Virus record (IMG/VR): IMGVR_UViG_3300044904_000056 | Span: 40,041 to 104,040 of that record | From: a virus | Direction: 5' to 3' (one strand) | DNA: 64,000 nt | In this document: piece by piece, positions 1 to 64,000 of the stretch | Numbering within the stretch: the stretch's first letter is position 1 | Layout of the letters: the number at the start of each line of letters is the position of its first letter | Program-made: the position numbers and the translations under genes | Notes under the pieces: generated by a model | What the model was told of the DNA's origin: nothing | Seen by the model: the letters and a program-made list of their open reading frames with translations, nothing else | The model's database searches: none

Positions 1-624
1 TACAACTTCCTGGAGAGTCCGCTTGTCCTTGACTACAATCTGTTCAAATTTCTCCCTGCTGATAGCGTGTTTCGGCGGATAGGCAATCCGCTTCGCTGTC
101 TTCAGCACCTCTAGGAACTGCTTGTAGTTAGCCTCTGTTTTGTTGCGCAGGTACCACGCTGGGTGGAAGGATATGACATACTGCCAAGGCCCTCCGTTCA
201 CGACGTTCCCGTGAAGCTTTAGGACTCCAGTTTTGTTGAGAACACTGCGGAGAGGAGAGGCTCCAAGGAGGATGACTACTTTCGGACGGAGCGAATGTAT
301 TTCACGAAGCAGATGGGGCCGACAGTGATTAATAGCGTAGGCTGGTAGTTTGTTCCCTGGCGGACGGCACCTAGCCGCATTGGTGAAGCGGCATTTCTTC
401 GGGTCAATCCCAACTTCCTCGATAGCTTCCCGGAGAACAAGGCCTGCTTCTCCACACCAAGGGTAGCCATTCTCATCCTCGTGCTCACCAGGCGCTTCCC
501 CGACAAACAGGAATACCGGCTCCTCACTGCCCTCCCCATTCATCTGTGGGGATTTGCAGCCCTTATAGAGCTGGCAAGGCTTGCAAAATCTATCAGGTTG
601 TCGGAGAACGTTGAGACTAAGCAT
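1..624 (-). CDS. Family 4 uracil-DNA glycosylase, probably N-terminal part of a glycosylase-DNA polymerase fusion (partial)
   Basis: The frame is open from an ATG at 624 to the left edge, giving 208 residues with no stop. Residues 42-50 (GEAPGEHED) and 154-160 (HPAWYLR) match the two active-site motifs of 4Fe-4S uracil-DNA glycosylases. Cys14, Cys17, Cys86 and Cys101 fit the cluster ligands. A family 4 enzyme normally ends near residue 175-200. Here the chain continues with a segment (about 186-208) resembling the entry into a DNA-polymerase-I 3'-5' exonuclease domain, so a fusion to PolA is inferred and lies mostly outside the window. The enzyme would remove uracil from DNA. Its start overlaps the stop of the next gene upstream (TAATG). 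The glycosylase call is solid; the fusion is an inference. Confidence 0.85.
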   Translation of the reverse strand, partial: MLSLNVLRQPDRFCKPCQLYKGCKSPQMNGEGSEEPVFLFVGEAPGEHEDENGYPWCGEAGLVLREAIEEVGIDPKKCRFTNAARCRPPGNKLPAYAINHCRPHLLREIHSLRPKVVILLGASPLRSVLNKTGVLKLHGNVVNGGPWQYVISFHPAWYLRNKTEANYKQFLEVLKTAKRIAYPPKHAISREKFEQIVVKDKRTLQEVV

Positions 625-917
625 TATTTTGACTTAGACTTTGTTCGCTTAACTTCCTGCAAGCCTAGATGGAACCCGATGCAGGTCAACAGCTTGAAAA
701 GTTCAACTTGAGCCTTCGCAGCCTCTTTCTCGTTCTCAGAACCTGCTTCTGTTATTAGAAAGTCCGTAGCCATCATACCAATCTTCGGGTTGAGGCCGAC
801 TTTCCTGAAAACAGAATCCCAGTCCTTTGGCCACCGCTTGTCCTTCCTTGCTGCCTTCAGCAGGACATCGCAGCGATTCCAGAATTGTTTCTGCTTGTAC
901 TCTTCAAAACGGCTCAT
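624..917 (-). CDS. Small hypothetical protein, 97 residues
   Basis: I do not recognise a family. The protein is charged, starts with a basic/aromatic helix-like segment, has a Trp-rich stretch around residues 14-34 and ends in a Lys/Ser-rich tail (TKSKSK). It has no signal peptide or membrane segment. It overlaps the downstream glycosylase start by one base and the upstream gene by an ATGA, so it is probably translated by coupling. The position points to DNA metabolism, but no function can be assigned. Confidence 0.7.
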   Translation of the reverse strand: MSRFEEYKQKQFWNRCDVLLKAARKDKRWPKDWDSVFRKVGLNPKIGMMATDFLITEAGSENEKEAAKAQVELFKLLTCIGFHLGLQEVKRTKSKSK

Positions 918-1303
918 TGCGCTTTCTCCTTCAACTCCTTGATACGGTCCATCGCGTCTTCTAGCTCAACTACGGTTGTATAGCAGAGCATAAGACAGAC
1001 AACCTCCTTTTCCGCAGCAGCCAAACCATTCTGGACACTAAATATCTCTAGCTGCTGTGCCCAGCGATATTTGGGAAGAGGGAGAACTCCATCCCGGATA
1101 GACTCGATAAGCTTCTGAAGATAGTGCATTGCTTTATCGAGGTCCTGTAGTCCGTTTTTCTTACGCCAACGCGTCACATATTTCGTGACCTGCCCCTCGA
1201 AATATCCTAGATGGTTATGGGCTGCTAAGTCCCAGTGCTGAAATTTCGCCTGGTAGTGCTCTCCGCCCACCTGGTAGTCATTCGCCTTCTTGTCAGATTC
1301 CAA
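914..1303 (-). CDS. DUF3310-family phage protein
   Basis: The core GGEHYQ...QHWDL...GYFEGQVTKYVTRW...LQDLDKAMHYLQKLIE is the signature of DUF3310, a family common in tailed phages and sometimes annotated as nucleotide kinase without proof. I place the start at TTG 1303, because GGAGG lies 6 bases upstream and the family match begins directly after it. A longer reading from 1495 would only add residues encoded antiphase to the neighbouring gene. The resulting 129-residue protein has a C-terminal helical extension rich in Glu and Lys. It overlaps the upstream gene by 11 bases and its stop overlaps the next start (ATGA). Confidence 0.8.
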   Translation of the reverse strand: MESDKKANDYQVGGEHYQAKFQHWDLAAHNHLGYFEGQVTKYVTRWRKKNGLQDLDKAMHYLQKLIESIRDGVLPLPKYRWAQQLEIFSVQNGLAAAEKEVVCLMLCYTTVVELEDAMDRIKELKEKAQ

Positions 1304-1667
1304 TTTGTGCCTCCTTGGGAATGTCCTCCAAACGCGCCAGACCAACATCCCAGTGGTCCGCGTGATTCTCTTTAGCCAGACGTTCTGCTTCATTCCGAGC
1401 AGGCGTATGACTGGTAGCCTTGATAAATTTCGTATCCCAATCCCTGCGACCGTTGAAGTAGAGCTTGACTTCATACCAGTCTTCCTGAACAACAATCGGC
1501 AGGATAATCCGGTGCTCTGCCGGCTTCGTCATCACCTTCGGAAAGAAGTACCTCTTGCGAAACTCGTGAGGCTTAGGATGGAATCGCGTTGTCCGCTTCT
1601 CTGGGGCTTTCCTGGCCCGGACCTTCTTTGTCTTCCGTGTTGGTCCTGCCTTTTTCTTTTGCGTCAT
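1293..1667 (-). CDS. Hypothetical basic protein, 124 residues
   Basis: The N-terminal 30 residues are very Lys/Arg-rich (TQKKKAGPTRKTKKVRARK), like a nucleic-acid-binding tail. Residues about 55-110 look like a compact alpha/beta domain. No family is recognised. The ATG at 1667 has GAGG eight bases upstream. The first 95 bases overlap the 3' end of the thymidylate-synthase-like gene in another frame, a longer overlap than elsewhere in the window. One of the two termini may therefore be shorter than annotated. Confidence 0.6.
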   Translation of the reverse strand: MTQKKKAGPTRKTKKVRARKAPEKRTTRFHPKPHEFRKRYFFPKVMTKPAEHRIILPIVVQEDWYEVKLYFNGRRDWDTKFIKATSHTPARNEAERLAKENHADHWDVGLARLEDIPKEAQIGI

Positions 1668-2760
1668 CGAGTAGCCTCACACAGGTGGAGTAGACTTCTT
1701 TCGATATTCCATACGTGCACTGCTCGTAATAGTTCAAAGCCAATTCCATAAACGGGGAGGGAAGGTGCAGAATTTCACTAGCGACCCACTCCGCCCTATA
1801 CTGCCAACCTGGCTCTTTCACCCAGCGGAAAATAGTAAGCATTTGGGGAATGGTTTTTATCCAGTACCCATCTGGAGGGGGAGGCCATGTCGGATTTGGA
1901 AGCTCTCTTGGTTTGTCCGTCTTGAAAGCCCTAATCTTCTCTACTTTGAGGAGGACGTGTTGAAACTCTTCGTCAGTAACTGTAGAGAATCCTGGTACGC
2001 ATTCGGCCTTAACACTTGCTTGATTCATCACCTCTGATTCATCAAAGGCTCTTTCGAGGATATTCCCTAGAGTCGGCTTGTAGAGTTCTTCATAATAGTG
2101 GAGATTTTGAATAATGTACGTCAGCTTCCCTATCTTCGCCCCCAGACAACCCGCTATATAGGCATGAATATGGGAGAACTGAACCGCGTTGTACGGCGCT
2201 CCCCAAATGAGGTCGCAACTCCGCTGCACTACAGTCTGGTCTAGAATCCCGTTTCTCAGCCGTAGATATATGACATTGTTGCACGGGTAGTCATTTGACT
2301 TCAGAAGATTGTCCCGCTCCGGGTCCCAAAGGCTGATAACTGCTTGTCTTGATAGAGGCTCCCGCTTTAGCTTGTCGATGGCAATGCTAATTTGGTCTAC
2401 AGTTAGATATCCTCCAATTGCTGAAGGCCAGCGTCTCATCCGCAGCCCGTAGGCCCCATTGAAATCCTGCTGATTACCATCCGCAAACTTCCTCATGTTC
2501 TTGTTAAAGTAACATATCCACTCGACATTCCCGCTGCCTGAGAGAATCCAGATTACTTCAGCAAGGGCGAAGAATGGATTGAAGTTGCGTCCAGGAATCA
2601 CCATCCAGCAATATCCTGGCAGCTCATAGTTCAAACAGACAGGTTCTTCTAGCTCTAAGCAAGGACCATGGCGGGTGGGAATCTCCTTCCCATGATTTGC
2701 TATTTCGCGGACCAGAGCGAAGTAGAAGTCGCCAAGACCACGGCCTGAATAAGTTTTCAC
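1573..2760 (-). CDS. Thymidylate synthase homologue, probable dUMP 5-hydroxymethylase
   Basis: The fold is recognisable from the catalytic Cys160 (YPC), the phosphate-binding QRSCD at 179-183 and Asn191 (GAPYN), which in thymidylate synthases reads the uracil ring. The retained Asn points to dUMP, not dCMP, as substrate. The segment matching the Trp-containing loop of dTMP-forming enzymes (E. coli Trp80) reads NMRKFADG at 88-95 and lacks that Trp, as in hydroxymethylases. The likely product is 5-hydroxymethyl-dUMP. The GTG start at 2760 is preceded by GAGGAGG and by the GCGTTCTAT element. The C-terminal 35 residues are charged and overlap the next gene. A plain dTMP synthase cannot be excluded. 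Confidence 0.8.
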   Translation of the reverse strand: MKTYSGRGLGDFYFALVREIANHGKEIPTRHGPCLELEEPVCLNYELPGYCWMVIPGRNFNPFFALAEVIWILSGSGNVEWICYFNKNMRKFADGNQQDFNGAYGLRMRRWPSAIGGYLTVDQISIAIDKLKREPLSRQAVISLWDPERDNLLKSNDYPCNNVIYLRLRNGILDQTVVQRSCDLIWGAPYNAVQFSHIHAYIAGCLGAKIGKLTYIIQNLHYYEELYKPTLGNILERAFDESEVMNQASVKAECVPGFSTVTDEEFQHVLLKVEKIRAFKTDKPRELPNPTWPPPPDGYWIKTIPQMLTIFRWVKEPGWQYRAEWVASEILHLPSPFMELALNYYEQCTYGISKEVYSTCVRLLDDAKEKGRTNTEDKEGPGQESPREADNAIPS

Positions 2761-2776
2761 AATCGTTCCTCCTCAC

Positions 2777-3646
2777 CTAGATAGAACGCTCCCCTCTAGG
2801 AAAACGTAAGTTGCCTTGGAACCCGTTGTAGAGAGAGCGAGGCCTGCCTTCTCCCAGACGTACCCGCTCATACTTGTCCCACTCACAAAGTGCATTCTGC
2901 AAATCCTGCGCATGTATGTCCGGCATTCCTGCTTGAAAAATTTTCGGGCTGATTTTGTCGTAGAGTTCGTCTAGGCATTCCTTCCAATCCGCTTCCTTCC
3001 ACTTAGCCCTCTTATCCCGCCCTATTACACGATTCAACCCTCGTTTGCTCCCAGGGCCAGAGATAGCCCAAGTTGACCAATCCTTTGCGTGCCGAAGCGT
3101 AGCATACTTCACATCAGCAATGACCTGCCCTGTCATAAAGCTTCCCATATCTTTCTGGTCGTGCAGCCTGTCGTAGAATTCCGCAAGCGTATCGCCATCT
3201 CTCGGGCGGATTTCTTTTCTTGCTCCCCACATCGGTGTCAGGACTTGCTTGGCTAGGTATCGGGCTTTCGATTGATGATCTGGACCTGCGTGAATCATAT
3301 ATGCTCCGGTGAAGACTTTCTCGCCGTCTTTCTTTCGCTGCTCCAATACTCTGATGAACTCGTCTGGGTGCCAAGGAACAGGATAACCTAGCTCATCTAG
3401 GGTCTCCGGCCAATTGACAAAACGTGAAACCGTCATAGCGAACCAGAGGTCCTTATCTTCCGCGTGAGGCTCCCGCCAATGCTCCCGTACCCAAATCGTG
3501 ACCGTGTCTAATTCCCGGAACACGTTGCAGAACCGATAGCGCTGAAGTATTGGGTCCCGTGTCCATGGTCGAGGCTTGCCAGCTTGCTTCCGCTTGTAGA
3601 TTGCGTGGCGTTCAAGGATGAAGCGAAGGAGAGGATTGATGTTCAT
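2777..3646 (-). CDS. Alpha-glutamyl/putrescinyl-thymine pyrophosphorylase superfamily protein
   Basis: The N-terminal pattern (ERHAIYKRK near 12-20, PWT at 27-29, DPIL, then YRFCNVFRELD at 37-47) matches the helical, glycosylase-like domain family found in thymine-hypermodifying phages. That family is annotated as aGPT-pyrophosphorylase clade 3 or as the helical domain of 5-hmdU DNA kinases. In characterised systems the enzyme displaces pyrophosphate from 5-(pyrophosphoryloxymethyl)uracil in DNA with an amine or amino acid. The 289-residue length fits a stand-alone protein. It sits directly before the TS homologue, ends 16 bases before its start, and its start overlaps the stop of the zinc-ribbon gene (TGATG). 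The C-terminus carries an RFPR tetrapeptide at 281-284. The precise clade is uncertain. Confidence 0.75.
   Translation of the reverse strand: MNINPLLRFILERHAIYKRKQAGKPRPWTRDPILQRYRFCNVFRELDTVTIWVREHWREPHAEDKDLWFAMTVSRFVNWPETLDELGYPVPWHPDEFIRVLEQRKKDGEKVFTGAYMIHAGPDHQSKARYLAKQVLTPMWGARKEIRPRDGDTLAEFYDRLHDQKDMGSFMTGQVIADVKYATLRHAKDWSTWAISGPGSKRGLNRVIGRDKRAKWKEADWKECLDELYDKISPKIFQAGMPDIHAQDLQNALCEWDKYERVRLGEGRPRSLYNGFQGNLRFPRGERSI
2781..2789 (-). promoter_or_regulatory. GCGTTCTAT element, copy 1
   Basis: GCGTTCTAT on the minus strand ends 20 bases before the GTG start of the thymidylate-synthase homologue, with AGGTGAGGAGG between. It overlaps the last codons of the upstream pyrophosphorylase-family gene. 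Spacing equals that at 11600 and 21416. Confidence 0.5.
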
Positions 3647-3999
3647 CAGTTGCCTCTCCTTTGATTTTGATACAGACGTAGCCGTTCAGCCATATTCATC
3701 AGCTCGTTCGCCAGCTCTTCATCGCGGTAGGTGTAGTAACACTGAGTGTTGGACTTCTCTGCCATAGCTTCAAGATTGCTGATGATTTCGTCCAGGTCAA
3801 CTCGGGGGCCACGGTGCTTCTTGCCGGCTTTCTTCTTATCTCGGCAGGATTTGCAGCGTTTTGGCATTTGGAATTCGGGATTTGTTGCCTGAAGACTTTT
3901 GTAGAAGCTTATCTCGCTCTCGTACATCCCCCAGTCCTCGTGGCAGTCTACGCATTGCCCCATCGAAACAAATGCTCCTCGATCTTTATCATCCCCCAT
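3646..3999 (-). CDS. Zinc-ribbon protein (zf-trcl-like)
   Basis: Cys16-x2-Cys19 and Cys49-x2-Cys52 bracket an aromatic/acidic segment (YESEISFYKSL). This layout and the following CRDKKK resemble the small 'probable zinc-ribbon' family (Pfam zf-trcl). The 65-residue C-terminal extension is helical with an Asp/Glu-rich stretch and no recognised domain. It probably binds a nucleic acid or a protein partner. The gene is coupled to the pyrophosphorylase-family gene by a one-base overlap. Confidence 0.7.
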   Translation of the reverse strand: MGDDKDRGAFVSMGQCVDCHEDWGMYESEISFYKSLQATNPEFQMPKRCKSCRDKKKAGKKHRGPRVDLDEIISNLEAMAEKSNTQCYYTYRDEELANELMNMAERLRLYQNQRRGN

Positions 4000-4358
4000 T
4001 TTCTCTTCCTTTCCGCTTTCTCCACTCTACCCAACGTCTCTTCGTAGCTTTACCAATTTTTAGAAGAGCCTGCTTAGTATGCTTGTATCCTTTGCTATTT
4101 TGATTCCCAAATCCGAAATGTTTGCCCGCAGCATTTTTATTCCCTAATTTGGAGAGGCTCATCTTTTTACGGCTCATAGGAGAAAGTTTTCGCCCTAAAC
4201 AGTATTGATTTCCTGTATGAAGTTTGATTAGTCTGCGGCGGTGTTCTGCAGACAATTTCTTTCCCTTCCTGTTATGATTCCCCGCCCCAATCTTATTACC
4301 CATCAATCTTATTACCCATCATCCTTCTTCTCATCTTCTTTCGAGTAGTCGCAGACAT
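3989..4358 (-). pseudogene. NUMOD3-repeat homing-endonuclease remnant, frameshifted by a 16-bp duplication
   Basis: From ATG 4303 the frame encodes 104 residues that are almost entirely NUMOD3-type DNA-binding repeats (GNQYCLGRKLS, GNKNAAGKHF and similar). No HNH, GIY-YIG or EDxHD nuclease domain is present. A second short frame from ATG 4358 (20 codons, stop at 4296-4298) encodes the first half of another NUMOD3 motif (TTRKKMRRRMMGNKI). The two frames are separated only by an exact 16-bp tandem duplication at 4288-4319. Removing one copy would join them. The element lies between the kinase and the zinc-ribbon gene and overlaps the latter by 11 bases. It is best read as a decayed mobile gene, though the 104-residue product could still be made. 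Confidence 0.7.
4288..4319. repeat. Exact 16-bp tandem duplication
   Basis: Two identical 16-base units (4288-4303 and 4304-4319, CAATCTTATTACCCAT on the plus strand) lie head to tail. Sixteen is not a multiple of three, so the duplication shifts the NUMOD3 frame and creates an early stop. Confidence 0.95.
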
Positions 4359-4359
4359 T

Positions 4360-4983
4360 TTAATACCCAAGGAACCATCCCCACAACCAAGCTAGAATAG
4401 TTTGTAATCCATCCTGATAAGGGATAACTCTGACATCTGCCCCTACTTCTCTGAGTCTCTTCTCACTACCTAATACGGCCTTGTATTTTGGATAGAGGGA
4501 TTTGTCCGGGTCAACTGGCCGAGGGTCCTTCCGCTGAATCCTGCGCTTTACCATCCGCTGAAGGCACTTCTCTAAGGGGGTATCCATAAAGCCAAATATC
4601 CAATGCGTATGCGGTAGGCTTCTTGCCAGGTCAATCCAACGCTGGGTCAGGGTAGCAGCCAGCGCTCCCTCGAAAACAACATTCCCCCGCCTGGAAAGGT
4701 CTGTGATTGCCTTGGAAGCGTAATCGGCACGGGTGCTGCCCCTGTAATAGCTTTCGTCAATCGCGTCATAGCCGCCCGTTGTTATCCGGTAAGGCCCAAG
4801 CAGGGCTGTCTTCGTAGGCCCTGTATCGAGGACGTAGGCGAGCACCTTTCCATTCCCAGGGTTAATCAGAGGCGTATTGGAAAAGCTCTCTAGAAGGGAT
4901 TTTGCTAGGGTTGTCTTGCCACTGGCATTCGTGCCCCTGATGTTGATGACGATATGCTTCAGCCGAGGAAATCGTTCCGTCAT
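4360..4983 (-). CDS. P-loop kinase, probable 5-hydroxymethyl-dU DNA kinase
   Basis: The Walker A motif GTNASGKTT is at residues 17-25. The rest of the 207 residues has the compact layout of the kinases that phosphorylate 5-hydroxymethyluracil in DNA of thymine-hypermodified phages. An acidic FEGA segment follows the mid region and basic lid residues (KRRIQRKDPRP) lie near 148-158. The assignment rests mainly on context: TS homologue and pyrophosphorylase-family genes lie within 1.6 kb. It could be a generic deoxynucleoside-type kinase. An RFPR tetrapeptide occupies residues 4-7, before the first beta strand. The start overlaps the phosphatase-fold gene by ATGA. Confidence 0.7.
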   Translation of the reverse strand: MTERFPRLKHIVINIRGTNASGKTTLAKSLLESFSNTPLINPGNGKVLAYVLDTGPTKTALLGPYRITTGGYDAIDESYYRGSTRADYASKAITDLSRRGNVVFEGALAATLTQRWIDLARSLPHTHWIFGFMDTPLEKCLQRMVKRRIQRKDPRPVDPDKSLYPKYKAVLGSEKRLREVGADVRVIPYQDGLQTILAWLWGWFLGY

Positions 4984-5423
4984 TTCCCTTTCTCCAGCTT
5001 CGACAGATTCAAAACACCCGACTCGATAACCCGCATTGCCTTCATATAGTCGTCACCCTTGAGAAAGGGCAGGTCCGGTATGCGGATAACGGGAGGCTCC
5101 GCATACGCACCAAGAGGCGAGAACTTCCGCCGATGAGCTGGAAACTTTTTCAACAGCTGCTTGTAATGTACTGGGCTCATATAGATGATGCGGTCAGCCC
5201 ATTCGACCATCTTCTGAGTCACAGGCTTTGACCTTTCGTCCTCCTCTAGATAGTACGCCTGGTTGAGGCTATAGAGAGCCTCCCGGACTTTCTTCGCAAT
5301 GGTTCCCTGGTAGGGGCCTTTTTGCAGCCCTGCCGATTCAACGTTCATCCCGAGGTATCGCCCGATAGCCGCTGCGACCTGAGATCGGGAACGGTTGTTG
5401 GTGCAGATAAAGAGGATACGCAC
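4980..5423 (-). CDS. Low-molecular-weight protein tyrosine phosphatase-fold protein
   Basis: The protein begins with a beta strand and the CX5R loop CTNNRSR (Cys7 to Arg13). IPDLPF places a general-acid Asp at 117. This is the arrangement of low-molecular-weight phosphatases and the related arsenate reductases. At 147 residues it has normal family length. The GTG start at 5423 is preceded by AAGGGAG. The gene is coupled to the kinase by a 4-base overlap, so it may remove phosphate from a nucleotide intermediate or from a host protein. The substrate cannot be told from the sequence. Confidence 0.75.
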   Translation of the reverse strand: MRILFICTNNRSRSQVAAAIGRYLGMNVESAGLQKGPYQGTIAKKVREALYSLNQAYYLEEDERSKPVTQKMVEWADRIIYMSPVHYKQLLKKFPAHRRKFSPLGAYAEPPVIRIPDLPFLKGDDYMKAMRVIESGVLNLSKLEKGK

Positions 5424-5570
5424 TGTGCTTTCGACTCCCTTCTAGGCCCGACTGGTTTTAGGCCAGCCTATTGTTGGTAGCGGACCCAACTAGCCAGTGG
5501 CAGGGTGCTAGCAGAGTTCGTTTACGTGGGGATATAGCTAAACTGGTGTAAAGGCTAGTTTTGAGCCCTG

Positions 5571-6182
5571 CTAGGGGCCTATCCGGGGGAAGCGTAGGGG
5601 GCCAGTCCTCCTGGCCCTGACTATTAGCTCAACAGTAGCCTTCAGCTTCTCCGCTGGGTGAAAGTAGAAGAACTTAGCTTGGGCCGAGAAGATAGGTATA
5701 TGCCGCCACTTCCTAGCCGGAGGCTTCGCATAGCTCACGACCTCCATCCCCGCTAGCATCTCGTTCACACGTTCCCGGTGTTTTTGGACAAGGGCGTAGG
5801 GCTGTTCTAGGTAGAACCAGCAGCCCGGATATTGCAGCCACTGTCGGATATTCCAATGGTCCTGGGTATGCTCCGTCTGCTGAAGGGGAGCCACCCCTAG
5901 AGGCAGAATCACCGTAGAGTCCGGAGGGGGCCAAGTGTGGACTGGCTTGAGCATCTCTTTCCAATCGCAATCTCCTCCAATATAGTTGTATCCTTGCCAG
6001 TAAGCACCTACAGCATCGGCGTAAGTCTCCGCATCCCGCAGGGAGTTCTTCTTCACAGGGACCATAGTCAGAATGGTAACCTGCTTGCCTTCCTGAATCC
6101 ACTGCTCGATATGAGCCCCTAGCGAAAGGAAGGCATCATCACTGTGAGGCTCTACGATAACCAGGCGGTCATTTATGGGCAC
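5571..6182 (-). CDS. PIG-L/LmbE-family N-deacetylase
   Basis: PHSDDAFLSLG near residues 12-22 is the metal-binding PHxDD signature of the family that deacetylates N-acetylglucosamine conjugates. His124-type ligands are likely in the EHTQDHWNIR segment, the usual second His motif. I choose GTG 6182 (203 residues) because GGAGG lies seven bases before it. A longer reading would overlap the methyltransferase gene by 50 bases. The C-terminus carries RFPR four residues before the end. Next to hypermodification genes, it may deacetylate a sugar added to DNA or to the virion. Confidence 0.8.
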   Translation of the reverse strand: MPINDRLVIVEPHSDDAFLSLGAHIEQWIQEGKQVTILTMVPVKKNSLRDAETYADAVGAYWQGYNYIGGDCDWKEMLKPVHTWPPPDSTVILPLGVAPLQQTEHTQDHWNIRQWLQYPGCWFYLEQPYALVQKHRERVNEMLAGMEVVSYAKPPARKWRHIPIFSAQAKFFYFHPAEKLKATVELIVRARRTGPLRFPRIGP

Positions 6183-6774
6183 GTTTCGGCCTCCGGAAGA
6201 CGCTGAGATGCCGCCCATACCAGTTGGAAGTAATTCTTTCGTCAGCTAATATCGCTTCGCACAACTCCTTGGTGACCTTCTTTTCAAAGGTGAATCCGGC
6301 AAGCACAAATAGTTGCCGCCAATAGCCTTTAGGCTTGCAGTTCACGTGGTACCGGCCCCATTCAGAAGAGTCGATGGACAGGAGCACCCATTTTGAGGAG
6401 AGCCGTTTCACCGTATCCACTAAGACTTTCTCAGAGGACTCCGGGATGTGCTCGAATACATCCCACGAGGTTACCAGGTCAAATTTTTTGTCCAAATGGA
6501 AGGACTTTGATAGGTCGTGGGCTATGTATTTCGCTCCTTCCGCGAATCTGCTGTTGAACTCAGAACCATCCACCCCATAAGCCCTTACTCCTAGCTCTGA
6601 CAGCCGATTCACAAACGACATCGTACCACAACCCAGGTCAATGCAACGCTTGGGGTGAAATCTGTTGAAGATGAGCTCTGCTAGATATTTCGAGGACACG
6701 TGGGGTCCTTTTGTGGACCTGGTGCGATTTTTGAACCACTTCAGTGGATAGAGTTCACTTAGCTTTTCTTCCAT
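6169..6774 (-). CDS. Class I SAM-dependent methyltransferase
   Basis: CIDLGCGTMSFV is the SAM-binding motif I. An acidic residue ends the next strand (YGVDGS), and FDLVTSWDVFEHI is the typical motif of small-molecule methyltransferases of the Methyltransf_11/23 type. At 201 residues it is a stand-alone catalytic domain. No target-recognition region typical of DNA cytosine or adenine methylases is visible. It overlaps the deacetylase by 14 bases and the upstream HNH gene by 16. A sugar or base-adduct substrate is plausible. Confidence 0.75.
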   Translation of the reverse strand: MEEKLSELYPLKWFKNRTRSTKGPHVSSKYLAELIFNRFHPKRCIDLGCGTMSFVNRLSELGVRAYGVDGSEFNSRFAEGAKYIAHDLSKSFHLDKKFDLVTSWDVFEHIPESSEKVLVDTVKRLSSKWVLLSIDSSEWGRYHVNCKPKGYWRQLFVLAGFTFEKKVTKELCEAILADERITSNWYGRHLSVFRRPKRAHK

Positions 6775-7268
6775 AGTCGTGGGAACCTCATCGGGAAATT
6801 AGGTCTTGCAAATTCTCCGAAAAATTCTTTGGCAGCAGTATCATAAGCCTTCGCTGCGGCTATCGGATTGTCGAAGGAACCTAGATGAATAACTTTCCAA
6901 TATACACAAATCTGCGCATACCATTTCCTAGCACCTTTGTGCCAAGAGACACCTTTGAATCCTGATTTGTTATTTGAATGCTTTCCTTGGTTAGCCAGAT
7001 TCTGCGAGTTAGAAGCATCTCTCAAATTATCTTTTTGACAATCTAGCCCATTTCCATTCTTATGGTCTATCCCTTTGCGCCCTAATATAAAATTGTGTAG
7101 AAGAAAATTAGGAACTCCCATTTGTCCGTGAGCTGCGTACGACTTACCCTTAGAGCCAGATGTATAGTGCCATATGCCCTCAGCTGTTACACGTTCATAA
7201 TCTTCGTCATCAACAAGTGCATAGGCTCTTATCTTTCCTTTTCGATTGCGAAGCGGAATTTTCTTCAT
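6759..7268 (-). CDS. HNH homing endonuclease with AP2 DNA-binding domain
   Basis: The order is an N-terminal beta-rich region, an HNH core (LHNFILGRKGIDHKNGNGLD, about 57-76, then DNLRDAS) and an AP2-like domain (SGFKGVSWHKGARKWYAQI, then HLGSFDNPIAAAKAYD, about 102-150). This is a common free-standing phage homing endonuclease. It interrupts a run of modification and glycosylation genes. The last residues are MRFPRLWKKS, so it shares the RFPR tail with its neighbours. It overlaps both flanking genes. Confidence 0.9.
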   Translation of the reverse strand: MKKIPLRNRKGKIRAYALVDDEDYERVTAEGIWHYTSGSKGKSYAAHGQMGVPNFLLHNFILGRKGIDHKNGNGLDCQKDNLRDASNSQNLANQGKHSNNKSGFKGVSWHKGARKWYAQICVYWKVIHLGSFDNPIAAAKAYDTAAKEFFGEFARPNFPMRFPRLWKKS

Positions 7269-8386
7269 CGTCTAAACTCGTCAAAAACTTCATCATATAG
7301 TTTGTAGGCTGAATGATTGTCGTTTACATATTCCCTCGCTTCCTTTCTAGGATACCCTCTCACATCATATTTCATAATCGCTTCAGGATACTTGGCCAGG
7401 TCAGAGATAGGCAGTACCAAATTATCTGGGATGGCACTTCGGAGAAGGTTTTTGTGCACTACAGGGACGCAGCCATAATATAGAGCCTCAACAATTGTGT
7501 TGTTGTAGGAACCTCTCCGGTAGGCTTTATATTTTGCCCTATGCCCTTGAAAGTCAGCCATGAATCCCGCTCTGGAAAGGATTTTTGCCCGTCTCTCTAC
7601 TGAGACCCAACCATAGTAGGTTGCTAAGCCCTTCCCTGAGTATTGTGGGGCAAAAAAATCCTTACCAACGACCTTCTTCCAGCCATTTTCTTTTCTCATG
7701 TTATAGTATTCAATGCCGGAATTGTAGAGCTTTACTTCGTAACCTTTGTCGAGGAGTCGAGGTACCCCATCAAAGAAGGGTTTGATTCCTTTCACATTCT
7801 TCCATTGAGGCATCCATACAACGCGATTCTCAATGCGTTCCTTTTCGGAAGGCTTTCCGATAGGAATAAAAGGAATATAAACGGTCTGTACCGGATAGCC
7901 TGCTTTGACGAGAGGCTCTCCATAAGCAGGCTGAGTCACGAGAGTCTTCTCGCATAGCGGCAAAACTTGTTCCCCAAACTCCTTGTATGTATCCCAATAA
8001 GCATCCGAGATATAGCCGACAATCGGTATATCCAGTTTATTCAGCCTCTTTAACAAGGCCATAAAGACAGGACTGCCCCCATAAGCTTTTGTCGGATGCG
8101 GACAGAGGAAGCTCAACATCACTACATCGTAGGATGTTAGAAAGGCTAAAGTCTCTCGATAGTTTTCCCTATGGTGTGGAGCGTAGCCATCAATAGTGAT
8201 GTAGGAATCCCCACCACGGATTAATTTTCTTTCAGGCAACAAGAGGGGATGTTTTGTTTTCTGGTTGGCGCTAACGAGGACGTGAAAGGTGTCACCTTTC
8301 TGGTCTGCTACCTTCCGATAGGTTCTCAGGCGAGTGTTGATGCCCCCTACGGAAGAGGTAGGCCAATGCAGGACTGCAATTTTCAC
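7265..8386 (-). CDS. Glycosyltransferase (GT-B, group 1 type)
   Basis: An N-terminal Rossmann-like start (MKIAVLHWPTSSVGGIN) and a C-terminal half with NNTIVEALYYGCVPVV, the E-x7-E-like nucleotide-sugar signature of GT4/GT1 enzymes, support the call. I start at GTG 8386 (373 residues), which overlaps the upstream stop as GTGA and fits the conserved first strand. A longer reading from 8518 runs antiphase through the preceding gene. It would transfer a sugar from a nucleotide donor, either to modified DNA bases or to a virion or host glycan. No membrane anchor is seen. Confidence 0.8.
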   Translation of the reverse strand: MKIAVLHWPTSSVGGINTRLRTYRKVADQKGDTFHVLVSANQKTKHPLLLPERKLIRGGDSYITIDGYAPHHRENYRETLAFLTSYDVVMLSFLCPHPTKAYGGSPVFMALLKRLNKLDIPIVGYISDAYWDTYKEFGEQVLPLCEKTLVTQPAYGEPLVKAGYPVQTVYIPFIPIGKPSEKERIENRVVWMPQWKNVKGIKPFFDGVPRLLDKGYEVKLYNSGIEYYNMRKENGWKKVVGKDFFAPQYSGKGLATYYGWVSVERRAKILSRAGFMADFQGHRAKYKAYRRGSYNNTIVEALYYGCVPVVHKNLLRSAIPDNLVLPISDLAKYPEAIMKYDVRGYPRKEAREYVNDNHSAYKLYDEVFDEFRR

Positions 8387-9003
8387 GATGCTTTCCTGAA
8401 GAGGAGATAGATGCTCCTCTTGTTTGCTGATTGAGCTACTAGCCGATAGCCCAGCCCTAGGAAGCAAGTCTCCATCTCTAGAGCCGGCAGGCGTCTCGAA
8501 TCGGTCAGGACTACCCAAGCGGCTTTGTCAAAGACGGCTTCTGTGACAGTTCTGTATTGCCTCTTGGCTTTACTGAGAGTCCAATCGGGGAAGTCTGCCA
8601 CTACAAGGTCTGGATGCTGAAAGAGACTATCTATCACTACCGATTGAGCCCCACCAAGAGGCTCTATGATAGAGGTAGACCAGCTATGGTGCCGCCCTGC
8701 TTCCAGGATGTACGCATAGCAGCGCCTCTCATTTGAGTAGACTTCGTGCTTGTTGGGATTGAATAGCAGCTGAAGGATTTGAGCGTTGACTCCCACCCCA
8801 CCAAACAGTTCAACGATGTTCTTTGGTTGCGGAGCAATTTGGCTGACGAGCTCAAAGAATCGCCTAGCTTCAGCCTCGGTCTCCCCAGGTTCGTAACGGA
8901 GCCGCCAGAATATGCCCCGCTTCGATGGCAGAGTGTTCTTCGCAACTCGGGGGAGTTTAGAGGGGAGCATGATGCGTGCTCCGGCCACAAGGATTGATTG
9001 CAT
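8383..9003 (-). CDS. Rossmann-fold methyltransferase-like protein
   Basis: IVELFGGVGVNAQIL (about 63-77) resembles SAM-binding motif I and YSNERRCYAYIL the following strand. PDLVVADFPDWTL sits where DNA and RNA methylases keep a DPPY-like motif, but the sequence is DFPD, so catalysis on an exocyclic amine is doubtful. The ATG at 9003 has GAGGAGA upstream. It is coupled to the glycosyltransferase by GTGA. It may be a nucleic-acid methyltransferase or a related SAM protein. Confidence 0.55.
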   Translation of the reverse strand: MQSILVAGARIMLPSKLPRVAKNTLPSKRGIFWRLRYEPGETEAEARRFFELVSQIAPQPKNIVELFGGVGVNAQILQLLFNPNKHEVYSNERRCYAYILEAGRHHSWSTSIIEPLGGAQSVVIDSLFQHPDLVVADFPDWTLSKAKRQYRTVTEAVFDKAAWVVLTDSRRLPALEMETCFLGLGYRLVAQSANKRSIYLLFRKAS

Positions 9004-9023
9004 CTTGTTTCTCCTCTACAACA

Positions 9024-9061
9024 AAAATGATGGCGGGAGGCTCCGAAGAGCAACTCCCGCC
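9024..9061 (-). terminator. Rho-independent terminator
   Basis: On the minus strand an 8-bp stem (GGCGGGAG/CTCCCGCC, 9032-9039 with 9054-9061) is followed by ATCATTTTTG. It lies directly after the Asp-Ala-Ser-repeat gene and would end its transcript. Confidence 0.8.
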
Positions 9062-9085
9062 TATCAGCACTTTACCAGGACTGTA

Positions 9086-10264
9086 CTACGCTGCTGCCTT
9101 GCAAGCCTTCCCGAAGATTTTGAGCTTGGCCCCGAGATGAGACACGTCACCCGTGAACAGAAACTTCCCGGCAATCTTCGCCTCTTGCCAGTCCGACTTC
9201 TTGAGCCCCAGCTTCTCCAGCTTGGTCTTCGGATAGAGATAGACGCGAAAGCCTTCGTCCTTGTCCGGGCGGATGAATCGTGCCCAAGGCCCACCAGGAT
9301 ACTTGACATAAAGCTCCCCGCTGCTCTTGGTCTCAACCTCCGCACCCAGCGCCTCTGCCTTGCTAGACACTAGGATGTCCTTCACCGCACTGGAGAGCTT
9401 ACCACTCTTGGAAGACTTCTGCTTCTTTTCCTTGTGATGGTGATGCTTGTGTTCCTTTTTGGACACTTCCTTGTCCTCCTCTTTCTCGTGCTTCTTTTCT
9501 TCCCTGGGATGGTGATGCTTATGACCCTTCTCCTTCTTTCTCTTGTCTCCCTCCTCTTCCCTATTAGCTTTCAGAACTGCGATACAATTCTTGGACTCAA
9601 CGCAACGCTGGCACTCTGGCACATCCGGGTCGGGGTATTTCCCGAAGCAATCTTCAATTCCGGAGGGAATCGGTATGGACGGTGCCCGGGGTTTATACGT
9701 TGCCGGGTCAATCTGTACGAGGGGGGAGCCTTTCGACTCCCCCCTCTCGCTGCTGTCGTCCGAGGCATCCTCAGAGCTATCATCCTTCTTTTCTGAAGAA
9801 TCGTCCTTCTCTTTCCCGTGGTGCTTCTTGCTACCCTTCCTGCCCTTCGGAGGCTCTGGCTCCTCAGAGCTGTCGTCCTTCTTGTCGGAGGCATCAGAGG
9901 CGTCACTAGCATCGCTCTTGTCCGATGCGTCGCTAGCATCCGAGGCATCACTGGCATCTGAAGCATCAGAGGCGTCAGAAGCGTCACTGGCGTCAGAAGC
10001 TTCAGAGGAGCTATCGTCCTTCTTGTCGGATGCGTCGGAAGCATCCGATGCGTCGCTAGCGTCCGAAGAATCTGGAGCTTCAGAACTGTCGTCTGGCTCC
10101 TTCTTCTTCGTTGAGGACTTCTTGGGAGACTTCTTTGAGGACTTTGGAGTTTCTTCCTCAGAGCTGTCGTCAGACTTGTCCGGCTCCTCTTCCGAGGAAT
10201 CGTCAGCAGCCTTCCCTGGTTTTGCCTTGTGCTTTTTCTTCTTGTCTACTTTCTTTTCGGCCAT
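9086..10264 (-). CDS. Asp-Ala-Ser repeat protein with Cys4 motif and C-terminal folded domain
   Basis: No known family is recognised for the whole 392-residue protein. Residues 1-60 are Lys/Asp/Ser-rich. Residues 66-130 are mostly tandem Asp-Ala-Ser triplets broken by KKDDSS, and more DDSSE blocks follow to 175. Cys206, Cys218, Cys221 and Cys227 form a zinc-type motif (CFGKYPDPDVPEC...). Two His/Lys clusters (248-252, 272-276) follow, and residues about 290-392 look like a compact alpha/beta domain. The start ATG has GGAGG seven bases upstream and abuts the sigma-like gene's stop. The acidic serine-rich region resembles phosphorylated or DNA-mimicking disordered proteins, but that role is conjecture. 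Confidence 0.75.
   Translation of the reverse strand: MAEKKVDKKKKHKAKPGKAADDSSEEEPDKSDDSSEEETPKSSKKSPKKSSTKKKEPDDSSEAPDSSDASDASDASDASDKKDDSSSEASDASDASDASDASDASDASDASDASDKSDASDASDASDKKDDSSEEPEPPKGRKGSKKHHGKEKDDSSEKKDDSSEDASDDSSERGESKGSPLVQIDPATYKPRAPSIPIPSGIEDCFGKYPDPDVPECQRCVESKNCIAVLKANREEEGDKRKKEKGHKHHHPREEKKHEKEEDKEVSKKEHKHHHHKEKKQKSSKSGKLSSAVKDILVSSKAEALGAEVETKSSGELYVKYPGGPWARFIRPDKDEGFRVYLYPKTKLEKLGLKKSDWQEAKIAGKFLFTGDVSHLGAKLKIFGKACKAAA
9875..10069. repeat. 9-bp tandem codon repeats encoding (Asp-Ala-Ser)n
   Basis: About twenty near-consecutive 9-base units encode DAS triplets. Third positions vary (GAT/GAC, GCA/GCG/GCT/GCC, TCN/AGC), so the repeat has been kept at protein level and is not a recent slippage product. 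Confidence 0.9.
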
Positions 10265-10861
10265 CTACCATCCTCCTTCAGAGTCAACAACTGCGGTTCT
10301 TATTTCGTCCACTACACGCCGCACATCCCCACTTCGCATCCCTAGATACCCCCGGATGTGTCGCAGTTTGATGCGGAAGCTCTTTGCACCCCGGACATTC
10401 TGTCCCTGGGAAATAAGTTTGTTTCTCCGGCAGAAATCCCTCCACGCAAACTCAGAAACTTGAATTGGTGGGTCTAAAAGTATTTGCAGGAACATCCGGG
10501 CTTCACAGGAGAGTATCGGATATAGAACTTCCGCCCGTTCGTGCATCCGGTAAAGGAAGTTATCTGCATAGTCTGGCCAGTTGTCTGCCTCCCCTAATTG
10601 GACCTCAACTCCGTCCCGGCTCCAAGTTCTATCAAACCGGGAAAGGTCCCGAAGGCGGTTGTATAGGGCACGTTTGAAATATCGTGCGAAATAGATTTGA
10701 CCATCTGGGAATTCTTCGCAGCATTGGACCAATATGAGCAGGCCCTCTGCTTCTAGCTCCTCTGATGATCTACGGAAATGACCAGGTATCGCGTAGTGAT
10801 GCGCTACCCAGTGGATGAGATTCTTGAAACGACGCAAGGCAACGTCCGTATTGTATGCCAT
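10265..10861 (-). CDS. RNA polymerase sigma-factor-like protein
   Basis: Residues roughly 10-85 resemble sigma-70 region 2: a helical stretch (LIHWVAHHYAIP), an EELEAEGLLILVQCCEEF segment like the core-binding 2.2 helix, and FARYFKRALYNRLRDLSRFDRT like regions 2.3-2.4. The C-terminal half is basic and could hold a degenerate region 4, but no clear helix-turn-helix was identified. The start is set at ATG 10861. A TTG at 10885 is possible, but the only good ribosome site (GGAGGAGG) lies inside that extension. It probably directs host RNA polymerase to phage promoters. Confidence 0.7.
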   Translation of the reverse strand: MAYNTDVALRRFKNLIHWVAHHYAIPGHFRRSSEELEAEGLLILVQCCEEFPDGQIYFARYFKRALYNRLRDLSRFDRTWSRDGVEVQLGEADNWPDYADNFLYRMHERAEVLYPILSCEARMFLQILLDPPIQVSEFAWRDFCRRNKLISQGQNVRGAKSFRIKLRHIRGYLGMRSGDVRRVVDEIRTAVVDSEGGW

Positions 10862-10943
10862 GACGCTGGGATACGCCTCCTCCAAGGCGAGTCGGAGTCT
10901 ACTACTAAACTCGGAGCGAGTAAAGGAAAATTTTCCCCTTCAC

Positions 10944-11579
10944 CTACTTGCCTATTTTGGCTTTCCGGCGAGGCGTGGAAACCTTCTGACTCCTGGAAAG
11001 CGGTCTCTTCTTGGGAACAGCGGCTCTCTTGGTTTGCGCTTTATTCTTGCCAATTCTTCCTCCGTGTACACGACGTACTCGACTGGGATTTTTCTTCCAT
11101 GCGTTGATGGAATGCTTAGGACCACGTGGCGCTTTCCGGTTGCTGGGTCTACTCTTTCGCTTTTGAACTTTGCTTCTGGGATCAGTTTTCTCAGGCTGGA
11201 CAAAGTCGCATTTGCGTAATTTGACCTCGGCTCTACGGATGCGCTTTGGGAAGGACTCAGAGCCGATGAGCTTCCTGCACTTGAGACAACGGACTGTGCT
11301 TGCACCTTCTACCTCCTCTCTGCCTGATGGGCAATGGCATATCTCTGAAGGTACATCTCTTGGGAATCGGAGGGGCCTTGGATACCGCTTGATTGACCGG
11401 GGAGTTCTGACCGTTATCATACTCCAAAACCAATTTTGCCTAGTCTGGTCTTTCTGGGTCCACACTTGTACCCCAAATTTGGGGAGCAATTTGTAGACCT
11501 TTCCAGTGCGCCCGGTAACGGTATCCACAACATACGTCACTCCAGGGATGATAACTTTCTCACCGTAGGCCCCATCCAT
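10944..11579 (-). CDS. Basic protein with N-terminal SH3-like segment and zinc ribbon
   Basis: Residues 1-58 look like a small beta barrel (GVTYVVDTVTGRTGKVYKLL, then FGVQVWTQKDQ). Residues 82-128 contain CHC, CLKC and a later Cys that could bind zinc. Beyond residue 130 the chain is extremely Lys/Arg-rich and low in hydrophobics, unlike a folded domain. A different frame over the same DNA (10952-11305) looks more protein-like there, so a frameshift or overlapping gene is possible. The start ATG 11579 follows AGGAGGA and a GCGTTCTAT element. RFPR is at residues 71-74. Confidence 0.65.
   Translation of the reverse strand: MDGAYGEKVIIPGVTYVVDTVTGRTGKVYKLLPKFGVQVWTQKDQTRQNWFWSMITVRTPRSIKRYPRPLRFPRDVPSEICHCPSGREEVEGASTVRCLKCRKLIGSESFPKRIRRAEVKLRKCDFVQPEKTDPRSKVQKRKSRPSNRKAPRGPKHSINAWKKNPSRVRRVHGGRIGKNKAQTKRAAVPKKRPLSRSQKVSTPRRKAKIGK
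10952..11305 (-). CDS. Candidate overlapping or frameshifted reading frame
   Basis: The part from about 11230 to 10952 reads as a plausible alpha/beta domain (SLRKLIPEAKF, DPATGKRHVVLSIPS, IPVEYVVYTEEELARI) and ends with RRFPRLAGKPK, the same C-terminal tag type as neighbouring proteins. No convincing ribosome site precedes a start codon in this frame. It may be reached by frameshifting from the 10944-11579 gene, or the assembly may carry an indel. The earlier part of this frame (11305-11235) is antiphase to the zinc ribbon and is probably not coding. Confidence 0.4.
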   Translation of the reverse strand: MQAQSVVSSAGSSSALSPSQSASVEPRSNYANATLSSLRKLIPEAKFKSERVDPATGKRHVVLSIPSTHGRKIPVEYVVYTEEELARIKRKPREPLFPRRDRFPGVRRFPRLAGKPK

Positions 11580-11599
11580 TCCCGTTTCCTCCTGATTGA

Positions 11600-11608
11600 A
11601 TAGAACGC
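11600..11608 (-). promoter_or_regulatory. GCGTTCTAT element, copy 2
   Basis: GCGTTCTAT on the minus strand ends 20 bases before the ATG at 11579, with AGGAGGA in between. The spacing is the same as at 2781 and 21416. It may be a -10-like promoter element or a leader signal. Confidence 0.5.
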
Positions 11609-11630
11609 TGAGTTGTTGATAACAGGGGGC

Positions 11631-11655
11631 AGAGGGGGTGGTTCAAGCCCCCTCT
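11631..11655 (-). terminator. Hairpin after the HU-like gene
   Basis: An 8-bp stem (AGAGGGGG/CCCCCTCT, 11631-11638 with 11648-11655) begins three bases after the stop of the HU-like gene. It lacks a long T run, so it may be an inefficient terminator or a 3'-end stabiliser. Confidence 0.5.
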
Positions 11656-11657
11656 TC

Positions 11658-12347
11658 CTACTTCTTTTTCTTCGGAGCGACCACCTTCACCTTCGCAGCC
11701 ACGTACTCCTTCAAAGGTTTTGCTGGCGAAAAGCGTATCTTATTACTTGCTGGCTTCGCAGGGAACGTCTTATGCTCCCCTGTGAATGGAACGATTCCCT
11801 TTCGTTTTGGCAGGGCCTTCCGGTAGGCAACCCGGATACGGCCAATCTCCGGCAGGCGGAAGAATCGGTCATTCTTCAGACCGTGGTGAGCTTCCGTCAC
11901 CAGAGCTTCGTAGATGGACCGGACAATTTTGGTTGTCTGGCCTGTTTCCTTCGCAATTGCAGTGTAGAGTTTCATCTTGCGTGATTCTCCTTTGTCTCCC
12001 TCTTTGGGGAATATGATTATGTACTTCTGCCGGGTCCGGGGTCCGCTATAGAGCTTCGCACCAAAATGCTCCTGGAGGAGGCTGATAATCTCCTCAGAAA
12101 GGTGCGTGGTGTAGCAGCCGTGAAACTTCTTCACTACGATTTCGTGAAGCTGTTCCTTGGGTACGTTGAAATAGTCAATTCCTAGACGGCGGTACAAATT
12201 CGCCATCTCGATATCGGCGTGGGCTCCTCCGTGGCGGAGGCGTTCTAGTTTATCTGTCTTTTCCTGACGGAAGAGACGGTTGTCAGCGAGACGCTTTGCT
12301 TTTTGTTCGGGAGTCTCGTTTGAGGTTATGTGGAAGGCGTGACTCAT
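11658..12347 (-). CDS. HU/IHF-like DNA-binding protein with N-terminal extension
   Basis: Residues about 125-216 follow the HU pattern: two helices (YTAIAKETGQTTKIVRSIYEALVTEA), a strand with FFRLPEIGRIRV, the beta arm with Arg/Lys and Pro (KALPKRKGIVPFTGE), then KIRFSPAKPLKEYV. A 120-residue N-terminal extension, helical and charged, is unusual for HU. The C-terminus ends PKKKK. It would bend or compact phage DNA. The start overlaps the upstream SWIM-type gene by ATGA. Confidence 0.85.
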   Translation of the reverse strand: MSHAFHITSNETPEQKAKRLADNRLFRQEKTDKLERLRHGGAHADIEMANLYRRLGIDYFNVPKEQLHEIVVKKFHGCYTTHLSEEIISLLQEHFGAKLYSGPRTRQKYIIIFPKEGDKGESRKMKLYTAIAKETGQTTKIVRSIYEALVTEAHHGLKNDRFFRLPEIGRIRVAYRKALPKRKGIVPFTGEHKTFPAKPASNKIRFSPAKPLKEYVAAKVKVVAPKKKK

Positions 12348-12634
12348 CCCCTCTTGTGCTCCTTCTGCCGTAGGAACTCTACTAAATTTTCAGTGTGCTT
12401 GCAGACGTGTGGAACTGCGTTCAGGACGGCCAGAGGCGCACGAAATTGTCCTTCAGGGCAGGTACAGAATTCGATTTGCTGACGGGTCTTGGCGTTGACG
12501 AGCAGAGTGCAGTAATAAGTCTTGCCTGAATCCCCGCTCGTTATTTTGTAGATGAATGCTGCCCAATCCTCCGGAAGTCCTAATTTCACATCATCCCGGA
12601 GCTGGACTTGGTCATACTTCCAGAGTTTAGACAT
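12344..12634 (-). CDS. SWIM-type zinc finger protein
   Basis: The protein carries CTC...VCKH, the CxCx(n)CxH arrangement of SWIM domains, near residues 58-82 counted from ATG 12634. That start has GGAG nine bases upstream and gives 96 residues. A longer reading to 12694 would overlap the upstream gene for 68 bases. SWIM domains bind DNA or proteins in recombination and repair factors. No partner domain is present. Confidence 0.7.
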   Translation of the reverse strand: MSKLWKYDQVQLRDDVKLGLPEDWAAFIYKITSGDSGKTYYCTLLVNAKTRQQIEFCTCPEGQFRAPLAVLNAVPHVCKHTENLVEFLRQKEHKRG

Positions 12635-12818
12635 TGATGGTACTCCTTCGCTGGTCGTAGTTGTAGAGGATGGCCTGAAAGACAAGCCTTGCAACTTCCT
12701 GGTTCTCTAAGGCAAGGTTGAAGACTTTGTCAAAGGACTTCTCATCATTCGCCTGGAGACTCCTAACAAGGCACTCAAATACAAACTTCTCCCAGCTCCT
12801 CATCGTCTCTGTCCTCAT
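12627..12818 (-). CDS. Small helical hypothetical protein, 63 residues
   Basis: It is a single helical-looking domain (WEKFVFECLVRSLQAND, then FNLALENQEVARLVFQAILYNY) with no recognised family. The ATG at 12818 has GGGAG upstream. It overlaps both neighbours by 4-8 bases, which supports a real, coupled gene. Confidence 0.6.
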   Translation of the reverse strand: MRTETMRSWEKFVFECLVRSLQANDEKSFDKVFNLALENQEVARLVFQAILYNYDQRRSTINV

Positions 12819-13108
12819 TGCTTCTCTCCCTTGAGGTCTCGGGAGTCGTACTCCGCTGAGATGTATTGTTTGAGACAGGTTAGGTTCCCATCAGAGCCTT
12901 CAATCAACCACCAGAAGTCCTGCATCTCTCGCACCATCTCTTCCATCTCCTCAAGCTCCTCTCTCCCACTTGCTACTGAGAAGATTCGCTGGAGTCCAAG
13001 CGGTGTCGGTTTGGAAACTAGAGGAGCAAGAAGGCGCAGACCAGCCCGTACATCCCACAGGCCTGCACGGATTCTCGAAAGCTTCTCACGGTTACTTAGC
13101 CTTGGCAC
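12815..13108 (-). CDS. Small helical hypothetical protein, 97 residues
   Basis: The GTG start at 13108 lies within the end of the upstream gene. The protein is basic at the N-terminus (PRLSNREKLSRIRAGL), then has an acidic coiled-coil-like stretch (REELEEMEEMVREMQDFWWLIEG) and a C-terminal half with one Cys. No family is recognised. Confidence 0.6.
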   Translation of the reverse strand: MPRLSNREKLSRIRAGLWDVRAGLRLLAPLVSKPTPLGLQRIFSVASGREELEEMEEMVREMQDFWWLIEGSDGNLTCLKQYISAEYDSRDLKGEKQ

Positions 13109-13301
13109 GGTACGCCTCCTCCCGCTGCTTTAGCTTTAGCAGGTCATCTTCCAATCCTAGGGCCTTCGCAATCCGCAGGTAGACCTCACTCACAGTCGTA
13201 TCCGCTAAGTGGATAGCTTCGCCTCCCGGAACGTTCTTGCCGTCCTCAAAGGCGTCTATCCGGATGCGGACCATCCTCCGGGGTTTCTCTACTACTCTCA
13301 T
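13092..13301 (-). CDS. Small hypothetical protein, 69 residues
   Basis: The N-terminus is basic (RVVEKPRRMVRIRI), followed by an alpha/beta-looking region and a Lys-rich C-terminal helix. The ATG at 13301 follows GAAAGGAAGG. It overlaps the next gene by 17 bases. No function can be assigned. Confidence 0.55.
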   Translation of the reverse strand: MRVVEKPRRMVRIRIDAFEDGKNVPGGEAIHLADTTVSEVYLRIAKALGLEDDLLKLKQREEAYRAKAK

Positions 13302-13395
13302 AGCAACCTTCCTTTCAAGCCCTCCTCAGGAGAGGCTGAACGACCCACTTTACAGACGATTTGAGCTGGTCTAGAGGCTAGGATAGGGCTTCCCC

Positions 13396-13758
13396 CTACC
13401 GGAACTCGATAGGACGGTGCTTCCGGACGGCCTCGTTCAAGCCTACGACTAGGAAGAGGGCCTGCACCCTATCGTCATCTTCAGCAGGCCAAGGACCAAT
13501 TACGACACAGAGGCGGGTAGCTATCTTCTCACATTGGCGCCAGGGAATCTCCGCAGTAGACTCATTAGCATAAAGTATGTATGCCAGAGGCTCCTTGTAC
13601 GGTGGGGGAGGACAGGTTCCATCCTGCTTATGTGTTTGGAGGATTTCCCAGTTGACTCCTGCCAGAGCAGCCAATCTCTCCTGAAATTTCAGGAATGCTT
13701 CAGCACTCCAATGGGCACGTCCGAAGTTGAAATTGACACCTAGACTATCGTTCATCAT
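13396..13758 (-). CDS. Hypothetical protein, 120 residues
   Basis: It looks like a single globular domain: an amphipathic helix (SAEAFLKFQERLAALAGVNWEIL), a Pro-rich loop with one Cys, then hydrophobic strands (LAYILYAN, LCVVIGPWP, ALFLVVGL). No family is recognised. AAGGTGA lies upstream of the tandem ATGATG start at 13758. Confidence 0.55.
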   Translation of the reverse strand: MMNDSLGVNFNFGRAHWSAEAFLKFQERLAALAGVNWEILQTHKQDGTCPPPPYKEPLAYILYANESTAEIPWRQCEKIATRLCVVIGPWPAEDDDRVQALFLVVGLNEAVRKHRPIEFR

Positions 13759-13799
13759 GTTAGTTCACCTTCTCACCCAAGTTGGGGTGTGTTAGATTT

Positions 13800-14192
13800 T
13801 CACTTCTGAATCTTCCGTTGAACTTCCCTCAGACGGGCCTTCGTCCAGTTCCGAGCAGCCGGATGGAGCATGTATATTGGTTTGCGTAGTGGTACATAGC
13901 CACATTCCTTGAAAGTTTTCTGTGCTACCCTACCACACACTAGTATAATGTCTGGGTCAAGCCTAATCAGATTTTCCGCAAGCCAATCCGGATCGGGTTT
14001 GCCGTGATGTTTGGCCTTAGTGACTAATTCCCGACAGACATTAGTCAACAACAGCCGTTCTTTATTCTGTTCGCCCACCAGCTTGTAGAGCCTACGGCCA
14101 GAAGCGTTCAGGGGGTTGATCTTGAAGTAGCGAGGAGCACGGCCAGTTCGATAGCCCCACATCGTTTCGAGGACTGCTACGATTGGCCCCAT
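13800..14192 (-). CDS. Uracil-DNA glycosylase-superfamily-like protein
   Basis: LLLTNVCREL (about 47-56), LDPDIILVCGRVAQKTF (79-95) and LHPAARNWTK (109-118) follow the order of the central strand, the 'gk.A' helix and the HPAxxxW loop seen in UDG-fold proteins. The N-terminal water-activating motif of family 4 enzymes is missing, so base excision activity is uncertain. It is short at 130 residues. It lies two bases after the FtsK-type gene. With the glycosylase at the left edge, the window contains two proteins of this fold. Confidence 0.6.
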   Translation of the reverse strand: MGPIVAVLETMWGYRTGRAPRYFKINPLNASGRRLYKLVGEQNKERLLLTNVCRELVTKAKHHGKPDPDWLAENLIRLDPDIILVCGRVAQKTFKECGYVPLRKPIYMLHPAARNWTKARLREVQRKIQK

Positions 14193-14193
14193 G

Positions 14194-15576
14194 TCAATTC
14201 ACCTTCTCTTTCGGAATTGGTTTAACTTCTGGAGTTGAGGCCGGGGGAAGAGTTGTTGCATCAGCAGGGACGGACAGGACGTGCCCGCCTTCGATGGAGA
14301 GTTTCATCATCAGGTCAACATCAGCCTGCTTTGTATTCGGAGAGTGGAGGCGCTGCATTCCGCGTTCAGGGGAGATGTAGAACATATCACCTTTCCCGAG
14401 GAGGTGTTCCGCCCCCTTGCAGTTCAGGATGGTCTTACTATCTGCTGAGGACGGGACTCGGAATGCTGCGCGAGCCGGGAAGTTGACCTTGATCTTGCCG
14501 GAAACAACATCCACAGATGGGCGCTGCGTTGCAGCTATCACGTGGATACCGGCAGCGCGGGACATTGCCGATATTTGGGCCATCTTATCGGTGAAGGACT
14601 TCTTCTCTGACAGAACGAGGTCTGCCATCTCATCGATGACGACGACAATATAAGGCCAGCAGTCATCGGGCTTTCCTTCCGCCTTCATCTTGTCGTTGTA
14701 CTCCTTGAGGTTCTTACACTTGAACCCGAAGAGGTTGGAAGTCCTACGGCGCATTTCCTGAATCAGCCTCTCCATAATCGAGAGGGCGTCATAGACTCCA
14801 GCAACCGGGGGCTGCATCAGGTGAGGCAGGCCTTGGTAGTGGAAGAGTTCCACGGACTTTGGGTCAATCAGGACCAGCTTCATCTGCTTCGGGGTACGCA
14901 TGTAGAGGAGAGAGGTTAGGATACCGTTGATCCAAACGGATTTGCCTGCGCCTGTTGAGCCTGCGATAAGTAGGTGAGGCATCCTCGTTAGGTCCTCTAC
15001 ATAGGGCTGACCGTTGGACTGGACTCCGAAGTTGATCGGCAGTTCCATATCGTCCCTGTGGGCGATTGCGGCCCCTAGGCAGTCCGCAAATTGGATCTCC
15101 GTTCTCTCCTTATTCGGTACAGAAATAGCAACCGCACTCTTGCCGTGAAGCCTCTGGATGGAGACATCTTCCGCTGCTAGACCAATGGCTAGGTCCTCGT
15201 TAATGTCCTTGATTCTCCGGAGCCGGGTATAGCGGTCAGGGCTGAACTCATACTCCGTAACGATAGGACCAACGCGGATATCCGTAACCTTCCCAGGACA
15301 ATCGAAGTCGCGGGTGCGGGTCGTTATGATATCCACTACCTTCTGCTGTTCGGGGTTGGCAGCTAGTTCCCGAGGGAATCGCTGGACGCCCTTTGGGTAG
15401 GCTTTCTTGCCCTTCTCTAGTCCTTCCTTCTCTGGGTCGTACTTATCGATGAGATTCCCGCAGAGCAGGCAGCGCCTATAAAGGGTATAACGGGAAATGG
15501 AAACAGCATCCTTTCCACCTACACCTTTACAGCCTCGACAAATCGCCAGCTTGAAGCCGTTCGTATGATCCTTCAT
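14194..15576 (-). CDS. FtsK/SpoIIIE-type DNA translocase ATPase
   Basis: From ATG 15576 (AGGAGAAGAG upstream) the 460 residues contain: a zinc finger (Cys13/Cys16, Cys36/Cys39), a linker with RFPR at 66-69, an FtsK alpha-like domain (about 75-165), Walker A GSTGAGKS at 206-213, LVLIDPKSVEL, the Walker B strand IVVVIDEMADLV, and IHVIAATQRPSVDVVSGKIKVNFPARAAFRV, a hallmark FtsK segment. There are no transmembrane helices and no gamma domain, so it is a soluble translocase. It probably moves phage DNA or clears it of proteins. It is not a terminase. Confidence 0.9.
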   Translation of the reverse strand: MKDHTNGFKLAICRGCKGVGGKDAVSISRYTLYRRCLLCGNLIDKYDPEKEGLEKGKKAYPKGVQRFPRELAANPEQQKVVDIITTRTRDFDCPGKVTDIRVGPIVTEYEFSPDRYTRLRRIKDINEDLAIGLAAEDVSIQRLHGKSAVAISVPNKERTEIQFADCLGAAIAHRDDMELPINFGVQSNGQPYVEDLTRMPHLLIAGSTGAGKSVWINGILTSLLYMRTPKQMKLVLIDPKSVELFHYQGLPHLMQPPVAGVYDALSIMERLIQEMRRRTSNLFGFKCKNLKEYNDKMKAEGKPDDCWPYIVVVIDEMADLVLSEKKSFTDKMAQISAMSRAAGIHVIAATQRPSVDVVSGKIKVNFPARAAFRVPSSADSKTILNCKGAEHLLGKGDMFYISPERGMQRLHSPNTKQADVDLMMKLSIEGGHVLSVPADATTLPPASTPEVKPIPKEKVN

Positions 15577-15601
15577 TCTCTCTTCTCCTTGCCCAGAGAC
15601 C

Positions 15602-15799
15602 CTAAAGGGTACTCGGGCGTTTCTTAACCTGAGCACTGCCTATGTCAATCACCTTCCTACTACTCTGGCAGATCGGACAACGATTCCAATGGTCATACCA
15701 CTGCAAAGTCGCGGCGATAAACCCGCCTATGGAGTTGTCCAGACGGTTTACCCTTTTCACTAGCCTGTTCTCAACTCGACATCGGCGGCTTTGCACCAT
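15602..15799 (-). CDS. Small basic protein with a CPIC motif
   Basis: The protein has 65 residues with Arg-rich ends and a central CPICQSS that could be half a zinc site. The ATG at 15799 has GGAGG eight bases upstream. It sits 25 bases before the translocase gene. No family is recognised. Confidence 0.5.
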   Translation of the reverse strand: MVQSRRCRVENRLVKRVNRLDNSIGGFIAATLQWYDHWNRCPICQSSRKVIDIGSAQVKKRPSTL

Positions 15800-15836
15800 G
15801 AGACCACCTCCTCCAGGTACTCGGGCTGTTGAATTG

Positions 15837-16058
15837 TTAGTCGTTGTAGACAGTAAGCATCACGCCGCAACGGCAGCGTCCCTGCCACATCGAGACTTTC
15901 GTCTGCCGGGTTGTCTGGAATGGTTTCAGTTCAGGGATTAGTTTCTTGCAGCACGGAGCAGCCAGCGGGACTCGGCTCTGCTCTAGGTCAGATAGCTTGC
16001 AGGAATAGGAGCCGTCTTTGTTGAGTTGCCAGACTTGTATTTGAGTAGTTTCGTTCAC
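15837..16058 (-). CDS. Small Cys-rich hypothetical protein
   Basis: The 73-residue product has Cys at SCKL, PCC and CRC positions, compatible with one structural zinc. The start overlaps the stop of the upstream gene (ATGA-type), which supports its reality. No function can be assigned. Confidence 0.6.
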   Translation of the reverse strand: MNETTQIQVWQLNKDGSYSCKLSDLEQSRVPLAAPCCKKLIPELKPFQTTRQTKVSMWQGRCRCGVMLTVYND

Positions 16059-16786
16059 GGCTTCCTCGCTTTCCGGACGTACACCAAGTTGCCATTCGCG
16101 TCCTGAACAGCTATGACTTCAGTCTTAGAAGGATTAGCAGCCTTGGCTTTCGCTGCTTCTTCCTGCGCCTTCCGGGCAGCCTCTGCTATCGAGACACGGT
16201 TGTTAGCTAGACTGAGGGCTTGAAGGTTTGCCAAACGCTGCGCCTCCTCGATAGTGACGATAAGGTTAGGGCCAGACCAAGGGGAGTCATTAGTGCTTCC
16301 CCGCTCTGCTGGCTGTACGGGTCCGTGGCTGTAGGGATGGGGGCCTTCTGGCTTATAGACTGACTTCACGTTCTTGACGAGGCTGTTAGCCGAGTTGTTC
16401 CCCCAATCCGATGCCTGATTGATTGTTCCTGCATCGTTGAGAGACTGAACGTTCTGAGCCCCCGCATTGGAGGGAAGAACTGCAAAGAGAACTGCGACTG
16501 CTAGAATTGCGGATTTCATTTTCGAGTTTCCTTTCTGAATTGTTTTCTCCCACTCAATCACCAGGTTGTTCGTTTCCATACTGCCTGTCTCAGTCCTAGT
16601 CAAAGTTGTCTGCAACTTTTTGTTGTGGAGGAAACCTTGATAGGTTCTACCATCTAGTAATACCAGGACTTGGCCGGTAGGCACTACAAGTTCTGTCCGG
16701 CCATTCACCCAGTGAAACCGTACCAAACCACCGGAGTCTAATACTAGCTGAACGTCCTTCAGGAATGCCTTCAGGTTGTTTTTCAT
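16055..16786 (-). CDS. Two-part protein: N-terminal cytoplasmic segment and an internal signal-peptide protein
   Basis: The continuous frame gives 243 residues. The first 88 look like a small soluble domain (VRFHWVNGRTELVVPTGQVLVLLDG). An internal ATG at 16519, preceded by GAAAGGAAAC, starts a textbook signal peptide (MKSAILAVAVLFAVLPSNAGA, with cleavage likely before QN). A 135-residue exported portion follows, with Asn/Ser-rich sequence and an Ala/Lys coiled coil (AEAARKAQEEAAKAKAAN). The two parts probably work as separate proteins, the second made from the internal start. The full-length start at 16786 has GGAGGAGG. Confidence 0.65.
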   Translation of the reverse strand: MKNNLKAFLKDVQLVLDSGGLVRFHWVNGRTELVVPTGQVLVLLDGRTYQGFLHNKKLQTTLTRTETGSMETNNLVIEWEKTIQKGNSKMKSAILAVAVLFAVLPSNAGAQNVQSLNDAGTINQASDWGNNSANSLVKNVKSVYKPEGPHPYSHGPVQPAERGSTNDSPWSGPNLIVTIEEAQRLANLQALSLANNRVSIAEAARKAQEEAAKAKAANPSKTEVIAVQDANGNLVYVRKARKP

Positions 16787-17475
16787 TTCAGGCCTCCTCC
16801 ACTTGTCAGATTCAAGCTAGACAGCGGCTAGGATGCTCTCCTGAAAGTCTCTTGTTGCATTTCAGACGGCGCGATACAGAACGCGCCCAGATAACAAGAG
16901 TGCCTACTCTCAGATAGGCATTCAGAGCACCCGAGTCGCTGGACGGAGACGTTCCTAGCAAACTGCCTGCGGTATCCTCTTTCGAGGGCCTGATCTCCGT
17001 CTGCGCTGTTAGTGTTAGTGTTTGTAAAACTAGGTTCCACGCAGATTCACCTATACTTCGTTTTTACGTCCGTTCTGTCGGACGGTGGTAATATCTCGGG
17101 CCACCACGCCTAACCCTTTTGGATTCCTGGCTGGCTCTTTTTCCTCCGGAGAGGTATTTGTATGTTGAGCCGAGGTTCCGCACTCGAAAGTCCTTACGCG
17201 CCCTACTCGTGTACAGCGAATACAGGAGGGTTCAGACAGGCTACTCGGAAGGCTTTCGAGACTCCTACGCTTTACGGTTTGAAGTATTCGCAACCCGGTT
17301 CAACGTCAACCCTCGACTTTCCCTGTTCGGTATTTCCGCTATGCAGGCCATAAGCCATACGCGAAAAGGAGCCTAGCCCCCGAGACCGTCGTCGGTGGGG
17401 CAGAGGGTATATAAAGGATGTAGCTGAATCGGTGGAGGTGGGAACTCTCTACGGGGGAAACCCCCGTGCTACCTA
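16787..17475 (-). ncRNA. Gene-free stretch dense in hairpins (candidate structured RNA)
   Basis: No convincing protein frame or tRNA was found. Perfect stems include GGCGCG/CGCGCC (16868-16873 with 16882-16887), TGCCTA/TAGGCA (16901-16906 with 16915-16920) and CGTCCG/CGGACG (17067-17072 with 17079-17084). An 8-bp helix (16942-16949 with 16994-17001) encloses a GAAA-capped CCTC/GAGG hairpin (16976-16987). The region also holds the leader of the 16055-16786 gene. Strand and boundaries are assumed from gene direction. Confidence 0.35.
17451..17467 (-). terminator. Strong hairpin after the 52-residue gene
   Basis: A perfect 7-bp GC stem (ACGGGGG/CCCCCGT) with a 3-base loop starts nine bases after the stop at 17476. 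No U-tract follows on the minus strand, so termination would have to be factor-assisted, or the hairpin serves as a 3' barrier. Confidence 0.45.
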
Positions 17476-17634
17476 CTACGCAGCGGTAGCCTGCCGGATA
17501 ATCTGTTTCGCCGTCCGGATGACCTGTACGGGGGTCATGTGCTTGATTCCCCGCTTCCCGTGGCGGACCTTCGCAAATCCGCGAACGAGGGCACCCGTAA
17601 GAACGAGACCAGAATTTTTGGAATTGGTTTTCAT
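17476..17634 (-). CDS. Small basic protein, 52 residues
   Basis: The ATG at 17634 has an excellent AGGAGA site six bases upstream, immediately after a GGGTGA/TCACCC hairpin. The frame ends with TAG at 17476, with another TAG directly in phase. The product is basic (FAKVRHGKRGIKH near 20-32) with a C-terminal helix (PVQVIRTAKQIIRQATAA). It has no known family. It is alone inside a 1.3-kb hairpin-rich region and could be an RNA-binding partner of that region, which is only a guess. Confidence 0.65.
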   Translation of the reverse strand: MKTNSKNSGLVLTGALVRGFAKVRHGKRGIKHMTPVQVIRTAKQIIRQATAA

Positions 17635-18088
17635 AACGTCTCCTAGGGTGATGGTTTCACCCGTAGAGAATTCCGTCTCCTACTTCTCCGCGATATGGGG
17701 TAACTCGAATTGCTTTCTCTCCCGAGGCTGTTCCCCGCCTACTCCTTCCGCCGTTTCCGAGCTAAAAAGCTCTACGCGGTAGGACTCTAGGAGAGGCCGT
17801 CCGGAACGTCTCCGGGGCCTCGGGCTTTACTTACTTTCGGCTTTGCGTCCTTAATGCCCTAGCGTTTTTCGCTCCGGTCGGACTATTTTAGGTTAGTCCG
17901 TTAGGAGGTTCTCTCCTATGTCCGTGGCCTATCCCCGCTCTGCCTTTTCGGGATACCCTTTATTTTTCAATGAGCAAAAGCTAGCGTCTAAACTCTAGCT
18001 TACAGGAATATCTTCCCCTTTTTAGAGGTAGAAGTAAAGCACTATTTTCCAGTACTTTCGTTTGAGTTACCCCCTAAAAAGCCTGGGA
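17635..18088 (-). ncRNA. Candidate large structured noncoding RNA
   Basis: No protein frame is supported. Consecutive perfect stems are visible: GGGTGA/TCACCC beside the 52-residue gene, an 8-bp long-range helix (17721-17728 with 17817-17824) enclosing GAGCT/AGCTC (17759-17763 with 17768-17772), AGCG/CGCT (17861-17873), CGGACTA/TAGTCCG (17879-17885 with 17894-17900), TAGGAG/CTCCTA (17902-17907 with 17913-17918) and AAGCTAG/CTAGCTT (about 17979-18002). Size and setting recall phage-borne large RNAs such as GOLLD and ROOL, but I cannot show sequence homology. Confidence 0.35.
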
Positions 18089-18802
18089 TTATGCAGAATT
18101 TCTGTTGGCGTTCCAACAAAAAATAAACCTGTCAAAGTGAGGGTTGAATTTACCCCCCGCTGCCCCCCGGTCAAATTCTGGTGGGTAAAAAACGTTGTTA
18201 AAGCATCTTTTTAGGTATTCAAGCCTACGCATTACATTCTTCACTCCTGCTTTCTTCTCTCTGGAAAAATGGTATTCCATCACGAGTTTGTTACAACATG
18301 GAATCAATTCGTCATCCAACAACCCAAACTCGCTCCCTTCAACATCCATCTTCACCCCATCGAATATTCTCCCTGCAAAGAAATTTGCGTGTAAATTCGG
18401 AAGCCTCCCAGAAGGGTGTTCAGGCAAATTCCCTTTCACAATTGTTGCCCTGCTGAAATCTGTTTCTCTCCTCCCTTTGTAAAATTGTAGGGAGGATTTA
18501 TGGAGATTCGTTATAGCAAATCTACGACAGCAAAATTCAGGAATATTCAAACGGAGGAGTCGAAAGCATTTTGGGTCAGGTTCATAGCATTCAGCCTTTG
18601 CTCCAAGAGAACGACAATATAATGCAAACGCTCCGATGTTTGCACCCAAATCTAACCATAATTCACCCTCCTCAACATCAAAGCCAAGTCCCACTCTCCG
18701 GTAGCACCTCTTCACTAGACACTCATTTAGAACACTCTCATCACTTGTCCCTGGACGAAAATACGCCTCCTCTAAACCAAATTTTCTCTTCTCAATTTTC
18801 AT
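18089..18802 (-). CDS. FkbM-family methyltransferase
   Basis: LWLDLGANIGAFALYCRSLGA and AECYEPDP form the SAM site typical of FkbM enzymes. DGVKMDVEGSEFGLL is the family's second signature. FkbM proteins O-methylate sugars or lipids, so the gene belongs functionally with the glycan island near 42-53 kb although it lies in the replication block. It is 237 residues long. Its start directly follows the next gene's stop. Confidence 0.85.
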   Translation of the reverse strand: MKIEKRKFGLEEAYFRPGTSDESVLNECLVKRCYRRVGLGFDVEEGELWLDLGANIGAFALYCRSLGAKAECYEPDPKCFRLLRLNIPEFCCRRFAITNLHKSSLQFYKGRRETDFSRATIVKGNLPEHPSGRLPNLHANFFAGRIFDGVKMDVEGSEFGLLDDELIPCCNKLVMEYHFSREKKAGVKNVMRRLEYLKRCFNNVFYPPEFDRGAAGGKFNPHFDRFIFCWNANRNSA

Positions 18803-19096
18803 TCAACTTCCCCACTTCTGGAGGAGCTTTCGTATTCTCACTCCCTGAGGACCTAGAAAATAAGGCTCTAGGCATTCCAAGAATTCCTTTGCATTTTGGC
18901 CATAGAGGCGTACTCTTTCTCGGCAACTTTCTCCTTTTCCAGTTTTACGGTAGCCCCCTCCAAAATAAGTATGCACTAGTTTTGGAAAAAAGGGTTTCAT
19001 ATTCAATTCCACAAATCCTTTTCGGACGAATGCGCGCGACAGAACTACTCCTGCAAGAAGTGTTCTCAATTCCAAAGTCATCTTCTCTCTCATCAT
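18803..19096 (-). CDS. LAGLIDADG-like half-domain protein
   Basis: The 97-residue protein has the order expected of one LAGLIDADG repeat: a hydrophobic first helix (LLAGVVLSRAFVRKGFVEL), strands, then VHTYFGGGYRKT and a RVRLYGQNAKEFLECLEPYF segment ending near LLQKW. The helix lacks the canonical catalytic acid, so it may be an inactive or regulatory derivative. The start overlaps the primase stop (ATGA). The assignment is by pattern only. Confidence 0.45.
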   Translation of the reverse strand: MMREKMTLELRTLLAGVVLSRAFVRKGFVELNMKPFFPKLVHTYFGGGYRKTGKGESCRERVRLYGQNAKEFLECLEPYFLGPQGVRIRKLLQKWGS

Positions 19097-20034
19097 CTCC
19101 AGTCTCCATAAAGGAATTCCGCTTCATTCTTGTTCTTCTGGAACGTCTTCGCCTTTTCGATTATGTCCCAGGACTTTTCGCGCCCAACGGAATTGACATC
19201 CTCACCTTCCGGAAATTGAGCGATTTTAACAGCCGGGACTGCTCCTTCAAAAGCCTTCGCAATCTGGACCGCTACGTGTTTGGTATTATCCTTTTCCTGA
19301 GGGCCATCGAGCGCAACAATCAGTTCTCGCAGCCATTTCTGGTATTGCAAGATATAATCCTTCTGAATCTCAGAAATCGTCTTGCCAAAAATCCCTAACA
19401 CCAAATCTCTCCGGCTCGACAAGGAAGTAATTGTCATCACATTGATGATAGACTCTACCAATACAATCCTTCTCGGCTTTGCTGCGGTTCCAAGCTGGTA
19501 GAGTAGCTCAGTCTTTTTCGTAGAGGTTGGATTGCGGAATTTTGGTTCTCTGTTCTTGTATCTCCTTGCCTGAAAATACTGGACACTGCCCTCTTCATCC
19601 AGAACTGGAAATATGAAATACCCCCAGTACTTTCCTTTCTGGCAATAGCCAACTTGAGCAGCCTGGATGATTTTCCGATGCAGGCCACGATTCTGCAAAT
19701 AGATGTACAGGTCATCACTTAGGCGGTCAGGCAGCTCATCTAGGATTTCAAACTCATCAGGAAGAGATACATCACCAACCGGGGTGCGTTTCAGATTCTC
19801 GGGAATGCGGTAGGGAATTCCTTGTTTAGAGAAGAATGCCTGAAGCCTACGCTCCGTTACTCCACCTTTTTCATAGTACCAAATACAGCCTGAGTGGAAA
19901 CAGCAGCCCACCCGCTTCTCTTCGTTGAAGGCAAAACGTCTAGTGGTATCATCACAGGCCGGACAGTCTGCTACGAAACCTTCCGAGGTGTCGCGAAGAT
20001 TCTGAAAATGCCCTCGCAGAGTATCGTCGCTCAT
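19093..20034 (-). CDS. DnaG-type primase
   Basis: From ATG 20034 (ATGA overlap with the helicase gene) there is an N-terminal zinc-binding segment: Cys24, Cys27, then CCFHSGC at 44-50. A TOPRIM domain follows: IVLVESIINVMTI supplies the catalytic Glu, ELIVALDGPQEKDN the DxD-like acidic site, and a downstream EGEDVNSV segment the rest. At 313 residues it lacks a DnaG C-terminal helicase-binding domain, but the helicase is encoded immediately upstream. It would make RNA primers for phage replication. Confidence 0.85.
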   Translation of the reverse strand: MSDDTLRGHFQNLRDTSEGFVADCPACDDTTRRFAFNEEKRVGCCFHSGCIWYYEKGGVTERRLQAFFSKQGIPYRIPENLKRTPVGDVSLPDEFEILDELPDRLSDDLYIYLQNRGLHRKIIQAAQVGYCQKGKYWGYFIFPVLDEEGSVQYFQARRYKNREPKFRNPTSTKKTELLYQLGTAAKPRRIVLVESIINVMTITSLSSRRDLVLGIFGKTISEIQKDYILQYQKWLRELIVALDGPQEKDNTKHVAVQIAKAFEGAVPAVKIAQFPEGEDVNSVGREKSWDIIEKAKTFQKNKNEAEFLYGDWR

Positions 20035-21395
20035 CTCTTCCTTGCCTTCTTCCAATTGTCCTCAGGCTGATGCTCACTCTCGTTGACGGTGAACCGGTCA
20101 CGGTCCAATTCTACATTTACCACCCCGCCCATCCCAACATCTCTCGCATACATCAGATAGACTCTCGCCTGCTCCGGCTTCTGCTCGGCTTCCTCTTCTG
20201 TTTGACAAAAAGCTACTAGGAAGTCAAGAGTGAAAAGTTGAGAGATATCCTCGGCTATATCCTCTGCTGACAGCCGTTTCTTTTTCAGACCTGCCCGATT
20301 CGTCTGAGTTGCTGTCCAAACAGGAATATCCCGCTCCGTCGCAATTCCCCGGAGGTCAAGAGCTACTTGGCCTACAGATAGGCGCTGCTCATCAAATTTC
20401 TGAGTGGGCCGAAAGACACGGATGTAATCCACGAATAAAACATCAATCTTGTACCCAAATTCGGCTTCTACATCATCCAGCCAAAGGGAGATATCTTCAG
20501 CCGTCCCTTTTCCTGAAGGCCACTGCTGTATGTGAAGGCCCCCTTTCATCTGCTTATGGGACACCTTGAGCCGCCTTCTTGCTTTCTTCAAAACCTTATT
20601 CAGCTTAGACCCTGCTTCTGTTGAAAGACTTGCCTTTGTCAATTCACTTGCCGGAATTTGCGTAATCATCGAGTCGATGCGTTTCCGGTATTTCTCTTTC
20701 GAGAGTTCCCCTGTTGCAATCGCTACATTTTTCCCTTTCCAGAGTGCCCCAACTGCAAATCTTGCTAGTAGTGTGCTCTTACCAGCTTTGCTCCCTGCCA
20801 ATATGATTGCAAGCTCCCCCCCACCAGGCCCCCCTCCCATTCTCCTGTCAAGCCGGGGAAGAAAGTGTGTCCCAACGACATTCCTCCTGTCTTCAGCCCA
20901 GCGATGCCTACTCATAGTGTCTCCCCAGTAATCCACCCCAAGATTTTTTGTTGAGTGAAGATTTTCAAGGGCCTTCATCCTTCGGAGAACTTTGTCAAAA
21001 TCTCCCGCGTTGATATCCCGCTCTGAGTCAACCAGTGCCTTCCGGTATTTCTGATCCTTGGCAAAACGAGTAGCTTTGCTACGGACAACAAATATGTCAT
21101 CCAGCTTTTCTTCGAACGCACCACGTATCACCCGTTTGTACAGCGGCCATACATCCCGCCTGCGTTTCCCAAGATAGTCCTTCACCAGCACGGACAGGGA
21201 AGCCTTGGAAATTGTAATCAGCCCCCGCTCCTGCCTCTCAACCACTTCCTCTTTCATCAGACGGCAGATATCTACGAAGATTGGGTTGGTGAAGTAGGAC
21301 GGCTCAACTACCGGATGCGCTGCCCTCGGCTCCCTGATGTACCACGCCAACAACAATTTCTGAAAACTTTCACCCCAAGGATACTCATCAGCCAC
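20031..21395 (-). CDS. DnaB-type replicative helicase
   Basis: A helical N-terminal domain (1-150) is followed by a RecA fold. Walker A is GSKAGKST (201-208), the Walker B strand is VLFVDYI, and a sensor-like WTATQTNR precedes the C-terminal strands. The LDRRMGGGPGGGELAIILAGSKAGKS layout matches DnaB/gp41 enzymes. The GTG start at 21395 has an AGGAGA site, with GCGTTCTAT 20 bases from the start. With the adjacent primase it forms the replisome core. Confidence 0.9.
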   Translation of the reverse strand: MADEYPWGESFQKLLLAWYIREPRAAHPVVEPSYFTNPIFVDICRLMKEEVVERQERGLITISKASLSVLVKDYLGKRRRDVWPLYKRVIRGAFEEKLDDIFVVRSKATRFAKDQKYRKALVDSERDINAGDFDKVLRRMKALENLHSTKNLGVDYWGDTMSRHRWAEDRRNVVGTHFLPRLDRRMGGGPGGGELAIILAGSKAGKSTLLARFAVGALWKGKNVAIATGELSKEKYRKRIDSMITQIPASELTKASLSTEAGSKLNKVLKKARRRLKVSHKQMKGGLHIQQWPSGKGTAEDISLWLDDVEAEFGYKIDVLFVDYIRVFRPTQKFDEQRLSVGQVALDLRGIATERDIPVWTATQTNRAGLKKKRLSAEDIAEDISQLFTLDFLVAFCQTEEEAEQKPEQARVYLMYARDVGMGGVVNVELDRDRFTVNESEHQPEDNWKKARKR

Positions 21396-21415
21396 TGGCT
21401 ATTGTCTCCTGTTAG

Positions 21416-21424
21416 ATAGAACGC
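21416..21424 (-). promoter_or_regulatory. GCGTTCTAT element, copy 3
   Basis: GCGTTCTAT on the minus strand ends 20 bases before the helicase start codon at 21395, with AGGAGA between. Position and sequence repeat those at 2781 and 11600. Confidence 0.5.
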
Positions 21425-21434
21425 GGAGTTGGCG

Positions 21435-22103
21435 CTATCGTTCCAACTCAGATTTGATACCCCGAATCACGCTGTGCCGGAGCCTCGAATTTTTCCTAAG
21501 CTCCCACAAGGCCCTCCGCACGTGTCTCCACTCCCTACTACTGTACAAATAGCCTGCAATGAATAGGGGGCTCAAATCCTTGAAGATTGCGAGGAAGACT
21601 TGGCTTGATGGAACCCCAAGCTGCCTTTTGGCTTCCATAAATATCCTCGTGGAAGATTTCGCACTAGCATAGGCATCCTCCTCTGTCCATACATTGAGAT
21701 ACCGCTTCCAGTCCTCCTCCAGCTTGTACAACTGCCTGTCTTTCTTAACCAACCAGGTGTAGATTTCCAGAGCCTTATCGCTCGCCAGAAATGCCGGATG
21801 GGGCATGGTCCTCGAATTCTTGTAGTGGCCATACCGACAAAGCACCTTCACATACAGGCTTGGGTCTAGCTTCTTTTCAACCAGCTTCGGAGCAAGAAGC
21901 ATAAATGCTCGCATTGCTCTCCAGCCTACCTTCGTCCTGTAGATATCCCAATCCCAAGTCCGCTTGTTCTTGTACGACCTGCTACGTTTGCTAACATCCT
22001 TCGATTTCGCAATCTTGTTGTACGTCAGCCTCAGAATCCCCATCACCAGCTTTTCACTTCCTGTCAATTTCCATCTCGGGAATCTCTGTGAAGTCCTTGC
22101 CAT
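21435..22103 (-). CDS. Hypothetical basic helical protein
   Basis: From ATG 22103 (AGAGG five bases upstream) the 222-residue protein is basic, Trp/Tyr-rich and mainly helical. RFPR is at residues 7-10. No motif is recognised. It sits between the candidate origin and the helicase, a place where phages often encode helicase loaders or origin-binding proteins. There is no Walker motif, so a loader ATPase is excluded. Confidence 0.6.
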   Translation of the reverse strand: MARTSQRFPRWKLTGSEKLVMGILRLTYNKIAKSKDVSKRSRSYKNKRTWDWDIYRTKVGWRAMRAFMLLAPKLVEKKLDPSLYVKVLCRYGHYKNSRTMPHPAFLASDKALEIYTWLVKKDRQLYKLEEDWKRYLNVWTEEDAYASAKSSTRIFMEAKRQLGVPSSQVFLAIFKDLSPLFIAGYLYSSREWRHVRRALWELRKNSRLRHSVIRGIKSELER

Positions 22104-22401
22104 TCGCACCTCTAGGATAAAAATAAATTTTTACTGCTAAAACAGGTATCAAACTAGTATCAAACCCCTACAAAACAGGTAAAGCCAATCGAGAGAAACC
22201 TACCCTAGCCATATCAAATCCCCTTCAAACCCCCTTCAAGCCCTTTCAAACCCCTCCAACTCTAGGTATTTTCCTGCCTATATAGCCGATATCGGCGTAA
22301 CAGCTACTATAGCGAATAGTAGCGTATATATCAAATAGTAGAGAATAGCAGCGAGCGTAGCGAGCTGCCTTCACACTGGCACTGTTGGAATTTTCCTACC
22401 T
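22104..22401. other. Candidate replication origin: iterons and hairpins, no gene
   Basis: Repeats of the form (A)GGGGNTTGA, read on the minus strand, recur at 10-11-base spacing in 22212-22255, with two more TTTGA copies at 22149-22168. A perfect 8-bp hairpin (GCTACTAT/ATAGTAGC, 22303-22310 with 22316-22323), a GCCGATATCGGC palindrome and an AT-rich block at 22123-22140 complete an origin-like layout. AGGTAGGAAAATT and AGGCAGGAAAATA form a further direct repeat. The flanking genes are helicases and primase. Confidence 0.5.
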
Positions 22402-22710
22402 TCACTCTTTCGCAATTCTCAACCCAGCAAGATTGATGCGCTGCTGTTCCTTATCATCGAGCATATTGAAGTCACTTTCAAGCCTTCTCACCTCCCGGAA
22501 CATAGGAGCAATCCTTCTAATCATCTCTAGCTCGTGCAATTCACCAATGATGGTATTGGCTATATGGTTGATGACCTCCCCCTCATTCAACAGGATTGTC
22601 TGCTTTGTTTCCAAATTAGCAGTGATGAAATTTGCTTCCTTACACTCATCAAAGCACCTTTCTATCAGACTCTGAAGCTCATAGCTAGTCACTACAGTCT
22701 TTGTTGTCAC
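22402..22710 (-). CDS. Hypothetical helical protein, 102 residues
   Basis: It is mostly amphipathic helix (SYELQSLIERCFDECKEANF, GEVINHIANTIIGELHELEMIRRIAPMF, VRRLESDFNMLDDKEQQRI), suggesting an oligomeric coiled-coil protein. No family is recognised. It overlaps the SF2 helicase gene's stop by 4 bases. Confidence 0.6.
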   Translation of the reverse strand: MTTKTVVTSYELQSLIERCFDECKEANFITANLETKQTILLNEGEVINHIANTIIGELHELEMIRRIAPMFREVRRLESDFNMLDDKEQQRINLAGLRIAKE

Positions 22711-24188
22711 TTTTCCCTCCTGATGATTTTGATGTCTGCCATATCTTCCCTTTCATAGAGTTTCAGCCTCTTCACTGAATGCCGGAAGAGATATTTGTTG
22801 CCTTTGTCGATGAAATCAGTCACAAAAATTTTGTTAGGCCCCTTCTGCTTTGCCCTCAAGGTCCTCCCAAGCCTCTGGAGCACCAGCTCCATACCCTGAC
22901 CCCCTGCACAGTTCACCCATGCGGAGATTTCAGGAACATCCATCCCCACGCTGAAAACGTCACTCACTACTAGAATAGGAACGCGGCCCCGCTTAAAATC
23001 GTTGATCATCCTTTCCCGTACAGGCAGAGGTGTTCTCCCGGAAAGGAACTCTGACTTCAAATCTGTTGCCTGTTCTAGCTTATGGAGGAGCTTCAGCCCG
23101 TGTTTGATACGGACTACTGTAACTAGCACTTTCAAGTCCTTTTCAAGATAGCGGAGGACCTCTTTCACTGCTGTTCTGTTGCGCTTGCTGTTCCTAACTA
23201 TCCCTTTCTGGTAGGATTCTGGATAGGTTGAATACTCCTCGCAAGGAACTTCGATGAACCGGATGTAAGGCTTTGCTGAACGGCCTTTCTCAACTAGCTC
23301 CTTGTTCCGAATTTCTGCTAGGACAGGCCCTGTCAGCCCAGTGTAGTGCATCATCTTGACTTTGCTCTTCTCATCGATGGTTCCTGAAAGCCCAAAACGC
23401 ATCGGAGCTTGGCAAAATTTCGTGATGCGGACAGCAGTAGCAGCCTTATTCAGATGGAATTCGTCAAAGAACAGGATGTTGCACTTCTCAAGGAATCTCT
23501 TGAACTTCCATACGTGAAGGACATTGTTAGCCGTCTGAACTGTTGCAACAATAATCCCCTTGCTAGGAATCCGCTTCCTGCCTGCCCCTAGCATTGTGAC
23601 AGGAATATCAAGGTGCTTCCGGAACCTCTCTGCCGTCTGCTTTACAAGGCTTGCCCGGTGAATAATTAGCAGAACTCTCGGGGCCTTCTTCAACTGCCTA
23701 TGGTACTCTGCTATGATAGCGCAAGCCATCTCTGTCTTACCTGCGTTGGTAGCGCAGTGCAGAATCCCCCTACCGTTGAAGAGAGCCTGCCGGACAGCAG
23801 ACAGTTGTTCCTCCCGGACTTCAACTTCATCCTGGAAATCGAACTTCTTGAAAGTCAGATCAAACTTTGGGAGAGGCTTCCGCAGGTCGTGGATTTCAAG
23901 TTTCCCCTTATAGTGCTTCTTGACGTACTCGACTAGGCCTGATGCGAAGGTCCCTGACCTTTTATCATAAAACCGGATGTACTTGGCCTTGTTTTGAATC
24001 TCCTCAATTCTCTTCTTTCGCTCCCTCTTGTCAGGGATGCTACTGAACCAGGCGAGCCTCTTGAGAAGCTGAAAAGCACGCCATTCACCAGACTTATCTA
24101 GCACCCGCAAGATATGGTAGAGCTTCCTGCGTTCGTGCTTATCCCCACTGTATGACGTGCGGGCCTCGCGGATAGTCAGTTCAATCAC
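22707..24188 (-). CDS. Superfamily 2 DNA helicase (UvsW-like)
   Basis: Motif I is ATNAGKT (146-152), motif Ia LLIIHRASLVKQT, motif II FFDEFH, motif III FGLSGT, motif V VVSDVFSVGMDVPEISAWVNC and motif VI VLQRLGRTLRAKQKG. The 493-residue size and DEFH box fit T4 UvsW-like helicases, which unwind branched recombination and origin R-loop structures. It overlaps genes on both sides. Its neighbour is the candidate origin. Confidence 0.9.
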   Translation of the reverse strand: MIELTIREARTSYSGDKHERRKLYHILRVLDKSGEWRAFQLLKRLAWFSSIPDKRERKKRIEEIQNKAKYIRFYDKRSGTFASGLVEYVKKHYKGKLEIHDLRKPLPKFDLTFKKFDFQDEVEVREEQLSAVRQALFNGRGILHCATNAGKTEMACAIIAEYHRQLKKAPRVLLIIHRASLVKQTAERFRKHLDIPVTMLGAGRKRIPSKGIIVATVQTANNVLHVWKFKRFLEKCNILFFDEFHLNKAATAVRITKFCQAPMRFGLSGTIDEKSKVKMMHYTGLTGPVLAEIRNKELVEKGRSAKPYIRFIEVPCEEYSTYPESYQKGIVRNSKRNRTAVKEVLRYLEKDLKVLVTVVRIKHGLKLLHKLEQATDLKSEFLSGRTPLPVRERMINDFKRGRVPILVVSDVFSVGMDVPEISAWVNCAGGQGMELVLQRLGRTLRAKQKGPNKIFVTDFIDKGNKYLFRHSVKRLKLYEREDMADIKIIRREK

Positions 24189-24693
24189 GGGGTATCTCAG
24201 AGTATTTGCCCTTAATCCTCGGAAACCACTTTGACCGGGGGAATCTTACGTGGCCGTGCAGGAATAGGTCAAGCTGCCTTTTCCATATCTCTTGCTCCTT
24301 CAGCCTTTTCTCTTGCAGACCTTCTATGTAGTCCTTCCGGAGAAACCCGCAGGAGCAGTCTGGAATCCTCTGATATTCATAGCCTTTCCCATAGCCATAG
24401 TACACATCTCCAATTCTAAGCCTTGAAGCCCGCCAATGAAGGTATATCCGCTTGATAAGTCTCTTCCGGGAGCCTTTGCTCTTCAAAGCGTGTTTCTCGC
24501 ATAGTTCCCGGAGACGTTCTGTTGTCTGCCTCATAGCCCAACTTGGGAGATAATCACCAGGATTCCAAGAACCATGTTTGTGCCGGTCGTACTTTGGTGC
24601 AGGATATTTCTTCCGAAGTTTGATAAACCATCGCACCATCTCCAGTTCATTCTCATCATCAATTCTTGGGAACCTGGGTTTATTCACTATCAC
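24181..24693 (-). CDS. SAP-domain-like protein with RFPR at both ends
   Basis: Residues 58-87 (TERLRELCEKHALKSKGS then RKRLIKRIY) have the helix-turn-helix pattern of a SAP DNA-binding domain. A CSCG pair follows at 113-116. The protein begins MIVNKPRFPR and has RFPR at 150-153 and WFPR at 156-159. The GTG start at 24693 has TAGGAGG and a GCGTTCTAT element upstream. It is the first gene of the replication block and overlaps the helicase by 8 bases. The role is unknown, probably DNA binding. Confidence 0.6.
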   Translation of the reverse strand: MIVNKPRFPRIDDENELEMVRWFIKLRKKYPAPKYDRHKHGSWNPGDYLPSWAMRQTTERLRELCEKHALKSKGSRKRLIKRIYLHWRASRLRIGDVYYGYGKGYEYQRIPDCSCGFLRKDYIEGLQEKRLKEQEIWKRQLDLFLHGHVRFPRSKWFPRIKGKYSEIPRD

Positions 24694-24715
24694 CGGGGCC
24701 TTTCCTCCTACTCAA

Positions 24716-24724
24716 ATAGAACGC
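24716..24724 (-). promoter_or_regulatory. GCGTTCTAT element, copy 4
   Basis: GCGTTCTAT on the minus strand ends 22 bases before the GTG at 24693, with TAGGAGG in between. The 285-base gap 24694-24978 has no other gene, so this is the best candidate control site for the replication block. Confidence 0.5.
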
Positions 24725-24978
24725 GGGGGTTTGGTTAGGACCAGCAACAAACTCAACTTTGGCCTACGGCGTGGTTTCCTGCCCACGTGCTTTTGGGCTG
24801 TTTTGTCAAGGACACTCATCCCAACAATGGGAAAACGTGGACGTTTCTACTCATTTGAGGCGGTTTTTGAATCCCCAAGCAGCCTTACCCTACTGGGGGT
24901 GGGGGTTGCTAGCAGCAGGCCAGCTTGAAAGTGGGTTTAACCACCAATCTGCGTGGGTGCTAATCCCAGTCTAACCGT

Positions 24979-26433
24979 TTAGGAGTCTGTATACCACCAA
25001 CAGGCATTCTCACAAGATAAATCTGCTGGGTCAAGTATCCGGAGGATTGTTGGGTCAGGCATACCCGGAGAGAATCCTGCCAGTGCAGCCCCTTTTGTGA
25101 GTGTTCCCCCGAGAGAGCCAGTCAGAAGATAGATTCTTGGCTTCCCATCAGTGTTGAGGTCAAAGTCAATAGCTGCATGTTTCTTCTTTCCAATATAGAC
25201 AGACCAGAAAGCATCAGTAAACGGAATTGATGTAGCAGCCGTTAATTCCCCATAGGGAACTCGCAAGAAGCTTGGGGAGGAACCATAACTAGTAAGTCCC
25301 ACTATCTGGCTTCTGAGGATAGGACCACTACTCCCCACCTTAGAATACAAAATTGGTCTGACATTTGGAGGACTCCCTCCTACCGGAAGCGAAGGAATCA
25401 CTGCAGCCTTCCCCGCTTTGTTTTGATTACAGATTGCAACTGTAGTAACGGCAGGACTCTGAATGTTCTCTTGCAACAAGAATGATAGATCAGTTCCCAA
25501 TATGGCAATAAGAGCATATGTAGTAATGAGGTCAGTGGAGACTCCTATAGAGTCTATTTCCGAACCAGGCCCGTCCCAGATTGTAAGAAATGGGGAGACA
25601 GTTCCTGTTGAGCCCGAGTCGGAGTCATAGCTTGCAAGAAGAGTAGGAACGGAGCCGTGCGGGGCTAGGGAGTACATCCGATAGAGTCTGTCAGAAGTGA
25701 TTGGGTCAAACTCCTGTGTAACAAAGTAGATTGCCCCAGTGTCATCAGGCCAAACACTGAGGATATCAAGAGTGTTCGGGAACTCATAGCTTGTACTTGT
25801 AATAACATTTGCAAGAGCAAGGTCTGTTATGTCAAACACCTGCAAAGCTGAATCCAGTAGTATAGTGGAGGAGAATGGAGCTGTCCCTAGGTGTACACAG
25901 CAAAAGCTGATATTTGTGAAACTAGTCTCTGTTTGTTCTACAGCACTTGCAATATATGCACCAGAAGGGGAGGGTCTCTTTGCATTCAACCCATTGATGT
26001 CGCTAGCCAGATTAACTAACACAGGGTTTGTTACATCAATTCTGTAAATCTTGCTGTCCCCAAACTGTTGGATATATAAATCCGAAAAATTGCAACCCAC
26101 TGGAGTGTTGTCGGGGAAAGTACCAAAGACTCGAATTGCTGTTTTCACTGCCCCACTGAAGAATGGTGGATGTATGATTTCCACCTTTGGTGCATTTGGC
26201 GAGATTGGAGCAGCCTTGTAAATCCCCCCGGCTGGCATTACGATGACCTGCTGACCTGGTACGCAAGGATAGAGTGTAGTTGCTGTAAGGAGCTGCCCAC
26301 CAACCATGATAGCAGCTGTCCCATCAGAATTCACTAAGCTGACTACGCCTAGACGGTTTCCACTTGAACCCCCAACAGTCTTCTGATATTCCTGGCGGAC
26401 TAGGTTGCGGATTGCACTTTTGAGGTCACTCAC
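24979..26433 (-). CDS. Tail/baseplate-associated beta-propeller-like protein
   Basis: The first 75 residues (SDLKSAIRNLVRQE, then GVVSLVNSDGTAAIMVGGQ and PGQQVIVMPAGG) repeat the fold and pattern of the neighbouring 83-residue protein and look like a small OB-type attachment domain. The remaining 400 residues contain many short beta strands with recurring DxxG/Ser-Pro turns (YRIDVTNPVLVNLASD, LQVFDITDLALANV), suggestive of a propeller. It is likely a distal tail or receptor-binding component. No enzyme motif was found. Confidence 0.6.
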   Translation of the reverse strand: MSDLKSAIRNLVRQEYQKTVGGSSGNRLGVVSLVNSDGTAAIMVGGQLLTATTLYPCVPGQQVIVMPAGGIYKAAPISPNAPKVEIIHPPFFSGAVKTAIRVFGTFPDNTPVGCNFSDLYIQQFGDSKIYRIDVTNPVLVNLASDINGLNAKRPSPSGAYIASAVEQTETSFTNISFCCVHLGTAPFSSTILLDSALQVFDITDLALANVITSTSYEFPNTLDILSVWPDDTGAIYFVTQEFDPITSDRLYRMYSLAPHGSVPTLLASYDSDSGSTGTVSPFLTIWDGPGSEIDSIGVSTDLITTYALIAILGTDLSFLLQENIQSPAVTTVAICNQNKAGKAAVIPSLPVGGSPPNVRPILYSKVGSSGPILRSQIVGLTSYGSSPSFLRVPYGELTAATSIPFTDAFWSVYIGKKKHAAIDFDLNTDGKPRIYLLTGSLGGTLTKGAALAGFSPGMPDPTILRILDPADLSCENACWWYTDS

Positions 26434-26681
26434 AGAGCAACCCGGATTCCCTCTTGAGAGGTTACAACGATGACCTGCTCCCCTATTGTCCGGACGATTG
26501 GAGTTCCAACACTCTGATAGGACCCACTAGGCGTCTCTACGTTCACTGTCCCATCAGCATTGACGGCAGATACGATTCCCTGAACATTGTTCTGTTGGCT
26601 TAGGGAGGACGATTGGATTGCTGCAATCTCCTGCCGGATTAAGGTCCGGATTGCTTCCTTGATAGGATGACCGTCTGGCAT
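26430..26681 (-). CDS. Small baseplate protein, paralogous to the N-terminus of the next gene
   Basis: At 83 residues it consists of a helix (IKEAIRTLIRQEIAAIQ) and an OB-like beta domain (GIVSAVNADGTVNVET, then GEQVIVVTSQEG). It aligns with residues 1-75 of the downstream 484-residue protein, so the two share an attachment module. Stop and start overlap (ATGA). Confidence 0.6.
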   Translation of the reverse strand: MPDGHPIKEAIRTLIRQEIAAIQSSSLSQQNNVQGIVSAVNADGTVNVETPSGSYQSVGTPIVRTIGEQVIVVTSQEGIRVAL

Positions 26682-26687
26682 ATGCCC

Positions 26688-28379
26688 TTACTTACCCCAC
26701 ACGGTGCCCCCACCGCTGGTGGCTGAGAGATTGCCGTCAGTGCTGTAATCATAGACTTCTGCGGTGATATTCAGAAGGACAGCTGACCGGGAAAGGGTCA
26801 AACCAACCGATTGAATCCTCCCGCAAACAGGCTGGTCAACCCCTTTAGGGGAGGCTCCCCCCTGCGCTGTAATCAGGAGCTGGTCCCCTGGCTGGGGCAT
26901 TGTGCCCCGGTAGAGGCAGGACATTGTTGTCCGGTAGCGGGGCGAGTTGATGCGCTTGTAGTTAGAGACATATTTCAAGTAGTAGCCCTGCTGCGCTGTG
27001 CCACTCCCAAAGTTCACCTGAGAGGAAGGATTGATGACAACGGTGTTGTTAGGAATTCCAAACGGATTTACAGGGTTGCCAACAGGGAAGGTCGTTGGAA
27101 GGACCCGAGGGAAGGTCCACAGTTCCATCGTGATAGAAAAGAAATTGCTCGCTGCCTCCCCACTATCCCCCATACCATTTGGACGAAGGACCAGACAGGA
27201 GGGGAGGTCAAAGAATTGGCTGCTAAGAGAATCAAATAATGTCGTCTCATCAGCAGTGAACCCGTATATCCCTGACTCCGTCCCAGCGTTGTCAAATATG
27301 AATTCTTTTGTTGTCCCCTGCCGGGTTACTCCTGTTACCGGAGAGCCTACAAAGGGTGAGACATTTCCCGGCAGATTTAGGGATTTTATCAGCCGTGTGA
27401 AATTCGTTATGCCCCTCAAGTTAGAAGGGTTGGTGGGGGACTGAAACACCTTCCAATACCTCCCACTAGCTACTGAAGGAGCAGGATTGGAGAAGTCTGT
27501 TCCAGGGGGAGGAGTCCACTCTTCAGAGTTCCCATCTATGAGCCAACCATCCGGAATAGGGATGAAGTCAGAGGCTCCTGTCCCACTCGGAGCACCTGCC
27601 TGCACGGTGAACTTCGGCTGCTTCTGAGCGTGAGCAGAATCAAAAACGAAATCGCCAGGATTGTTGAAATTTACAGCAGTCAAGACAGGATTGAGGATGC
27701 TAGCAACATCCATCGAGTAGTCCTGAAGCTGAGATATGGAAACGATGTCTGTTACAGGGACTCTGAAGGTATTGGCGTTGGGGGGTGAAACTCCAGGGTC
27801 TACTACATAAATGCCATCATTCCGGACGATTACATCAGCTAGCATAATGCTAGCAAGCTGTTGAATCCCTGAGAGGATATTTCCCCGGAAGGTAAATCCG
27901 GAGATTGGTGGGTTCATAGTATACCAATAGAGTAGTATTGCTCCCTGCTGACTAGCAAGCTGGGAAGCCAACCCAGCACAGAAGGCGTTGACTCCCCCAG
28001 GCACTCCAACAAAGCCTGTCAGGGTAGCAGCTGGGGAAGTGCAAGGGCCTCCCACAGTCTGAACTAATCCGCCTCTCCCAAGGGAGGAGCCTGTCTGTTT
28101 CAACGTGACAACCCTACCACTCGGCAATGAGAATGAGAGATTTTCTAGCAGGTTTACGATGGAGCCTTGGAGAATGGTCGCTGAGAAGGAGCCGCCAGTC
28201 AGAGTGAAGTTTATCTGCAGGCTGATGAGGTTCTTCACCGTCAGGATGGATTGATTGTTCAGGATTACAGTTGGGTCAGGAAGGATGACATCTCTGGGAG
28301 TAACAGGAGATGTAGGTATGTATGGTGGGCCACCATAAGGGCCTAACCCAAATCCCGGAGGTCCACCAAAACCGCCCAT
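26688..28379 (-). CDS. Tail hub/baseplate-like structural protein
   Basis: The N-terminus is Gly/Pro-rich (GGFGGPPGFGLGPYGGPP). The 563 residues are otherwise beta-rich with few charges, like tail hub or distal tail proteins. Position after the fibre and before the OB-module protein supports a tail-tip role. No catalytic motif is visible and the exact homologue is not recognised. Confidence 0.55.
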   Translation of the reverse strand: MGGFGGPPGFGLGPYGGPPYIPTSPVTPRDVILPDPTVILNNQSILTVKNLISLQINFTLTGGSFSATILQGSIVNLLENLSFSLPSGRVVTLKQTGSSLGRGGLVQTVGGPCTSPAATLTGFVGVPGGVNAFCAGLASQLASQQGAILLYWYTMNPPISGFTFRGNILSGIQQLASIMLADVIVRNDGIYVVDPGVSPPNANTFRVPVTDIVSISQLQDYSMDVASILNPVLTAVNFNNPGDFVFDSAHAQKQPKFTVQAGAPSGTGASDFIPIPDGWLIDGNSEEWTPPPGTDFSNPAPSVASGRYWKVFQSPTNPSNLRGITNFTRLIKSLNLPGNVSPFVGSPVTGVTRQGTTKEFIFDNAGTESGIYGFTADETTLFDSLSSQFFDLPSCLVLRPNGMGDSGEAASNFFSITMELWTFPRVLPTTFPVGNPVNPFGIPNNTVVINPSSQVNFGSGTAQQGYYLKYVSNYKRINSPRYRTTMSCLYRGTMPQPGDQLLITAQGGASPKGVDQPVCGRIQSVGLTLSRSAVLLNITAEVYDYSTDGNLSATSGGGTVWGK

Positions 28380-28393
28380 CTTTTCTCCCTATT

Positions 28394-30529
28394 CTAACTT
28401 TGACCCTGAAGCTTTTCGATACACTTCTGAAGTTTCTCTATTTGTTTCTGCTGAGCCTTTACCGCATTCACGAGCGCCGCAATTACGGGGCGATCATCAA
28501 AACCAAGATATTCCGCACCGTCTTTCGCTACTTGCTTACCTACAATTGATTCCGGTATTTTCTTTTGGACATCCTGCGCGCTGAAACCCACATACTCCCT
28601 ATCACTGGTATCACCCGCAACTTCCTGTCCTTTCTCGTTCCACTTATAACGGATGGGCGTTATGGACAGGATTTCATCAAGTCCACCCTTGTAGGGTACA
28701 GCGCTTTTCAGACGTTCATCCGAAGTCACGGTCAGGGTGGTTACAATTCCACCGATAGTTGCGATTGAAGTCGGCACTCCTGCCGTTTGAGTGACGCCCG
28801 GTGTTCCATTGATGTAATAAGCAGTCTCAACGTTTATGGTTCCTGTACCCTTGCCGCTTCCGGTCGGTGCCCCAACCCAGACTCCTTGTCCTGCTGAAGT
28901 ATTGCCTATAGCAAATTGAAGGACATTGTTGTGGTCATAAAAACCAAGTAGATAGCCACCCGTCTGAATAGACCAATCTGCCCCTGCAACATCGTTCATA
29001 CGCAGTATGGCTTGGCTCGAAGCATTCCCCACAGTGATTTGGTTTGCGCTAAGAATCGAGTTTGCAATATCAACTGTGCCTGTAAGTACTGGTGTGCCAG
29101 CAAGCACAACCGCCCCAGTTCCCGTGGTGCCGTTGCTCAGGTCGGAGGCCGCAAGGGCAGCATCTACAAACGTAGTGCCATTACTCCGTAACACATCCCC
29201 AGAAGGGGGTACAGCGGAACCAAGGATCAATCGTTTATAAGTGGTTGTTGCAAAGGGCTCTGCAAGACCGGAAGGAACTACACGAAACTCCATCTGTCCG
29301 TTACCCTCATGCATAATGAGAGCCATACCAACTTTTGCTGAGTCATCATAAACCCAATTGCCTAATTCGGGGTCATAGCGCAAATTTGAAGTAAAATTGA
29401 GTCCATTACCATCTTTCCCGAGACGTGTGTATGTACTGTCATTACCGGGACCACCAAATTGAGCCGCTTGCCAAGCAGGAACTTGAACATACAAAGGAAG
29501 ACCAGTTGGTTGTAGATAATGCACTTTTTGAGTAATCAAATAGCGCAGGGAGCCTTGCGTAAAGTCTAGCCCCTCCAACTCATCGGCTATAGTGACGATG
29601 TATACTTGTGTCACTTGCCCTGTCAATGATACTTGGTAGATTGCTCCACCCAACCCGCTGGAATTGTCCGCAGCAATGAAGAAAGACTGTGTAGGTACAT
29701 TGTAGGTAATACCCTGAATTCTGTTGATTGTCTGCGATAGAGACACAGTCCCCAACAACGTCAGCGTGGTTAGGTCGTATTTCCAAATCTTTGTCCCATC
29801 GCAGAAAGACGCAATATAGAGAGCAGATTGTAGGGGGACCACACAAATAGCTGAAACCTCATGCCCATCCCCTGATATGTCATTGTAGGTCAGCAACGGT
29901 AGTCCGCTTGATGTGGCATCGTAGACAGCAAGCGTTTGATGGGCAGTATCCCCGCAAACACCATCCCAATATTCTACAGGAATATATAACTTACCATTGT
30001 AGTAACAGCCGTCGCCGCAGTGGTTCACCCCAGGAGGAAGACCAGAAAACGGGGTGCTGTTTTGAGTTACAATACTCCAAGTCCCATCGTTATTCCGCTT
30101 ATAGATTGTACCCGTGTCAATTGTATAATGGTACACTCCGTCAGTCGTGTAGCCTTGCTGGGACGAAGTAGCTGGCGAAGTAAAAATGTCAACCCAAGAT
30201 GTAATAGAGAGGTCAGGTGCAACTGAAATCATCCCCGCAACAATCGGAGAGTCCCCCAATACAACAGCGCCGCTACCCGTCACACCGTTGCTCAGGTCGG
30301 AGGCAGCAAGCTGACTAACCGTAACCGCTGACCCCGCAGAAGTCTGTTTTAAGACTCGGGATGTACCCCCTGTTCCTGATAAGTCTGCGCCTGTACCTCC
30401 CTTGTTAAGGGCAAGTTTACTACTTGGAAACAGCCCGTCAAGGATGTCTTCGTTAGCATTTAACGGAACATCCCAATTCGCGCTACCGTTTGCCGGCTTA
30501 TTCAATCCTAAATTTGGAGTAGTCGTCAT
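28394..30529 (-). CDS. Tail fibre with S74-type intramolecular chaperone
   Basis: The N-terminus (TTTPNLGLNKPANGSANWD) is a common fibre start. The middle includes two copies of a LSNGxTGxGAVVL segment and a beta-propeller-like section. The C-terminal 130 residues are a peptidase S74/ICA domain: DERLKSAVPYKGGLDEIL, RYKWNEKGQE, YVGFSAQDVQKKIPE, then a terminal coiled coil (KAQQKQIEKLQKCIEKLQ). Such chaperones trimerise the fibre and then cut themselves off. At 711 residues it is the longest fibre in the window. Confidence 0.85.
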   Translation of the reverse strand: MTTTPNLGLNKPANGSANWDVPLNANEDILDGLFPSSKLALNKGGTGADLSGTGGTSRVLKQTSAGSAVTVSQLAASDLSNGVTGSGAVVLGDSPIVAGMISVAPDLSITSWVDIFTSPATSSQQGYTTDGVYHYTIDTGTIYKRNNDGTWSIVTQNSTPFSGLPPGVNHCGDGCYYNGKLYIPVEYWDGVCGDTAHQTLAVYDATSSGLPLLTYNDISGDGHEVSAICVVPLQSALYIASFCDGTKIWKYDLTTLTLLGTVSLSQTINRIQGITYNVPTQSFFIAADNSSGLGGAIYQVSLTGQVTQVYIVTIADELEGLDFTQGSLRYLITQKVHYLQPTGLPLYVQVPAWQAAQFGGPGNDSTYTRLGKDGNGLNFTSNLRYDPELGNWVYDDSAKVGMALIMHEGNGQMEFRVVPSGLAEPFATTTYKRLILGSAVPPSGDVLRSNGTTFVDAALAASDLSNGTTGTGAVVLAGTPVLTGTVDIANSILSANQITVGNASSQAILRMNDVAGADWSIQTGGYLLGFYDHNNVLQFAIGNTSAGQGVWVGAPTGSGKGTGTINVETAYYINGTPGVTQTAGVPTSIATIGGIVTTLTVTSDERLKSAVPYKGGLDEILSITPIRYKWNEKGQEVAGDTSDREYVGFSAQDVQKKIPESIVGKQVAKDGAEYLGFDDRPVIAALVNAVKAQQKQIEKLQKCIEKLQGQS

Positions 30530-30565
30530 TTCTATCCCCCTTCCCTACTACTAGCAATTGCCATA

Positions 30566-32437
30566 TCATCCAAACCCCTGAGTGCCGTTTATCAAGTCGC
30601 TCCGTTCCTGCAAGATCATCTGGAGCTCGTAAACGTGAGGCTCTGTCCCCGGGATATATTTTGCGCGGAAAGCAGAAGCTGAATTAGCGAATACAACGTA
30701 GTAGGTCTTGCCGTTTGCCTGAAGTAACATTGGCCTCATACCACAGAGAGTCTCGTTGTATTGGGTAATCAGCCTCTGGCGTAGCGCGTAGCTAAGATTG
30801 GCATTTCCTAGCTGCTGCCCGAAAAGTTCCTGGAGAGCGTACTGCTGCTGCGTTGTAATTTGAACCTCTAGTAGCGCGTTCATACTTAGCTGGTCCAACA
30901 CGCACTCTAGAGTGTATTCCTGAATCCCGTAGACCTTCACCTTGTCGTTGACGATTGAGTCTTCAAAGTTGTTGTTAGTCGTTGTCGTGACTGTCGTCTT
31001 TGTAACTCCGCCCACCGTTACCTTCGTGGTAGTTGTGACCGTTTCTTCCGGCTGACCAGTCTGAGCATTTGTGAAAGTCTTTTTCTCGACAAACTGCACT
31101 GTAGTTGTAACTTGCCCATACTGGTCTGTATCAGTCGTTGTCGTAGTTGTTGTACTATCCCCAGTCAGGTCATTTGTTGTCGTATCTGTTATAGACTGCG
31201 AACCATCTGGGTAGGTAGTCACCTTATGGATTGTTGTAATGATCCCGTTGAAACTTGTGGTCGTGTCAGTTACTGTACTCCCAACATTAGGTTGCACCCC
31301 AACCTGGTCCACAGTAGTGGTAGTAGTTTTCCCTGTTGGGTCCGTCTCTGTGGTAACCGTATGAAGGTCCATAATCGGGTTGCCAAATGAGTCGGTACTC
31401 TTCCCATTCAGAGTTGTAGGGAACATACTCTGCTGAGTTTTGGTTGTGGTAAGCCCCTCTGCGTCTCCCCCTGCCCATTCTTCGTTGGGAATGCCTCCCC
31501 CGCTGAACCATTGGTAGTGGGTTACCCCATCCAATGTAGTCACCTTAATAGGCTGGATGTTGTCAACAGTAGGCGGAGTGGTGAATACGTTTTTCTTTTC
31601 AACAGAGTTCTTGACCCCATTGATTGTATTCGTCTCTATCTCGCGGGAAGTAGACTGCCCGTTCCGGTTGATCTCTTGAATGCTAATTGAAGTCCGGGTA
31701 GGAGTCCCACTGTCTACTACAGTTATCGTGATGATCTGGGTATCTTGCTTCTGTTCCGTCACGGTGGTTGTAGTTAGAACGTCCCCGTTAGGCAGCTGCT
31801 GTTTCTGTACCTGGGTGCTTGTTACAACCCCCCCAGGGGAGCCATCTACCAGAGTCATCCAGGACTTCGTTCGTGTCTGCCAGCTTATCACACCCATCGT
31901 AAACGCAGTGACGATGAGATTAATCCCCTTCAGGCTGAAGAGGGAGAACGGCTTGTAGGCAGACCCAGCGAGGCTTGAAGAGAGAAAGTCCTCATCTGGG
32001 GAGAATCCAGAGCCGGGCATCTGTACTGAGTCATTCTGCTTTACCAAATAGCCATCGAGACGGACAAATCCAACAGGGGAGATTAGACTAGGGGCCTCTA
32101 ACGAGCCGTTTAGGTTGACGAAACTCCCAACTGCTGTAATTGACACCAGAGCGTCAATCTGGTGAGAATCTCCCGGAGGAAGGAGAGTAGCGTTCAGCCT
32201 CACATACTGTCTTGTTGCTGGGGATTGCAGGGAAGCAGCCAGGTTAACAAAGAGCCGGGTTGCACCCTGGAGAGTTGCTGCAAGGTTTACAAATTGAAGG
32301 GTGGGTTGAAGGAGGGATGCGTTCAGCCGTACATAGCCAGTGGCTTTGACAGGCCAAATCAGATTCCCCCCCAGAGGGAGAAATGATCTGGTGGTTGTTA
32401 GGACATAGGCATCAATAGAATGAGAAAAATCTGCCAT
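30566..32437 (-). CDS. Thr-rich tail protein with N-terminal repeats
   Basis: The first 150 residues contain six short repeats of the type [FY]V[NR]L[NA][AG][ST]L[LQ], flanked by SHSIDAYVL and SHQIDALVS. The same SHxIDA motif occurs at the end of the fibre-like gene at 62.6 kb. A long low-complexity stretch follows, very rich in Thr/Val (runs such as STTTTTTTDTD), probably a fibrous beta stalk. The C-terminal 130 residues (from DKVKVYGIQEYTLEC) look globular, like a siphophage distal tail/receptor domain. Confidence 0.6.
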   Translation of the reverse strand: MADFSHSIDAYVLTTTRSFLPLGGNLIWPVKATGYVRLNASLLQPTLQFVNLAATLQGATRLFVNLAASLQSPATRQYVRLNATLLPPGDSHQIDALVSITAVGSFVNLNGSLEAPSLISPVGFVRLDGYLVKQNDSVQMPGSGFSPDEDFLSSSLAGSAYKPFSLFSLKGINLIVTAFTMGVISWQTRTKSWMTLVDGSPGGVVTSTQVQKQQLPNGDVLTTTTVTEQKQDTQIITITVVDSGTPTRTSISIQEINRNGQSTSREIETNTINGVKNSVEKKNVFTTPPTVDNIQPIKVTTLDGVTHYQWFSGGGIPNEEWAGGDAEGLTTTKTQQSMFPTTLNGKSTDSFGNPIMDLHTVTTETDPTGKTTTTTVDQVGVQPNVGSTVTDTTTSFNGIITTIHKVTTYPDGSQSITDTTTNDLTGDSTTTTTTTDTDQYGQVTTTVQFVEKKTFTNAQTGQPEETVTTTTKVTVGGVTKTTVTTTTNNNFEDSIVNDKVKVYGIQEYTLECVLDQLSMNALLEVQITTQQQYALQELFGQQLGNANLSYALRQRLITQYNETLCGMRPMLLQANGKTYYVVFANSASAFRAKYIPGTEPHVYELQMILQERSDLINGTQGFG

Positions 32438-32875
32438 TTATCCCGCTACTGCAGTTCCCTTTGAAATGACCACTTCCTCCCCATTCGTCCCCCGCTCTAT
32501 GCAAGAGTAGGATGGGACCTTCTCGACTCGCTTCCCTGGAATCAAAATCGCAGGGGTGTATTTGAACTTAGCAAGAGGATATGTGCTTCCTTGTACGTTC
32601 CCTTGGTACGTTAGCTTCATCTCGATTCCAATCCCAGACTCCAAATCCTGAGCACCGATAATCTCTGCCAGAACATTGGGAGTTGCTTGCCCAGGGTAAG
32701 CCATTGCCTCAACAACGTAGTAGTAGTTGTCATAATCCTTGAGGCAGATATACAACTTTTGGAAATGAGGGTGAGTCAGTTGAACAGCCGTCAGCTTTCT
32801 TTCCTTAGAGAGATCAGTCCAATACATCATCTTGCTATTGACTGAGTCCCCATTAGATAAATTGGCAGTCCACAT
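32438..32875 (-). CDS. Hypothetical tail protein, 145 residues
   Basis: It is a beta-rich single domain with aromatic strands (YICLKDYDNYYYVVEAM) and no known motif. It is located between the Thr-rich tail protein and the 210-residue structural protein, so a minor tail role is inferred from position only. Confidence 0.5.
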   Translation of the reverse strand: MWTANLSNGDSVNSKMMYWTDLSKERKLTAVQLTHPHFQKLYICLKDYDNYYYVVEAMAYPGQATPNVLAEIIGAQDLESGIGIEMKLTYQGNVQGSTYPLAKFKYTPAILIPGKRVEKVPSYSCIERGTNGEEVVISKGTAVAG

Positions 32876-32889
32876 AACACTTGCTCTCC

Positions 32890-33522
32890 TTATGTACTAG
32901 TCACCCATTGAGCTGGGGCGTCCAATACCCCAGAAAGAGGAATTGTAAAGAATACACTTGATGAAGTTGCTCCGTTGTTCGCTGGGCGGATGAAACTCCC
33001 TGCTGACCCCGGAGTAAGAGTTGTCCAGGAGGGTGCTCCTTCTGTTCCTCCTGCGGAGTTGTCGTTGAACTGCCAGGTTAGGGTTGGAGTGGCCCCAGAA
33101 TACGAAATCCGAACAGCAAGAACACCGTTCATAGTATTCGTACTTGGGACGGTAGCATCTGATGGGACTTCCCAATTCAGATTCCACCGGACTGCTCCCC
33201 CTGCTCCAGGTATGGTTGTTGAAAGGTTGACGTAACTCGTCAATCCTTGAAGGCGATTAATTACTGCCCCTCCAGCTGCTGGTGCTGCAGGCTTCCAGCT
33301 AGACGTTGGAGCAGAATCTGTTGTGGCTACTCCGGACAAATATGGAATGTGCCCGTTGACAGTAGTCCCTGTGAACATCTCTTTTGAGGTGCTAGAAAAC
33401 GTAGAATCATCCCAGGACTCCAGAGTTGGGTTAGCCGAAAGAGCCTGGCTGAATACAACCCGGTAGACGTTCTGGGCTGAACTACTGTTTCCTGCGCCAG
33501 TTACAGCACTCGGGATTGACAC
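32890..33522 (-). CDS. Hypothetical beta-rich tail protein, 210 residues
   Basis: The sequence is poor in charge, rich in Ser/Thr/Ala/Gly and strand-like throughout (GAVRWNLNWEVPS, TPTLTWQFND), as in virion surface proteins. No family is recognised. It lies immediately after the tape measure in transcription order, typical for distal tail components. Confidence 0.5.
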   Translation of the reverse strand: MSIPSAVTGAGNSSSAQNVYRVVFSQALSANPTLESWDDSTFSSTSKEMFTGTTVNGHIPYLSGVATTDSAPTSSWKPAAPAAGGAVINRLQGLTSYVNLSTTIPGAGGAVRWNLNWEVPSDATVPSTNTMNGVLAVRISYSGATPTLTWQFNDNSAGGTEGAPSWTTLTPGSAGSFIRPANNGATSSSVFFTIPLSGVLDAPAQWVTST

Positions 33523-33549
33523 CTTGCTTTTACCTCCCTTTCCTTAAAA

Positions 33550-36309
33550 TCACCGCAATGCCTTTACCACGGTGTTCTCGACAACTTGAGCCATCAAGTC
33601 TCCTGTCCCGGGGTCAATTCCTACGTCCACTCGACTACTCAAAGGAGTTGCTCCAAGTGCAGAAGTTACACCCTCAGCTACGGAACTAGAAACGGCATCA
33701 GCAAATCCCGCAGCAAAGGCATTCTCCATCCGGTCATTCAACGATTTGATGGCAGCAGTTAGGTCGCGGGCAGTCGCTTGATCAAATGCTACACCTCCTA
33801 CTGTTCCATAGCCACCTCCACCGCTGTAACTTGGTGTAAGCCCATACGCTGGCTGCGCGGGGGTTCCTGCCCCTGTTGGAGATGCTTCTCCGGGAGACCC
33901 TGCCCCATACCGGATTTGTCCTGGCCCCAGAGCTGGCGGGAGGTTGATAGGATTTCCTGAGGACCCTGTAACCATCTTTGTAGCAGCAGCTAGCGCACTC
34001 GAAAAGCTCTGGATATTTGGAATGGCTCCTAAGATCACGTCACGGATGCGGACAGCTAAGTCAGTGAAGGAAGTATCAAGTCTCGGAATATCGCTGCCCC
34101 TCGCCAACCCTTGAGTTGCTAGACCTTCTGTTGAGCTGAGGATGCTTCCAACTACTGGAGAAGGGCCTCCAGGTGCGCGGACCTCTTCCCCACCAGCTGC
34201 AGACTTCAGAACGTCCTTCGCAGCATTGGCTGCCTCTCGCATTGTACCACTGACTTCCTTGCCGGCGATTTGCATATCAGTGACTTGTTTCGTTATCATC
34301 TGAGCCCACTGAGTAGCCCAGTCCCTCTGTGCTTGCGTTCCCCCTCCACCACCAGCGATAGACGTGGCTTGCCGGCTCTCCTCAACAAGTTTCCTTTCTG
34401 CTTCACGCCTTGCCTGGGCAAAGGTCATTTCCTCCCCGCCCTTTTTTGAGGCGTCAACCATCTGTTGGTAGCTGTCAACAACCGTCTTCGTGTAGTTCAG
34501 AGCAAGTTCAAGACGTTTCTCATACTGCTGTTTGTCAAGGTCAGCAATCTGACTGATGACCTTCATTTCCTCTTCTGCATTTCCCTTGACAGCTTCTAGC
34601 TTCTGCTTCTGAAAGTCAATCTCATCCTGGAGGCTGATCATTCGGAGTTTCTTAACAAAGGCCATTTCCTCATCAGCCTGCTTGATAGCCAAGTCCCGAA
34701 CCTTGACGATCTCTGATGCAGCTCCAGTAATGTCTCCCTTCCCAAGAGCCTCAGCTGCTCTTGCTTTCCGCATCTGAATTTCATCTTGGACGGAGAGAGC
34801 ACCCAGCTGCCGGCCCACCTTGTAAATCTCTTCCTGGAATTGCTTCCGCTTCTGGTAGACCTCCGCTTCAATCTTCAGCCGTTCCTCTCCTACAATCTTC
34901 TCGTCAGAGACTTTCCTTTCAAGGAGCTGGAGTTCCGTGGAGAGGCTCAAGGCTCCATTTGCTTTGAGCTGCAACTCCTCGTTGGCATACATCTCTTTCG
35001 TCTTCTGCGATACAATCTCAACAGAGCGTAGCCTGTTCTGAAGGAGTTCCTGTTCTAGCTTCTGCCGCTCTACTTCGTCAATACCGCCGTGCTCTCCACG
35101 GAGACGTTCTTGGAGAGTAACACGCTGTTGTTCGAGTTGTAGAAGTTCCTGCTCTCGGGCTATTTCTACTTCACCAAGAGTCGCTGCTCCCAATTTGTAG
35201 AGTTTCTCAAGAGCCTGCAGCCTCTGGTGAGCAAGCTGGGCTAACTTCTGTTGGTCCTCAATTTCTTTTTCAGCCAACTCTCTTGCTGCTTGGTCGGCTT
35301 CGTTTGCCTTCTCTTTTTCGAGATTCGCTTTACGCGCTGCATCCAGAATCTTTTCGTAGTTGTTGAAAATCTCCAGAGTCCCTTTTGAATAGACTCCAAG
35401 GAACTCCCCTACACCAAGCCTCAACTGATTGATAGCATTAATCCCCCCTGCAGGAACAGCAAAGGGACTGGCCGCCTCAGCAATACCTGGGTGGGCTTTT
35501 GAAAACTCTTTCGTCCAAGAGATTGCTTCGGTTATGTAGTGGATGTACTCTGAGATTTTCGGCAGGAGTGCAGTACCAATTGAAACCGATATCCCCCGCA
35601 GCGTCTGGTCTAACTCTGTAGAAGCCTGCTTGTAAGCAAGAGAAGCTGCTGCAGCAGCCTCTACATCTCCCTGCGCTTTGACTACAGACTCAGAAACCTT
35701 CGCCCACTCTTCATTCGAGAGTTTCAGGACAGGTAGGAGCTGGCCCCCCATCCTTGCCCCAACCATCTGCTGAGCAACCTGAAGTTTCTCCATCTCACTG
35801 CCAGCTGCTCCTACCTTCTGACGCGCCAAATCGAAGACTTGCGACATATTTAGAGCAGCCCCGTGGGTATCGCGGAGACTCCCAAGGACTTTCCCCAGCT
35901 TCGTTTGGAACGGGTCCATAGCAGCATTCGTCTGATGAATCTGCATTGCCAAGATTTGGAGAGAGCGTGCGCCGATTCCTGCGTTGATTCCGAACCTCTC
36001 CATCACACCAACGAGCGTTGCGGCCTGAGTAGCAGTGAGCCCCATCCGGGCACCCATGTGCTCCATCTCCAGGCCCCATTGTGCTGTTTCTTTGACAGAC
36101 TGCTCAATCTTCCCGATAAATCTTTCCAGCATCGGGATGACAGAAGCCCCGAGGCCAGCTGCGATAGCCACACCCATACCGCTGAAGCTCCCCGAAATTT
36201 TCTTGGAGCTTACTTCAGCCTGCCTCTCAGCCTTAGCAGTCCCAGCTTCAAACGAAGTCAGGTCTACTTCGATGCTGAATAGAGCTTTGAGTAGGTCAAT
36301 TACGGCCAC
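33550..36309 (-). CDS. Tape measure protein
   Basis: The 919-residue protein is mostly helical. The N-terminal 250 residues resemble phage tape measures (SFEAGTAKAERQAEVSSKKI, then ATQAATLVGVMERFGI and ATELDQTL-type segments). Heptad-rich Glu/Lys/Gln stretches span about 320-640, and a Gly/Ser/Pro-rich C-terminal third follows. The position directly after the two chaperone frames is diagnostic. Its length predicts a long tail of well over 100 nm by the usual proportionality. Confidence 0.9.
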   Translation of the reverse strand: MAVIDLLKALFSIEVDLTSFEAGTAKAERQAEVSSKKISGSFSGMGVAIAAGLGASVIPMLERFIGKIEQSVKETAQWGLEMEHMGARMGLTATQAATLVGVMERFGINAGIGARSLQILAMQIHQTNAAMDPFQTKLGKVLGSLRDTHGAALNMSQVFDLARQKVGAAGSEMEKLQVAQQMVGARMGGQLLPVLKLSNEEWAKVSESVVKAQGDVEAAAAASLAYKQASTELDQTLRGISVSIGTALLPKISEYIHYITEAISWTKEFSKAHPGIAEAASPFAVPAGGINAINQLRLGVGEFLGVYSKGTLEIFNNYEKILDAARKANLEKEKANEADQAARELAEKEIEDQQKLAQLAHQRLQALEKLYKLGAATLGEVEIAREQELLQLEQQRVTLQERLRGEHGGIDEVERQKLEQELLQNRLRSVEIVSQKTKEMYANEELQLKANGALSLSTELQLLERKVSDEKIVGEERLKIEAEVYQKRKQFQEEIYKVGRQLGALSVQDEIQMRKARAAEALGKGDITGAASEIVKVRDLAIKQADEEMAFVKKLRMISLQDEIDFQKQKLEAVKGNAEEEMKVISQIADLDKQQYEKRLELALNYTKTVVDSYQQMVDASKKGGEEMTFAQARREAERKLVEESRQATSIAGGGGGTQAQRDWATQWAQMITKQVTDMQIAGKEVSGTMREAANAAKDVLKSAAGGEEVRAPGGPSPVVGSILSSTEGLATQGLARGSDIPRLDTSFTDLAVRIRDVILGAIPNIQSFSSALAAATKMVTGSSGNPINLPPALGPGQIRYGAGSPGEASPTGAGTPAQPAYGLTPSYSGGGGYGTVGGVAFDQATARDLTAAIKSLNDRMENAFAAGFADAVSSSVAEGVTSALGATPLSSRVDVGIDPGTGDLMAQVVENTVVKALR

Positions 36310-36595
36310 GTCGTCTGTTCTCCCAATAATTTCTGCAAACTTCCGTCATCGACTTGCCACTAGCATCCTTCGTAGAATCAAACCTTGCTTTGATCTCCTC
36401 AAATGCCGCTTTGTTCGTTATCAACCTCAAGCCTAGCGAACCTCTGCCAAGAAACGGTTTTGCCTCCCCCGTTATCGGATTCTTGAGGGTGGTATTCCTA
36501 TCCAGTAGCCTCTGAATCTTTTCGTAGGCACTAGGCTCTTTCGGAAGAGGCGGTGTCTCGGGTGCCACAACCGCTTCATTTCTCCCATCCTCCAA
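36296..36595 (-). CDS. Tail assembly chaperone, frameshifted C-terminal part
   Basis: This 99-residue frame has no convincing start of its own: TTG at 36595 without a ribosome site. It is open upstream across the end of the preceding chaperone gene. A slippery A AAG GGG at 36652-36646 would join it in the -1 frame, giving a fusion of about 313 residues, as in lambda gpG-gpT. The sequence is basic near the C-terminus (YWENRRRGRN). It overlaps the tape measure start by 14 bases. Confidence 0.75.
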   Translation of the reverse strand: MEDGRNEAVVAPETPPLPKEPSAYEKIQRLLDRNTTLKNPITGEAKPFLGRGSLGLRLITNKAAFEEIKARFDSTKDASGKSMTEVCRNYWENRRRGRN

Positions 36596-36609
36596 AGGCA
36601 GTACCTTTG

Positions 36610-37236
36610 CTACATCTTGTACGCTGGTCCTGGTGTCGAGACTGGCCCCTTTGTCGAAACCGTTACGGGGCCATTTTCCCGTGTACCTCCGGTAACAGCC
36701 TCGGAGGTATTGTCCAAGCTGGGGGAAGCTGAGCCTTCCAATGTCGAGGGGAGTGAATCCGTACTCGTTTGCAAATGTTTCAAAAATGGAAGTCCAAAAG
36801 TCGTTTTCAGCGCTTCCATTAGACTCCCCACTACTGGAAGGCTTTGCAAGTTTTTTAGTGCTTCTTCCAGTTCGTTGATTTCGATGAACGCTAGGATGAT
36901 CTGCCGGGTTGCCGGCGTGTCTAGGTATTCCTCTAGATACTCGCGGGTGAGCTCCTTGTTAATAGGCTCTCCCGTCTCGGGGTGTTTCCTCTCAAATATC
37001 TTCACGCAGAGGTCATAGACATCAACCTGCATAAGGACATTCGCAACCAGACCCCAAGGGCTAGGGGTGTCCTCTTCTTTCAAAGCTTCAAGGAGAACTC
37101 CCTTTGTCGTATCGTCTAACCAGTTCTGGATTCCCCGCAGTTTAGCAATGGGGGTAGGAAGCAAGGTGAAGGTTTTGGGGCCTATGCGAATTTCCCGCCC
37201 CTGTTGCAACCACAACTCTAAACCTGATGGTTTCAT
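36610..37236 (-). CDS. Tail assembly chaperone
   Basis: The 208-residue protein starts with a beta segment (LWLQQGREIRIGPKTFTLLPTPI) and continues as a helical domain, followed by a Ser/Thr/Pro-rich tail from about 160. It sits between the tail tube and tape measure genes and ends near a -1 slippery site, the canonical arrangement of gpG-type chaperones. It would coat the tape measure during tail assembly. Confidence 0.8.
   Translation of the reverse strand: MKPSGLELWLQQGREIRIGPKTFTLLPTPIAKLRGIQNWLDDTTKGVLLEALKEEDTPSPWGLVANVLMQVDVYDLCVKIFERKHPETGEPINKELTREYLEEYLDTPATRQIILAFIEINELEEALKNLQSLPVVGSLMEALKTTFGLPFLKHLQTSTDSLPSTLEGSASPSLDNTSEAVTGGTRENGPVTVSTKGPVSTPGPAYKM
36646..36652 (-). promoter_or_regulatory. 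Programmed -1 ribosomal frameshift site
   Basis: On the minus strand the heptamer A AAG GGG is in phase with the chaperone frame (AAG is codon 196). Slippage gives AAA and GGG, both fully re-paired. The -1 frame is open from here to the stop at 36296. Confidence 0.7.
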
Positions 37237-37279
37237 AAATTTCTCCTAAGCCTCTGGTAGAGACTCTAGAATTGCCTCC

Positions 37280-37861
37280 TTATGAAATCGGTGCTACGAA
37301 TACATCGAACTGTCCGAGCTGTTGGCCCGGATTCTTGGTGATGTCATGTTTGAACTCGAACACCGCATCAATGATTGACTCCCTCTGCTCTGGAAAGGGC
37401 AGCCGGAGGTCAAGCGGGGGATACACAACCCATCCGAGGATTTGGATGTATCCACCCTCTGGGGTTGGATGTTCAAACTTCATGTTGGAGAAGGGCATGT
37501 GCGCGTTGCCACCGAACTGCTGGCTGTAGAGAGTCCCTCCACCGGAAGGAGTCCCAACGACAGAGGCAGCACCGCCTGCAAAGTTGCGGAAATATAGCGC
37601 TGCACTTGTAGGCGCAATTTCCAACAACGGGACCGTCACATTGCAACGTTCCTCCAGGGTGAATCTCCGGAGAAGGATGATGGGGTTTCCACCAACCACG
37701 TCATATGGACGGAGGTTGTAATTGAAGGAAGCATCTCCCTTGATCTGACCCAGATTCACATAGGTTGGACCGTAGTAGATGATTCCGTTGCCCAGCAATA
37801 TATTTCGCTGGTCTTGTAGCTGTAACAGACCTGAACTTTGTACACCAGGAGGCAAACTCAT
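37280..37861 (-). CDS. Probable tail tube protein
   Basis: The 193-residue beta-rich protein sits just before the chaperone pair, the usual tube position. It contains strand-rich segments (YYGPTYVNLGQIKGDASFNYNL) and a C-terminal EFKHDITKN...GQFDVFV stretch consistent with tube subunits. AAAGGAG precedes its ATG at 37861. The identification is by synteny and composition. Confidence 0.65.
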   Translation of the reverse strand: MSLPPGVQSSGLLQLQDQRNILLGNGIIYYGPTYVNLGQIKGDASFNYNLRPYDVVGGNPIILLRRFTLEERCNVTVPLLEIAPTSAALYFRNFAGGAASVVGTPSGGGTLYSQQFGGNAHMPFSNMKFEHPTPEGGYIQILGWVVYPPLDLRLPFPEQRESIIDAVFEFKHDITKNPGQQLGQFDVFVAPIS

Positions 37862-37881
37862 TTACTTGTTACTCCTTTCAA

Positions 37882-38376
37882 TCAATACCAGCCTACGTTG
37901 CTCAACGCTTCTACACGATATGCAACGCTGACGTGGTAAACTTTGTTGGTCGGCTCGAACAACATTGGGCTACGTTCTATTTCGTAGCAGCGCTGAATCC
38001 GGACTCCTTGCCCACTCCAATTCGTATTTTGCAGACACCGGCTCAGGTACTCATACAGGATACCCATAAACTTCCGCTCGTCAACGTTTGGTCCGGGATT
38101 AGTACACGGTGCCCAAGGTTCTACGTGGAGGGTAAGGTGTCGGAAGACATTGACCAGCCCTTCCTGCGCCCCTTCTGCATAGACGAATATGCCGGGCAGA
38201 GTTGCATTAGCCCCGTAATCCTGGTATTGCCCTACTACTGCATTCGGAACTTGGGTGCTGCCGCTAACAAGTGGGTCTGAAATCAGGGGGAACTTTTTTG
38301 CCACCCCCGCAGGAAGAGCAGGGAACATGTAAGTTCTCAGCTGCTTCACGGCCAATCTGGCTACCAGTTCTGACAC
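37882..38376 (-). CDS. Tail terminator/completion-like protein
   Basis: The 164-residue alpha/beta protein follows connector genes and precedes the tube, the place of tail terminator proteins. The C-terminal segment YHVSVAYRVEAL resembles the last strand of such proteins. It has no recognised motif otherwise. GGGTGAGAA precedes the start. Confidence 0.5.
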   Translation of the reverse strand: MSELVARLAVKQLRTYMFPALPAGVAKKFPLISDPLVSGSTQVPNAVVGQYQDYGANATLPGIFVYAEGAQEGLVNVFRHLTLHVEPWAPCTNPGPNVDERKFMGILYEYLSRCLQNTNWSGQGVRIQRCYEIERSPMLFEPTNKVYHVSVAYRVEALSNVGWY

Positions 38377-38814
38377 TTAGTTCTCACCCAAAGCTGCATC
38401 TTCAACCTGTTCAAAGTCATTCCCCAAAGTTGGCATAGGAGGGTCTTTCACAGTAACCCAACAGCCCTCTCCATTCACCGCGGCTTCAATTAGCGGGAAG
38501 ATGTACTCAAACTCATCCCGTGTTCCAAAAATCTCGTCATCTTTCAGGTCCTGCGTCTCTCCTGTAAGTATGCAGCCGTTGCTGTTCTTTGGGAAGCTGC
38601 CCCAGTGCATCAGGATGTACTGCCGCGTAGGAATCTGAATCCAGGGCATCAGCCTACCAAAATGGGGAGAATCGTAGAGCTTTACTTGGAACCGGCCTGT
38701 AGGGATTGCTACATCAGTGCGCTCTAGCGTCCAGCCGATATGCTGCGAACCGTTGAGGAGTTCTCCAGGGATTCCCTCAGCGTCTTTTCGTTCACGTTGT
38801 ACGAAGAGTTCCAT
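38377..38814 (-). CDS. DUF5675-family protein
   Basis: GWTLERTDVAIPTGRFQVKL, SPHFGRLMPWIQIPTR then YILMHWGSFPKNSNGCIL form the sequence pattern of DUF5675: a TxER start, IPxGxY, and HxGN...GC(I/L). The His and Cys could be catalytic, and a peptidoglycan-related activity has been suggested for the family without proof. Finding it among tail completion genes suggests a virion or lysis role. The ATG directly follows an 8-bp hairpin. Confidence 0.65.
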   Translation of the reverse strand: MELFVQRERKDAEGIPGELLNGSQHIGWTLERTDVAIPTGRFQVKLYDSPHFGRLMPWIQIPTRQYILMHWGSFPKNSNGCILTGETQDLKDDEIFGTRDEFEYIFPLIEAAVNGEGCWVTVKDPPMPTLGNDFEQVEDAALGEN

Positions 38815-38838
38815 AGGTGAGAACTTATTGTCTCACCT
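38815..38838 (-). promoter_or_regulatory. Hairpin abutting a start codon, with a ribosome-site-like arm
   Basis: On the minus strand AGGTGAGA pairs perfectly with TCTCACCT, with an 8-base loop. The ATG at 38814 follows with no gap. The only ribosome-site-like sequence lies in the 5' arm. Translation is probably controlled by opening this stem. Confidence 0.55.
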
Positions 38839-38846
38839 AAAGTTAC
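38833..38846 (-). promoter_or_regulatory. GTAAMTTTAGGTGA leader motif, copy 1
   Basis: GTAACTTTAGGTGA on the minus strand precedes the DUF5675 gene and overlaps the hairpin arm. It is one of five near-identical copies in the right half of the window. Confidence 0.5.
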
Positions 38847-39337
38847 TTGTTTCTGATGACAGAGGAAATTCGATGTTCGACTTTTTTCAAGCGGGAAATT
38901 ATCGGTTCCCAGAAGCGCTCTTTGATCTCTTCATAGGCTTTCTGATGGAACCTTCTGGGCCTCATTGTTTTCGTACCGTAGAGGAGAAAGGGAGTTTCAG
39001 GAGCAGAGCTTGTAATGAAGACTTCAAACCGGCTGCGGGTTATCTGTTCTGGGGGATTGGATTGAATCCCTCTCTTCAGGACTCCCTCTTGAATATGAAC
39101 CATCCTATCATCGTGAGGGAAGTCCTCAGGCTTGCCTCTCGCATAGGGGTAGCCTAATTCACGGAGGTCCTTCAAGTCGTGGTCTGTCAAGCTGATATTC
39201 TTGATGACCTGCTTCTTGTAGTTGGAGGTTACGTCCCTCAGCCCATCGAGAATAGCAGCCTGTACCTTTTCTGAGACAGAGCCAGAGGATATGATTAGCT
39301 GAAAGCCAGCGCCTTGAACTTTTCGGTCCTTTGCCAT
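38843..39337 (-). CDS. HK97 gp10-like head-tail protein
   Basis: The 164 residues include a helix with basic residues (ILDGLRDVTSNYKKQVIKNI), a loop-rich mid part and a C-terminal segment (LLYGTKTMRPRRFHQKAYEEIKERF) typical of gp10-type joining proteins. Position among connector genes supports this. Its stop is followed by the leader of the DUF5675 gene. Confidence 0.6.
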   Translation of the reverse strand: MAKDRKVQGAGFQLIISSGSVSEKVQAAILDGLRDVTSNYKKQVIKNISLTDHDLKDLRELGYPYARGKPEDFPHDDRMVHIQEGVLKRGIQSNPPEQITRSRFEVFITSSAPETPFLLYGTKTMRPRRFHQKAYEEIKERFWEPIISRLKKVEHRISSVIRNK

Positions 39338-39819
39338 TATTGCGGTCCTGGGGTAGTCCCAAGACCAGAACGCTGGGCACGGCGCAGAACAGAATTGTAC
39401 CAGACCTGTTTCGTCTTCGTACCAAACTGAATCGGGTCTAGCTGGTCTGCAACAACCCAGATTTTGCCGTTCCAGACGATTTCATCCCCAGCATACTCGG
39501 GTAGGACAGTCCCATCAGGGAGGGTATATGCAGCTGAGCAGCCTTGAAGAATAAAAGTCGAGCTGACATTCAAATCACCCGTTGTAAAATACCCACCCTT
39601 GACCGTATCGAAGACCTTAACCTGGCTAAGCCACACTGTATCGTTGCGGGAGGAGAATTTTGCTTCCCGGTAGGTCTCATTATCGTTAGAAAGATTGCCG
39701 GCTACAACCCAGCCTTGAAACTTTCTGACAAGAACGCGGCGGTTGCTATATCCTCGGGTTGAGAGCCAGGAATCTTTTGCGTTGAGGTAATCTTGCAAAT
39801 TCCACAGATTGGTCGCCAT
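39337..39819 (-). CDS. Head completion-like hypothetical protein
   Basis: The 160-residue beta-rich protein has strands such as DEIVWNGKIWVVADQLD near 110-130, a feature of head-closure proteins. Stop and start overlap by one base with the gp10-like gene. The assignment is positional. Confidence 0.5.
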   Translation of the reverse strand: MATNLWNLQDYLNAKDSWLSTRGYSNRRVLVRKFQGWVVAGNLSNDNETYREAKFSSRNDTVWLSQVKVFDTVKGGYFTTGDLNVSSTFILQGCSAAYTLPDGTVLPEYAGDEIVWNGKIWVVADQLDPIQFGTKTKQVWYNSVLRRAQRSGLGTTPGPQ

Positions 39820-39825
39820 AATTCC

Positions 39826-40554
39826 TCAACGCTGCGGCGTCACAGGGGGGAGCACAAACCCAGTGAAGGAAGTAGCAGGTTTGTAAGCTCTGCCTTGACT
39901 TTTGTAGTAGTCATCCCTTGCATTCAATCCGCTCTTCTCAAGCTTTACAGCGCGCTTATCGAAAGCCTCCGCCATCTGGGACGGACTGAAACTCTGATCC
40001 CCTGCTGAAATATCGTAACGGGTAGCAAATCTCTGCGCGAGAGCCTCTGCTGCCATTGAAGCAGCAAGCTGGGTAATCGCATCAAATAGCCCGTCAGGAA
40101 TATCAGCTGGTGCTGTTCCCCCAGTTGGCAATTGGAAGCTACCTGAAATGGTAGAGGCCCCAACATAGTAGAGAGTAAAGCTAATCTTGTTCGCAGCAGA
40201 GCAGAGATAGCGGTCCCATTCAAGGTCGTCAAACCAGGTGTAGTTGAAATCCACCGCAAGCGAATCTTCCTCAAGAGGAGCAGTCGCAAATATGATCTGT
40301 CCATTCTTGGGGTTTGGTACGGTGTAGCCTACGTTGAAAGTCAGAGGGGAGCCATCAACGTAAGCCTTCGGAAAGATTGTCGGGCTGGACGCAGGATAGA
40401 TTACCAGCCGCCCACCAACAATGCTGAATATCGTGTTCGTGCCGTCCTGGTTGCCCTGGAGGTCTGTAAACTGAGAGACAAATTTGGAATCGTACCAATC
40501 GTCAATCAGCCTCCGGGCCGCATCGATTCCATTTTGCTGGTTGTATTGTGGCAC
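39826..40554 (-). CDS. Head-tail connector-like protein, 242 residues
   Basis: It has an N-terminal helix (NGIDAARRLIDDWYDSKFVSQ), a central beta barrel-like region and a helical segment (FDAITQLAASMAAEALAQRF) similar to adaptor proteins. It is first of the joining genes after the membrane protein. No specific family is recognised. Confidence 0.5.
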   Translation of the reverse strand: MPQYNQQNGIDAARRLIDDWYDSKFVSQFTDLQGNQDGTNTIFSIVGGRLVIYPASSPTIFPKAYVDGSPLTFNVGYTVPNPKNGQIIFATAPLEEDSLAVDFNYTWFDDLEWDRYLCSAANKISFTLYYVGASTISGSFQLPTGGTAPADIPDGLFDAITQLAASMAAEALAQRFATRYDISAGDQSFSPSQMAEAFDKRAVKLEKSGLNARDDYYKSQGRAYKPATSFTGFVLPPVTPQR

Positions 40555-40980
40555 TTAGGAAACCTGTTTCTTTCTCTTCCCAACCAGAGAGATTCCCACG
40601 ATTTTCAGAATTTCCGCAAGCACAAGAACCCCAACACCGATTACAATACCACGGATCATCAGCTGATTCTCATTGCTGATAGTTTCCAGCCTCGTTAGGC
40701 GCTCAATATTTGTTGCTCTGTCTGTTGATTCTTGGACCTCAAGCCTGTCTAGACGAGTTTGGAGAGCCTTCATTTCCTGCTCTGCTACAGTTAGCCTCTT
40801 GTCTGTGTCAAACTGCAGCCGCTGAACATCTTGAAAATCGGAGTGGGGGACGCGCTGCGACAAAACGACGTGCGAGGACATTGCCAATAACGCGAAGAAC
40901 ATCAAGGCCAAAATAGTCCTTCGCGCAACATTACCTGCGGTAGTCAATTCTGTCACCTCTCCTGGAGGATAGAAGCCCAT
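40555..40980 (-). CDS. Membrane protein with central coiled coil
   Basis: From ATG 40980 (AGGTGAGAGG upstream) a membrane segment occupies about 22-40 (TILALMFFALLAMSSHVVL). A charged coiled coil follows (RLTVAEQEMKALQTRLDRLE, about 58-95). A second membrane segment lies near 107-133, with a KRKKQ tail. It could be a spanin-, holin- or superinfection-type protein. The layout is unlike lambda Rz, so no firm call is made. Confidence 0.55.
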   Translation of the reverse strand: MGFYPPGEVTELTTAGNVARRTILALMFFALLAMSSHVVLSQRVPHSDFQDVQRLQFDTDKRLTVAEQEMKALQTRLDRLEVQESTDRATNIERLTRLETISNENQLMIRGIVIGVGVLVLAEILKIVGISLVGKRKKQVS

Positions 40981-40988
40981 TAACCCTC

Positions 40989-41002
40989 TCACCTAAATTT
41001 AC
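40989..41002 (-). promoter_or_regulatory. GTAAMTTTAGGTGA leader motif, copy 2
   Basis: GTAAATTTAGGTGA on the minus strand overlaps the stop codon of the endonuclease gene and supplies the ribosome site of the membrane protein gene that starts at 40980. Confidence 0.5.
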
Positions 41003-41712
41003 TTTTCCAGGAGGCTGATAACTTTGTCAGCAACGACCTTCGGATTGTGCTTTACGTCCCGTTCCTTGAAGTGGACAACCCGGTAGCCGAGCTTTCGGAG
41101 ATCACGGTCTCTTTTACGGTCTCTAGCTTTGTTTCGATGCCAATAGGAACCATCTACTTCAATTAGCAACTTAGATTTTGGGATCAAAAAATCAGGAAAA
41201 TATGGCCCAACCCAAACTTGAAATCTGTACTTGATTTTGAGCCCTTTCAGAATCTCTATCATTCGCTGTTCGAGGCCATTCGGATGTTTTGATACACTAG
41301 AAAATACCTTTGGAAGAAACTTCCTTCTTGCAGCTATCATCTTTTCACTACGTTTCAATCCTCTGCTTATTGCTCGCCCCCAAGCTTTTGAATGTTTTCT
41401 TCCCTTACGGGTCTTACTCATCTTCTCTTTTGTTTCTTGGGTACAGACCTGGCCCATATGCGCCAGGCTAAGATTTTCACAATGTTTTTTAGAAAGCTTC
41501 TTGCCTTTATTCCACGCTTTAATTTTTCCTTGTCTCTTAAGCTTGCGAAATGTAGCTCTCAACTTCTTTGTCATTTTTGCAATTTTAGGGTCAGTTTCAG
41601 CAGTTTTTCCTTTGTTCCAGGGAGGGAAATCGTTACCATTCTCCCTTCGAACAGCCCAACCCTTGATAGCATACAAACTTCTCTGATCCGAAGACCAATC
41701 TTCAAAAGACAT
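40999..41712 (-). CDS. EDxHD/Vsr-like homing endonuclease with NUMOD3 repeats
   Basis: Residues about 30-145 hold NUMOD3-like DNA-binding repeats (WNKGKTAE, WNKGKKLSKKHCENLS, ETKEKMSKTRKG). The C-terminal nuclease core contains GLEQRMIEIL, PYFPDFLIP, LLIEVDGSYWH and LRKLGYRVVHF, matching the very-short-patch/DUF559 fold used by I-Bth0305I-type enzymes. It is free-standing and lies at the junction of the tail module and the glycan island. Confidence 0.85.
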   Translation of the reverse strand: MSFEDWSSDQRSLYAIKGWAVRRENGNDFPPWNKGKTAETDPKIAKMTKKLRATFRKLKRQGKIKAWNKGKKLSKKHCENLSLAHMGQVCTQETKEKMSKTRKGRKHSKAWGRAISRGLKRSEKMIAARRKFLPKVFSSVSKHPNGLEQRMIEILKGLKIKYRFQVWVGPYFPDFLIPKSKLLIEVDGSYWHRNKARDRKRDRDLRKLGYRVVHFKERDVKHNPKVVADKVISLLEK

Positions 41713-41715
41713 ATC

Positions 41716-42867
41716 TTAGCTCAGGATTTCCATAATTTTTGAAGCAACTACTCGGGGGCTCAACTGTTCTAAACAAGGAGAAAATTTCGACCCGTTTATA
41801 GATTTGCATTGGCAAGTATCTATAAAACATGCGCTTGTGCAGCACTCCTTGCCGTCTGGTAGAAGCCCTTTCACTGATTCAACCCGGAGTCCGTGAGCGC
41901 TGGGAAAGTGCCACAAAAACGGCTGCGGCTCATGGGGGCCATACGTAACCACACAGGGTTTCCCTCTTGCTGCACGAGGGTACAGAAGCCCCGTGTCTGA
42001 ACTGCAGTGCAAATCAGCTTCGATGATGACGGCTGCTGAATGGCGTATCCTGAAGACTCCCGAACAATCTTCAACATTCGCACCCCGCCAAGGCTCTCTC
42101 CGGTTTGAATCAAGGATAAGCCATAGGTAGTTTTTCGGGCATAGGCGGATGACTTCCTTCCAATGTGGGTAGTTTTTGTATGGAGTGCTCGCATACGGGA
42201 GCAGGGTAATAACCTTACGCCCTTTGTCCTTGAGGGGCTTGAGGAACTTCCGCGCTGTTTCCATCTCGTGCTCAAACGGATAGTAATAAATCGTGTTCTT
42301 TTCAGGAGGTGGGTCAATGAACGCGTGCATGCAGTACATATCCAGCGCAATCATCCGGTAGCGGGAAATGACAGAGGTAGAAGCCTGATTCACAAAGTCC
42401 AGCTCGTCTGTAGTCAGGGATTTCGGGTCCTTCGCTAGAAGGCTGACAAGAAATTCGTTGAGATGGGGCTTCGTGCGAAGGTGGATTTTGTAGTTGTACC
42501 CCCCCTTCAAGGGGACATCGTAGTCGAGCCAGCACCAGTCTTCCTTGAAGGTGTCACCGATTTCTTCCATACTGCTATACTCCATATAGTGATAGACCTT
42601 TTCGATATCAGGATTATTCTCTAGGATTTCAGGGCAAGTGCAAATGTAATGAATCTTACAAGTAGGGAATTTCTTCTTAATTTCATGTACGGCTGCTGTT
42701 GAATACAGGATGTCCCCAATTCCCCACGTGTGCTTGATAACAAGTCGCCTTCCGGACAGATTAGTTTCCCTACGAAGAGGTTCCCTCCTGCGCAATCGCT
42801 CTTGATATTCCTCCCAGGAAAATTCCTTCACGCGCTGCCCATATTCATTAATCAGAATGCGTGGCAT
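41716..42867 (-). CDS. GT9-type glycosyltransferase
   Basis: VIKHTWGIGDILYSTAAVHEIKKKFP is the classic N-terminal signature of ADP-heptose-type GT9 enzymes. VITLLPYASTPYKNYPHWKEVI and the IEADLHCSSDTGLLYPRAARGKP segment form the donor site. A Cys-rich C-terminal part follows (CCTSACFIDTCQCKS), as in heptosyltransferases. It begins the glycan island. It overlaps the upstream endonuclease by 20 bases. Confidence 0.85.
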   Translation of the reverse strand: MPRILINEYGQRVKEFSWEEYQERLRRREPLRRETNLSGRRLVIKHTWGIGDILYSTAAVHEIKKKFPTCKIHYICTCPEILENNPDIEKVYHYMEYSSMEEIGDTFKEDWCWLDYDVPLKGGYNYKIHLRTKPHLNEFLVSLLAKDPKSLTTDELDFVNQASTSVISRYRMIALDMYCMHAFIDPPPEKNTIYYYPFEHEMETARKFLKPLKDKGRKVITLLPYASTPYKNYPHWKEVIRLCPKNYLWLILDSNRREPWRGANVEDCSGVFRIRHSAAVIIEADLHCSSDTGLLYPRAARGKPCVVTYGPHEPQPFLWHFPSAHGLRVESVKGLLPDGKECCTSACFIDTCQCKSINGSKFSPCLEQLSPRVVASKIMEILS

Positions 42868-43336
42868 GTATAGTAGTCCTTCCTTTCTTCACATTTTTCC
42901 AACGAATTGATTGTGCTTTTCTCATCTTGCAGCGTGCTGTCTTGGTGTGTTTATGGCCTAGGAAATTCTGGTTGCCTTTCATTCCTTCGCTTAACCTGCG
43001 CCGATGATCCTCGGTGAATTTGTACCCGAGACAATTATGGTTACCTTTCAGGGCCCTACTCTTGGCTTCGCTGTTTGTCAGCCTTCTCGGGAACCTAGCA
43101 ATTCTAGGAATCCCTAGATAGTGAATAGCCCTTTGCAACAATTCAAGACTATCACAAAAGGAACCAAGCCCCATATTACATCTGATACAAAGAACTCCTC
43201 TAAATGCTCCTGTTCTATGGTTATGGTCTAGCTGAGGCCGGTCTGGGGGCTTATCCCCACAGACAGCACAGCAGCCTTCTTGAAGTTTTAGAAAATCCTT
43301 TTTCAACTCTTGGTTTTGATTAGAGTTGTATGCCAT
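42848..43336 (-). CDS. Endonuclease VII-like HNH homing endonuclease with NUMOD3 repeats
   Basis: Cys-x2-Cys near 23-26, LDHNHRTGAFRGVLCIRCNMGLG (36-58, written here as a motif with His38, His40, Cys50, Cys53, Asn54) is the zinc and catalytic core of the T4 endonuclease VII fold. Two NUMOD3 repeats follow (GNHNCLGYKFTEDHRRRLSE, GNQNFLGHKHTKTARCKMRK). RFPR is at 81-84 in the linker. It sits between two glycosyltransferase genes and overlaps both. Confidence 0.9.
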   Translation of the reverse strand: MAYNSNQNQELKKDFLKLQEGCCAVCGDKPPDRPQLDHNHRTGAFRGVLCIRCNMGLGSFCDSLELLQRAIHYLGIPRIARFPRRLTNSEAKSRALKGNHNCLGYKFTEDHRRRLSEGMKGNQNFLGHKHTKTARCKMRKAQSIRWKNVKKGRTTIHATHSD

Positions 43337-44237
43337 TACTCTCTCCTCCTTTCCATTTTCTTTTCCTCAGTCTGTATTGAAATTGCAACAACCCTGGACC
43401 CTTGACAAAATCTTTTGCTGAATCTTCAGGAATGTCAAAATTGAGATGTACAGTCCGTCCAATATCCCGGTTAACAGGGTCAACGAATGTGTAACGCATA
43501 CGGTCCAATTTCGACGGGAACCACATTGTGTTCGGCGTGTTTACAACATCCGCCAAAAATCCGATACCTGAGGGAAACGAAAATAGGTAGTCCAGCTCTC
43601 GGATAACTTCAATCGTCCCGCCTATCTCCAGCTTCCCCACCAAGTCAAGAGAGTTGTAGCCGTTCTCTTGTAGCCATTTGTGGACGTATTCCGAAATGGC
43701 AAGATCATATTCAGCCCCAATGAATATAAAGTATGTCTCCTTCGGGAGTTCCTCGGCTACGGATTTGAGGAAGTCCCGCCACATTTCCCAGTCCCAGAAC
43801 CCCCAATGCCGGGAGTTCCCATATGCTGAAGTGTAGACACCTACTTTAGGGGCATCTCCAATAGGGGATAGGAGCAAACTAGCGTGTACTTTGTCCACAG
43901 CCAGAATTTTGAAATCATAGTGGAATGTAGTCCCTCCAGGAATCCAATCTTCAACCCTGTTCCCTTCTTCAAGATGCTGGTTAATGGAGAGAAAATAATC
44001 GCCGTCAGGAATCTCTCTAAGGTCTGTTCCCGAGGGAAGAGTATTCACTACTGATGCCATCGTACCATGTGCAGAATAGCCCCCATTTTTCACCTTTGGG
44101 AGGAGGTCTAGAAAAGGGCTTAGGCGTTGAGGACCATCGAGGGAGGAACGGATTGTGATGTCCCGCCCAACATTGCACAATTTTGCATACATGGCAGAAA
44201 AATCGCCAATGCCTGGGGGAACGTAGAAGACCAACAT
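43320..44237 (-). CDS. GT9-like glycosyltransferase
   Basis: FYVPPGIGDFSAMYAKLC resembles the GT9 start. VGVYTSAYGNSRHWGFWDWEMW and the C-terminal GKLEIGGTIEVIRELDYLFSFPSGIG resemble the donor-binding half. It is clearly paralogous to the 321-residue protein encoded at 44955-45920. The acceptor is unknown. Confidence 0.7.
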   Translation of the reverse strand: MLVFYVPPGIGDFSAMYAKLCNVGRDITIRSSLDGPQRLSPFLDLLPKVKNGGYSAHGTMASVVNTLPSGTDLREIPDGDYFLSINQHLEEGNRVEDWIPGGTTFHYDFKILAVDKVHASLLLSPIGDAPKVGVYTSAYGNSRHWGFWDWEMWRDFLKSVAEELPKETYFIFIGAEYDLAISEYVHKWLQENGYNSLDLVGKLEIGGTIEVIRELDYLFSFPSGIGFLADVVNTPNTMWFPSKLDRMRYTFVDPVNRDIGRTVHLNFDIPEDSAKDFVKGPGLLQFQYRLRKRKWKGGESNGIQL

Positions 44238-44951
44238 TCAGTTTCTCCCCTTACGCAAAATCCGCCGCTTCATACGAGCTTTACTAATTTTGCGACGGGT
44301 TTCAGCAGAGCGAACAGCACCAAGCGCATACTTGTTGCCTTTTGCGGCTTCACTTCTCTTGCGGCGGGTTTCAGCAGAGAGATTTTCTCGTTTACTAGCT
44401 TCGCTTATCTTGCGGCGAGTCTCCTTGGAGAACTTTCTGCCTTTTTGGGCCTCTCTAATCTTTCTGAGACCTTCTTCAGTGTGCTTGTAGCCAAGCGAAT
44501 TCTTGTTCCCTTTTTGGGATTTGCTCATCTTGAGGCGGGTTTCTTTAGAAGCTCTTTTACCTTTGTTTGCCTCACTCAACTTACGGCGGTGCTCTTTAGA
44601 TTTTTTCTTGCCTTTCATTGTTTCGCTGAGCTTGTGTCGTGTTTCAGGAGAAGGGTTGCAAAGACCCCTCCCACCAGCTGTGAGATTGTATCCGTAGCGA
44701 GGACTGTTAGACTTGTACATTTGAATATATAGCGTTTCTCGTTGATTCAATTCCTCTTCTGTAACAGCGTCAGGATAGAGAACCCAAACATCAAATTTTT
44801 CAGGACCGTGTTTCTGAATTGCGCTGTATAGATATGGAGCGTTGCCATGCCCCAATATGTGCTGTTTCCAGCGCCCATCCACAGTCTGCATAGTCTTTCC
44901 GATGTAGACCTTGTTATTGATGCGGTTGCGAATTTGGTAGATGGTGTTCAT
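44238..44951 (-). CDS. GIY-YIG homing endonuclease with NUMOD3 repeats
   Basis: The N-terminal 90 residues hold the GIY-YIG fold (TIYQIRNRINNKVYIGKT, GRWKQH, then the catalytic Glu in ELNQRETLYIQMY). Six or more NUMOD3 repeats follow (for example SPETRHKLSETMKGKK, SKETRLKMSKSQKG). It is inserted between the two paralogous GT9-like genes and ends one base before the next start. Confidence 0.9.
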   Translation of the reverse strand: MNTIYQIRNRINNKVYIGKTMQTVDGRWKQHILGHGNAPYLYSAIQKHGPEKFDVWVLYPDAVTEEELNQRETLYIQMYKSNSPRYGYNLTAGGRGLCNPSPETRHKLSETMKGKKKSKEHRRKLSEANKGKRASKETRLKMSKSQKGNKNSLGYKHTEEGLRKIREAQKGRKFSKETRRKISEASKRENLSAETRRKRSEAAKGNKYALGAVRSAETRRKISKARMKRRILRKGRN

Positions 44952-44954
44952 ATT

Positions 44955-45920
44955 CTACCACTTTCTATCTGTTATCTCTTTGCAAATATATTCTACGTGG
45001 TGCCTACCGTATATCAATGGAAGGTGTCGCCCAGACGCTAGCATCTTAGGATTTACCCAGGCACTCGACATCGCCTCCTCGAAAGAAATATAACATTCTG
45101 GATTCAGGGAATCTCCTTTTGCCCTCCAGAAAATACCAGTTGGGATTCCCAAATAACTTGCAAAAATACCTATCCCCGATTGATAAGAAATCGTAAAGCG
45201 TGCACGTTTGATGATAGCATAAGTCCCACCAATCCCTAATTTTCCGATAAGGTTAATCCAGTGCTTCTGGGGGAACTTCTTGACTTCGGGGGCTACATAG
45301 TAGTCATAGTACATACTGTCGTAATCTGCTCCAAGGACTACAACTCGCAATCCTAGCTTCTCTTGGCAGTACTGTCCTAGTCTTGCCCAATCCTCCCCAG
45401 ACCAGATTGCTCCGCGGTTGTGCCCCTCACCGAAATTCCCAGCCAGAGGACCAGGATAGAAAGTACAGTACGGCCCAGCAGATTGATAAAGGTCATCGGC
45501 AAACAGTTCCTCCTCTTCTTCAAACCGAAACTCCTTAGCAGCATCCCAGTTGATAGGGTATTCAGGAAGCCAGTCTTCCAGCCGGATTCCTCTCTCCAAA
45601 GGAGCATTTGGCATCATAACGAAATATCTTTCCCCACAGTAATCCATCCAACCGTCAGGAAGGTAGATGTACCGCCCTTCTGAATCCACCCGTTCGTCAG
45701 GAGGATGGATATCAACTATGAGCATAGCAGCAGAGTCAACAAAAGAAAATCTCTGGACGAAGCCTAAGGCCCGGACCTGGATATGGTCGGGACCAGAGCA
45801 GTTCAAAGACACGTCAATCCTATCTGCATCGTAATGCTTCGCAACAGATTGTATCTTATGGAGAGCCCAAACTGAATCTCCGATACCCTGTGGGAGTAGA
45901 AAGTTCACATCTTCCTCCAA
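44955..45920 (-). CDS. GT9-like glycosyltransferase
   Basis: LLPQGIGDSVWALHKIQ and the C-terminal GKLGIGGTYAIIKRARFTISYQSGIG align with the neighbouring 305-residue protein. YCTFYPGPLAGN resembles the middle donor-site motif. It is 321 residues long, soluble, and overlaps the epimerase gene by 16 bases. Confidence 0.7.
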   Translation of the reverse strand: MEEDVNFLLPQGIGDSVWALHKIQSVAKHYDADRIDVSLNCSGPDHIQVRALGFVQRFSFVDSAAMLIVDIHPPDERVDSEGRYIYLPDGWMDYCGERYFVMMPNAPLERGIRLEDWLPEYPINWDAAKEFRFEEEEELFADDLYQSAGPYCTFYPGPLAGNFGEGHNRGAIWSGEDWARLGQYCQEKLGLRVVVLGADYDSMYYDYYVAPEVKKFPQKHWINLIGKLGIGGTYAIIKRARFTISYQSGIGIFASYLGIPTGIFWRAKGDSLNPECYISFEEAMSSAWVNPKMLASGRHLPLIYGRHHVEYICKEITDRKW

Positions 45921-46897
45921 GAGTCTGGCAATTCCTTCTCAATCTCGATGTTCTCAAAAGGCTTCCCCTGTCGAATGCCCACTTCTTTTACCCATTGAGC
46001 CATCCGCCGCAGCCCTTCTGACAAAGAGACAGTTGAATCTGAGCCTAGAACTGTTCTGCACTTCGTATTATCGCAGAAAGCATGCAGCACTTCCTTACGA
46101 GCCGGCAGATGAATTGCTCCAGTTTTTCTCCCCATAGCTGCCTGCACGTTATGGAGAAGATTGTTCACTGTATAGGGGATGTCAGCACCAATATTGAAAA
46201 CGTGATTGTATGCATCCGACCAGAACGGCGCTTTAGCAATCACCGGAACTACATCCGCAATATGGGTGAAAGCCCTTGTCTGTTCCCCGTTTCCAAAGAT
46301 TGTACAAGGCTTCCCTTGAAGAATCTGGTTCATGAAAATGCCAACCACGTTCCGGTAGGGGTCTCCGATATTCTGTCGTTCACCATAGACATTGTGGGGG
46401 CGGAAGATGATGTAGTTGAGGCCGAACATCTTGTGGGCTGCTTCAAGGTCAAGCTCTACAGCATATTTTGAGATTCCATACGGGTCCTCAGGCCGGGGAA
46501 TCATATCCTCTTGCATAGGAACCTGCCCCGCTCCATACACCGCAATACTGGAAGTAAACACGAAACATTTGACGTTGTGACGGATAGCAGCATTGATAAG
46601 GTTCACAGAGCCTAGAAGGTTGTTCGTGTAGTTGAATCCCCGGATGAAATGACTAAGCCCTTCAGCAGCATAAGCCGCAATGTGGAAGACGTACTCAAAA
46701 TTGCTGGCTGTAAAGATGTGGTCAACTAACACAGAATCGGTAATCGAGCCGGGAAAGAAACGTGCGTATGGATTGATATTTTCTGCGAAGCCTCCGGAAA
46801 GATCATCCAACACTCCCACCTCGTACCCTGATTTGAGTAAGCAGTCAACTACGTGGCTCCCAATGAATCCTGCACCACCTGTTACGAGAATTCTCAT
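45905..46897 (-). CDS. NAD-dependent sugar epimerase/dehydratase (extended SDR)
   Basis: GGAGFIG at residues 7-13 binds NAD. TSS at 115-117 and Tyr140-x3-Lys144 (YGISK) form the SDR catalytic set. RPHNVYGERQ and RAFTHIADVV are typical of UDP-glucose 4-epimerase-like enzymes. The 330-residue length is normal. It probably supplies a nucleotide sugar for the neighbouring transferases. Confidence 0.9.
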   Translation of the reverse strand: MRILVTGGAGFIGSHVVDCLLKSGYEVGVLDDLSGGFAENINPYARFFPGSITDSVLVDHIFTASNFEYVFHIAAYAAEGLSHFIRGFNYTNNLLGSVNLINAAIRHNVKCFVFTSSIAVYGAGQVPMQEDMIPRPEDPYGISKYAVELDLEAAHKMFGLNYIIFRPHNVYGERQNIGDPYRNVVGIFMNQILQGKPCTIFGNGEQTRAFTHIADVVPVIAKAPFWSDAYNHVFNIGADIPYTVNNLLHNVQAAMGRKTGAIHLPARKEVLHAFCDNTKCRTVLGSDSTVSLSEGLRRMAQWVKEVGIRQGKPFENIEIEKELPDSWRKM

Positions 46898-47715
46898 AAT
46901 TGTCCTTTCAAAAAATCTTCTGTAAAGTGCTCGTACCTTTTAAGGTTGTTCAAAAAGTGAGATGGCAGTCTAGGGTCTGTTGTCTCCCGCCAAATAAAGG
47001 GTGCACCGCCCCTTCTGAAAATGTCTTTTCCTAGTGCTATGTCTGCAGCGGCCTGGCTCTCACTCCTACTAAGAAACTCTGTACAGATGTCGTCAGACGA
47101 ATGAGAGAAGCTTCCTACTTTCTCACGAATCTGTTGAGCACCCCCAAAATAGCTAAAGTGCCAGCCAGCATTTTCTATTTGTTGAGAAGACGGAATGATA
47201 GCACGTGCACTCTCAGGACCCCCCAACCGTTGTATTTCTCCTACTGTTCCAGCTACAGCCTTATTCCAGCTGTCCACATATCTATTAATGCTGTAGTGGA
47301 ACATCTCTTGTTTCAGTCTAAATGTCCGTGTTATTAGCTTTGAGAGATTCTCTTTGATTGTAACAGCACGAGGGATTTCATCGCAGTCAGAGATTATGAC
47401 TACATCCTCGGGGGCGGCAACCTCAAGGATTCCTCCCATCAAAGAGTTGCGTTGATAGTACTCCCTTAGCCAACCACTATCCCTCCCAGTGAATTCTGGG
47501 GTAAGGCTTTGAAGGAGAATGTGCCGTATTTTCCCTGTGAAAGGATTGAACCGCTCCCAATTCTGGTAGAGGATTGGGGGCTTCTTTTCTGCAGAGCCGA
47601 CTCTCTCTAGTGATTCGACTATGACAAAGGTGTCTACAATAGGAGACATCTCATTCAAGCGGATTTCTAGCAAATCTAGTTCGTCAAAAAACATGAAAGC
47701 ATCAATAAGTTTCAC
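46894..47715 (-). CDS. GT17-family glycosyltransferase
   Basis: The start IDAFMFFDELDLLEIRLNEM, then DTFVIVESLERVGS, YYQRNSLMGGI and VVIISDCDEIPR, is the GT17 pattern (beta-1,4-N-acetylglucosaminyltransferase type). DCDE is the metal/nucleotide site. WHFSYFGGAQQIREKVGSFSH is a further family segment. ATGA overlap with the epimerase. Confidence 0.9.
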   Translation of the reverse strand: MKLIDAFMFFDELDLLEIRLNEMSPIVDTFVIVESLERVGSAEKKPPILYQNWERFNPFTGKIRHILLQSLTPEFTGRDSGWLREYYQRNSLMGGILEVAAPEDVVIISDCDEIPRAVTIKENLSKLITRTFRLKQEMFHYSINRYVDSWNKAVAGTVGEIQRLGGPESARAIIPSSQQIENAGWHFSYFGGAQQIREKVGSFSHSSDDICTEFLSRSESQAAADIALGKDIFRRGGAPFIWRETTDPRLPSHFLNNLKRYEHFTEDFLKGQL

Positions 47716-47723
47716 GTTTCACT

Positions 47724-48272
47724 TCACCTCTTAAACAAAACCCCAATGCCGCAATTCCGCAGAGGGTCTTCCCCGCTTTCTCCCATGTCCTGCCTTGACC
47801 GGGTATCTCTCGCCACGATTTCTACGGAGTACTTGTCCTTGCTAATCTCCAACCACACCTTACCTACCCCTGAGTTAAAGTCCACGATGTCGTGAAAACC
47901 AAGAATGGTCTCAGCATAGGGCCACCACAGCTCAAAATCTTTCCGTACAGATTCTTCAGAATGATCAGCGTCGATGAATACCGCTTGTGGGAAGGCTCCG
48001 AGAAAATCAACAGCCTCACGGACAGTTTCTTCGCTCCTACTATCTCCAGGGATGAAATACACATCCGTAGAAAGTCCTACAGGGCGGTCACCAGGCCTGT
48101 TATCAACTGTAACAATCTTTTCAATCCCCGCCTCTCTTGCAAACGCTGCTGAATACCCTTTCCAGGAGCCCAGCTCAACGTACCGATGAACTCCCAAGGC
48201 CAAGCAAAGAGCTATCCAAGTGTGATATTCCCTCCCTCTCTGGAGCATCTCGGGATGTAACTTTGGTAACAT
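47724..48272 (-). CDS. Class I methyltransferase (Methyltransf_24 type)
   Basis: YVELGSWKGYSAAFAREAG is motif I, VTVDNR the following acidic strand, and AVFIDADHSEESVRKDFELWWP the typical metal-associated DxDH motif of O-methyltransferases. It is 182 residues. It probably decorates the glycan made by the neighbouring enzymes. Confidence 0.8.
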   Translation of the reverse strand: MLPKLHPEMLQRGREYHTWIALCLALGVHRYVELGSWKGYSAAFAREAGIEKIVTVDNRPGDRPVGLSTDVYFIPGDSRSEETVREAVDFLGAFPQAVFIDADHSEESVRKDFELWWPYAETILGFHDIVDFNSGVGKVWLEISKDKYSVEIVARDTRSRQDMGESGEDPLRNCGIGVLFKR

Positions 48273-48274
48273 GA

Positions 48275-49195
48275 CTAGTAGCCCCTCCCCTGCTCCTTCC
48301 AGAACTCTGCAGGGTCCCAGCCGTAGTGCTCAATGAATGACTTCAAGCAGTTGTCCCAGATTCCAATAGCTAAGTCTGAATAACCAATGCTCTGGTTGTG
48401 AAGGTGAAGATGGGGGATATTTGGGACGATCACTACAGGTTCTAGCCCTTTCAATATAGCAGCTACAGGGTAATCCATATCGTAGACTAAGCCATACTTC
48501 TCATCAAATCCCCCAACTGCTTCCCAAGCCTCTATGGGAACGATCTGACCAGTTGGCCCCAGCTTCTGATGGAGGCAAGTCTTAGCAACTCCCCGGTATT
48601 GTACATACCAGCCGTCAAACTGAACCTCCCCAACGGGCTTCTCTCCCCCAAAATACCCAACAGGCTTTCCTTCAGGGAGGAGTTTTCTCCAAAACTCTTC
48701 GCTCTCCAAATCCATAATATCCCATTTCGTTGCGTGTTGGTGCCAATGACCAGGTATTCCCCTCACGCAATCTTTATGGGGTACAAGAGCTTCCATACAG
48801 CCAAGACTTACCCCAGCAGCCTTCTGAAGTCTCTCGTCAGTGTCTAGGGCTTGAAACCATTCTGAAACGTGCTCGTGATTCTCCCACAAGGGGGAAAAGA
48901 TGATGTCGTCATGGAATAAGCAGGCGTGGGTATAGCCCAGGTCCTTCATCCATCTCATTGCGGCATTGAGTGCCCCGTTGATCCAGTGATTAGTTGGGTC
49001 ATTGTAACGGAGAACTTCTAGGTTAGGCTCAGCCCTAAACCAGTCAAGAGAGGGGCTATTGTTTTCTTTCCAAGTCTTGCTCTGAATATCAAGAGCAACA
49101 TGGATTATCAGACGAGGTTCTGACCTACGAAGAGAACGAATGGCCCGGATAAGCTTCTGTCCCCCAGTGCTGGCAAACACTACCCCTACTCTCAT
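48275..49195 (-). CDS. GT-A (GT2-like) glycosyltransferase, paralogue 1
   Basis: GVVFASTGGQKLIRAIRSLRR is the N-terminal nucleotide-binding strand-helix. HACLFHDDIIFSPLWEN supplies the DxD-like HDD. GPTGQIVPIEAWEAVGGFDEKYGLVYDMDYPVA is the acceptor-side GGFDE motif. It is about 40% similar by eye to the protein encoded at 50063-50953. The metal-dependent inverting transferase fold is clear; the sugar is not. Confidence 0.8.
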   Translation of the reverse strand: MRVGVVFASTGGQKLIRAIRSLRRSEPRLIIHVALDIQSKTWKENNSPSLDWFRAEPNLEVLRYNDPTNHWINGALNAAMRWMKDLGYTHACLFHDDIIFSPLWENHEHVSEWFQALDTDERLQKAAGVSLGCMEALVPHKDCVRGIPGHWHQHATKWDIMDLESEEFWRKLLPEGKPVGYFGGEKPVGEVQFDGWYVQYRGVAKTCLHQKLGPTGQIVPIEAWEAVGGFDEKYGLVYDMDYPVAAILKGLEPVVIVPNIPHLHLHNQSIGYSDLAIGIWDNCLKSFIEHYGWDPAEFWKEQGRGY

Positions 49196-50061
49196 CGCAT
49201 ACCTCTTTCAATTATCCGCTTTGCCAACGCTTCAGTAGTCAGCTTCTCATATAGAACTTTACGGAGCCTGTTGTACATATCTTGCCAAATCCCCAGGTCC
49301 CACTGAGCCTCCGGAAACTTGCTCCACACGTCGTATATCTTCCTTGCTTCAATCAGAAGTTCCTTCGGCATATGTTCCATCGTGGTAGGTGGGCAGTTTT
49401 CTAGCCCTGCAAAATATGGAATTGCACCAGCAGCTAGAATCTCATAGTGCCGCATACAATCCCATCCGCCCTTCTTCATGGTGTACCCAAAATAGCTTTC
49501 TGTGTACTGCCGGTAGTACCAAGGCTCGTCGGTGTAGATGTAAGTACTCCGGTCACGAGGGTCTAGCTGAGACATCAACCGGATTTTATCAACAATACGG
49601 ATATTGTTGTCATGGATGATTTTCTCTCGGGGGATAGCAAACTGAATAGACTCCCTCGGCTGGTTGGAATCTGAAAATTCCCGCTTGAGATAGATTCCCT
49701 TGCTGTCTACTTCCTGCATCACGCGGCTATCATCCAGCCCGTCAACAAAGATGACTCGGGAAGGGGGATAAGCCGATACAACCTGATCGAAGAAAGATAA
49801 GTCATGGAAGATGTCCCCATAGACTACTATGTCAAAATAGCGGGTGGAAATCTTCTTCGGGATATCCGTCCTGTCTACAAACGAATCATGAGGCAACAAA
49901 CCCCATACCGTATAGCTGCCTGGTCCTGAGGTACGGTACATTGCGCTGATCCGCTGTATGTCAACGACATCAGGCCCTAGCAAGGAGCGTAGGCCGTGAA
50001 GAAGCATATCACATTGGTAGTCGTTAAACTGCCCTTGGGATATATAAAGGACTTTCGGCAT
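49192..50061 (-). CDS. Glycosyltransferase, exostosin-like C-terminal half
   Basis: From ATG 50061 (AAGGAA upstream) the 289-residue protein starts with a Rossmann strand (VLYISQGQFNDYQCDML). It carries CMRHYEILAAGAIPYFAGLENCP, resembling the exostosin/GT47-type E-x-x-AAG-IP motif. It is placed between the two GT-A paralogues and coupled to the next by ATGA. It is likely a GT-B enzyme. Confidence 0.65.
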   Translation of the reverse strand: MPKVLYISQGQFNDYQCDMLLHGLRSLLGPDVVDIQRISAMYRTSGPGSYTVWGLLPHDSFVDRTDIPKKISTRYFDIVVYGDIFHDLSFFDQVVSAYPPSRVIFVDGLDDSRVMQEVDSKGIYLKREFSDSNQPRESIQFAIPREKIIHDNNIRIVDKIRLMSQLDPRDRSTYIYTDEPWYYRQYTESYFGYTMKKGGWDCMRHYEILAAGAIPYFAGLENCPPTTMEHMPKELLIEARKIYDVWSKFPEAQWDLGIWQDMYNRLRKVLYEKLTTEALAKRIIERGMR

Positions 50062-50062
50062 G

Positions 50063-50953
50063 TTAGATTCCTTGCTCTTTGCAAAATTCCCCGAGTGTTT
50101 TCCCAAACTTCTTGGTGAACGCAGCTGTTACATCACCCCACAATCCAACAGAAGGATCAGCATAACCGATACTCTGATTGTGAAGGTGTAGGAAGGGACC
50201 ATCAGGGGCGTACAAGATTGGTTTGAGGTTCTTGTAAGCGCAAGCCGCAATGTAGTCGTGATCGTAATGAACCCCCCATTCCTCATCAAAGCCTCCGACA
50301 GCTTCCCACGAAGCAACAGACACAATCTGAGCTGCTGGGCCAAGACGGAAACAGCGCCCAAATTCTTGAGAGTGGCAAGCGATATATTCGACAAAGAAAG
50401 TCGGGAAATCAATCTCACCTCTGACCGGCTTTCCTCCAACATACAGCTTCTTCCACAACTCCTCACTCTCCAAGTCCATGGCATCCCACACGTGGGGAGG
50501 ATAATGCCAGTTGCCTTCCGTGTGCCGAATGTTTCCTGGATTCAGAGCAAAGGTCTCCATGTATCCGAAGGAGAGGCCAGAGGCTTCCCGAGGAGTCTCC
50601 TCAGCTGCTATCCTCTCAGCCCAGTGAGAGATGTACTCTCTGTTTTCGGGTAAGGGGGAAAAGATCAGGTCATCGTGGAACAGACAGACGTGAGTATGCT
50701 TTAGGTTCTTCATCCAGAGCATAGCGTGGTTGAGAGTCCCATTGATATGAAATTTGTTCTTGAATTCCCTCACAAACGTGTTTGTCCCGTCCACCCCTGG
50801 GAGTCTCGGGTTGGTATTCCAGGTGTTACTTGATGTATCCACAGCTACGTGAATAGGGAGTTCCGGCTCCATCCTACGAAAAGAGCGAACGGCACGGCCA
50901 ATCTTCTCCCCTCCTGTTGTCACAAATGCTACACCAACGCTCGTTTTCACCAT
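50063..50953 (-). CDS. GT-A (GT2-like) glycosyltransferase, paralogue 2
   Basis: GVAFVTTGGEKIGRAVRSFRR, HVCLFHDDLIFSPLPEN and VASWEAVGGFDEEWGVHYDHDY match the same three motifs as the gene at 48275. The C-terminal FLHLHNQSIGY is shared too. The pair probably arose by duplication, with the exostosin-like gene now between them. 296 residues. Confidence 0.8.
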   Translation of the reverse strand: MVKTSVGVAFVTTGGEKIGRAVRSFRRMEPELPIHVAVDTSSNTWNTNPRLPGVDGTNTFVREFKNKFHINGTLNHAMLWMKNLKHTHVCLFHDDLIFSPLPENREYISHWAERIAAEETPREASGLSFGYMETFALNPGNIRHTEGNWHYPPHVWDAMDLESEELWKKLYVGGKPVRGEIDFPTFFVEYIACHSQEFGRCFRLGPAAQIVSVASWEAVGGFDEEWGVHYDHDYIAACAYKNLKPILYAPDGPFLHLHNQSIGYADPSVGLWGDVTAAFTKKFGKTLGEFCKEQGI

Positions 50954-51504
50954 ACGTGTTCTCCTCGAATAACAATCAATCTATCATCTTCAACATCAGG
51001 ACGGGCTGTCTCAGGCTGAACTATTTCATACCTAAAACGAAGCTGCGGGATTACCGCCTCAGGATGCCCGACATCCTCGATTACATACACCCCGTCAATA
51101 CCTAGCAAAGAAGCCAGAATGTTAGCTGTTTGAATCTGATGTTGAGGCTGGTGGGAACCATCATCTACCATAAAGTCAAAGTCAGGACCAGCCCACCCTC
51201 CCGCGTTCACGAGATCAACAGTATAGCTTTGATCACATTGGAAGAATGTCATTCTCTCTTCGTGCCGTAATCTTTCAATCCAGTTCGGATTAGACTCTAA
51301 GCCATAGATGATAGCATTTGGGAAATAGTCCCTCCACATAAAGAGGCTCCAGCCCTGGTCTATCCCCAGCTCCAAGACTTTCTTGACTGATTCCCGCCTG
51401 TCCTTAAAGAGACTGTGATAGTATGGAGTGTAGTTATGCCCCCCAGGACCTTTGTCAGTGCCGTACTTGAGAGCAAGTTTGCAAAGCTCTGTTTCTTGAG
51501 CCAT
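50947..51504 (-). CDS. Class I methyltransferase (macrocin O-methyltransferase-like)
   Basis: From ATG 51504 (GGGGGTAGG upstream) the sequence KYGTDKGPGGHNYTPYYHSLF followed by VLELGIDQGWSLFMWRDYFPNA and DFMVDDGSHQ is characteristic of TylF/macrocin-type O-methyltransferases, with an Asp-Asp metal site. 185 residues. It overlaps the GT-A paralogue by 7 bases. Its ribosome site lies in a switchable hairpin. Confidence 0.8.
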   Translation of the reverse strand: MAQETELCKLALKYGTDKGPGGHNYTPYYHSLFKDRRESVKKVLELGIDQGWSLFMWRDYFPNAIIYGLESNPNWIERLRHEERMTFFQCDQSYTVDLVNAGGWAGPDFDFMVDDGSHQPQHQIQTANILASLLGIDGVYVIEDVGHPEAVIPQLRFRYEIVQPETARPDVEDDRLIVIRGEHVW

Positions 51505-51509
51505 CCTAC

Positions 51510-51541
51510 CCCCTTTGTAAAGGGGTGAGTTTCCCCACCCC
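51510..51541 (-). promoter_or_regulatory. Mutually exclusive hairpins over a ribosome-binding site
   Basis: On the minus strand CACCCC/GGGGTG (51536-51541 with 51522-51527) competes for the same bases as CCCCTTT/AAAGGGG (51519-51525 with 51510-51516). The second hairpin buries the ribosome site of the methyltransferase gene. The layout resembles a translational switch. Confidence 0.5.
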
Positions 51542-51550
51542 CTCAAAAAA

Positions 51551-52015
51551 CTAGAATTGATCTTTCAGGATGATAAATTGCGAGCCATTCAATGTAAATC
51601 TAGGGATACTACAACAGGTTGGAGGGTCTATCTCCATTTGGGGGACAACATCCGGGGATGATGTTGTAATCTCAACTGCAAAATAGTCGGTAATCCCTCC
51701 TGGGACAGTGTACTGGAAGACAGCGCGAGTCCCTGGGGGAATGGGGGTAAACGTGCCGGAGTATACCAAATTTGTAGCACAAGGAAATCCGGTACACCGC
51801 CAGATGTTAACTGTAGAGGTCTGATTATTAGGCCCCGCGTTCCAGGAGTTTATTGTAAAGGTCTCTGCAGACTGAGCAAATACAACCCCAGAGAGATAAG
51901 CATAGTTGTGAGCGGAAACAACTTGAGCCTTCACTTCCCGAACTTGGTTGAAGATTAGCCCAAAGCCCACAAGTACAAACAGCAACAGACTGATTACAGC
52001 AATTCTCTTTCTCAT
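51551..52015 (-). CDS. Secreted hypothetical protein
   Basis: A signal peptide is clear: RKR, then IAVISLLLFVLVGFGLIF, with probable cleavage after VKAQ near residue 31. The mature 120 residues are beta-rich with two Cys pairs (CTGFPC, CC) and could be disulphide-bonded. A periplasmic or surface role, such as superinfection exclusion, is possible but unsupported. It overlaps the methyltransferase gene upstream by 4 bases. Confidence 0.6.
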   Translation of the reverse strand: MRKRIAVISLLLFVLVGFGLIFNQVREVKAQVVSAHNYAYLSGVVFAQSAETFTINSWNAGPNNQTSTVNIWRCTGFPCATNLVYSGTFTPIPPGTRAVFQYTVPGGITDYFAVEITTSSPDVVPQMEIDPPTCCSIPRFTLNGSQFIILKDQF

Positions 52016-52755
52016 CTTGATTCTCCTTTTCCCATAGCGAAGGTGATGATATCCCCCCGTTCATTTCCGGGACGGATATCACTTTCTTCCCTTCCCCTAT
52101 ATAGAACGCGCAACCCTAGCTTTTCAGCGAGAATGCCCAGACTAGGCTCTGTCCACAGCCACAAATGCTCCTTCGCCTTCCAATGTTTCCAAGCCCGGAG
52201 TTGCGCGTCTTCCCATAGCGGCACGACTGAGACGTTCGGAGTCACCAATATAAGTACCCCGCCGCCAGTCAGGCACGCCCGTAGGCTGGACTTGAGGCTC
52301 TCTAAGGGGTCTTCTAGGTGTTCCAAAACGTCAAACATGGTGATAATGTGGGCTTTGACGTCAGAATCGAGCATTTCAATGACTTTCGACTGGATTCTCT
52401 GCCTCGCTAAACCAGCTGCTATTTGGTTCGGCTCGAAACCCACACAATTGTAGTGCTGCTCTGCGAATCGTAGGAACTCCCCTATGCAACAGCCGATATC
52501 CAGCAGAGTCTGCCCCGGACGGAGCCAGCGGGAGACTACGCCTAGGCGGGAGAGATTCAGGGGGGTATTGACTTGAGGATTGGTTGCGTATCTAAGGTAG
52601 GTTTCAGCGTAGTCTTCCCGATAGATTGTTGAATCATAGTGATACTTTGTACGGATTGCCCCGCAGCTAATGCAACGGATGTACTCTTGGTCTTCGGGGG
52701 TTATGGTGGGATGCTTGCAAATTGGGCAGGAGATGCTGCTCCCATAGAGTTTCAC
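52012..52755 (-). CDS. Methyltransferase with N-terminal zinc ribbon
   Basis: CPIC (10-13) and CISC (28-31) form a small zinc ribbon. Residues about 75-200 are a Methyltransf_23 domain: LLDIGCCIGEFLRFAEQ, VGFEPNQ and ITMFDVLEHLEDPLESL. WLWTEPSLGILAEKLG is typical of the group. Such enzymes usually methylate sugars in capsule or O-antigen clusters. It closes the glycan island on the right. Confidence 0.85.
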   Translation of the reverse strand: MKLYGSSISCPICKHPTITPEDQEYIRCISCGAIRTKYHYDSTIYREDYAETYLRYATNPQVNTPLNLSRLGVVSRWLRPGQTLLDIGCCIGEFLRFAEQHYNCVGFEPNQIAAGLARQRIQSKVIEMLDSDVKAHIITMFDVLEHLEDPLESLKSSLRACLTGGGVLILVTPNVSVVPLWEDAQLRAWKHWKAKEHLWLWTEPSLGILAEKLGLRVLYRGREESDIRPGNERGDIITFAMGKGESR

Positions 52756-52773
52756 TGGGCTAGTTCCCCTGAA

Positions 52774-53475
52774 TTACTGGCCGTAGGCTACTGGGAACAG
52801 CCGCTGCCCTTCAGCAATGAAGGGATTGCGGAAAGGAGTCCCGTTCTGCAGAGAACGGCGCAGACGGCGATGGCACTTCGCACGGAGCTTCTCAAATTTG
52901 ACTTCGCTCTTGCTAAGTTTGACTCCGCCCTTTTTGAGTTCTCTCTCCTGTTCCCGGCTGCCGATGATCTTGCCCCCCGGCTTCACGTCAATAGCAGTCA
53001 CTATGGCCCGGCGCATATTGCCCTTCTCGTCCATCAGGGTAGTTTCCTGAAGGACTGCTGGGCGCGGATGACGCTCCTCATAGGCCGCATAATCCTGGAG
53101 GGAAGCTTCGTACAGTTTCCGGATAGCTTCTGCGTCCTGGGGGAAGTTTGGAGGAATGCAGAGATAACCAAGCCCACTCCGGAAAAGAACTTTCCGCTTT
53201 TTCTTTGCCAAGTCAGACTCAGGATCACCGATGTCTACGCAAACTTTTGAGTCATAGTAGAACCGGGAACACGTGCCATCCTTACCAAGCTCCCGTTGGA
53301 GTGCGTCCCCATTCCAATTCGAGAAATAGCCGCCCTGTACTACAAAGGAAATCGCATCTGACGGAACTCCGAATTCAGATTTGCTCTTTGAAACCCGGTG
53401 TTCTGGGCCCTCAATGATTTGACCTTTTTCCCCCATCGTCCCTGTCCTGGAAAACAACTCTGTCTGCAACTCCAT
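52774..53475 (-). CDS. Hypothetical capsid-module protein, 233 residues
   Basis: It sits just after the major capsid gene and a terminator-like hairpin. The C-terminal 80 residues are basic and helical (KLRAKCHRRLRRSLQNG). There is no recognised domain. A minor head protein is suggested by position only. Confidence 0.5.
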   Translation of the reverse strand: MELQTELFSRTGTMGEKGQIIEGPEHRVSKSKSEFGVPSDAISFVVQGGYFSNWNGDALQRELGKDGTCSRFYYDSKVCVDIGDPESDLAKKKRKVLFRSGLGYLCIPPNFPQDAEAIRKLYEASLQDYAAYEERHPRPAVLQETTLMDEKGNMRRAIVTAIDVKPGGKIIGSREQERELKKGGVKLSKSEVKFEKLRAKCHRRLRRSLQNGTPFRNPFIAEGQRLFPVAYGQ

Positions 53476-53498
53476 TTGAACCCTCCTTGCATAGACAA

Positions 53499-53523
53499 AG
53501 GGGCTTCGTTATGGAAGCCCCTC
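53499..53523 (-). terminator. Terminator-like hairpin after the capsid gene
   Basis: A perfect 8-bp stem (GGGGCTTC/GAAGCCCC, 53502-53509 with 53516-53523) is followed on the minus strand by TTTGTC. The T run is short, so it may reduce rather than stop transcription past the capsid gene. Confidence 0.5.
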
Positions 53524-53549
53524 CGTACTAAAAGAACTTGTGCAGTGCC

Positions 53550-54644
53550 TTAGATTGAACCATCGTCTCCGCAGTAAATGAACCTGCTCTCAACGATGCC
53601 CACTTCAAACCTAGAGCGAGACTTGAAGCGGTACACTTCAGAACTGAAAGAGACGCCAGATGCCGGATTCTCTTGGAGGATTTCCAGGGGATCACGGCGC
53701 TGGAACACGACTGCTTTCTTGAAGTCACCCAGATACCAGGACTTGGCCGGTAGGAACCTCGACACAAGGAGCTTGTACAGCCCCTGCAGTGGGTTGATGG
53801 TCATTGTGAACCCAGTTGTGTCTGCCGTTCCCGAAGGTACGGAAGGCTGCAACGTAGAGTTCAACAGCTTCGCAGCAACGAACTTATCGAGAGTGGAAAC
53901 CAGAATAGTATTCGGACTCACGAGGAACTTGTTCCCCAGCGGGTCCACGATACTCATCAGGTTGATATCTGCCGTTTCAAGGAAGGCCTGCGACAGCCGG
54001 TTGAAGCCCGCTGCAACAGTTGGGCGGTTGCCCTTGAATGTGCTGTAAGTTCCGCCTCCGCCAGTCCCGGTATAGCCGGTAGGAACTGTATCAGAGAAGC
54101 TCACGTCTGGATCAACGGTAACTCCCTGCAAAGTCCCACCAAGTCCGGTGACTTTCAAGATCACATAAATCTCTTCCATGATCTTGAAGTTCTCGCCCAT
54201 CTGCGAAGCCCGGTTCTTGATCTGACCTGTCTGGTCATCGTCAAAGAGTTCCCTCTCAAACGACTCGATCATACCGACCTTCACGTTGGTGAGAACACGG
54301 CTCAGGCCGACAACTGGATTGTCCTGGAATTCCTGCCCGCGGTCAACTCTCTTAGGCAGGTTCGGACGGTACAGTGGCGCATAGTATTCCTGGAAGCGGC
54401 GGGATGCAATCTCCGTCACTAGGTCAGGGTACACTACGGGCACTGTCTGGTAGCTGTTGATTGCGTAAGTCTGGATGCCAGCCCTCAGAAGCTGTCCAAA
54501 AGCAGACTCCGCATTTGCTTCACGCAGTCTCGCGGCCTGATTGTAAACAGACTCACGAAGACGGCGGAAGCTGAGTTGAGGATTCAGCCAATCAATCTTG
54601 GCCGCTGCCTCTTCCCAAATTGTTACGGGCCTTCCGTTATGCAT
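53550..54644 (-). CDS. Major capsid protein (HK97 fold, probable)
   Basis: The 364-residue protein follows the protease/scaffold and decoration genes, the expected order. The N-terminal region is helical (WEEAAAKIDWLNPQLSFRRLRESVYNQA). The body has a long spine-helix-like stretch (FKIMEEIYVILKVTG), an NTILVSTLDKFVAAKLLNS segment resembling the A-domain, and a C-terminal EVGIVESRFIYCGDDGSI. The call rests on synteny and size more than on a motif. Confidence 0.8.
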   Translation of the reverse strand: MHNGRPVTIWEEAAAKIDWLNPQLSFRRLRESVYNQAARLREANAESAFGQLLRAGIQTYAINSYQTVPVVYPDLVTEIASRRFQEYYAPLYRPNLPKRVDRGQEFQDNPVVGLSRVLTNVKVGMIESFERELFDDDQTGQIKNRASQMGENFKIMEEIYVILKVTGLGGTLQGVTVDPDVSFSDTVPTGYTGTGGGGTYSTFKGNRPTVAAGFNRLSQAFLETADINLMSIVDPLGNKFLVSPNTILVSTLDKFVAAKLLNSTLQPSVPSGTADTTGFTMTINPLQGLYKLLVSRFLPAKSWYLGDFKKAVVFQRRDPLEILQENPASGVSFSSEVYRFKSRSRFEVGIVESRFIYCGDDGSI

Positions 54645-54662
54645 GTTGTCTTCGCTCCTCTG

Positions 54663-55190
54663 TTAAATTGTCGCGAGCCTATTGTACGGCACTGATGCAA
54701 CCGCAGCGTTCTGTCCAGGAACGATTGCGATCAACAGTGGGGTTACGTGAGCAGTTGCTGAAATACCAACGGATGCGCCGGCAGTGACCGTGAAAAAGTT
54801 CTCGGGTGCGACGAAGCCGATGATGTTGTTTGCCGATGACCCTGTATGAGTGACCTCTTGAGGGTCTGCTCCAATGGTCACGGCGTCTCCTGGATAATAC
54901 GTAGCGTAGTCACCCGCTGTGAACTGAATAATCCCACGGGTGATGACGGTGATCCTAGACACGGGCAAGTTCTGCCCGAGGTTGTTGATCGGGTTCGTAT
55001 CATTCGAGACGCCAATGAAGTACTGCGCTGCCGCTTGAGAGCCGGCATCGCCTGCGACCATAGGAGTGGCAATCGCGGTAGCAACGACCCATTTCATCAT
55101 GTCACCAGAGTTGAAGCTGGTACTTAGATTGACAGGTACGCCACTGACCCGCTCTTTTTCAACCTTAACGTTATTTAACGGCTGACTCAC
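54663..55190 (-). CDS. Capsid decoration/head fibre-like protein
   Basis: The 175 residues are Ala/Gly/Thr/Val-rich and beta-structured, with a DUF2190-like flow (MKWVVATAIATPMVAGDAG, QYFIGVSNDTN, GDAVTIGADPQEV). It lies between scaffold and capsid genes as decoration proteins do. It probably binds the outer capsid surface. Confidence 0.65.
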   Translation of the reverse strand: MSQPLNNVKVEKERVSGVPVNLSTSFNSGDMMKWVVATAIATPMVAGDAGSQAAAQYFIGVSNDTNPINNLGQNLPVSRITVITRGIIQFTAGDYATYYPGDAVTIGADPQEVTHTGSSANNIIGFVAPENFFTVTAGASVGISATAHVTPLLIAIVPGQNAAVASVPYNRLATI

Positions 55191-55207
55191 TTGTCATCTC
55201 CTGACTG

Positions 55208-56479
55208 CTATTCGTCTTCCTTCACTGGGATGCCATCGCTGGCAAGCCCGTCAAGAAGCTCAGAGTTTTCTGCTCCGGTGGGTCTCCAGGATACAACACC
55301 GCCTCTGGCTCCTGCACCATCAACGCTTTCAGACAACCTGGCAATCGCGCCTTCTGTAGCAGATTCCAAGAGGCGTGCTGCCATCTTGATCTCGTGGACC
55401 TGTTCCTTGCGGTTGAGACCATACAGGCTCTCACGCAGAGTGCGAGCAGCTCCAAGAGTCAGAATTTCCTTTTCGACGGCCAGCGAAGTCAGCTGGTTGG
55501 CAGACTTCACTGATTCGTTGAACCGCATAATGCCCTTGTAGCGGACAATCTTGCGGTCCTTCGCCCGATTCGATTCGCGGAGGCGAGCAATGAAACCCTC
55601 CAGCTTCTCGATGCGGCGATTTGCTTCACGGACGATGGGCTTTGCGAACTTCCGCGCACGGCGGTTGCGAGCAAAGCGGGAGGTTTTGATCTTGTAGGAT
55701 TTGCCAACGCCTGAGGTGGAATCATCTTCCGTTCCAAAATCCTCATCGCTGTCTTCGTAACCACGGTCAGGGTCTGCACCCTTCGGAAGCGCCGAATGAC
55801 CCGAGTGTCCGAGACCACCCGCGAAAGACGCCTTCTTGACTTGTGGACCTTGCGAGGAGCCATCAGCTTCACGACCACGTGAACGGTGACGGCGGTTGCG
55901 GCCAGACTCTGCGACGTTTCCTGGTCTCATCATGTCGTGTTCGTCCTCATCCTCCAATGCTTCTAGGGATTCGGACAAGTCCTCTTCGGAATCGTCGCCA
56001 TCCATGCCCTCATCTTCAGAGCTGTCATCCGCTTCTGCGGCAGAAGCAGGGACACTCCGGGATGAACCTGGTGTCGGAGGAACGGCTGCGGCTGGGCCAG
56101 AAGGGCCACCACCCGGTGGCATTGCCCCCATCCCATCCTCATCTTCGTCCTCATCCTCCATCCCTTCGTCTTCCAATCCTTCGTCCTCGTCTTCCAGACC
56201 TTCTAACCCTTCGTCTTCCAGGGATTCGCGGGAGCCACGAGAAGCCTTCACCTTGCGATGCTTCCCGCCCCCGCCAAATTCAGTCTGGTCTCCGAGGTCG
56301 CTGCGAGTTTCTTCGTCCTCAACGTCCGCTTCTTCCAGTTCATCTGGAATGTCGGACGGCTCAGGCTCACCCAAATCTTCGTTGTCAGCGCCCTTACCAG
56401 CGGCTGCTCGGAGTGCTTTCTTCTTTCGGAAGCGCAATCCCCCTGAGCCGCTGGAAGCCCTGACCTTCTGTTTGTTCAT
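55208..56479 (-). CDS. Nested scaffold protein from an internal start
   Basis: In frame with the protease/scaffold gene, ATG 56479 is preceded by GGAGGGAGTGATTCT, a near-ideal ribosome site. Translation from here gives 423 residues without the protease domain. The arrangement parallels lambda C/Nu3 and many siphophages. Confidence 0.65.
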   Translation of the reverse strand: MNKQKVRASSGSGGLRFRKKKALRAAAGKGADNEDLGEPEPSDIPDELEEADVEDEETRSDLGDQTEFGGGGKHRKVKASRGSRESLEDEGLEGLEDEDEGLEDEGMEDEDEDEDGMGAMPPGGGPSGPAAAVPPTPGSSRSVPASAAEADDSSEDEGMDGDDSEEDLSESLEALEDEDEHDMMRPGNVAESGRNRRHRSRGREADGSSQGPQVKKASFAGGLGHSGHSALPKGADPDRGYEDSDEDFGTEDDSTSGVGKSYKIKTSRFARNRRARKFAKPIVREANRRIEKLEGFIARLRESNRAKDRKIVRYKGIMRFNESVKSANQLTSLAVEKEILTLGAARTLRESLYGLNRKEQVHEIKMAARLLESATEGAIARLSESVDGAGARGGVVSWRPTGAENSELLDGLASDGIPVKEDE

Positions 56480-57430
56480 AGAATCACTCCCTCCAGACGG
56501 ATTGATGTTGCTGTACTGCTCTTCGTTGACTTGACCCGGTCCCTTACCTGATATTGAGCTGGCCGCATGCAAGACCTTCGATGCTTCAAAGGCTGCTTGT
56601 TTCAGTTCATCAGGGGAATCGGAGTTGTAAGCCGAAACGAGAGAGTCAGCAACTTCCTTTGCCTTCTCGGGACTCAGGATACCAGCTTCTCTCGTTCGCC
56701 TTTTCATTTCACCTAAAGTTACCTTCCGCCCTCTGCGGCTTTCAAGCATAGCATCAAACTTGCCACGAGCCGCAGGTTCAGTTACCACATCAGCGGAATC
56801 AACCCGCTGAAACTCTTCGACATAGTTGACTTGCTCACCGCCCATGTTCGCAGGGCGAGTCTTGCCAATAGCGTTAATCGAGATGCCGAACAGGCCCTTC
56901 GCGGTAGGCTCATTGAGAATCGTATCAATCATATCAGTGAGCCACTTCGCTGAAGGGAAGAAATGAAGCTTGCCCCTAAGCCTTACTTTGCCTGTTGTTG
57001 GGTTGGCGTCCGTAAAGCAGTCGCTGTACCAGCCAACCAACGCACGCATTGTCCGTTCTGGGAGGGTCTTCTCGGAGATAGCATCCGGGTGATCACAGAA
57101 AGCCTTGGCCCCGTTGAATACTTGGACACCTGCTTTGAGGGCTTCGGCGCTGTAAAGATTGCGATCTTTACTATTTCCTAACCCCTCCTCTATAATAGTA
57201 ACTAAGTAAACTCTTCCCTTTTGTTGAGTACCACTTTTCTGCTTTTGGGCGTCCTCTTCACCTTTTTCCGTAAAGGCATCCTGGTGAAAAGATTCTCGAA
57301 TTCGAGAAGCCAAAAGTTTCCTCTTCTTTTTCTTTCTACCAGAAGCGACAAGATGTTTCCCCGTAGACAGGGGAAATTTTTGAACTCCTGCCCGTTGCAA
57401 CTGCCCCGTAGATGAAGAGGAATTGCTCAC
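55208..57430 (-). CDS. Prohead protease fused to scaffold protein
   Basis: Residues about 70-230 form the protease: NRNLYSAEALKAG-type start, the catalytic His in AFCDHPDA, and the Ser in GLFGISINAIG, with EEFQRVDSADVVTEPA following. The remaining 500 residues are scaffold-like, with very acidic low-complexity blocks (EDEGLEGLEDEDEG, 400-440) and a C-terminal coiled-coil/helical part (about 590-690). An internal ATG at 56479 with GGAGGGA eight bases upstream could make a separate scaffold. The stop of the homing endonuclease overlaps the start. Confidence 0.85.
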   Translation of the reverse strand: MSNSSSSTGQLQRAGVQKFPLSTGKHLVASGRKKKKRKLLASRIRESFHQDAFTEKGEEDAQKQKSGTQQKGRVYLVTIIEEGLGNSKDRNLYSAEALKAGVQVFNGAKAFCDHPDAISEKTLPERTMRALVGWYSDCFTDANPTTGKVRLRGKLHFFPSAKWLTDMIDTILNEPTAKGLFGISINAIGKTRPANMGGEQVNYVEEFQRVDSADVVTEPAARGKFDAMLESRRGRKVTLGEMKRRTREAGILSPEKAKEVADSLVSAYNSDSPDELKQAAFEASKVLHAASSISGKGPGQVNEEQYSNINPSGGSDSMNKQKVRASSGSGGLRFRKKKALRAAAGKGADNEDLGEPEPSDIPDELEEADVEDEETRSDLGDQTEFGGGGKHRKVKASRGSRESLEDEGLEGLEDEDEGLEDEGMEDEDEDEDGMGAMPPGGGPSGPAAAVPPTPGSSRSVPASAAEADDSSEDEGMDGDDSEEDLSESLEALEDEDEHDMMRPGNVAESGRNRRHRSRGREADGSSQGPQVKKASFAGGLGHSGHSALPKGADPDRGYEDSDEDFGTEDDSTSGVGKSYKIKTSRFARNRRARKFAKPIVREANRRIEKLEGFIARLRESNRAKDRKIVRYKGIMRFNESVKSANQLTSLAVEKEILTLGAARTLRESLYGLNRKEQVHEIKMAARLLESATEGAIARLSESVDGAGARGGVVSWRPTGAENSELLDGLASDGIPVKEDE
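56709..56722 (-). promoter_or_regulatory. GTAAMTTTAGGTGA leader motif, copy 3 (inside a gene)
   Basis: GTAACTTTAGGTGA followed by AATGAAA lies within the protease/scaffold coding sequence, at the end of the protease domain. The same extended 20-base context recurs at 59339, so it may be a recombination relic or an internal initiation signal. Confidence 0.35.
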
Positions 57431-58164
57431 GCAGCCTTCCTAATGAGGGGGAATACAACTTTGCAAGTTTCGCTGATCCTCTGGCGATGCTCTTTTGAGA
57501 GGTGTCTCCCTTTCAAGGCTTTGCTGATTTTGAGACGGGTTTCTTTTGAGGGAACATAGCCTAAGAGATTCTGATTAGGCCGCCCATACATTCGACTCCG
57601 TTCCTGAGGGGTCAATTTCGACAAGAACCTGCTATGGGACTTCCGCATCTTCTGCTTAGCTTCTTTAGTCCTCTTCAGCCCATAATGGGGGCTATCCTCC
57701 CCCACCCAATCTCTCACCCGCTCCCTCATCAACCTGCTTAGTTTTTTCCGGGCTGCTTTAGACATATTTGATGCGTAGGAATTCCCCCGATGTATTTCTC
57801 TCAACCTTCGGAGACCGTCTTTTGTCATCACGTGGGGCTTTCTCATCTTCTCTAGAACAGCCTCGGAAGGATTTGCGAGTCCATCCCCACCTTCTGTAAG
57901 ATTGTAGCCAAATCGGGGGTCAGTAGTGTTGTAGATTCGGATATACAACTTTTCCCGGTCATTCAATTCAGATTCGGAATCAGATTCGTACAAAATGCAG
58001 CATTCAAAATTCCCAGGACCATATTTCTTGATGGCCCTTTTCAAGTAAAGAGTAGAGTTATACCCTGCCATATGTTCCCGCAGGCGAACAGACAAAAGCC
58101 TTACCGTCTTGCCAACATAAAATTTTCCGTTGGTAATGTTCCGAATTAGGTAGATGCTTCCCAT
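57427..58164 (-). CDS. GIY-YIG homing endonuclease with NUMOD3 repeats
   Basis: SIYLIRNITNGKFYVGKT, the Arg in SVRLREH and the catalytic Glu in ELNDREKLYIRIY mark the GIY-YIG domain (1-90). NUMOD3-like repeats fill the rest (AVLEKMRKP, KTRLKISKALKGRH and similar). It is inserted directly upstream of the protease gene, with stop and start overlapping. It is paralogous to the enzyme at 44238. Confidence 0.9.
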   Translation of the reverse strand: MGSIYLIRNITNGKFYVGKTVRLLSVRLREHMAGYNSTLYLKRAIKKYGPGNFECCILYESDSESELNDREKLYIRIYNTTDPRFGYNLTEGGDGLANPSEAVLEKMRKPHVMTKDGLRRLREIHRGNSYASNMSKAARKKLSRLMRERVRDWVGEDSPHYGLKRTKEAKQKMRKSHSRFLSKLTPQERSRMYGRPNQNLLGYVPSKETRLKISKALKGRHLSKEHRQRISETCKVVFPLIRKAA

Positions 58165-58165
58165 T

Positions 58166-58573
58166 TCAGTAATTTGGTGCCCGAGACTTTATGAAATCCC
58201 CATGAGAGAGTTTCCTTGAACTATCATCAGCAAACTTGTTTCCTACTTTCTCTGCTTGTAAGTTTTGAGGCTTGTTCCAGTTCCCCACCCTCGGTGCTAC
58301 CATCGTTGAGCCTCTGCGAGTTCCTGCTGCATTTGGCCGATGGTCCACTTCACCCTTCATTGGTGGCTTCAGTCTCATATCCGGGGGAGGGTCGGAAATT
58401 GCGGCGTTAAGACCAGGACTTTTGGCAAATGGGTCACGCATTTGATTGGCGCCCCTGGCTTCTCTATGGTATTGGTTGAACCTCCGCCCCCGGAACTTTC
58501 GCCCAAGCTGCGGGATATTGGGACTGAACTCATCACTTTCATCAAAGTCCCCTCCGTGCTGAGGACCGTCCAC
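58166..58573 (-). CDS. Hypothetical disordered head-module protein
   Basis: The 135 residues are rich in Pro, Arg, Asn and Gly (GRKFRGRRFNQYHREARGANQ) with little hydrophobic core, so the protein is probably disordered. It overlaps the upstream gene by 32 bases and ends one base before the homing endonuclease. It may be virion-internal. No family is recognised. Confidence 0.5.
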   Translation of the reverse strand: MDGPQHGGDFDESDEFSPNIPQLGRKFRGRRFNQYHREARGANQMRDPFAKSPGLNAAISDPPPDMRLKPPMKGEVDHRPNAAGTRRGSTMVAPRVGNWNKPQNLQAEKVGNKFADDSSRKLSHGDFIKSRAPNY

Positions 58574-59249
58574 CGTAGGCCTGCTTCACTGCGTTGTCGA
58601 AACGCTTCACGCGAGTTTCCATTGCCATATTGCCGGCAGTCCGCTTCCGTTCAGCATCAACAGCGGTGTCTTGCGGAATGGCATCATACGTCAGGGCCTT
58701 CCTCGGGCGAGATAGCTGTCCGACTCCTGGACGGAATCCAGAGCCAGGGAGGATATCCTTGCGGTTCTTCTGGTCCAGGGCCTCCGTTACTGCCTTCAGC
58801 TTCTTGCCGTATTTCTTGCTGTGGTCTGCAAGGTGTTCAAGCAGAGCACCCCTCTGCGTCTCAGAAAGGTCTCCACTCGCCAGGAGCATACGGTGCTTCA
58901 TGATATGCTCCTTGTGAGGGTCATCTTCAAAGGCTTCGTTAATCTTCCCGAGGGTCAGGAGAGTCTTGTGCTCTCCGTCAATGATCTTCGTGTAGTCCTT
59001 GGAGTAGTTGTCAGTGGAGGTCTTGCCGTTTGTCGGAACACCACGTGCAAACCGCTCGTTGTTCTGCGAAGCCGGCAGGACATTCGCTTCACGGAGCCGG
59101 AACGTATCGTCAAAGATGTCATCCGTGATTTCAGGGATGGGGATGACTTTGGACGGGCGTCTCTTAGCGCCGAGAAAACTCTGCGTCACGAAATTCGGTC
59201 CAGGGTCATCAGCCATGGAGGGTGTCAAATCAAGTTCGCACAAGGGCAT
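58542..59249 (-). CDS. Hypothetical head-module protein, 235 residues
   Basis: A helical, charged protein with an N-terminal segment (DDPGPNFVTQSFLG) and a central HKEHIMKHRMLLASGDLS region. No motif is known. GAGGAG lies before the ATG at 59249. It follows a terminator, so it may have its own promoter. It is probably a minor structural or assembly protein. Confidence 0.5.
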   Translation of the reverse strand: MPLCELDLTPSMADDPGPNFVTQSFLGAKRRPSKVIPIPEITDDIFDDTFRLREANVLPASQNNERFARGVPTNGKTSTDNYSKDYTKIIDGEHKTLLTLGKINEAFEDDPHKEHIMKHRMLLASGDLSETQRGALLEHLADHSKKYGKKLKAVTEALDQKNRKDILPGSGFRPGVGQLSRPRKALTYDAIPQDTAVDAERKRTAGNMAMETRVKRFDNAVKQAYGGRSSARRGL

Positions 59250-59263
59250 GTTAGTTCTCCTCG

Positions 59264-59297
59264 AAAAAGAGGAGGCAGGGGCACGAGTCCTGCCTCC
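59264..59297 (-). terminator. Rho-independent terminator
   Basis: A 9-bp perfect stem (GGAGGCAGG/CCTGCCTCC, 59271-59279 with 59289-59297) is followed on the minus strand by TCTTTTT. It lies between the 425-residue gene and the 235-residue gene. Confidence 0.85.
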
Positions 59298-59338
59298 AGC
59301 GTGGGGCAGCTAGGTACAAATTTGCGTTTCGTTTCATT

Positions 59339-59352
59339 TCACCTAAATTTAC
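59339..59352 (-). promoter_or_regulatory. GTAAMTTTAGGTGA leader motif, copy 4
   Basis: GTAAATTTAGGTGA on the minus strand lies in the gap after the 425-residue gene and is followed by AATGAAA, as at 56709. The ATG would open only a 35-codon frame running through the terminator, which I do not consider a gene. Confidence 0.4.
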
Positions 59353-59359
59353 TTTTTCT

Positions 59360-60637
59360 TCAGAATTCCTTAATGACAAGTCCAGACTCCTGTTGCTGAA
59401 CCTTCGGCACGCCCGGACTGAAAGTAACTCCATCACGCCAACCGGGTGCGTTTGAAGGCTTGGAGTAGAATTCCCGGAGGTCAATCAGCTTTGGTTCGTC
59501 TTCATCGCGGTTAGACTCCATCACGCGGGGATTGACTCTTCGCTTGGACTCCTTCTTGTAGGAAGTAACATCTGGAACGTCCCTAGACTTCATCCCCCTT
59601 TTGCGGAGTTCCTTAGACAGAAACTTGCCAGCCCCCGACCCTTCATGCCGTCCGCTACCGGGTCCACCCTCAGCACCTTCCACCCCATTCTTCAGGCCGC
59701 TGTACCGCTTGTCAGTGAATCCTTCTGGGTGGCTCTTGTCATAGCGGGGGGCCACGTAGTTGTTGCCGGCTTCACCAGTCCTTCTCGCTCTGAACAGCAG
59801 GTCATCGCCCATCTGTTTCCGAACCTTCCGTGGGGGAGTGCATTCTTGGTCATCATACGGACCACGGCCACCTTCGCGTGCGAAGTTGCGAATTGCTCTT
59901 TCCCGTTTTCTGGCAGCCTTAATAATTCCAGCATGTGCACCCATCGTCTCGTTCTGTTGTAGCTGGCGAACAGCTCCAGGCTTATTGGCGTCCTGTGGAT
60001 TCAGAGGAATCGGCGGCTTGTTCTGCCGGATGTCCTCGCTGGGCTGTTCAGACTTCTTGGGAACAGGGACTGGTGACTGTTTACCAGAGTAGCCAGGGAG
60101 AGCTTCTTTCTTTGAGGCTTGCATTGGAGCAGGCTTGACAATCTTGGAAGGCTTGGGCTGTTGAACTGCAGCCTGTTGATGGAGTGCCTTCGCCTTGCTG
60201 TGAATATCCGCGTGTTGTTCCATCGCTGCAATGTGAGCGTGCCCGAGGTCAGAGTCCAGGCCTGCCTTCTCTGCCTGTTTCTGGTGGAAATGCATCGCAG
60301 CTTTGTTGGCCTTCATAATCGCTTGCGGAGGAAGTTCATTCAGGTGCGAAGGGTCTCCACCGTGCTCGAACATTTCCTGAAGTCTGCCGGCTCCTTCCTT
60401 CGTGTAGCCGAGGGACGCTTTGAAGTGTGCTAACCCTCTCCCTGTATGGACTCCATATTTGAGGGCCTGCTTTTCGTGAAAGTGTTTCGCTTCTCTGGCA
60501 ACTTGTCGCGAGGCATCAGCTTCACGCAGGCGTCTGATGCATGTTCCTTCCCTCGCCATGAAGTTGCCGATTGTCGGAGGGGTCCAGTTTGCGCCTGGGC
60601 CTTCCTCAGTAGCTGCTCCTTCAAGATACCAGGTCAC
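59360..60637 (-). CDS. Virion-associated hypothetical protein with GGPGSGR motif
   Basis: The 425-residue protein has a His/Gln/Ala-rich helical first third with repeated HFHxKQA units (HFHEKQALKYG, HFHQKQAEKAG; about 52-62 and 116-126). A Pro/Lys-rich linker follows, then EGGPGSGRHEGSG near 330, a short motif common in phage head proteins and proteases. The function is unknown. It overlaps the holin candidate by 4 bases. Confidence 0.55.
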   Translation of the reverse strand: MTWYLEGAATEEGPGANWTPPTIGNFMAREGTCIRRLREADASRQVAREAKHFHEKQALKYGVHTGRGLAHFKASLGYTKEGAGRLQEMFEHGGDPSHLNELPPQAIMKANKAAMHFHQKQAEKAGLDSDLGHAHIAAMEQHADIHSKAKALHQQAAVQQPKPSKIVKPAPMQASKKEALPGYSGKQSPVPVPKKSEQPSEDIRQNKPPIPLNPQDANKPGAVRQLQQNETMGAHAGIIKAARKRERAIRNFAREGGRGPYDDQECTPPRKVRKQMGDDLLFRARRTGEAGNNYVAPRYDKSHPEGFTDKRYSGLKNGVEGAEGGPGSGRHEGSGAGKFLSKELRKRGMKSRDVPDVTSYKKESKRRVNPRVMESNRDEDEPKLIDLREFYSKPSNAPGWRDGVTFSPGVPKVQQQESGLVIKEF

Positions 60638-60861
60638 GGCTTTCCTCCCCGCAGCAGCTTGATCAACTTAGCCTGGGCTGGTGATTGGATATAAAATGCT
60701 ATGATCACCGCGGCCAAACCATACCAAAATGAGAGGTTGGGGTGATTGTGCACGTAGTCCGCCACTGTTGGACTAGCATACTTCCAGACAGCTGTGAGCA
60801 ACAGTAAAACTGTAATCCAGTGCAGCTTCAAATACGCGATTGCCTGATTGATAAAATTCAT
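60634..60861 (-). CDS. Small membrane protein, holin candidate
   Basis: The 75 residues have two probable membrane segments (WITVLLLLTAVWKYA, about 15-30, and FWYGLAAVIIAFYI, about 45-58) and a basic C-terminus (KLIKLLRGGKP). Size and topology fit class II holins. No endolysin gene was recognised nearby. Confidence 0.55.
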   Translation of the reverse strand: MNFINQAIAYLKLHWITVLLLLTAVWKYASPTVADYVHNHPNLSFWYGLAAVIIAFYIQSPAQAKLIKLLRGGKP

Positions 60862-60871
60862 ACTCAGCTCC

Positions 60872-60885
60872 TCATCTAAATTTAC
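60872..60885 (-). promoter_or_regulatory. GTAAMTTTAGGTGA leader motif, copy 5
   Basis: GTAAATTTAGATGA (one mismatch) is followed by GGAG and the ATG of the holin candidate at 60861. Confidence 0.45.
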
Positions 60886-60888
60886 CTG

Positions 60889-61452
60889 CTAACTGCCTAG
60901 CATCTCATCTGTGAGAACAATGTTTGATCTGTTCAACTGTTCTGCTTCAGCCCTGCTCACGTTCAGCCTCTCCTTCGTCATTTGAGCATAGTCTGTTTTC
61001 AACACCAGCTCTCCTGTGATTGTCCGCCCATCACGCCACGCAATTACATTTTCCACCCGGATTTGTTCGTAGCCAATATCCTTCCGATATTCTGCTCCCT
61101 TCAACCAGCGCTCCAGGACGTACACTACGTCCCGTGCCAGGTTTAGGATTTTGTCGTTAGACTTCAAAAATGACACCAGGCTCATATTCCGCTGGTAGGG
61201 CAACTTTGATGCGGAGAGGCTAGTGGCTCCTTCGTGTTCCGTCTTCCATGAGATATCTATCTTGATCAAACGTTCCTTGATGACGTTGATAGACAAATCC
61301 ATATCCTCCGCGTTCCGCCCAGTCTCCATAACCAGACTTAGCAGATAGGCATAGGAGGACATCAGGAACGTGCAGACATCGTGGTTCTTGTCAAGCATAG
61401 GGGTCAGCCGCGGTTGCTCATTCCGTAGGATGTCATATATGTTTTCAGCCAT
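60889..61452 (-). CDS. Hypothetical helical protein, 187 residues
   Basis: It is an all-helical protein (VIKERLIKIDISW, VVYVLERWLKGAEYRKDI) of unknown family, lying between the degenerate phosphatase and the holin candidate. Its start follows the phosphatase stop by one base. An assembly role is conjectural. Confidence 0.5.
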   Translation of the reverse strand: MAENIYDILRNEQPRLTPMLDKNHDVCTFLMSSYAYLLSLVMETGRNAEDMDLSINVIKERLIKIDISWKTEHEGATSLSASKLPYQRNMSLVSFLKSNDKILNLARDVVYVLERWLKGAEYRKDIGYEQIRVENVIAWRDGRTITGELVLKTDYAQMTKERLNVSRAEAEQLNRSNIVLTDEMLGS

Positions 61453-61453
61453 T

Positions 61454-62161
61454 TCAGTTCACCACCGTGACAGAATCAGATATCATCTCAAAAGCTGCCA
61501 AGGAGCCTCCAAAGCCGCAGCCTAGGTCAAGTCCTATCTTGCCGGCCTGCCGAAAGACTTTCTTGAACGGAACGTGCGAGAAGATTACTGTTTTGCCAGG
61601 AATCCGTCTCCAGTCCTGTAGCCACCAATCCCTTTCCGCAAACAAGGTCTGTTCCTCCCGCTCTAGCTCCTTGCCCCCAAAGAGTCCTGGATGGCCTCCC
61701 GCGTGGCAGGCTACAAACGGGAACGTGTCATCCTCGTACCATTGATGGAGGTCGTGTTGCAGGAAGCGGATATGCGACTCCGGGATTTCCATCGGGATTC
61801 TAGCTTCCATCAGTTTTCCCCCCATCAAGGGGTTCAGAATTCTCAGCTTGCGGTGACTCGCATAACTTTCAAAGATTTTGTGACCGGACATCTCTCCCCA
61901 GAGAGATATCGTCTCCCAGGATGTATTCTCCTCAATGGCTTTTCCGAACATGTATTCATAGCAGCCCCTGAGGAATGAGCAATTTGGTTGGGTCGTTTTG
62001 AGCTTGAGTAGGAATTCCATCACGCCTTTACTATCTGGTCCTGGCCCAAGGTAGGAGCCCAGGAACAGCAGGGAGTCATCTGCGGTTGGTCCTATCTTGT
62101 CCAACAGTTTCCGGAGAAGGAAAATTTCTCCTCGTATGTCCGGTATTACCCACTTACGCAC
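61454..62161 (-). CDS. Calcineurin-like phosphatase fold with degenerate metal site
   Basis: The chain follows PrpA-type serine/threonine phosphatases: VIPDIRG where VGDIHG is expected, FLGSYLGPGPDS where LGDYVDRGPDS is expected, FLRGCYE where LLRGNHE is expected, then CHAGGHPG and IFSHVPF. Metal ligands His, Asp and Asn are replaced by Arg10, Ser36 and Cys67, while the scaffold is intact. It is probably a pseudophosphatase binding a partner. It is 235 residues and sits oddly in the structural module. Confidence 0.75.
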   Translation of the reverse strand: MRKWVIPDIRGEIFLLRKLLDKIGPTADDSLLFLGSYLGPGPDSKGVMEFLLKLKTTQPNCSFLRGCYEYMFGKAIEENTSWETISLWGEMSGHKIFESYASHRKLRILNPLMGGKLMEARIPMEIPESHIRFLQHDLHQWYEDDTFPFVACHAGGHPGLFGGKELEREEQTLFAERDWWLQDWRRIPGKTVIFSHVPFKKVFRQAGKIGLDLGCGFGGSLAAFEMISDSVTVVN

Positions 62162-62170
62162 TTTGTCCTC

Positions 62171-62542
62171 CTATAATTCAGCATCAGTTTTGACAGATAA
62201 CGACCCATCGAAATTGGAATACAATACTGAACTGCCCGGAAAATTCACCTTGATGGAGAATCGAAACACTCCATTCTTCCCCATTTCAGCAGGCTGCGCC
62301 AAGTCACCAGATGCAAATGTGTAAGTAACCACCCCAGAAGTAGCGGGGGAAACAATCGTCATCGTCTTCGTTGTAGGAGACTTCAATGGCCCTTGAAGAC
62401 TGGTAATTGCGTAGAGCAGCTGTACCGAAGTAGCAGTTGTCAAGTCAAGCGGGATTTGAGCTGGTGGGCTCTGGGAGTAGTCCGTAGTCATCAAGGTGAA
62501 TTGAAGCTGTTTGCCTACTTCGCCTATTGTTAGATCAGCCAC
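62171..62542 (-). CDS. BppU-like baseplate protein N-terminal domain
   Basis: LTIGEVGKQLQFTLMTTD, PLDLTTATSVQLLYA and GVVTYTFASGDLAQPAEM with GVFRFSIKVNF match the beta-sandwich pattern of BppU-type baseplate upper proteins. At 123 residues it is the domain alone. It would link fibres to the tail tip. A GTG start follows GGGAGAA. Confidence 0.65.
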   Translation of the reverse strand: MADLTIGEVGKQLQFTLMTTDYSQSPPAQIPLDLTTATSVQLLYAITSLQGPLKSPTTKTMTIVSPATSGVVTYTFASGDLAQPAEMGKNGVFRFSIKVNFPGSSVLYSNFDGSLSVKTDAEL

Positions 62543-62554
62543 GAGAATTTCTCC

Positions 62555-62608
62555 CTAAGTTTCCTGCAACGTCTGAACAATCTTTTCGTCCACCAAAACT
62601 GATGTTGT
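62555..62608 (-). other. In-frame extension beyond the TGA of the fibre gene
   Basis: Seventeen codons and a TAG continue the fibre frame. The encoded TTSVLV repeats the upstream AASVLV of the preceding unit. The only reason for the stop is TGA where the earlier copy has TGT (Cys). Confidence 0.6.
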
Positions 62609-64000
62609 TCAAGACCTATTGACTAGAACTGATGCTGCACAAGACCTGCTGACCAGGATGTTACGAACTATCTTTTGGGAAGGAGTGAGTATTGTATATG
62701 CGTCAATGTTATGGGCAGTACTTGAAGCATATGCAATATCAGCATCTATATTATGGAAATGACTGTTAACGGTACTTGCATCAGCATCAATGCCGTGAAA
62801 ATGGTCGGAAAAAATACCTGCGTCAACATCAACTTGGTGAGAATGGCTAATGAAGATTCCCACATCAGCATCTAAGTTGTGGGACTTGCTCGAAAAAACG
62901 CCTGCGTCCGCATCTACGCTATGGGAGTAACTCACTGTAGCCAGAGTCCCCGCAAAATCCACGCCCGTGATGTCCGCACCACTGACCGTTTCATTTGCGC
63001 TAGTAGGTGAGAAGGTGTAACCTGTCTTGGATGGGGTGATTATGTAGGAACCGTTATATAAAGGTATTGTGTAGTTTCCCGAAATATCCGCTATCACCGA
63101 ACCATTCTCGGTTCCACTATAAGAAACAGTTGCGCCTGCTATTCCCGCGCTGCCGGAAATGAAATGTTCGGTTGCGTTAAATACGCCGATACCCGTGGTT
63201 GAATCGTAGGCATTCGCAAACAATGAAGTAGTAAAAGATGCCTGGGGAGTACTCGTTATTGTACTTAATTGGTCTTCAATTCCCGCCACATAGTTAGAAC
63301 TTGTAACACTAGCTTCCCGCAATGCCCACGGAGTATTGGCAGCTCCTGTGCCCCCTCCAGAAACAAGTTCGTTTATCCCAACTAGTAAATCTCCAGCCAA
63401 TGCGGAAATCGTCGGGCTAGTCCTGATTGCAGTAGTTTGATTTGCTGTTGCTACTGATGCTCCCCGAAGCGAATCTGGGCCACTCCATTCACCAATAGCT
63501 GTACACCCATTCACATTTCCACCGGCGGTCACCGTTACAGTTTCAGCGCCCGTGGCTGTACTGAAAATCCACGCCCATCCACCCGCAGCACTCCCTGAAC
63601 CATCAGCAGTATCGTATACGATATTCCAGTTAGTGGTGTTAAGTGAACCCTTAACTTGTGTGATGGCGTGGGCGAGCGTTCTATACCATGCTACAACCAG
63701 TAAGTTTCCTTTGGTAACATTTCCAATATAAGCCAGGGGGAACGTTGAAACCGCCGTATGAAAAGCGCTTGCTGCACCTTGAATAAATTGGTTAACAGGA
63801 GGAGTTGCACCGCTCGTTTTTAAGGTAAGTGTACTCCAACGGGGTTGATAATAAGTTGGATAAGTTCCTGCATACAACATACGTAGAGAAATGTTGTTAG
63901 TAGCAACATTGGAAAGAACATCTCGATGCATGAAAGACGGAACAATCCAACCCGTTGAGGTATTCACCTGCGTATAAATTTGCAACCACGGACCGGCAGG
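62609..64000 (-). CDS. Tail fibre-like protein, 5' end outside the window
   Basis: The frame is open through the right edge, so at least 463 residues are visible. A beta-rich part (NTSTGWIVPSF..., like fibre head-binding or lectin domains) is followed by a carboxypeptidase-regulatory-type Ig-like domain (GIAGATVSYSGTENGS, GYTFSPTSANETVSG). Six or seven repeats of about 15 residues with SHxxDADAGIF follow. The TGA at 62609 interrupts a 30-base repeat, and the frame continues 17 codons to TAG at 62555. It probably binds the host surface. Confidence 0.7.
   Translation of the reverse strand, partial: PAGPWLQIYTQVNTSTGWIVPSFMHRDVLSNVATNNISLRMLYAGTYPTYYQPRWSTLTLKTSGATPPVNQFIQGAASAFHTAVSTFPLAYIGNVTKGNLLVVAWYRTLAHAITQVKGSLNTTNWNIVYDTADGSGSAAGGWAWIFSTATGAETVTVTAGGNVNGCTAIGEWSGPDSLRGASVATANQTTAIRTSPTISALAGDLLVGINELVSGGGTGAANTPWALREASVTSSNYVAGIEDQLSTITSTPQASFTTSLFANAYDSTTGIGVFNATEHFISGSAGIAGATVSYSGTENGSVIADISGNYTIPLYNGSYIITPSKTGYTFSPTSANETVSGADITGVDFAGTLATVSYSHSVDADAGVFSSKSHNLDADVGIFISHSHQVDVDAGIFSDHFHGIDADASTVNSHFHNIDADIAYASSTAHNIDAYTILTPSQKIVRNILVSRSCAASVLVNRS

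Follow-up and report, generated by a model that had tools for sequence, protein, structure and literature searches.

The question raised by this locus is whether a uracil-DNA glycosylase (UDG) and a DNA polymerase are joined in one chain in a phage that would also make hydroxymethyl-uracil (hmdU), and whether the two features belong together. The stretch analysed (the window, 64,000 nucleotides) comprises bases 40041-104040 of a 104,040-bp IMG/VR virus record, which also supplies the sequence to the left of the window. The minus-strand frame at 1-624 begins with an ATG at 622-624, runs without a stop to the window edge and, in its window-encoded N-terminal part, matches UDG (Pfam PF03167, E 1.2e-28, residues 30-176); a sequence-only reading had proposed that this UDG is fused to the N-terminus of a DNA polymerase. 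Followed leftwards, the frame ends with a stop codon at genome 37998-38000 and encodes 888 aa, and a Pfam search of the full protein returned the UDG domain (PF03167, residues 30-175, E 1.8e-27), a 3'-5' exonuclease (PF01612, residues 197-398, E 4.5e-6) and a family A DNA polymerase (PF00476 DNA_pol_A, residues 486-866, E 5.4e-64), which bears out the proposed fusion; the outcome that would have refuted it, an early stop just beyond the left window edge and no polymerase domain, did not occur. The parts lying in the window are the following.

1-624, minus strand: first 208 residues of the 888-aa UDG / 3'-5' exonuclease / family A DNA polymerase (remainder at genome 37998-40040, outside the window)
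100-537, minus strand: UDG domain, residues 30-175, family-4-like by sequence (PF03167, 1.8e-27; matches to solved structures)
1-36, minus strand: first residues (197-208) of the 3'-5' exonuclease domain, which spans 197-398 (PF01612, 4.5e-6)

The entire 888-aa protein is also encoded on a second contig (L023, 100% identity in the best segment), and its domains recur in relatives at 50-56% identity, so the arrangement is due neither to chance nor to an assembly joint, and an assembly or window-edge artefact was ruled out.

By its sequence, the polymerase-borne UDG is family-4-like. The best solved matches of the domain were TM0511 (1l9g/1vk2), 4zbx and Tth UDG (1ui0), with match E values of 1e-25 to TM0511 and 3e-23 to Thermus UDGa. 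According to PMC5387724, the pocket of Tth UDGa has been set by mutation at E41, G42, E47, F54, N80, N89 and H155, N80 reads N3/O4 of uracil, and uracil is the sole substrate base of family 4 UDGa. Equivalents of all seven residues named there are present in the window protein (E43, A44, E49, W56, N82, N91 and H154), five of them identical and two substituted (A44 for G42 and W56 for F54). The F54Y variant of Tth UDGa retains most of its activity, and no report of a Trp at this site was found in the available part of the same source (PMC5387724). The residues and motifs concerned lie at the following positions, the counts over 61 fused frames referring to frames selected by motif 1 only; in these, the residue at position 56 is aromatic in 60/61.

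475-501, minus strand: motif 1 GEAPGEHED, residues 42-50 (E43, A44 and E49 correspond to Tth E41, G42 and E47)
379-381, minus strand: N82, equivalent to Tth N80 (Asn in 60/61 fused frames)
145-165, minus strand: motif 2 HPAWYLR, residues 154-160 (H154 corresponds to Tth H155; His in 59/61 fused frames)
583-585, minus strand: predicted Fe-S ligand C14 (invariant in 12/12 fused UDGs)
574-576, minus strand: predicted Fe-S ligand C17 (invariant in 12/12 fused UDGs)
367-369, minus strand: predicted Fe-S ligand C86 (invariant in 12/12 fused UDGs)
322-324, minus strand: predicted Fe-S ligand C101 (invariant in 12/12 fused UDGs)

Both motifs agree with the family 4 patterns GE(A/G)PGxxED and HPxxxxR, and the pocket residues, with an aromatic at the F54 site, and the four Fe-S cysteines are likewise those expected of family 4. 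A cross-linking UDG of the UdgX type, defined by the motif GEQPG and the R-loop KRRIH (PMC10359453), was ruled out, as the window protein has GEAPG instead of GEQPG and CRPPGNKLP after C86, with no KRRIH.

The remainder of the chain has the residues of a proofreading family A DNA polymerase: the exonuclease residues D220, E222, D293, Y378 and D382 and the palm aspartates D631 and D816 were invariant in the alignment (A2). An AlphaFold2 model of the 888-aa protein had a mean pLDDT of 90.4 and a pTM of 0.85, and in a structure search with this model residues 190-880 aligned with Klenow-type polymerases (Z about 35). Several viral structure matches spanned the whole length, the best with a TM of 0.78 versus about 0.6 for Klenow. 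No UDG chain was among the matches listed in the PDB structure searches, all of which cover residues 190-880 only.

The genes upstream of the polymerase bear on the second part of the question.

914-1495, minus strand: DUF3310 protein, in a conserved block between the dUMP hydroxymethylase and the polymerase (PF11753, 5.9e-7; same place in L190)
1573-2760, minus strand: dUMP hydroxymethylase-like protein, thymidylate synthase superfamily (PF00303, 1.7e-28)
2777-3646, minus strand: HMUDK_hel, 5-hmdU DNA kinase helical domain (PF18723, 3.9e-47)
4360-4983, minus strand: probable 5-hmdU DNA kinase, P-loop (PF18748, 3.1e-6; 27.3 bits, cut-off 27)

The protein at 1573-2760 is 32% identical over 268 aa to the dUMP hydroxymethylase gp29 of SPO1 and resembles it in kind, with a related fold of the thymidylate synthase superfamily and, in the alignment, an Asn at the base-reading site, where Serbin/P744-type proteins have Asp; we take Asn versus Asp at this site to separate dUMP from dCMP. 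Together with HMUDK_hel and the hmdU-kinase-like protein, this homology supports the premise that the phage makes hmdU or a derivative of it. The order HMUDK_hel, dUMP hydroxymethylase, UDG-polymerase is kept in four relatives (G052, G100, G096 and G109) with polymerases 43-56% identical to that of the window, and in G052 and G100 the similarity extends to the RecA and 5' nuclease genes that come after the block.

The fusion proved to be widespread. When 50,697 phage records were searched by tblastn with the UDG part, 74 matched, many carrying the annotation DNA polymerase, and Pfam confirmed the UDG-exo-PolA architecture in SPO1, LysYB1, Serbin and phiLo. A motif scan of IMG/VR, which picks up intact motif 1 only and by which decayed domains cannot be counted, yielded 119 usable loci: 61 with the UDG fused to polymerase or exonuclease sequence, 48 without and 10 cut off. 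Thirty-five of the 61 fused frames exceed 700 aa; some of the shorter ones may be split polymerases, an example of such an arrangement being Rhizobium phage TM39, in which the polymerase gene comes after a UDG-bearing gene of 623 aa. Moreover, an N-terminal UDG, a 3'-5' exonuclease and a family A polymerase were described in 2020 for gp205 of phage PaBG and its group (PMC7412058). The architecture is thus already known and general among phages, which makes the fusion as such unremarkable, and the expectation that it would be notable in its own right was not confirmed.

We consider it probable that this gene encodes the phage's replicative DNA polymerase, a Klenow-like, proofreading family A enzyme whose 5' nuclease is a separate nearby gene, and that its N-terminal domain is an active, uracil-only glycosylase of the family 4 type. 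The fusion recurs among phages in general, and its coexistence with the predicted hmdU synthesis here would be secondary. The glycosylase would remove uracil, arising from dUTP misincorporation or cytosine deamination, from the DNA handled by the polymerase, so that repair would start close to the replication machinery; given the restriction of family 4 enzymes to uracil, it should leave thymine and 5-substituted uracils, hmdU among them, untouched. Activity is supported by the presence of all seven Tth residue equivalents, by the intact catalytic set in the clade and by the conservation of N82, the aromatic at 56 and H154 in nearly all of the 61 fused frames. In its favour, too, no trimeric dUTPase (PF00692) was found in the record, although, the record being possibly incomplete, this absence counts for little. 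Counting against this explanation, an abasic site would block the polymerase wherever uracil was excised from template that it had yet to copy.

An architectural or processivity role is the strongest rival, to which we give limited credence: the UDG domain would be mainly a DNA-holding module of the polymerase, like vaccinia D4, with uracil excision secondary. In line with such a role, the vaccinia UDG is both a repair enzyme and a processivity factor (PMC10253040), and the whole-length viral structure matches described above point in the same direction. Parts of the catalytic set have been lost in SPO1, LysYB1, Serbin, P744, Lebethron, Shrew, Bacchae and the T5-like PSTCR5, and the fold is kept after loss of the active site, so that, judging from these sequences, it would have a non-catalytic use in SPO1, LysYB1, the Serbin/P744/Lebethron group and Shrew at least, and in part in PSTCR5. 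In the polymerase of the latter, a Providencia phage, an N-terminal extension (L022 1809-2240) aligns over 71 columns with the latter half of the UDG profile (hhalign 91%, E 9e-7), which suggests a decayed UDG domain. A tree of the exonuclease-polymerase part requires at least three changes between the intact and the decayed state; as its intact rows were mostly chosen by motif and its decayed rows come mostly from isolates, the nesting of the two states can be compared and their frequencies cannot. However, the window protein falls into a clade of five members, all intact (support 100/100), relatives at 50-56% identity retain the catalytic set and the Fe-S residues, and across the clade and nearly all motif-selected fusions the residues of uracil chemistry persist in proteins whose overall identity is 20-56%, which is more than a purely structural role would require and favours an active glycosylase. 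In the thymine-hypermodified Bacillus phage SP-15, the free-standing UDG (L019 3953-4531) carries Ser in place of N80 and Ile in place of N89 and looks as if its specificity or activity had been changed.

Quite unlikely, in our judgement, is that the UDG is a dedicated part of thymine modification, removing dU that has escaped hydroxymethylation, sparing hmdU and leaving only modified or modifiable pyrimidines opposite A. This would fit the dUMP hydroxymethylase and HMUDK_hel genes, which immediately precede the UDG-polymerase in this record and in the four relatives, three of which have an intact catalytic set (the fourth, G109, lies outside the residue table). Yet the fusion is not enriched with HMUDK_hel, which occurs in 4/49 records with a fused UDG versus 2/46 with a UDG not seen fused (Fisher p 0.68), most fused polymerases being in records without it; thymidylate synthase superfamily genes occur in 5/49 versus 2/46, and as many records are fragments, the absence of a gene from them is weak evidence. 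The UDG is, moreover, decayed in SPO1, the classical hmdU phage. A fusion specific to hmdU phages is therefore unsupported. The suggestion of the sequence-only reading that such a polymerase could exclude dU and spare hmdU agrees with the residues, given the intact pocket (including E49, equivalent to E47) and the restriction of family 4 enzymes to uracil stated in PMC5387724; it does not stand as a trait particular to hmdU phages. Very improbable is that the domain is vestigial here: inactive remnants do occur in other lineages, but this protein and its relatives retain every known catalytic and Fe-S residue, as the preferred reading of an active glycosylase would have it.

A second protein of the UDG superfamily is encoded at 13800-14192 on the minus strand (130 aa, PF03167 5e-8, without motif 1); it had no PHROG and no match in the phage collection. 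Its family comprises 23 IMG/VR loci, in four of which (L165, L173, L175 and L177) the small gene either separates HMUDK_hel and dUMP hydroxymethylase or adjoins them. HMUDK_hel was present in 10/22 virus records with the small protein versus 6/95 motif-selected UDG records (p 3e-5, or 2e-5 without shared records, relatedness being ignored in both). A structure prediction from four sequences was of low confidence (pLDDT 45.7) and plays no part here. On these sequence grounds the small protein is a candidate for a new component of hmdU hypermodification. In a wider scheme, which we regard as unlikely, the clade would have a single base-identity system, in which the polymerase UDG removes dU and not hmdU during replication and the small UDG-fold protein acts during modification, binding or processing hmdU or one of its derivatives.

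Minus-strand frames of the record contain 17 copies of the peptide RFPR, compared with 0-3 for any one of its permutations; the peptide is found in 15/132 minus-strand ORFs of the record and 1/44 ORFs of the virion block. Its carriers are unrelated proteins of replication and metabolism, and it often lies near a terminus (minus strand, for example near 2806, 4974, 5594, 6788, 15381, 22085, 24246 and 24675); a RecA-like protein left of the window also contains it. The codons used are varied, which indicates a motif at the protein level, and RFPR is enriched in the relatives of the clade as well, whereas 1.05 Mb of control loci contain it no more often than expected by chance. It could, for example, serve as a docking or targeting tag. 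Elsewhere in the window, the 392-aa product of 9086-10264 (minus strand) combines a long S/D-rich repeat (SDASDASD) with a stretch rich in His and Lys, and the minus-strand segments 3989-4306, 40999-41712, 42848-43336, 44238-44951 and 57427-58164 appear homing-endonuclease-like by eye, with repeated short motifs.

A polymerase with its own uracil remover would couple synthesis and base quality control in one chain, and uracil-rejecting polymerases are of practical interest. As intact (hmdU-type clade) and decayed (SPO1) versions exist in one polymerase family, chemistry and DNA holding can be tested directly against each other. The gain is modest, since the architecture has already been described; the small UDG-fold family tied to hmdU genes and the RFPR peptide look newer than the fusion.

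Compared with known systems, the window UDG has active-site residues in common with the family 4 enzymes Thermotoga TM0511 and Thermus UDGa, which are free-standing, whereas it is fused to a polymerase and has W at the F54 position. Vaccinia D4 is likewise a UDG belonging to a viral replicative polymerase complex (PMC10253040), but it is a separate subunit bridged by A20, and both its UDG family and the polymerase family differ from those of the window. The polymerase of Thermus phage phiLo (PDB 9QHS), on which no paper was found among the literature searched, is a solved single-chain UDG-exo-PolA with UDG catalytic residues mostly retained; it is distant from the window protein, forming a long branch in the tree, and the construct starts at phiLo residue 34 and thus is without the two N-terminal Fe-S cysteines. 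Domain order and functional reading are the same in the polymerases of PaBG (gp205) and the Lupandier group, jumbo phages that are likened to the window protein here by their published description (PMC7412058). The same order of UDG, 3'-5' exonuclease and PolA in one frame is found in SPO1 gp31 (PF03167, 3.4e-22), close upstream of which lies a dUMP hydroxymethylase gene, as in the window; however, the SPO1 UDG is without the Fe-S cysteines and has Ser for the N80-equivalent Asn and Met for the stacking aromatic, whereas the window UDG is intact.

Follow-up and report, generated by a model that had tools for sequence, protein, structure and literature searches.

The locus at approximately 1.57-8.39 kb of the window (the 64,000-nucleotide stretch of viral DNA analyzed here, positions 40,041 to 104,040 of the 104-kb record IMGVR_UViG_3300044904_000056) is, on balance, best read as a sugar-type cluster for thymine hypermodification, and part of the thymine in the phage DNA is probably replaced by a sugar-bearing form, predicted to carry an amino sugar. 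A preliminary description of this DNA had proposed a gene set for thymine hypermodification, and that proposal held, as all of the genes it named are present on the minus strand and include a predicted dUMP hydroxymethylase and a 5-hmdU DNA kinase. However, the span it gave (1573-5423) stops too early, since genes for a PIG-L-type deacetylase, a methyltransferase and a glycosyltransferase (GT) lie upstream at 5571-8386, and it did not recognize the open reading frame at 3989-4306 as a homing-endonuclease fragment. The GT-B glycosyltransferase and the putative PIG-L-type deacetylase outside that span are the likely replacement for the ADDT step of known pathways. The enzyme families, the active-site type of the TS-family protein and the operon linkage are supported by sequence and structure prediction. 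The features of the locus are as follows.

1573..2760, minus strand: TS-family protein, predicted dUMP hydroxymethylase (PF00303, phrog_5131, active-site residues)
2777..3646, minus strand: HMUDK_hel (aGPT-Pplase clade 1), predicted 5-hmdU-DNA handling subunit (PF18723, AF2 model)
3646..3999, minus strand: small treble-clef zinc protein (PF13451, 4.5e-6)
3989..4306, minus strand: NUMOD3 homing-endonuclease fragment, inserted, outside the pathway (PF07460, 2.9e-5)
4360..4983, minus strand: P-loop 5-hmdU DNA kinase (PF18748, M6-type homology, Walker A)
4980..5423, minus strand: LMW-type CX5R phosphatase (PF01451 (LMWPc), 3.8e-11)
5571..6218, minus strand: PIG-L/LmbE-type zinc deacetylase, predicted sugar de-N-acetylase (PF02585 below cut-off, motifs, operon linkage)
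6169..6774, minus strand: SAM-dependent methyltransferase, between the GT and PIG-L genes (PF13489, 3.7e-11)
6759..7268, minus strand: HNH and AP2 homing endonuclease, between the GT and methyltransferase genes, outside the pathway (PF00847, 6e-7; PF13392, 2.8e-4)
7265..8386, minus strand: GT-B glycosyltransferase, predicted 5-hmdU-DNA glycosyltransferase, GTG start at 8386 (L096 identity, AF2/Foldseek)

The phosphatase and kinase genes share an ATGA overlap, the zinc protein and HMUDK_hel genes share a TGATG overlap at the HMUDK_hel start, and a Shine-Dalgarno sequence (AGGAGG) precedes the TS gene, which suggests that these genes are co-translated. A 147-bp gap and the homing-endonuclease insertions separate the GT and PIG-L genes from the kinase-HMUDK_hel-TS block, and this counts against the sugar reading. 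Three open reading frames were rejected as parts of the pathway: those at 3989-4306 and 6759-7268 because they encode homing endonucleases, and the UDG at 1-624, considered as a base-editing partner, because it makes up the N-terminal domain of a UDG-PolA fusion and belongs to the replication context. The fusion is an 888-amino-acid open frame in L004 and is present in other HMUDK_hel phages as well. Neither the zinc protein nor the methyltransferase, a possible tailoring enzyme, had a homologue among the related loci fetched for comparison. Promoter and terminator scans gave nothing that could be placed, with promoter hits at chance level, and an Rfam search of positions 1-10000 was empty.

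Glycosyltransferase and deacetylase

The glycosyltransferase is 57% identical to its counterpart in contig L096, and the best PDB match of its AF2 model (pLDDT 79) was T4 alpha-glucosyltransferase (AGT; Foldseek E 3e-13), followed by PimA and BshA. T4 AGT acts on 5-hydroxymethyl bases in DNA, and BshA is a UDP-GlcNAc:malate enzyme. The agreement with AGT is moderate (TM 0.61-0.65), which counts against the sugar reading, and other GT-B enzymes match too. Transfer of a sugar to a hydroxymethylated base in DNA is predicted for this protein, and the prediction is supported by the genetic linkage of the GT with PIG-L, HMUDK_hel and TS genes elsewhere. The PIG-L-type protein scored below the PF02585 cut-off (20.2 vs 28.2 bits), another point against that reading, whereas its L096 orthologue scored above it (2e-6), and the HxDD and downstream His metal motif was kept in 5 of 5 copies. 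When the family profile was searched against the PDB, it matched PIG-L-fold deacetylases, with Dbv21/teicoplanin N-acyl-GlcN pseudoaglycone deacetylases the best (9e-5). A tblastn search of 50,697 phage records found nothing similar to either protein, so the support comes from metagenomic contigs only; a scan of genome contigs for the GT also found none.

Scans for the GT and for PIG-L, unbiased in that HMUDK_hel was not used as a query, covered 2.9 million viral contigs. A compact operon of overlapping genes in the order GT, PIG-L, HMUDK_hel, TS and HD was found in five divergent contigs (L096, L097, L098, L100 and L104), in which no PF18748 kinase or PF18724 ADDT was detectable. The TS, Nmad5, HD and PolA genes of L096 are M6-like, and its GT-PIG-L pair lies ahead of HMUDK_hel, at the position that ADDT, PLP, rSAM and kinase genes take in M6. 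PIG-L was also found with a TAGT-type GT, HMUDK_hel and TS in L102. GT/PIG-L pairs without TS or HMUDK_hel occur on contigs of large phages (L094, L106 and L107), which suggests that the pair may serve other glycans and counts against the sugar reading. As a separate observation, L097 carries an APS-kinase-like gene and a weakly supported sulfotransferase-like gene, which might even hint at an N-sulfated sugar on DNA.

The similarity of the GT to T4 AGT and BshA, that of the deacetylase to GlcN-pseudoaglycone deacetylases, and the operon linkage together led us to propose glycosylation of 5-hmdU followed by de-N-acetylation. The TS-family enzyme would first make 5-hydroxymethyl-dUMP, which would enter DNA as 5-hmdU. 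After replication, the GT-B enzyme would put an N-acetylhexosamine-like sugar on the 5-hydroxymethyl group, probably assisted by the DNA-glycosylase-fold HMUDK_hel, and the PIG-L-type enzyme would then strip the N-acetyl group, so that the base would bear a free amine with a positive charge. The kinase and the CX5R phosphatase may have been retained from an M6-type route and would phosphorylate or reset 5-hmdU, either at a separate subset of sites or to provide the phosphate that joins the sugar to the base, and the methyltransferase may tailor the product. We infer the donor sugar, the linkage, the acceptor (5-hmdU or 5-phosphomethyl-dU), the order of the steps and the role of the kinase; the presumed purpose would be restriction resistance.

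Absence of ADDT and the amino-acid route

It could be argued instead that the kinase and HMUDK_hel produce 5-phosphomethyl-dU as in the M6/PaMx11-type route, that an ADDT outside the record or too diverged to recognize adds an amino acid, and that the GT and PIG-L are unrelated neighbors that modify host or virion glycans. ADDT accompanies the kinase in 12 of 14 other kinase loci, and the record has no end repeats and is linear. It may be incomplete, so that an ADDT could lie beyond it, which counts against the sugar reading. The pairs in L094, L106 and L107 are also in line with a glycan role, as is the PIG-L/WecE/GT cluster of phage DLP3, which was discussed by its authors as a possible LPS modification (PMC7326821). 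However, both Pfam and a wider in-house profile found no ADDT (PF18724) in the 104 kb, which bear terminase, head, tail, helicase and polymerase genes. Elsewhere ADDT and the kinase are only a few kb apart. Several kinase loci that at first seemed to be without ADDT proved, on a Pfam check, to carry diverged copies, which makes the absence here more notable. Since five other contigs also have the GT-PIG-L pair in one operon directly with HMUDK_hel and TS, the amino-acid route is considered unlikely. Neither a PALP-type PLP enzyme nor a radical SAM is present in the whole record, in agreement with the preliminary description, which had seen no such partner.

Kinase and phosphatase

The P-loop kinase that had been recognized at 4360-4983 was borne out by a profile search, though barely, with a PF18748 match (3.1e-6) of 27.3 bits against a cut-off of 27. 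Its best phage matches are the kinase genes that adjoin aGPT-Pplase1 in M6/YuA phages, and its Walker A motif is GTNASGKTT. When viral contigs were scanned with the kinase, no relatives turned up. The zinc protein and the CX5R phosphatase were likewise recognized correctly, and the set does differ from those described, as had been claimed. However, the phosphatase is not one of its unique parts, because phage Simon (L092) encodes a homologue immediately upstream of its kinase and, in L012 and L014, the kinase gene is abutted by DSP-type CX5R phosphatases.

Kinase and GT occur together in only one of the 93 HMUDK_hel loci surveyed, the present one, and this also counts against the sugar reading; the Fisher p value for their exclusion (6e-7) has descriptive value only, because the loci are related by descent and were compared in this way after the data had been seen. 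That kinase, phosphatase, GT and PIG-L are combined at this locus alone would fit a scheme in which the GT puts the sugar on the phosphate of 5-phosphomethyl-dU through a phosphodiester link, the deacetylase frees the amine and the phosphatase clears unused phosphates. There is a precedent in SP-15, where a glucuronolactone is phosphodiester-linked to a modified thymine (PMC5977210). We regard this scheme as rather improbable, because no kinase was detectable in the related phages with GT-PIG-L, which would thus glycosylate 5-hmdU directly, and a hydroxyl is the usual acceptor of GT-B enzymes.

HMUDK_hel

The protein at 2777-3646 matched PF18723 HMUDK_hel (3.9e-47, profile positions 7-277 of 281), alone among the related families, with no match to PF18724 (ADDT), and is 40% identical over 94% of its length to gp55 of M6, the 'aGPT-Pplase1' of M6/YuA-type phages. 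HMUDK_hel is the Pfam family formerly named 'aGPT-Pplase clade 1'. The AF2 model (pLDDT 91.8) is all-alpha with a DNA-glycosylase-like fold, and its top PDB match was the PaMx11 gp46 5-PmdU glycinyltransferase (E 0.036), followed by HhH DNA glycosylases. BFVD matches were to phiW-14 (5e-15), an SP10 kinase fusion (6e-10) and ADDTs (1.6e-3). Profile-profile similarity to ADDT is weak (hhalign E 0.012), though the folds are related, and this kinship makes the original label of aGPT superfamily fair. However, clade 1 is not the transferase clade, and its homologue is kinase-fused in an SP10-like phage (Goe26/SP10). This speaks against the suggestion that this protein replaces the pyrophosphate, and with no ADDT found in the record, no gene of the known kind was identified for that third step.

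In the preliminary reading no further gene would be needed, with HMUDK_hel itself transferring a host metabolite, either an amine or an amino acid, to the phosphorylated base, as for the alpha-putrescinylthymine of phiW-14. The many invariant polar residues of HMUDK_hel, its structural relation to ADDT and DNA glycosylases and the phiW-14 homologue are compatible with this. We nevertheless find it very hard to sustain, given the kinase fusions, the separate ADDT beside HMUDK_hel in kinase phages and the GT-B or TAGT glycosyltransferase near HMUDK_hel in about 60 of the 93 loci, mostly with no kinase detected, which suggests that the protein is not bound to one transfer chemistry. HMUDK_hel is instead predicted to be a subunit that handles 5-hmdU-DNA together with either a kinase or a glycosyltransferase. 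More tentatively, rather than belonging to the kinase as such, it may be a general 5-hmdU-DNA recognition or base-flipping subunit with exchangeable catalytic partners (kinase and ADDT, GT-B, GT-B and PIG-L, or TAGT), and this phage may join two types to give a charged amino-sugar thymine, possibly phosphate-linked. If that is true, such a base would belong to a class not previously observed in DNA.

TS-family enzyme

The TS homologue named earlier is confirmed by PF00303 (E=1.7e-28) and phrog_5131 (4e-63). It retains the catalytic C146, R166, D169, N177 (dUMP), H207 and Y209, while W80 is absent and H147 is replaced by N, a pattern identical to that of the M6, PaMx11, SP10-like and SPO1-like phage enzymes. 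From these residues it is predicted to be a dUMP hydroxymethylase that makes 5-hydroxymethyl-dUMP. Ordinary thymidylate synthesis beside unrelated phage genes, with no base modification, is highly improbable: many phages carry a TS gene (2,892 matching phage records), but this one is without W80, as in known hydroxymethylases, and sits with HMUDK_hel and a 5-hmdU kinase, families described only in thymine hypermodification.

Significance and comparison with known systems

The data predict a new viral-DNA chemistry in which thymine would carry a positively charged sugar freed of its N-acetyl group, and six divergent phages bear candidate genes for it; a literature search that did not cover key papers found no earlier description of such a sugar-type cluster. 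If true, viral DNA would have chemical armour of a novel kind, and such bases would bear on restriction evasion, amine-writing enzymes on DNA and the prediction of phage resistance. The analysis also corrects the 'aGPT-Pplase1' assignment and offers a testable rule: loci with the kinase should have ADDT, those with a glycosyltransferase should have no kinase, and HMUDK_hel should occur in either type.

The Pseudomonas M6/YuA-type cluster (5-NedU) shares with this locus the dUMP hydroxymethylase, the HMUDK kinase and HMUDK_hel, in the order kinase, HMUDK_hel, TS, with DUF3310 and PolA genes nearby. However, this locus is without ADDT, PALP-PLP, rSAM and Nmad5 and has GT-B, PIG-L, methyltransferase, CX5R phosphatase and zinc protein genes instead. 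The likeness to DNA glucosylation by T4 AGT lies in the GT-B model and the expected 5-hydroxymethyl pyrimidine in DNA. In contrast to T4, which uses 5-hmC, the route here would be through thymine (5-hmdU) with a PIG-L-type deacetylase acting afterwards, and the GT has no sequence similarity to phage GTs detectable by tblastn. In 2024, Pyle et al. reportedly described phage GT-B enzymes that put diverse sugars on 5-hydroxymethyl pyrimidines, but those 5hmC-glycosylating clusters begin with cytosine methylation and oxidation, whereas this one has TS-made 5-hmdU, a kinase and HMUDK_hel. Pelagiphage HTVC023P-type clusters of TS and aG/PT-PPlase1, for which a putative glucosyltransferase was noted in Clade II (PMC9599517), resemble this locus in having TS and HMUDK_hel with a GT nearby; the marine loci examined have no PIG-L and no kinase. 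The bacillithiol BshA/BshB and teicoplanin-type pairs follow the same logic, in that GlcNAc is transferred first and a PIG-L/LmbE enzyme then removes the N-acetyl group, with structural or profile similarity to both halves of the pair, but the acceptor here is predicted to be a DNA base.

Gene content of the cluster

The window covers positions 40041-104040 of a linear virus record of 104,040 bases that encodes a terminase, major head protein, head protease, tape measure, tail fibre, helicases and PolA. Since both virion and replication genes are present, the 104-kb record is no small fragment. The preliminary description proposed that a thymidylate synthase (TS) homologue, an aGPT-pyrophosphorylase-superfamily protein and a P-loop kinase at 1573-5423 form a thymine-hypermodification gene set. 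All of the claimed genes were found on the minus strand and the gene set is confirmed, but the cluster extends further, to 8386.

Genes of the cluster (window positions; Pfam E-values)
1573-2760, minus: thymidylate synthase, 1.7e-28
2777-3646, minus: HMUDK_hel (PF18723), 3.9e-47
3646-3999, minus: treble-clef zinc protein, 4.5e-6
3989-4306: NUMOD3 fragment (Pfam)
4360-4983, minus: 5-hmdU DNA kinase (PF18748), 3.1e-6
4980-5423, minus: LMW phosphatase, 3.8e-11
5571-6218, upstream of the phosphatase gene: PIG-L, predicted deacetylase (weak Pfam match)
6169-6774, upstream part: SAM methyltransferase (Pfam)
6759-7268, upstream part: HNH/AP2 homing endonuclease (Pfam)
7265-8518, upstream part: glycosyltransferase (GT) ORF, 417 aa, without clear Pfam match; GTG start at 8386 overlaps the preceding ORF's stop

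Homing-endonuclease or HNH-like genes and fragments are scattered over the record (57427-58164, 6759-7268, 3989-4306 and, in another part of it, L002:5056-5802 and L002:17850-18359), and two of them lie within the cluster. Positions 9086-10264 encode a 392-aa protein without family match that has long Ser-Asp/Ala-Ser-Asp repeats and Lys/His-rich stretches. Positions 1-624, continuing leftward into L004:1-2665 of the same record, encode a UDG-superfamily domain joined to the N-terminal end of a family A DNA polymerase. Several other HMUDK_hel phages share this fusion, which may protect a phage using 5-hmdU from uracil.

Core enzymes

The TS retains C146, R166, D169, N177, H207 and Y209, lacks W80 and has N in place of H147, a pattern common to M6, PaMx11, SP10-like and SPO1-like enzymes. 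These residues fit a dUMP hydroxymethylase; loss of W80 lets water reach the intermediate. The Microbacterium phage Carostasia (L091) combines HMUDK_hel, a TAGT-type glycosyltransferase and a TS with Asp at position 177 (dCMP-type) in one cluster, which suggests that HMUDK_hel may work with hydroxymethylcytosine too.

The three-enzyme set stood, but its third member is HMUDK_hel and not an amino acid:DNA transferase (ADDT, PF18724). The same Pfam models label the M6 proteins gp51 (ADDT), gp52 (PLP, PALP), gp53 (radical SAM), gp54 (kinase), gp55 (HMUDK_hel), gp56 (Nmad5) and gp58 (TS), which makes the 2777-3646 protein a homologue of gp55 ('aGPT-Pplase1' in records; 40% identity). Kinase (35-193) and HMUDK_hel (312-597) are joined in a single 636-aa protein of the SP10-like Bacillus phage Goe26. 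The predicted structure of the window protein (pLDDT 91.8) matches the SP10 kinase fusion and a phiW-14 protein. Among solved structures, the 5-phosphomethyl-dU glycinyltransferase PaMx11 gp46 ranks first (E 0.036, prob 0.98) and HhH DNA glycosylases come next, so the protein has a DNA-glycosylase-like fold. The profile match to ADDTs is weak (hhalign E 0.012); the fold is kin to that of these transferases yet distinct from it.

No ADDT match was found in the 104-kb record, possibly an incomplete genome, using Pfam and a wider profile from seven ADDTs. PALP and radical SAM were likewise not found there, as first described. In other loci ADDT is nearly always a near neighbour of the kinase (M6, PaMx11, Simon, L011, L012, L014, L030-L032, L074, L076, L078); the kinase loci without an ADDT match are L009 and Goe26.

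A CX5R phosphatase adjoins the kinase gene in the window phage and Simon (both LMW type) and, in a parallel placement directly upstream, in L014 (8909-9364, dual-specificity DSP family, PF00782) and L012 (8917-9363, homologous to that of L014). The occurrence of two phosphatase folds at this site suggests a genuine function alongside the kinase, e.g. resetting 5-phosphomethyl-dU. Upstream genes of L014 also include inositol-1-phosphate synthase and an FkbM methyltransferase.

Predicted sugar enzymes and proposed exchangeable partners

The GT model (pLDDT 79, pTM 0.80) best matches T4 alpha-glucosyltransferase (E 3e-13, HMU-DNA complexes included); next come PimA and the UDP-GlcNAc:malate transferase BshA (3e-10). 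A PIG-L profile from five homologues, with conserved HxDD and later His motifs, matches teicoplanin/A40926 N-acyl-glucosamine pseudoaglycone deacetylases (9e-5). In the bacillithiol and teicoplanin pathways, a GT adds a sugar that is then de-N-acetylated. The best-supported prediction for the product is a sugar-bearing thymine, probably de-N-acetylated. The searchable papers, key primary ones not among them, yielded no account of a PIG-L deacetylase taking part in thymine hypermodification.

Among 93 HMUDK_hel loci, a kinase lay within 7.5 kb in 15 and a GT-B or TAGT glycosyltransferase was present in 60; only the window had both (1/93). HMUDK_hel and TS are accompanied in 27 marine loci by a GT-B gene homologous to the window GT (profile comparison, prob 95.6, E 1e-8), which mostly lies directly between them, and in 21 further loci by TAGT and a radical SAM gene. 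At L053:10903-12990, and in some 20 marine loci like it, the genes between HMUDK_hel and TS encode TAGT, a radical SAM/SPASM protein and a small zinc ribbon resembling NrdR. These loci have no kinase and represent another predicted type of thymine modification. For Clade II pelagiphages, a putative glucosyltransferase beside TS and aG/PT-PPlase1 has been noted (PMC9599517). The glycosyltransferase partners across the surveyed loci suggest that HMUDK_hel is more aptly viewed as a common 5-hmdU-DNA factor whose partners can be exchanged, rather than as a transferase or strictly part of the kinase.

Scans that used the GT or the PIG-L protein as query, not HMUDK_hel, returned few contigs from a set of 2.9 million viral ones. 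Three (L094, L106, L107) carry the GT-PIG-L pair on a contig without TS; in the large phages L106 (9950-13026; 170 kb contig) and L107 (10001-13033; 117 kb contig) a second GT-B-like gene follows. L102 has PIG-L and a TAGT-type GT close to HMUDK_hel and TS. Five contigs (L096, L097, L098, L100, L104) hold GT, PIG-L, HMUDK_hel, TS and HD in this order as a compact, partly overlapping run, with neither PF18748 nor PF18724 detectable in these records. Their GTs share only 32-57% identity with that of the window, so they represent different lineages. Between HMUDK_hel and TS, L097 (2031-3022) has an APS-kinase-like gene (PF01583, 2.7e-12) and, besides, a weak, below-cut-off sulfotransferase match (PF13469, 4.3e-5); a deacetylase and sulfotransferase, if real, would permit an N-sulfated sugar on DNA. 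In L096 the TS, Nmad5, HD and PolA genes are M6-like, but upstream of HMUDK_hel it has GT and PIG-L whereas M6 has ADDT, PLP, radical SAM and kinase.

Follow-up and report, generated by a model that had tools for sequence, protein, structure and literature searches.

The closest described counterparts of the RNA considered here are GOLLD (RF02032) and ROOL (RF03087), which form RNA-only cages in vitro. To our knowledge, giant phage RNAs such as these have no known function. GOLLD is a very large phage RNA with a conserved 3' part, a more variable 5' part and a variable insert between them (PMC12286853). It often occurs near tRNA genes, and this is not a strict requirement of the family. Two further systems bear comparison: HEARO (RF02033), an RNA that works with IsrB, and the ~800-nt noncoding RNA of phage ICP1, a large RNA that occupies an ORF-less space without tRNAs (PMC7567579).

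We analysed a 64,000-nucleotide stretch (the window; positions 40,041 to 104,040 of IMG/VR record IMGVR_UViG_3300044904_000056) of a 104-kb phage record in which nearly every gene is on the minus strand. An initial sequence-only reading had proposed that positions 16787-18088 encode a large RNA resembling GOLLD or ROOL, with no visible match to a known RNA. The resemblance holds in part. Like GOLLD, the predicted RNA is very large, belongs to a phage, and has a conserved 3' part, a more variable 5' part and a variable insert; with ROOL it shares the phage setting, the size class and a variable linker. It differs from GOLLD in carrying ORFs rather than tRNAs in its variable stem and in having an rRNA-type leader, and from both in its surroundings: neither the window nor the remainder of the record, covered except for 40 bases, contains a tRNA gene, and none lies close to the related RNAs. 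The tRNA neighbourhood common for GOLLD and the tRNA island of ROOL are both lacking. An HNH-like ORF lies inside the RNA in one member of the new family, recalling HEARO, but the ORF is small and optional and the RNA is about three times longer. The ICP1 RNA has no boxA-like leader, and no likeness was apparent on reading, without a formal alignment.

Database models did not match either. Rfam searches at curated gathering thresholds returned nothing in the window, and lax Rfam scans of the region and its relatives gave only chance matches. The GOLLD covariance model found no match at E <= 10 in six records, and its controls scored only below the cut-off. The ROOL model gave no match, but the control genomes of that search gave none either; full Rfam scans also returned no ROOL. 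The HEARO model did not match.

The region comprises 1302 bases between two minus-strand genes, and the only plausible gene in it is a minus-strand ORF of 52 aa (Table 1). The two other wide gaps that were inspected between long ORFs, 12348-13395 and 22110-22706, turn out to be occupied by small ORFs; this one is not, which bears out the description of a 1.3-kb gap with one 52-codon gene in an otherwise nearly gapless genome. The region is real, and both helices that had been named are present in the window sequence. No strand had been named, and the rRNA-type leader, the ORF-bearing stem and the LAGLIDADG neighbour were absent from that first description. The candidate RNA lies on the minus strand, on which the promoter-like site, boxA, the ORF and the homology all agree.

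Table 1. Features of the RNA locus and its flanks, in window coordinates, listed from 5' to 3' along the minus strand
Feature	Position	Strand	Remarks
97-aa LAGLIDADG-fold protein without catalytic Asp	18803..19096	-	5' of RNA; methyltransferase gene lies between in the window
FkbM-type methyltransferase gene	18089-18802		flank 5' of RNA
Promoter-like site	18010..18038	-	-35 TTTACT (18033-18038), 17-nt spacer, -10 GAAGAT (18010-18015)
BoxB-like hairpin AAGCTAG/CTAGCTT	17978..18001	-	just 5' of boxA; arms differ among the five RNAs
BoxA-like sequence GCTCATTGAAAAATAA	17960..17975	-	same position in five loci, aligned
ORF-enclosing helix, 5' arm	17660..17674	-	pairs with 17441..17455
Hairpin GGGTG-AAACCAT-CACCC	17646..17662	-	just before the Shine-Dalgarno sequence of the ORF
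52-aa ORF, very basic (pI 12), in apical loop	17476..17634	-	has Shine-Dalgarno sequence
ORF-enclosing long helix, 3' arm	17441..17455	-	pairs with 17660-17674, 15/15 pairs in the window
Hairpin H (CGTCCG/CGGACG), then TAAAA	17067..17084	-	28/28 pairs in five RNAs, swapped arms 74%
Helix A, 5' arm	16994..17001	-	8/8 pairs with changes on both sides
Conserved core TCAGGCCC-hairpin B (GAAA loop)-GGATACCGCA...CTAGGAA	16952..16993	-	near-invariant in window, L002, L003, L004
Helix A, 3' arm	16942..16949	-	8/8 pairs with changes on both sides
Invariant motif (C/T)AGCGAC	16935..16941	-	GGCGAC in L051
Helix C, 5' arm	16924..16932	-	9-10 bp in all five, 49/49 pairs; 4 both-sided changes among four
Helix C, 3' arm	16831..16839	-	pairs with 16924..16932
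Terminal hairpin F (CCGCT.../...AGTGG)	16799..16827	-	kept in all five, hardly varies
243-aa gene, unknown function	16055-16786		flank 3' of RNA

Counterparts of the region were identified between the helicase/primase genes and FtsK in four other phage contigs. Two (L002 and L003) were found via the FtsK protein, L004 via a pattern from the conserved 3' part, and L051 via a helicase alignment. Where compared, the helicase, primase and FtsK proteins of these relatives are 44-67% identical to those of the window. Each contig has the order helicase, primase, a protein of ~100 aa and an ORF-poor region of 1.1 to 1.5 kb; FtsK follows directly or some small genes later. Local DNA matches (blastn) connect all five regions. 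In the window's phage, as in its relatives, an FtsK/SpoIIIE-like translocase gene (14194-15636) lies downstream of the RNA.

No DNA similarity to the region was found in cultured phages or plasmids, and pattern scans of viral contigs returned no members outside the same core set; the extra matches of a relaxed scan, like the two matches in a scan of 84,980 species genomes, were chance matches in coding sequence. Single-protein searches with the 52-aa ORF and with the helicase found nothing. The RNA most likely represents a family that is not in Rfam, with three clear relatives and a fourth, L051, that is more divergent.

Peptides translated from the region match the relatives about equally in sense and antisense frames, so that conservation is at the nucleotide rather than the protein level, and a coding explanation was rejected. 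Protein-coding constraint across the region, which would have refuted an RNA, is thus absent. The folding energy of the region is only modestly unusual compared with neighbouring genes (mean z of about -1 for 150-nt pieces versus about 0 to -0.6 in neighbouring coding DNA), and the case for a structured RNA therefore rests on covariation, not on energy.

Covariation is clearest in the 3' domain, which can be aligned in four of the five RNAs (the window, L002, L003 and L004) and comprises helices A, B, C and F, with 23 base pairs. All 92 cells of this four-member alignment are standard pairs, and 12 of the 23 pairs have changes on both sides, including every pair of helix A (8/8) and four of the nine of helix C. 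None of 500 shuffles reached the observed pairing and covariation, and partners slid out of register pair at only 39-48%. For this count variable loops were trimmed, as was one outer pair of helix A in L003 and L004. The structure was named from the same sequences, which biases the percentage paired upward; the both-sided changes are the stronger evidence. In shuffled anchored zones the summed log10 p was -10 for helix A (four RNAs) and -15 for helix C (five RNAs). When arms were exchanged between phages, partners from another phage paired less well, except in hairpin F, which hardly varies; the arms in this comparison had been picked by eye because they pair. An additional pairing around helix C (CAGCG/CGCTG) was dropped, as it competes with hairpin F.

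The helix proposed at 16942-16949/16994-17001, helix A, reads GACGGAGA/TCTCCGTC on the minus strand and encloses the GAAA-capped hairpin CCTC-GAAA-GAGG, as had been described; it covaries at all of its pairs in the relatives. The long-range helix proposed at 17721-17728/17817-17824 is present in the window as CCCGAGGC/GCCTCGGG, but it could not be placed in the relatives. The covariance across related phages that was to be checked is thus present in the 3' domain of four members. We consider this domain, as aligned, a well-supported conserved base-paired structure, and covariation together with the absence of coding constraint supports the proposal of a large structured phage noncoding RNA, albeit without transcript data. 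That the region encodes a structured RNA of some kind we hold to be nearly certain.

The status of L051 is different. Helices A, C and F and the GGCGAC motif occur in the same order, and the conserved core between the arms of helix A is replaced by other sequence. A covariance model built from the four-member core did not find L051 on the sense strand. Its membership rests on leader similarity, synteny and layout, the 3' core motif not being shared. In L004, the core module ATACCGCA...CTAGGAA seems partly duplicated at 458-520 (minus strand), nested in hairpin B.

Each of the five regions opens with hexamers resembling a -35 and a -10, set 17 nt apart, followed by a hairpin and then, 33-45 nt after the -10, by a boxA-like sequence. 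The promoter-like site, with positions read by eye, is in the same place in each, with mostly TTKACW-like -35 hexamers and -10 hexamers of the form NANNNT. TATAAT is matched poorly by the -10 of the window, and well by those of L002 (TATGAT) and L004 (TACAAT). The boxB-like hairpin forms 39 of 39 pairs with its own arms and 45% with swapped arms in the five RNAs; in a shuffle test the log10 p summed over the five was -8, and for the window alone p was 0.13. The boxA-like sequence has the form G[TC]TC[AT]TTGAAAAA in the five regions. A looser motif, [GC][TC]TC[AT]TTGA[AC]AA, occurs once per locus in the five phage loci, each time at the leader, with one additional match in the rest of the window's phage. 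The boxA of the window, CTCATTGAAAA, has one change from the others, and the -10 and boxA of the window are the weakest copies.

The same order of promoter, hairpin and boxA is found in the E. coli rrnB P2 leader (TTGACT, TATTAT, a GCCGCT/AGCGGC hairpin, and boxA GCTCTTTAACA 38 nt after the -10), although the RNA that follows the phage leader is not rRNA by Rfam. The gamma-proteobacterial boxA is GYTCTTTAANA (PMC5725501). The core of the phage sequence is CTTTGAAAA, versus CTTTAACA in a bacterial rRNA operon leader. In the phage sequence a G replaces the first A, which we take to be a form also present in Bacillus rRNA leaders. A boxA prevents the Rho-dependent repression that a long noncoding insert would cause (PMC4807359), and the contribution of Nus factors at rRNA is mainly to folding (PMC5725501). 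By analogy, the rRNA-style layout suggests that the phage borrows the host machinery for making rRNA; support for the leader itself comes from where its elements lie and how they are spaced. The RNA is very probably its own transcription unit, in the absence of transcript data, and the boxA is likely to be functional, NusB/NusE binding being inferred without binding data.

Between the leader and the 3' domain lies a long helix that encloses the ORF. In L003, L004 and L051 its arms differ from those of the window yet remain complementary; in L002 the equivalent is a plain 9-bp hairpin without an ORF. Over the set, 67 of 68 pairs form with own arms and 57% when arms are swapped. The loop encodes a 51-aa peptide in L003, weakly similar to that of the window, 32 aa in L051 and a 97-aa protein with weak HNH matches in L004. 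A small hairpin and a Shine-Dalgarno-like sequence precede all four loop ORFs, the hairpin being read by eye at the equivalent place in L003 (GGGCG/CGCCC), L004 and L051. The HNH-like protein of L004 shares 69% identity with the product of a stand-alone gene that L051 carries downstream of its RNA, and the loop therefore seems to accept mobile genes. Comparison of the five sequences shows that the content of the predicted apical stem varies, from one small ORF or another to no ORF at all. At 17441-17467 in the window, a hairpin that follows the ORF, ACGGGGGTTTCCCCCGT, shares bases with the 3' arm of the enclosing helix, and such an overlap also occurs in L003 and L051. As the two pairings use the same bases they exclude each other, and perhaps they form a switch between translated and untranslated states.

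In all five phages a homologue of the 97-aa protein is encoded before the RNA. The window's phage alone has the FkbM-type methyltransferase gene between the two, possibly as a recent insertion. The predicted structure of the L002 member, to which the other four were aligned, has a single-motif LAGLIDADG fold (pLDDT 91) that matches I-CvuI with Z 12.1 and rmsd 2.4 over 90 aligned residues. Other fold matches include the bI3 maturase 2ab5 (Z 8.8), 1p8k (Z 8.4) and WhiA (8dy9_I, Z 9.2), and a profile of the five proteins weakly finds I-MsoI and I-CreI by sequence. In the alignment all five have Arg in place of the catalytic Asp, I-CreI D20, a position assigned from the I-CreI motif and the residue offset in the structure match. 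Pfam did not recognise the protein, and the PHROGs label of the matched family, HNH endonuclease, was set aside as at odds with the predicted fold.

A protein without its catalytic residue beside an RNA invites comparison with LAGLIDADG maturases, and also with the DNA-binding regulator WhiA. Binding of this protein to the RNA is at present doubtful, in the absence of binding data. Alternatively, like WhiA of Actinobacteria it could be a regulator that binds DNA, here the promoter of the RNA, a proposal compatible with our main reading of the RNA. The WhiA match and the position of the gene 5' of the promoter in all five phages favour such a role, but maturases of the same fold bind RNA, and we regard it as somewhat unlikely.

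Taken together, we favour a new family of large phage noncoding RNAs that is made with host Nus factors and acts as a scaffold in trans, a reading to which we assign a probability of roughly 60%; its limits are five members, no transcript data and unknown hosts. The minus strand from about 18003 to 16799 would produce a structured RNA of about 1.0-1.2 kb. Since the promoter-like site, boxB-like hairpin and boxA are ordered and spaced as in a bacterial rRNA operon, the polymerase would acquire host NusB/NusE (S10) and their partners, which would take it through the long untranslated transcript and aid folding of the RNA. The RNA may then work in trans as a scaffold, either alone, as GOLLD and ROOL cages might suggest, or as an RNA-protein particle. 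The candidate partners are the upstream LAGLIDADG protein and perhaps the basic peptide from the RNA's own loop. For this last step, the scaffold in trans, we see even odds; it is inferred, and nothing shows oligomers or a protein partner. Also conceivable, and rather unlikely, is that the system descends from a mobile intron or homing protein that has been domesticated, with a kilobase RNA made via a copied rRNA leader and assembled with the Asp-to-Arg LAGLIDADG protein, its apical loop serving as a dock for hitch-hiking genes.

This family offers two handles that we did not find described for GOLLD or ROOL in the literature searched: the rRNA-like leader and a conserved LAGLIDADG-fold candidate partner. 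The leader provides a testable account of how a phage could make and fold a kilobase of untranslated RNA. If the partner were confirmed, the function of such an RNA could be approached directly by pull-down of the LAGLIDADG protein.

The 3' end raises the question of whether the RNA is instead a very long regulatory 5' leader of the gene that follows. Hairpin F adjoins the Shine-Dalgarno sequence of that gene, an intrinsic terminator was not found at the 3' end of the RNA, and the RNA is contiguous with the next gene in the window, L003, L004 and L051; a leader role is therefore not excluded. However, the phages have different genes at this point: FtsK in L002, an 82-aa protein in L003 and a 67-aa Cys-rich protein in L004. 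This argues for a free-standing RNA, and the conserved layout, a kilobase long, far exceeds the needs of a switch. We consider a leader improbable.

ORFs in peripheral loops and LAGLIDADG proteins are the classic company of group I introns, which LAGLIDADG maturases help to fold. The HNH-like loop ORF of L004 with its free-standing L051 homologue, together with the upstream protein of the five phages, whose LAGLIDADG fold lacks the catalytic Asp and has intron splicing factors (2ab5, 1p8k) among its matches, could thus indicate a mobile self-splicing intron or its domesticated remnant. Against this, the Intron_gpI model had no match at the RNA in any of the records, and neither group I nor group II models matched at relaxed thresholds, whereas the same group I model did give a sub-cutoff hit elsewhere in the phage of L004. 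There is also no split gene, the flanking genes vary between phages, and about 1 kb, leaving out the ORF, is long for a group I intron; we find this origin quite improbable. The sub-cutoff hit lies in L063, from the phage of L004, at contig positions 34010-34267 on the minus strand (28.9 bits, E 7e-7). A 12-nt likeness between L002 and a segment of a group I intron is not kept in the other RNAs and was discarded.

A DNA-level element such as a replication origin is very improbable: the region adjoins helicase and primase genes and has many inverted repeats, but arms that lie far apart change in a compensatory way, the minus-strand reading includes G-U pairs, and promoter, boxA and ORF share one strand, all of which are features of RNA.

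The helicase alignment that found L051 also found L052 and L054. Despite their synteny these two were not counted as members of the noncoding RNA family, as they have no boxA, no blastn link and no model match. After the primase, L054 has a syntenic 2.3-kb ORF-poor region (4380-6660), and L052 ends in the same stretch. This region lacks a boxA but has a promoter-like site, three small ORFs and numerous hairpins, one of them long and preceded by CCAGCGAC; it is possibly a distant relative of the RNA.
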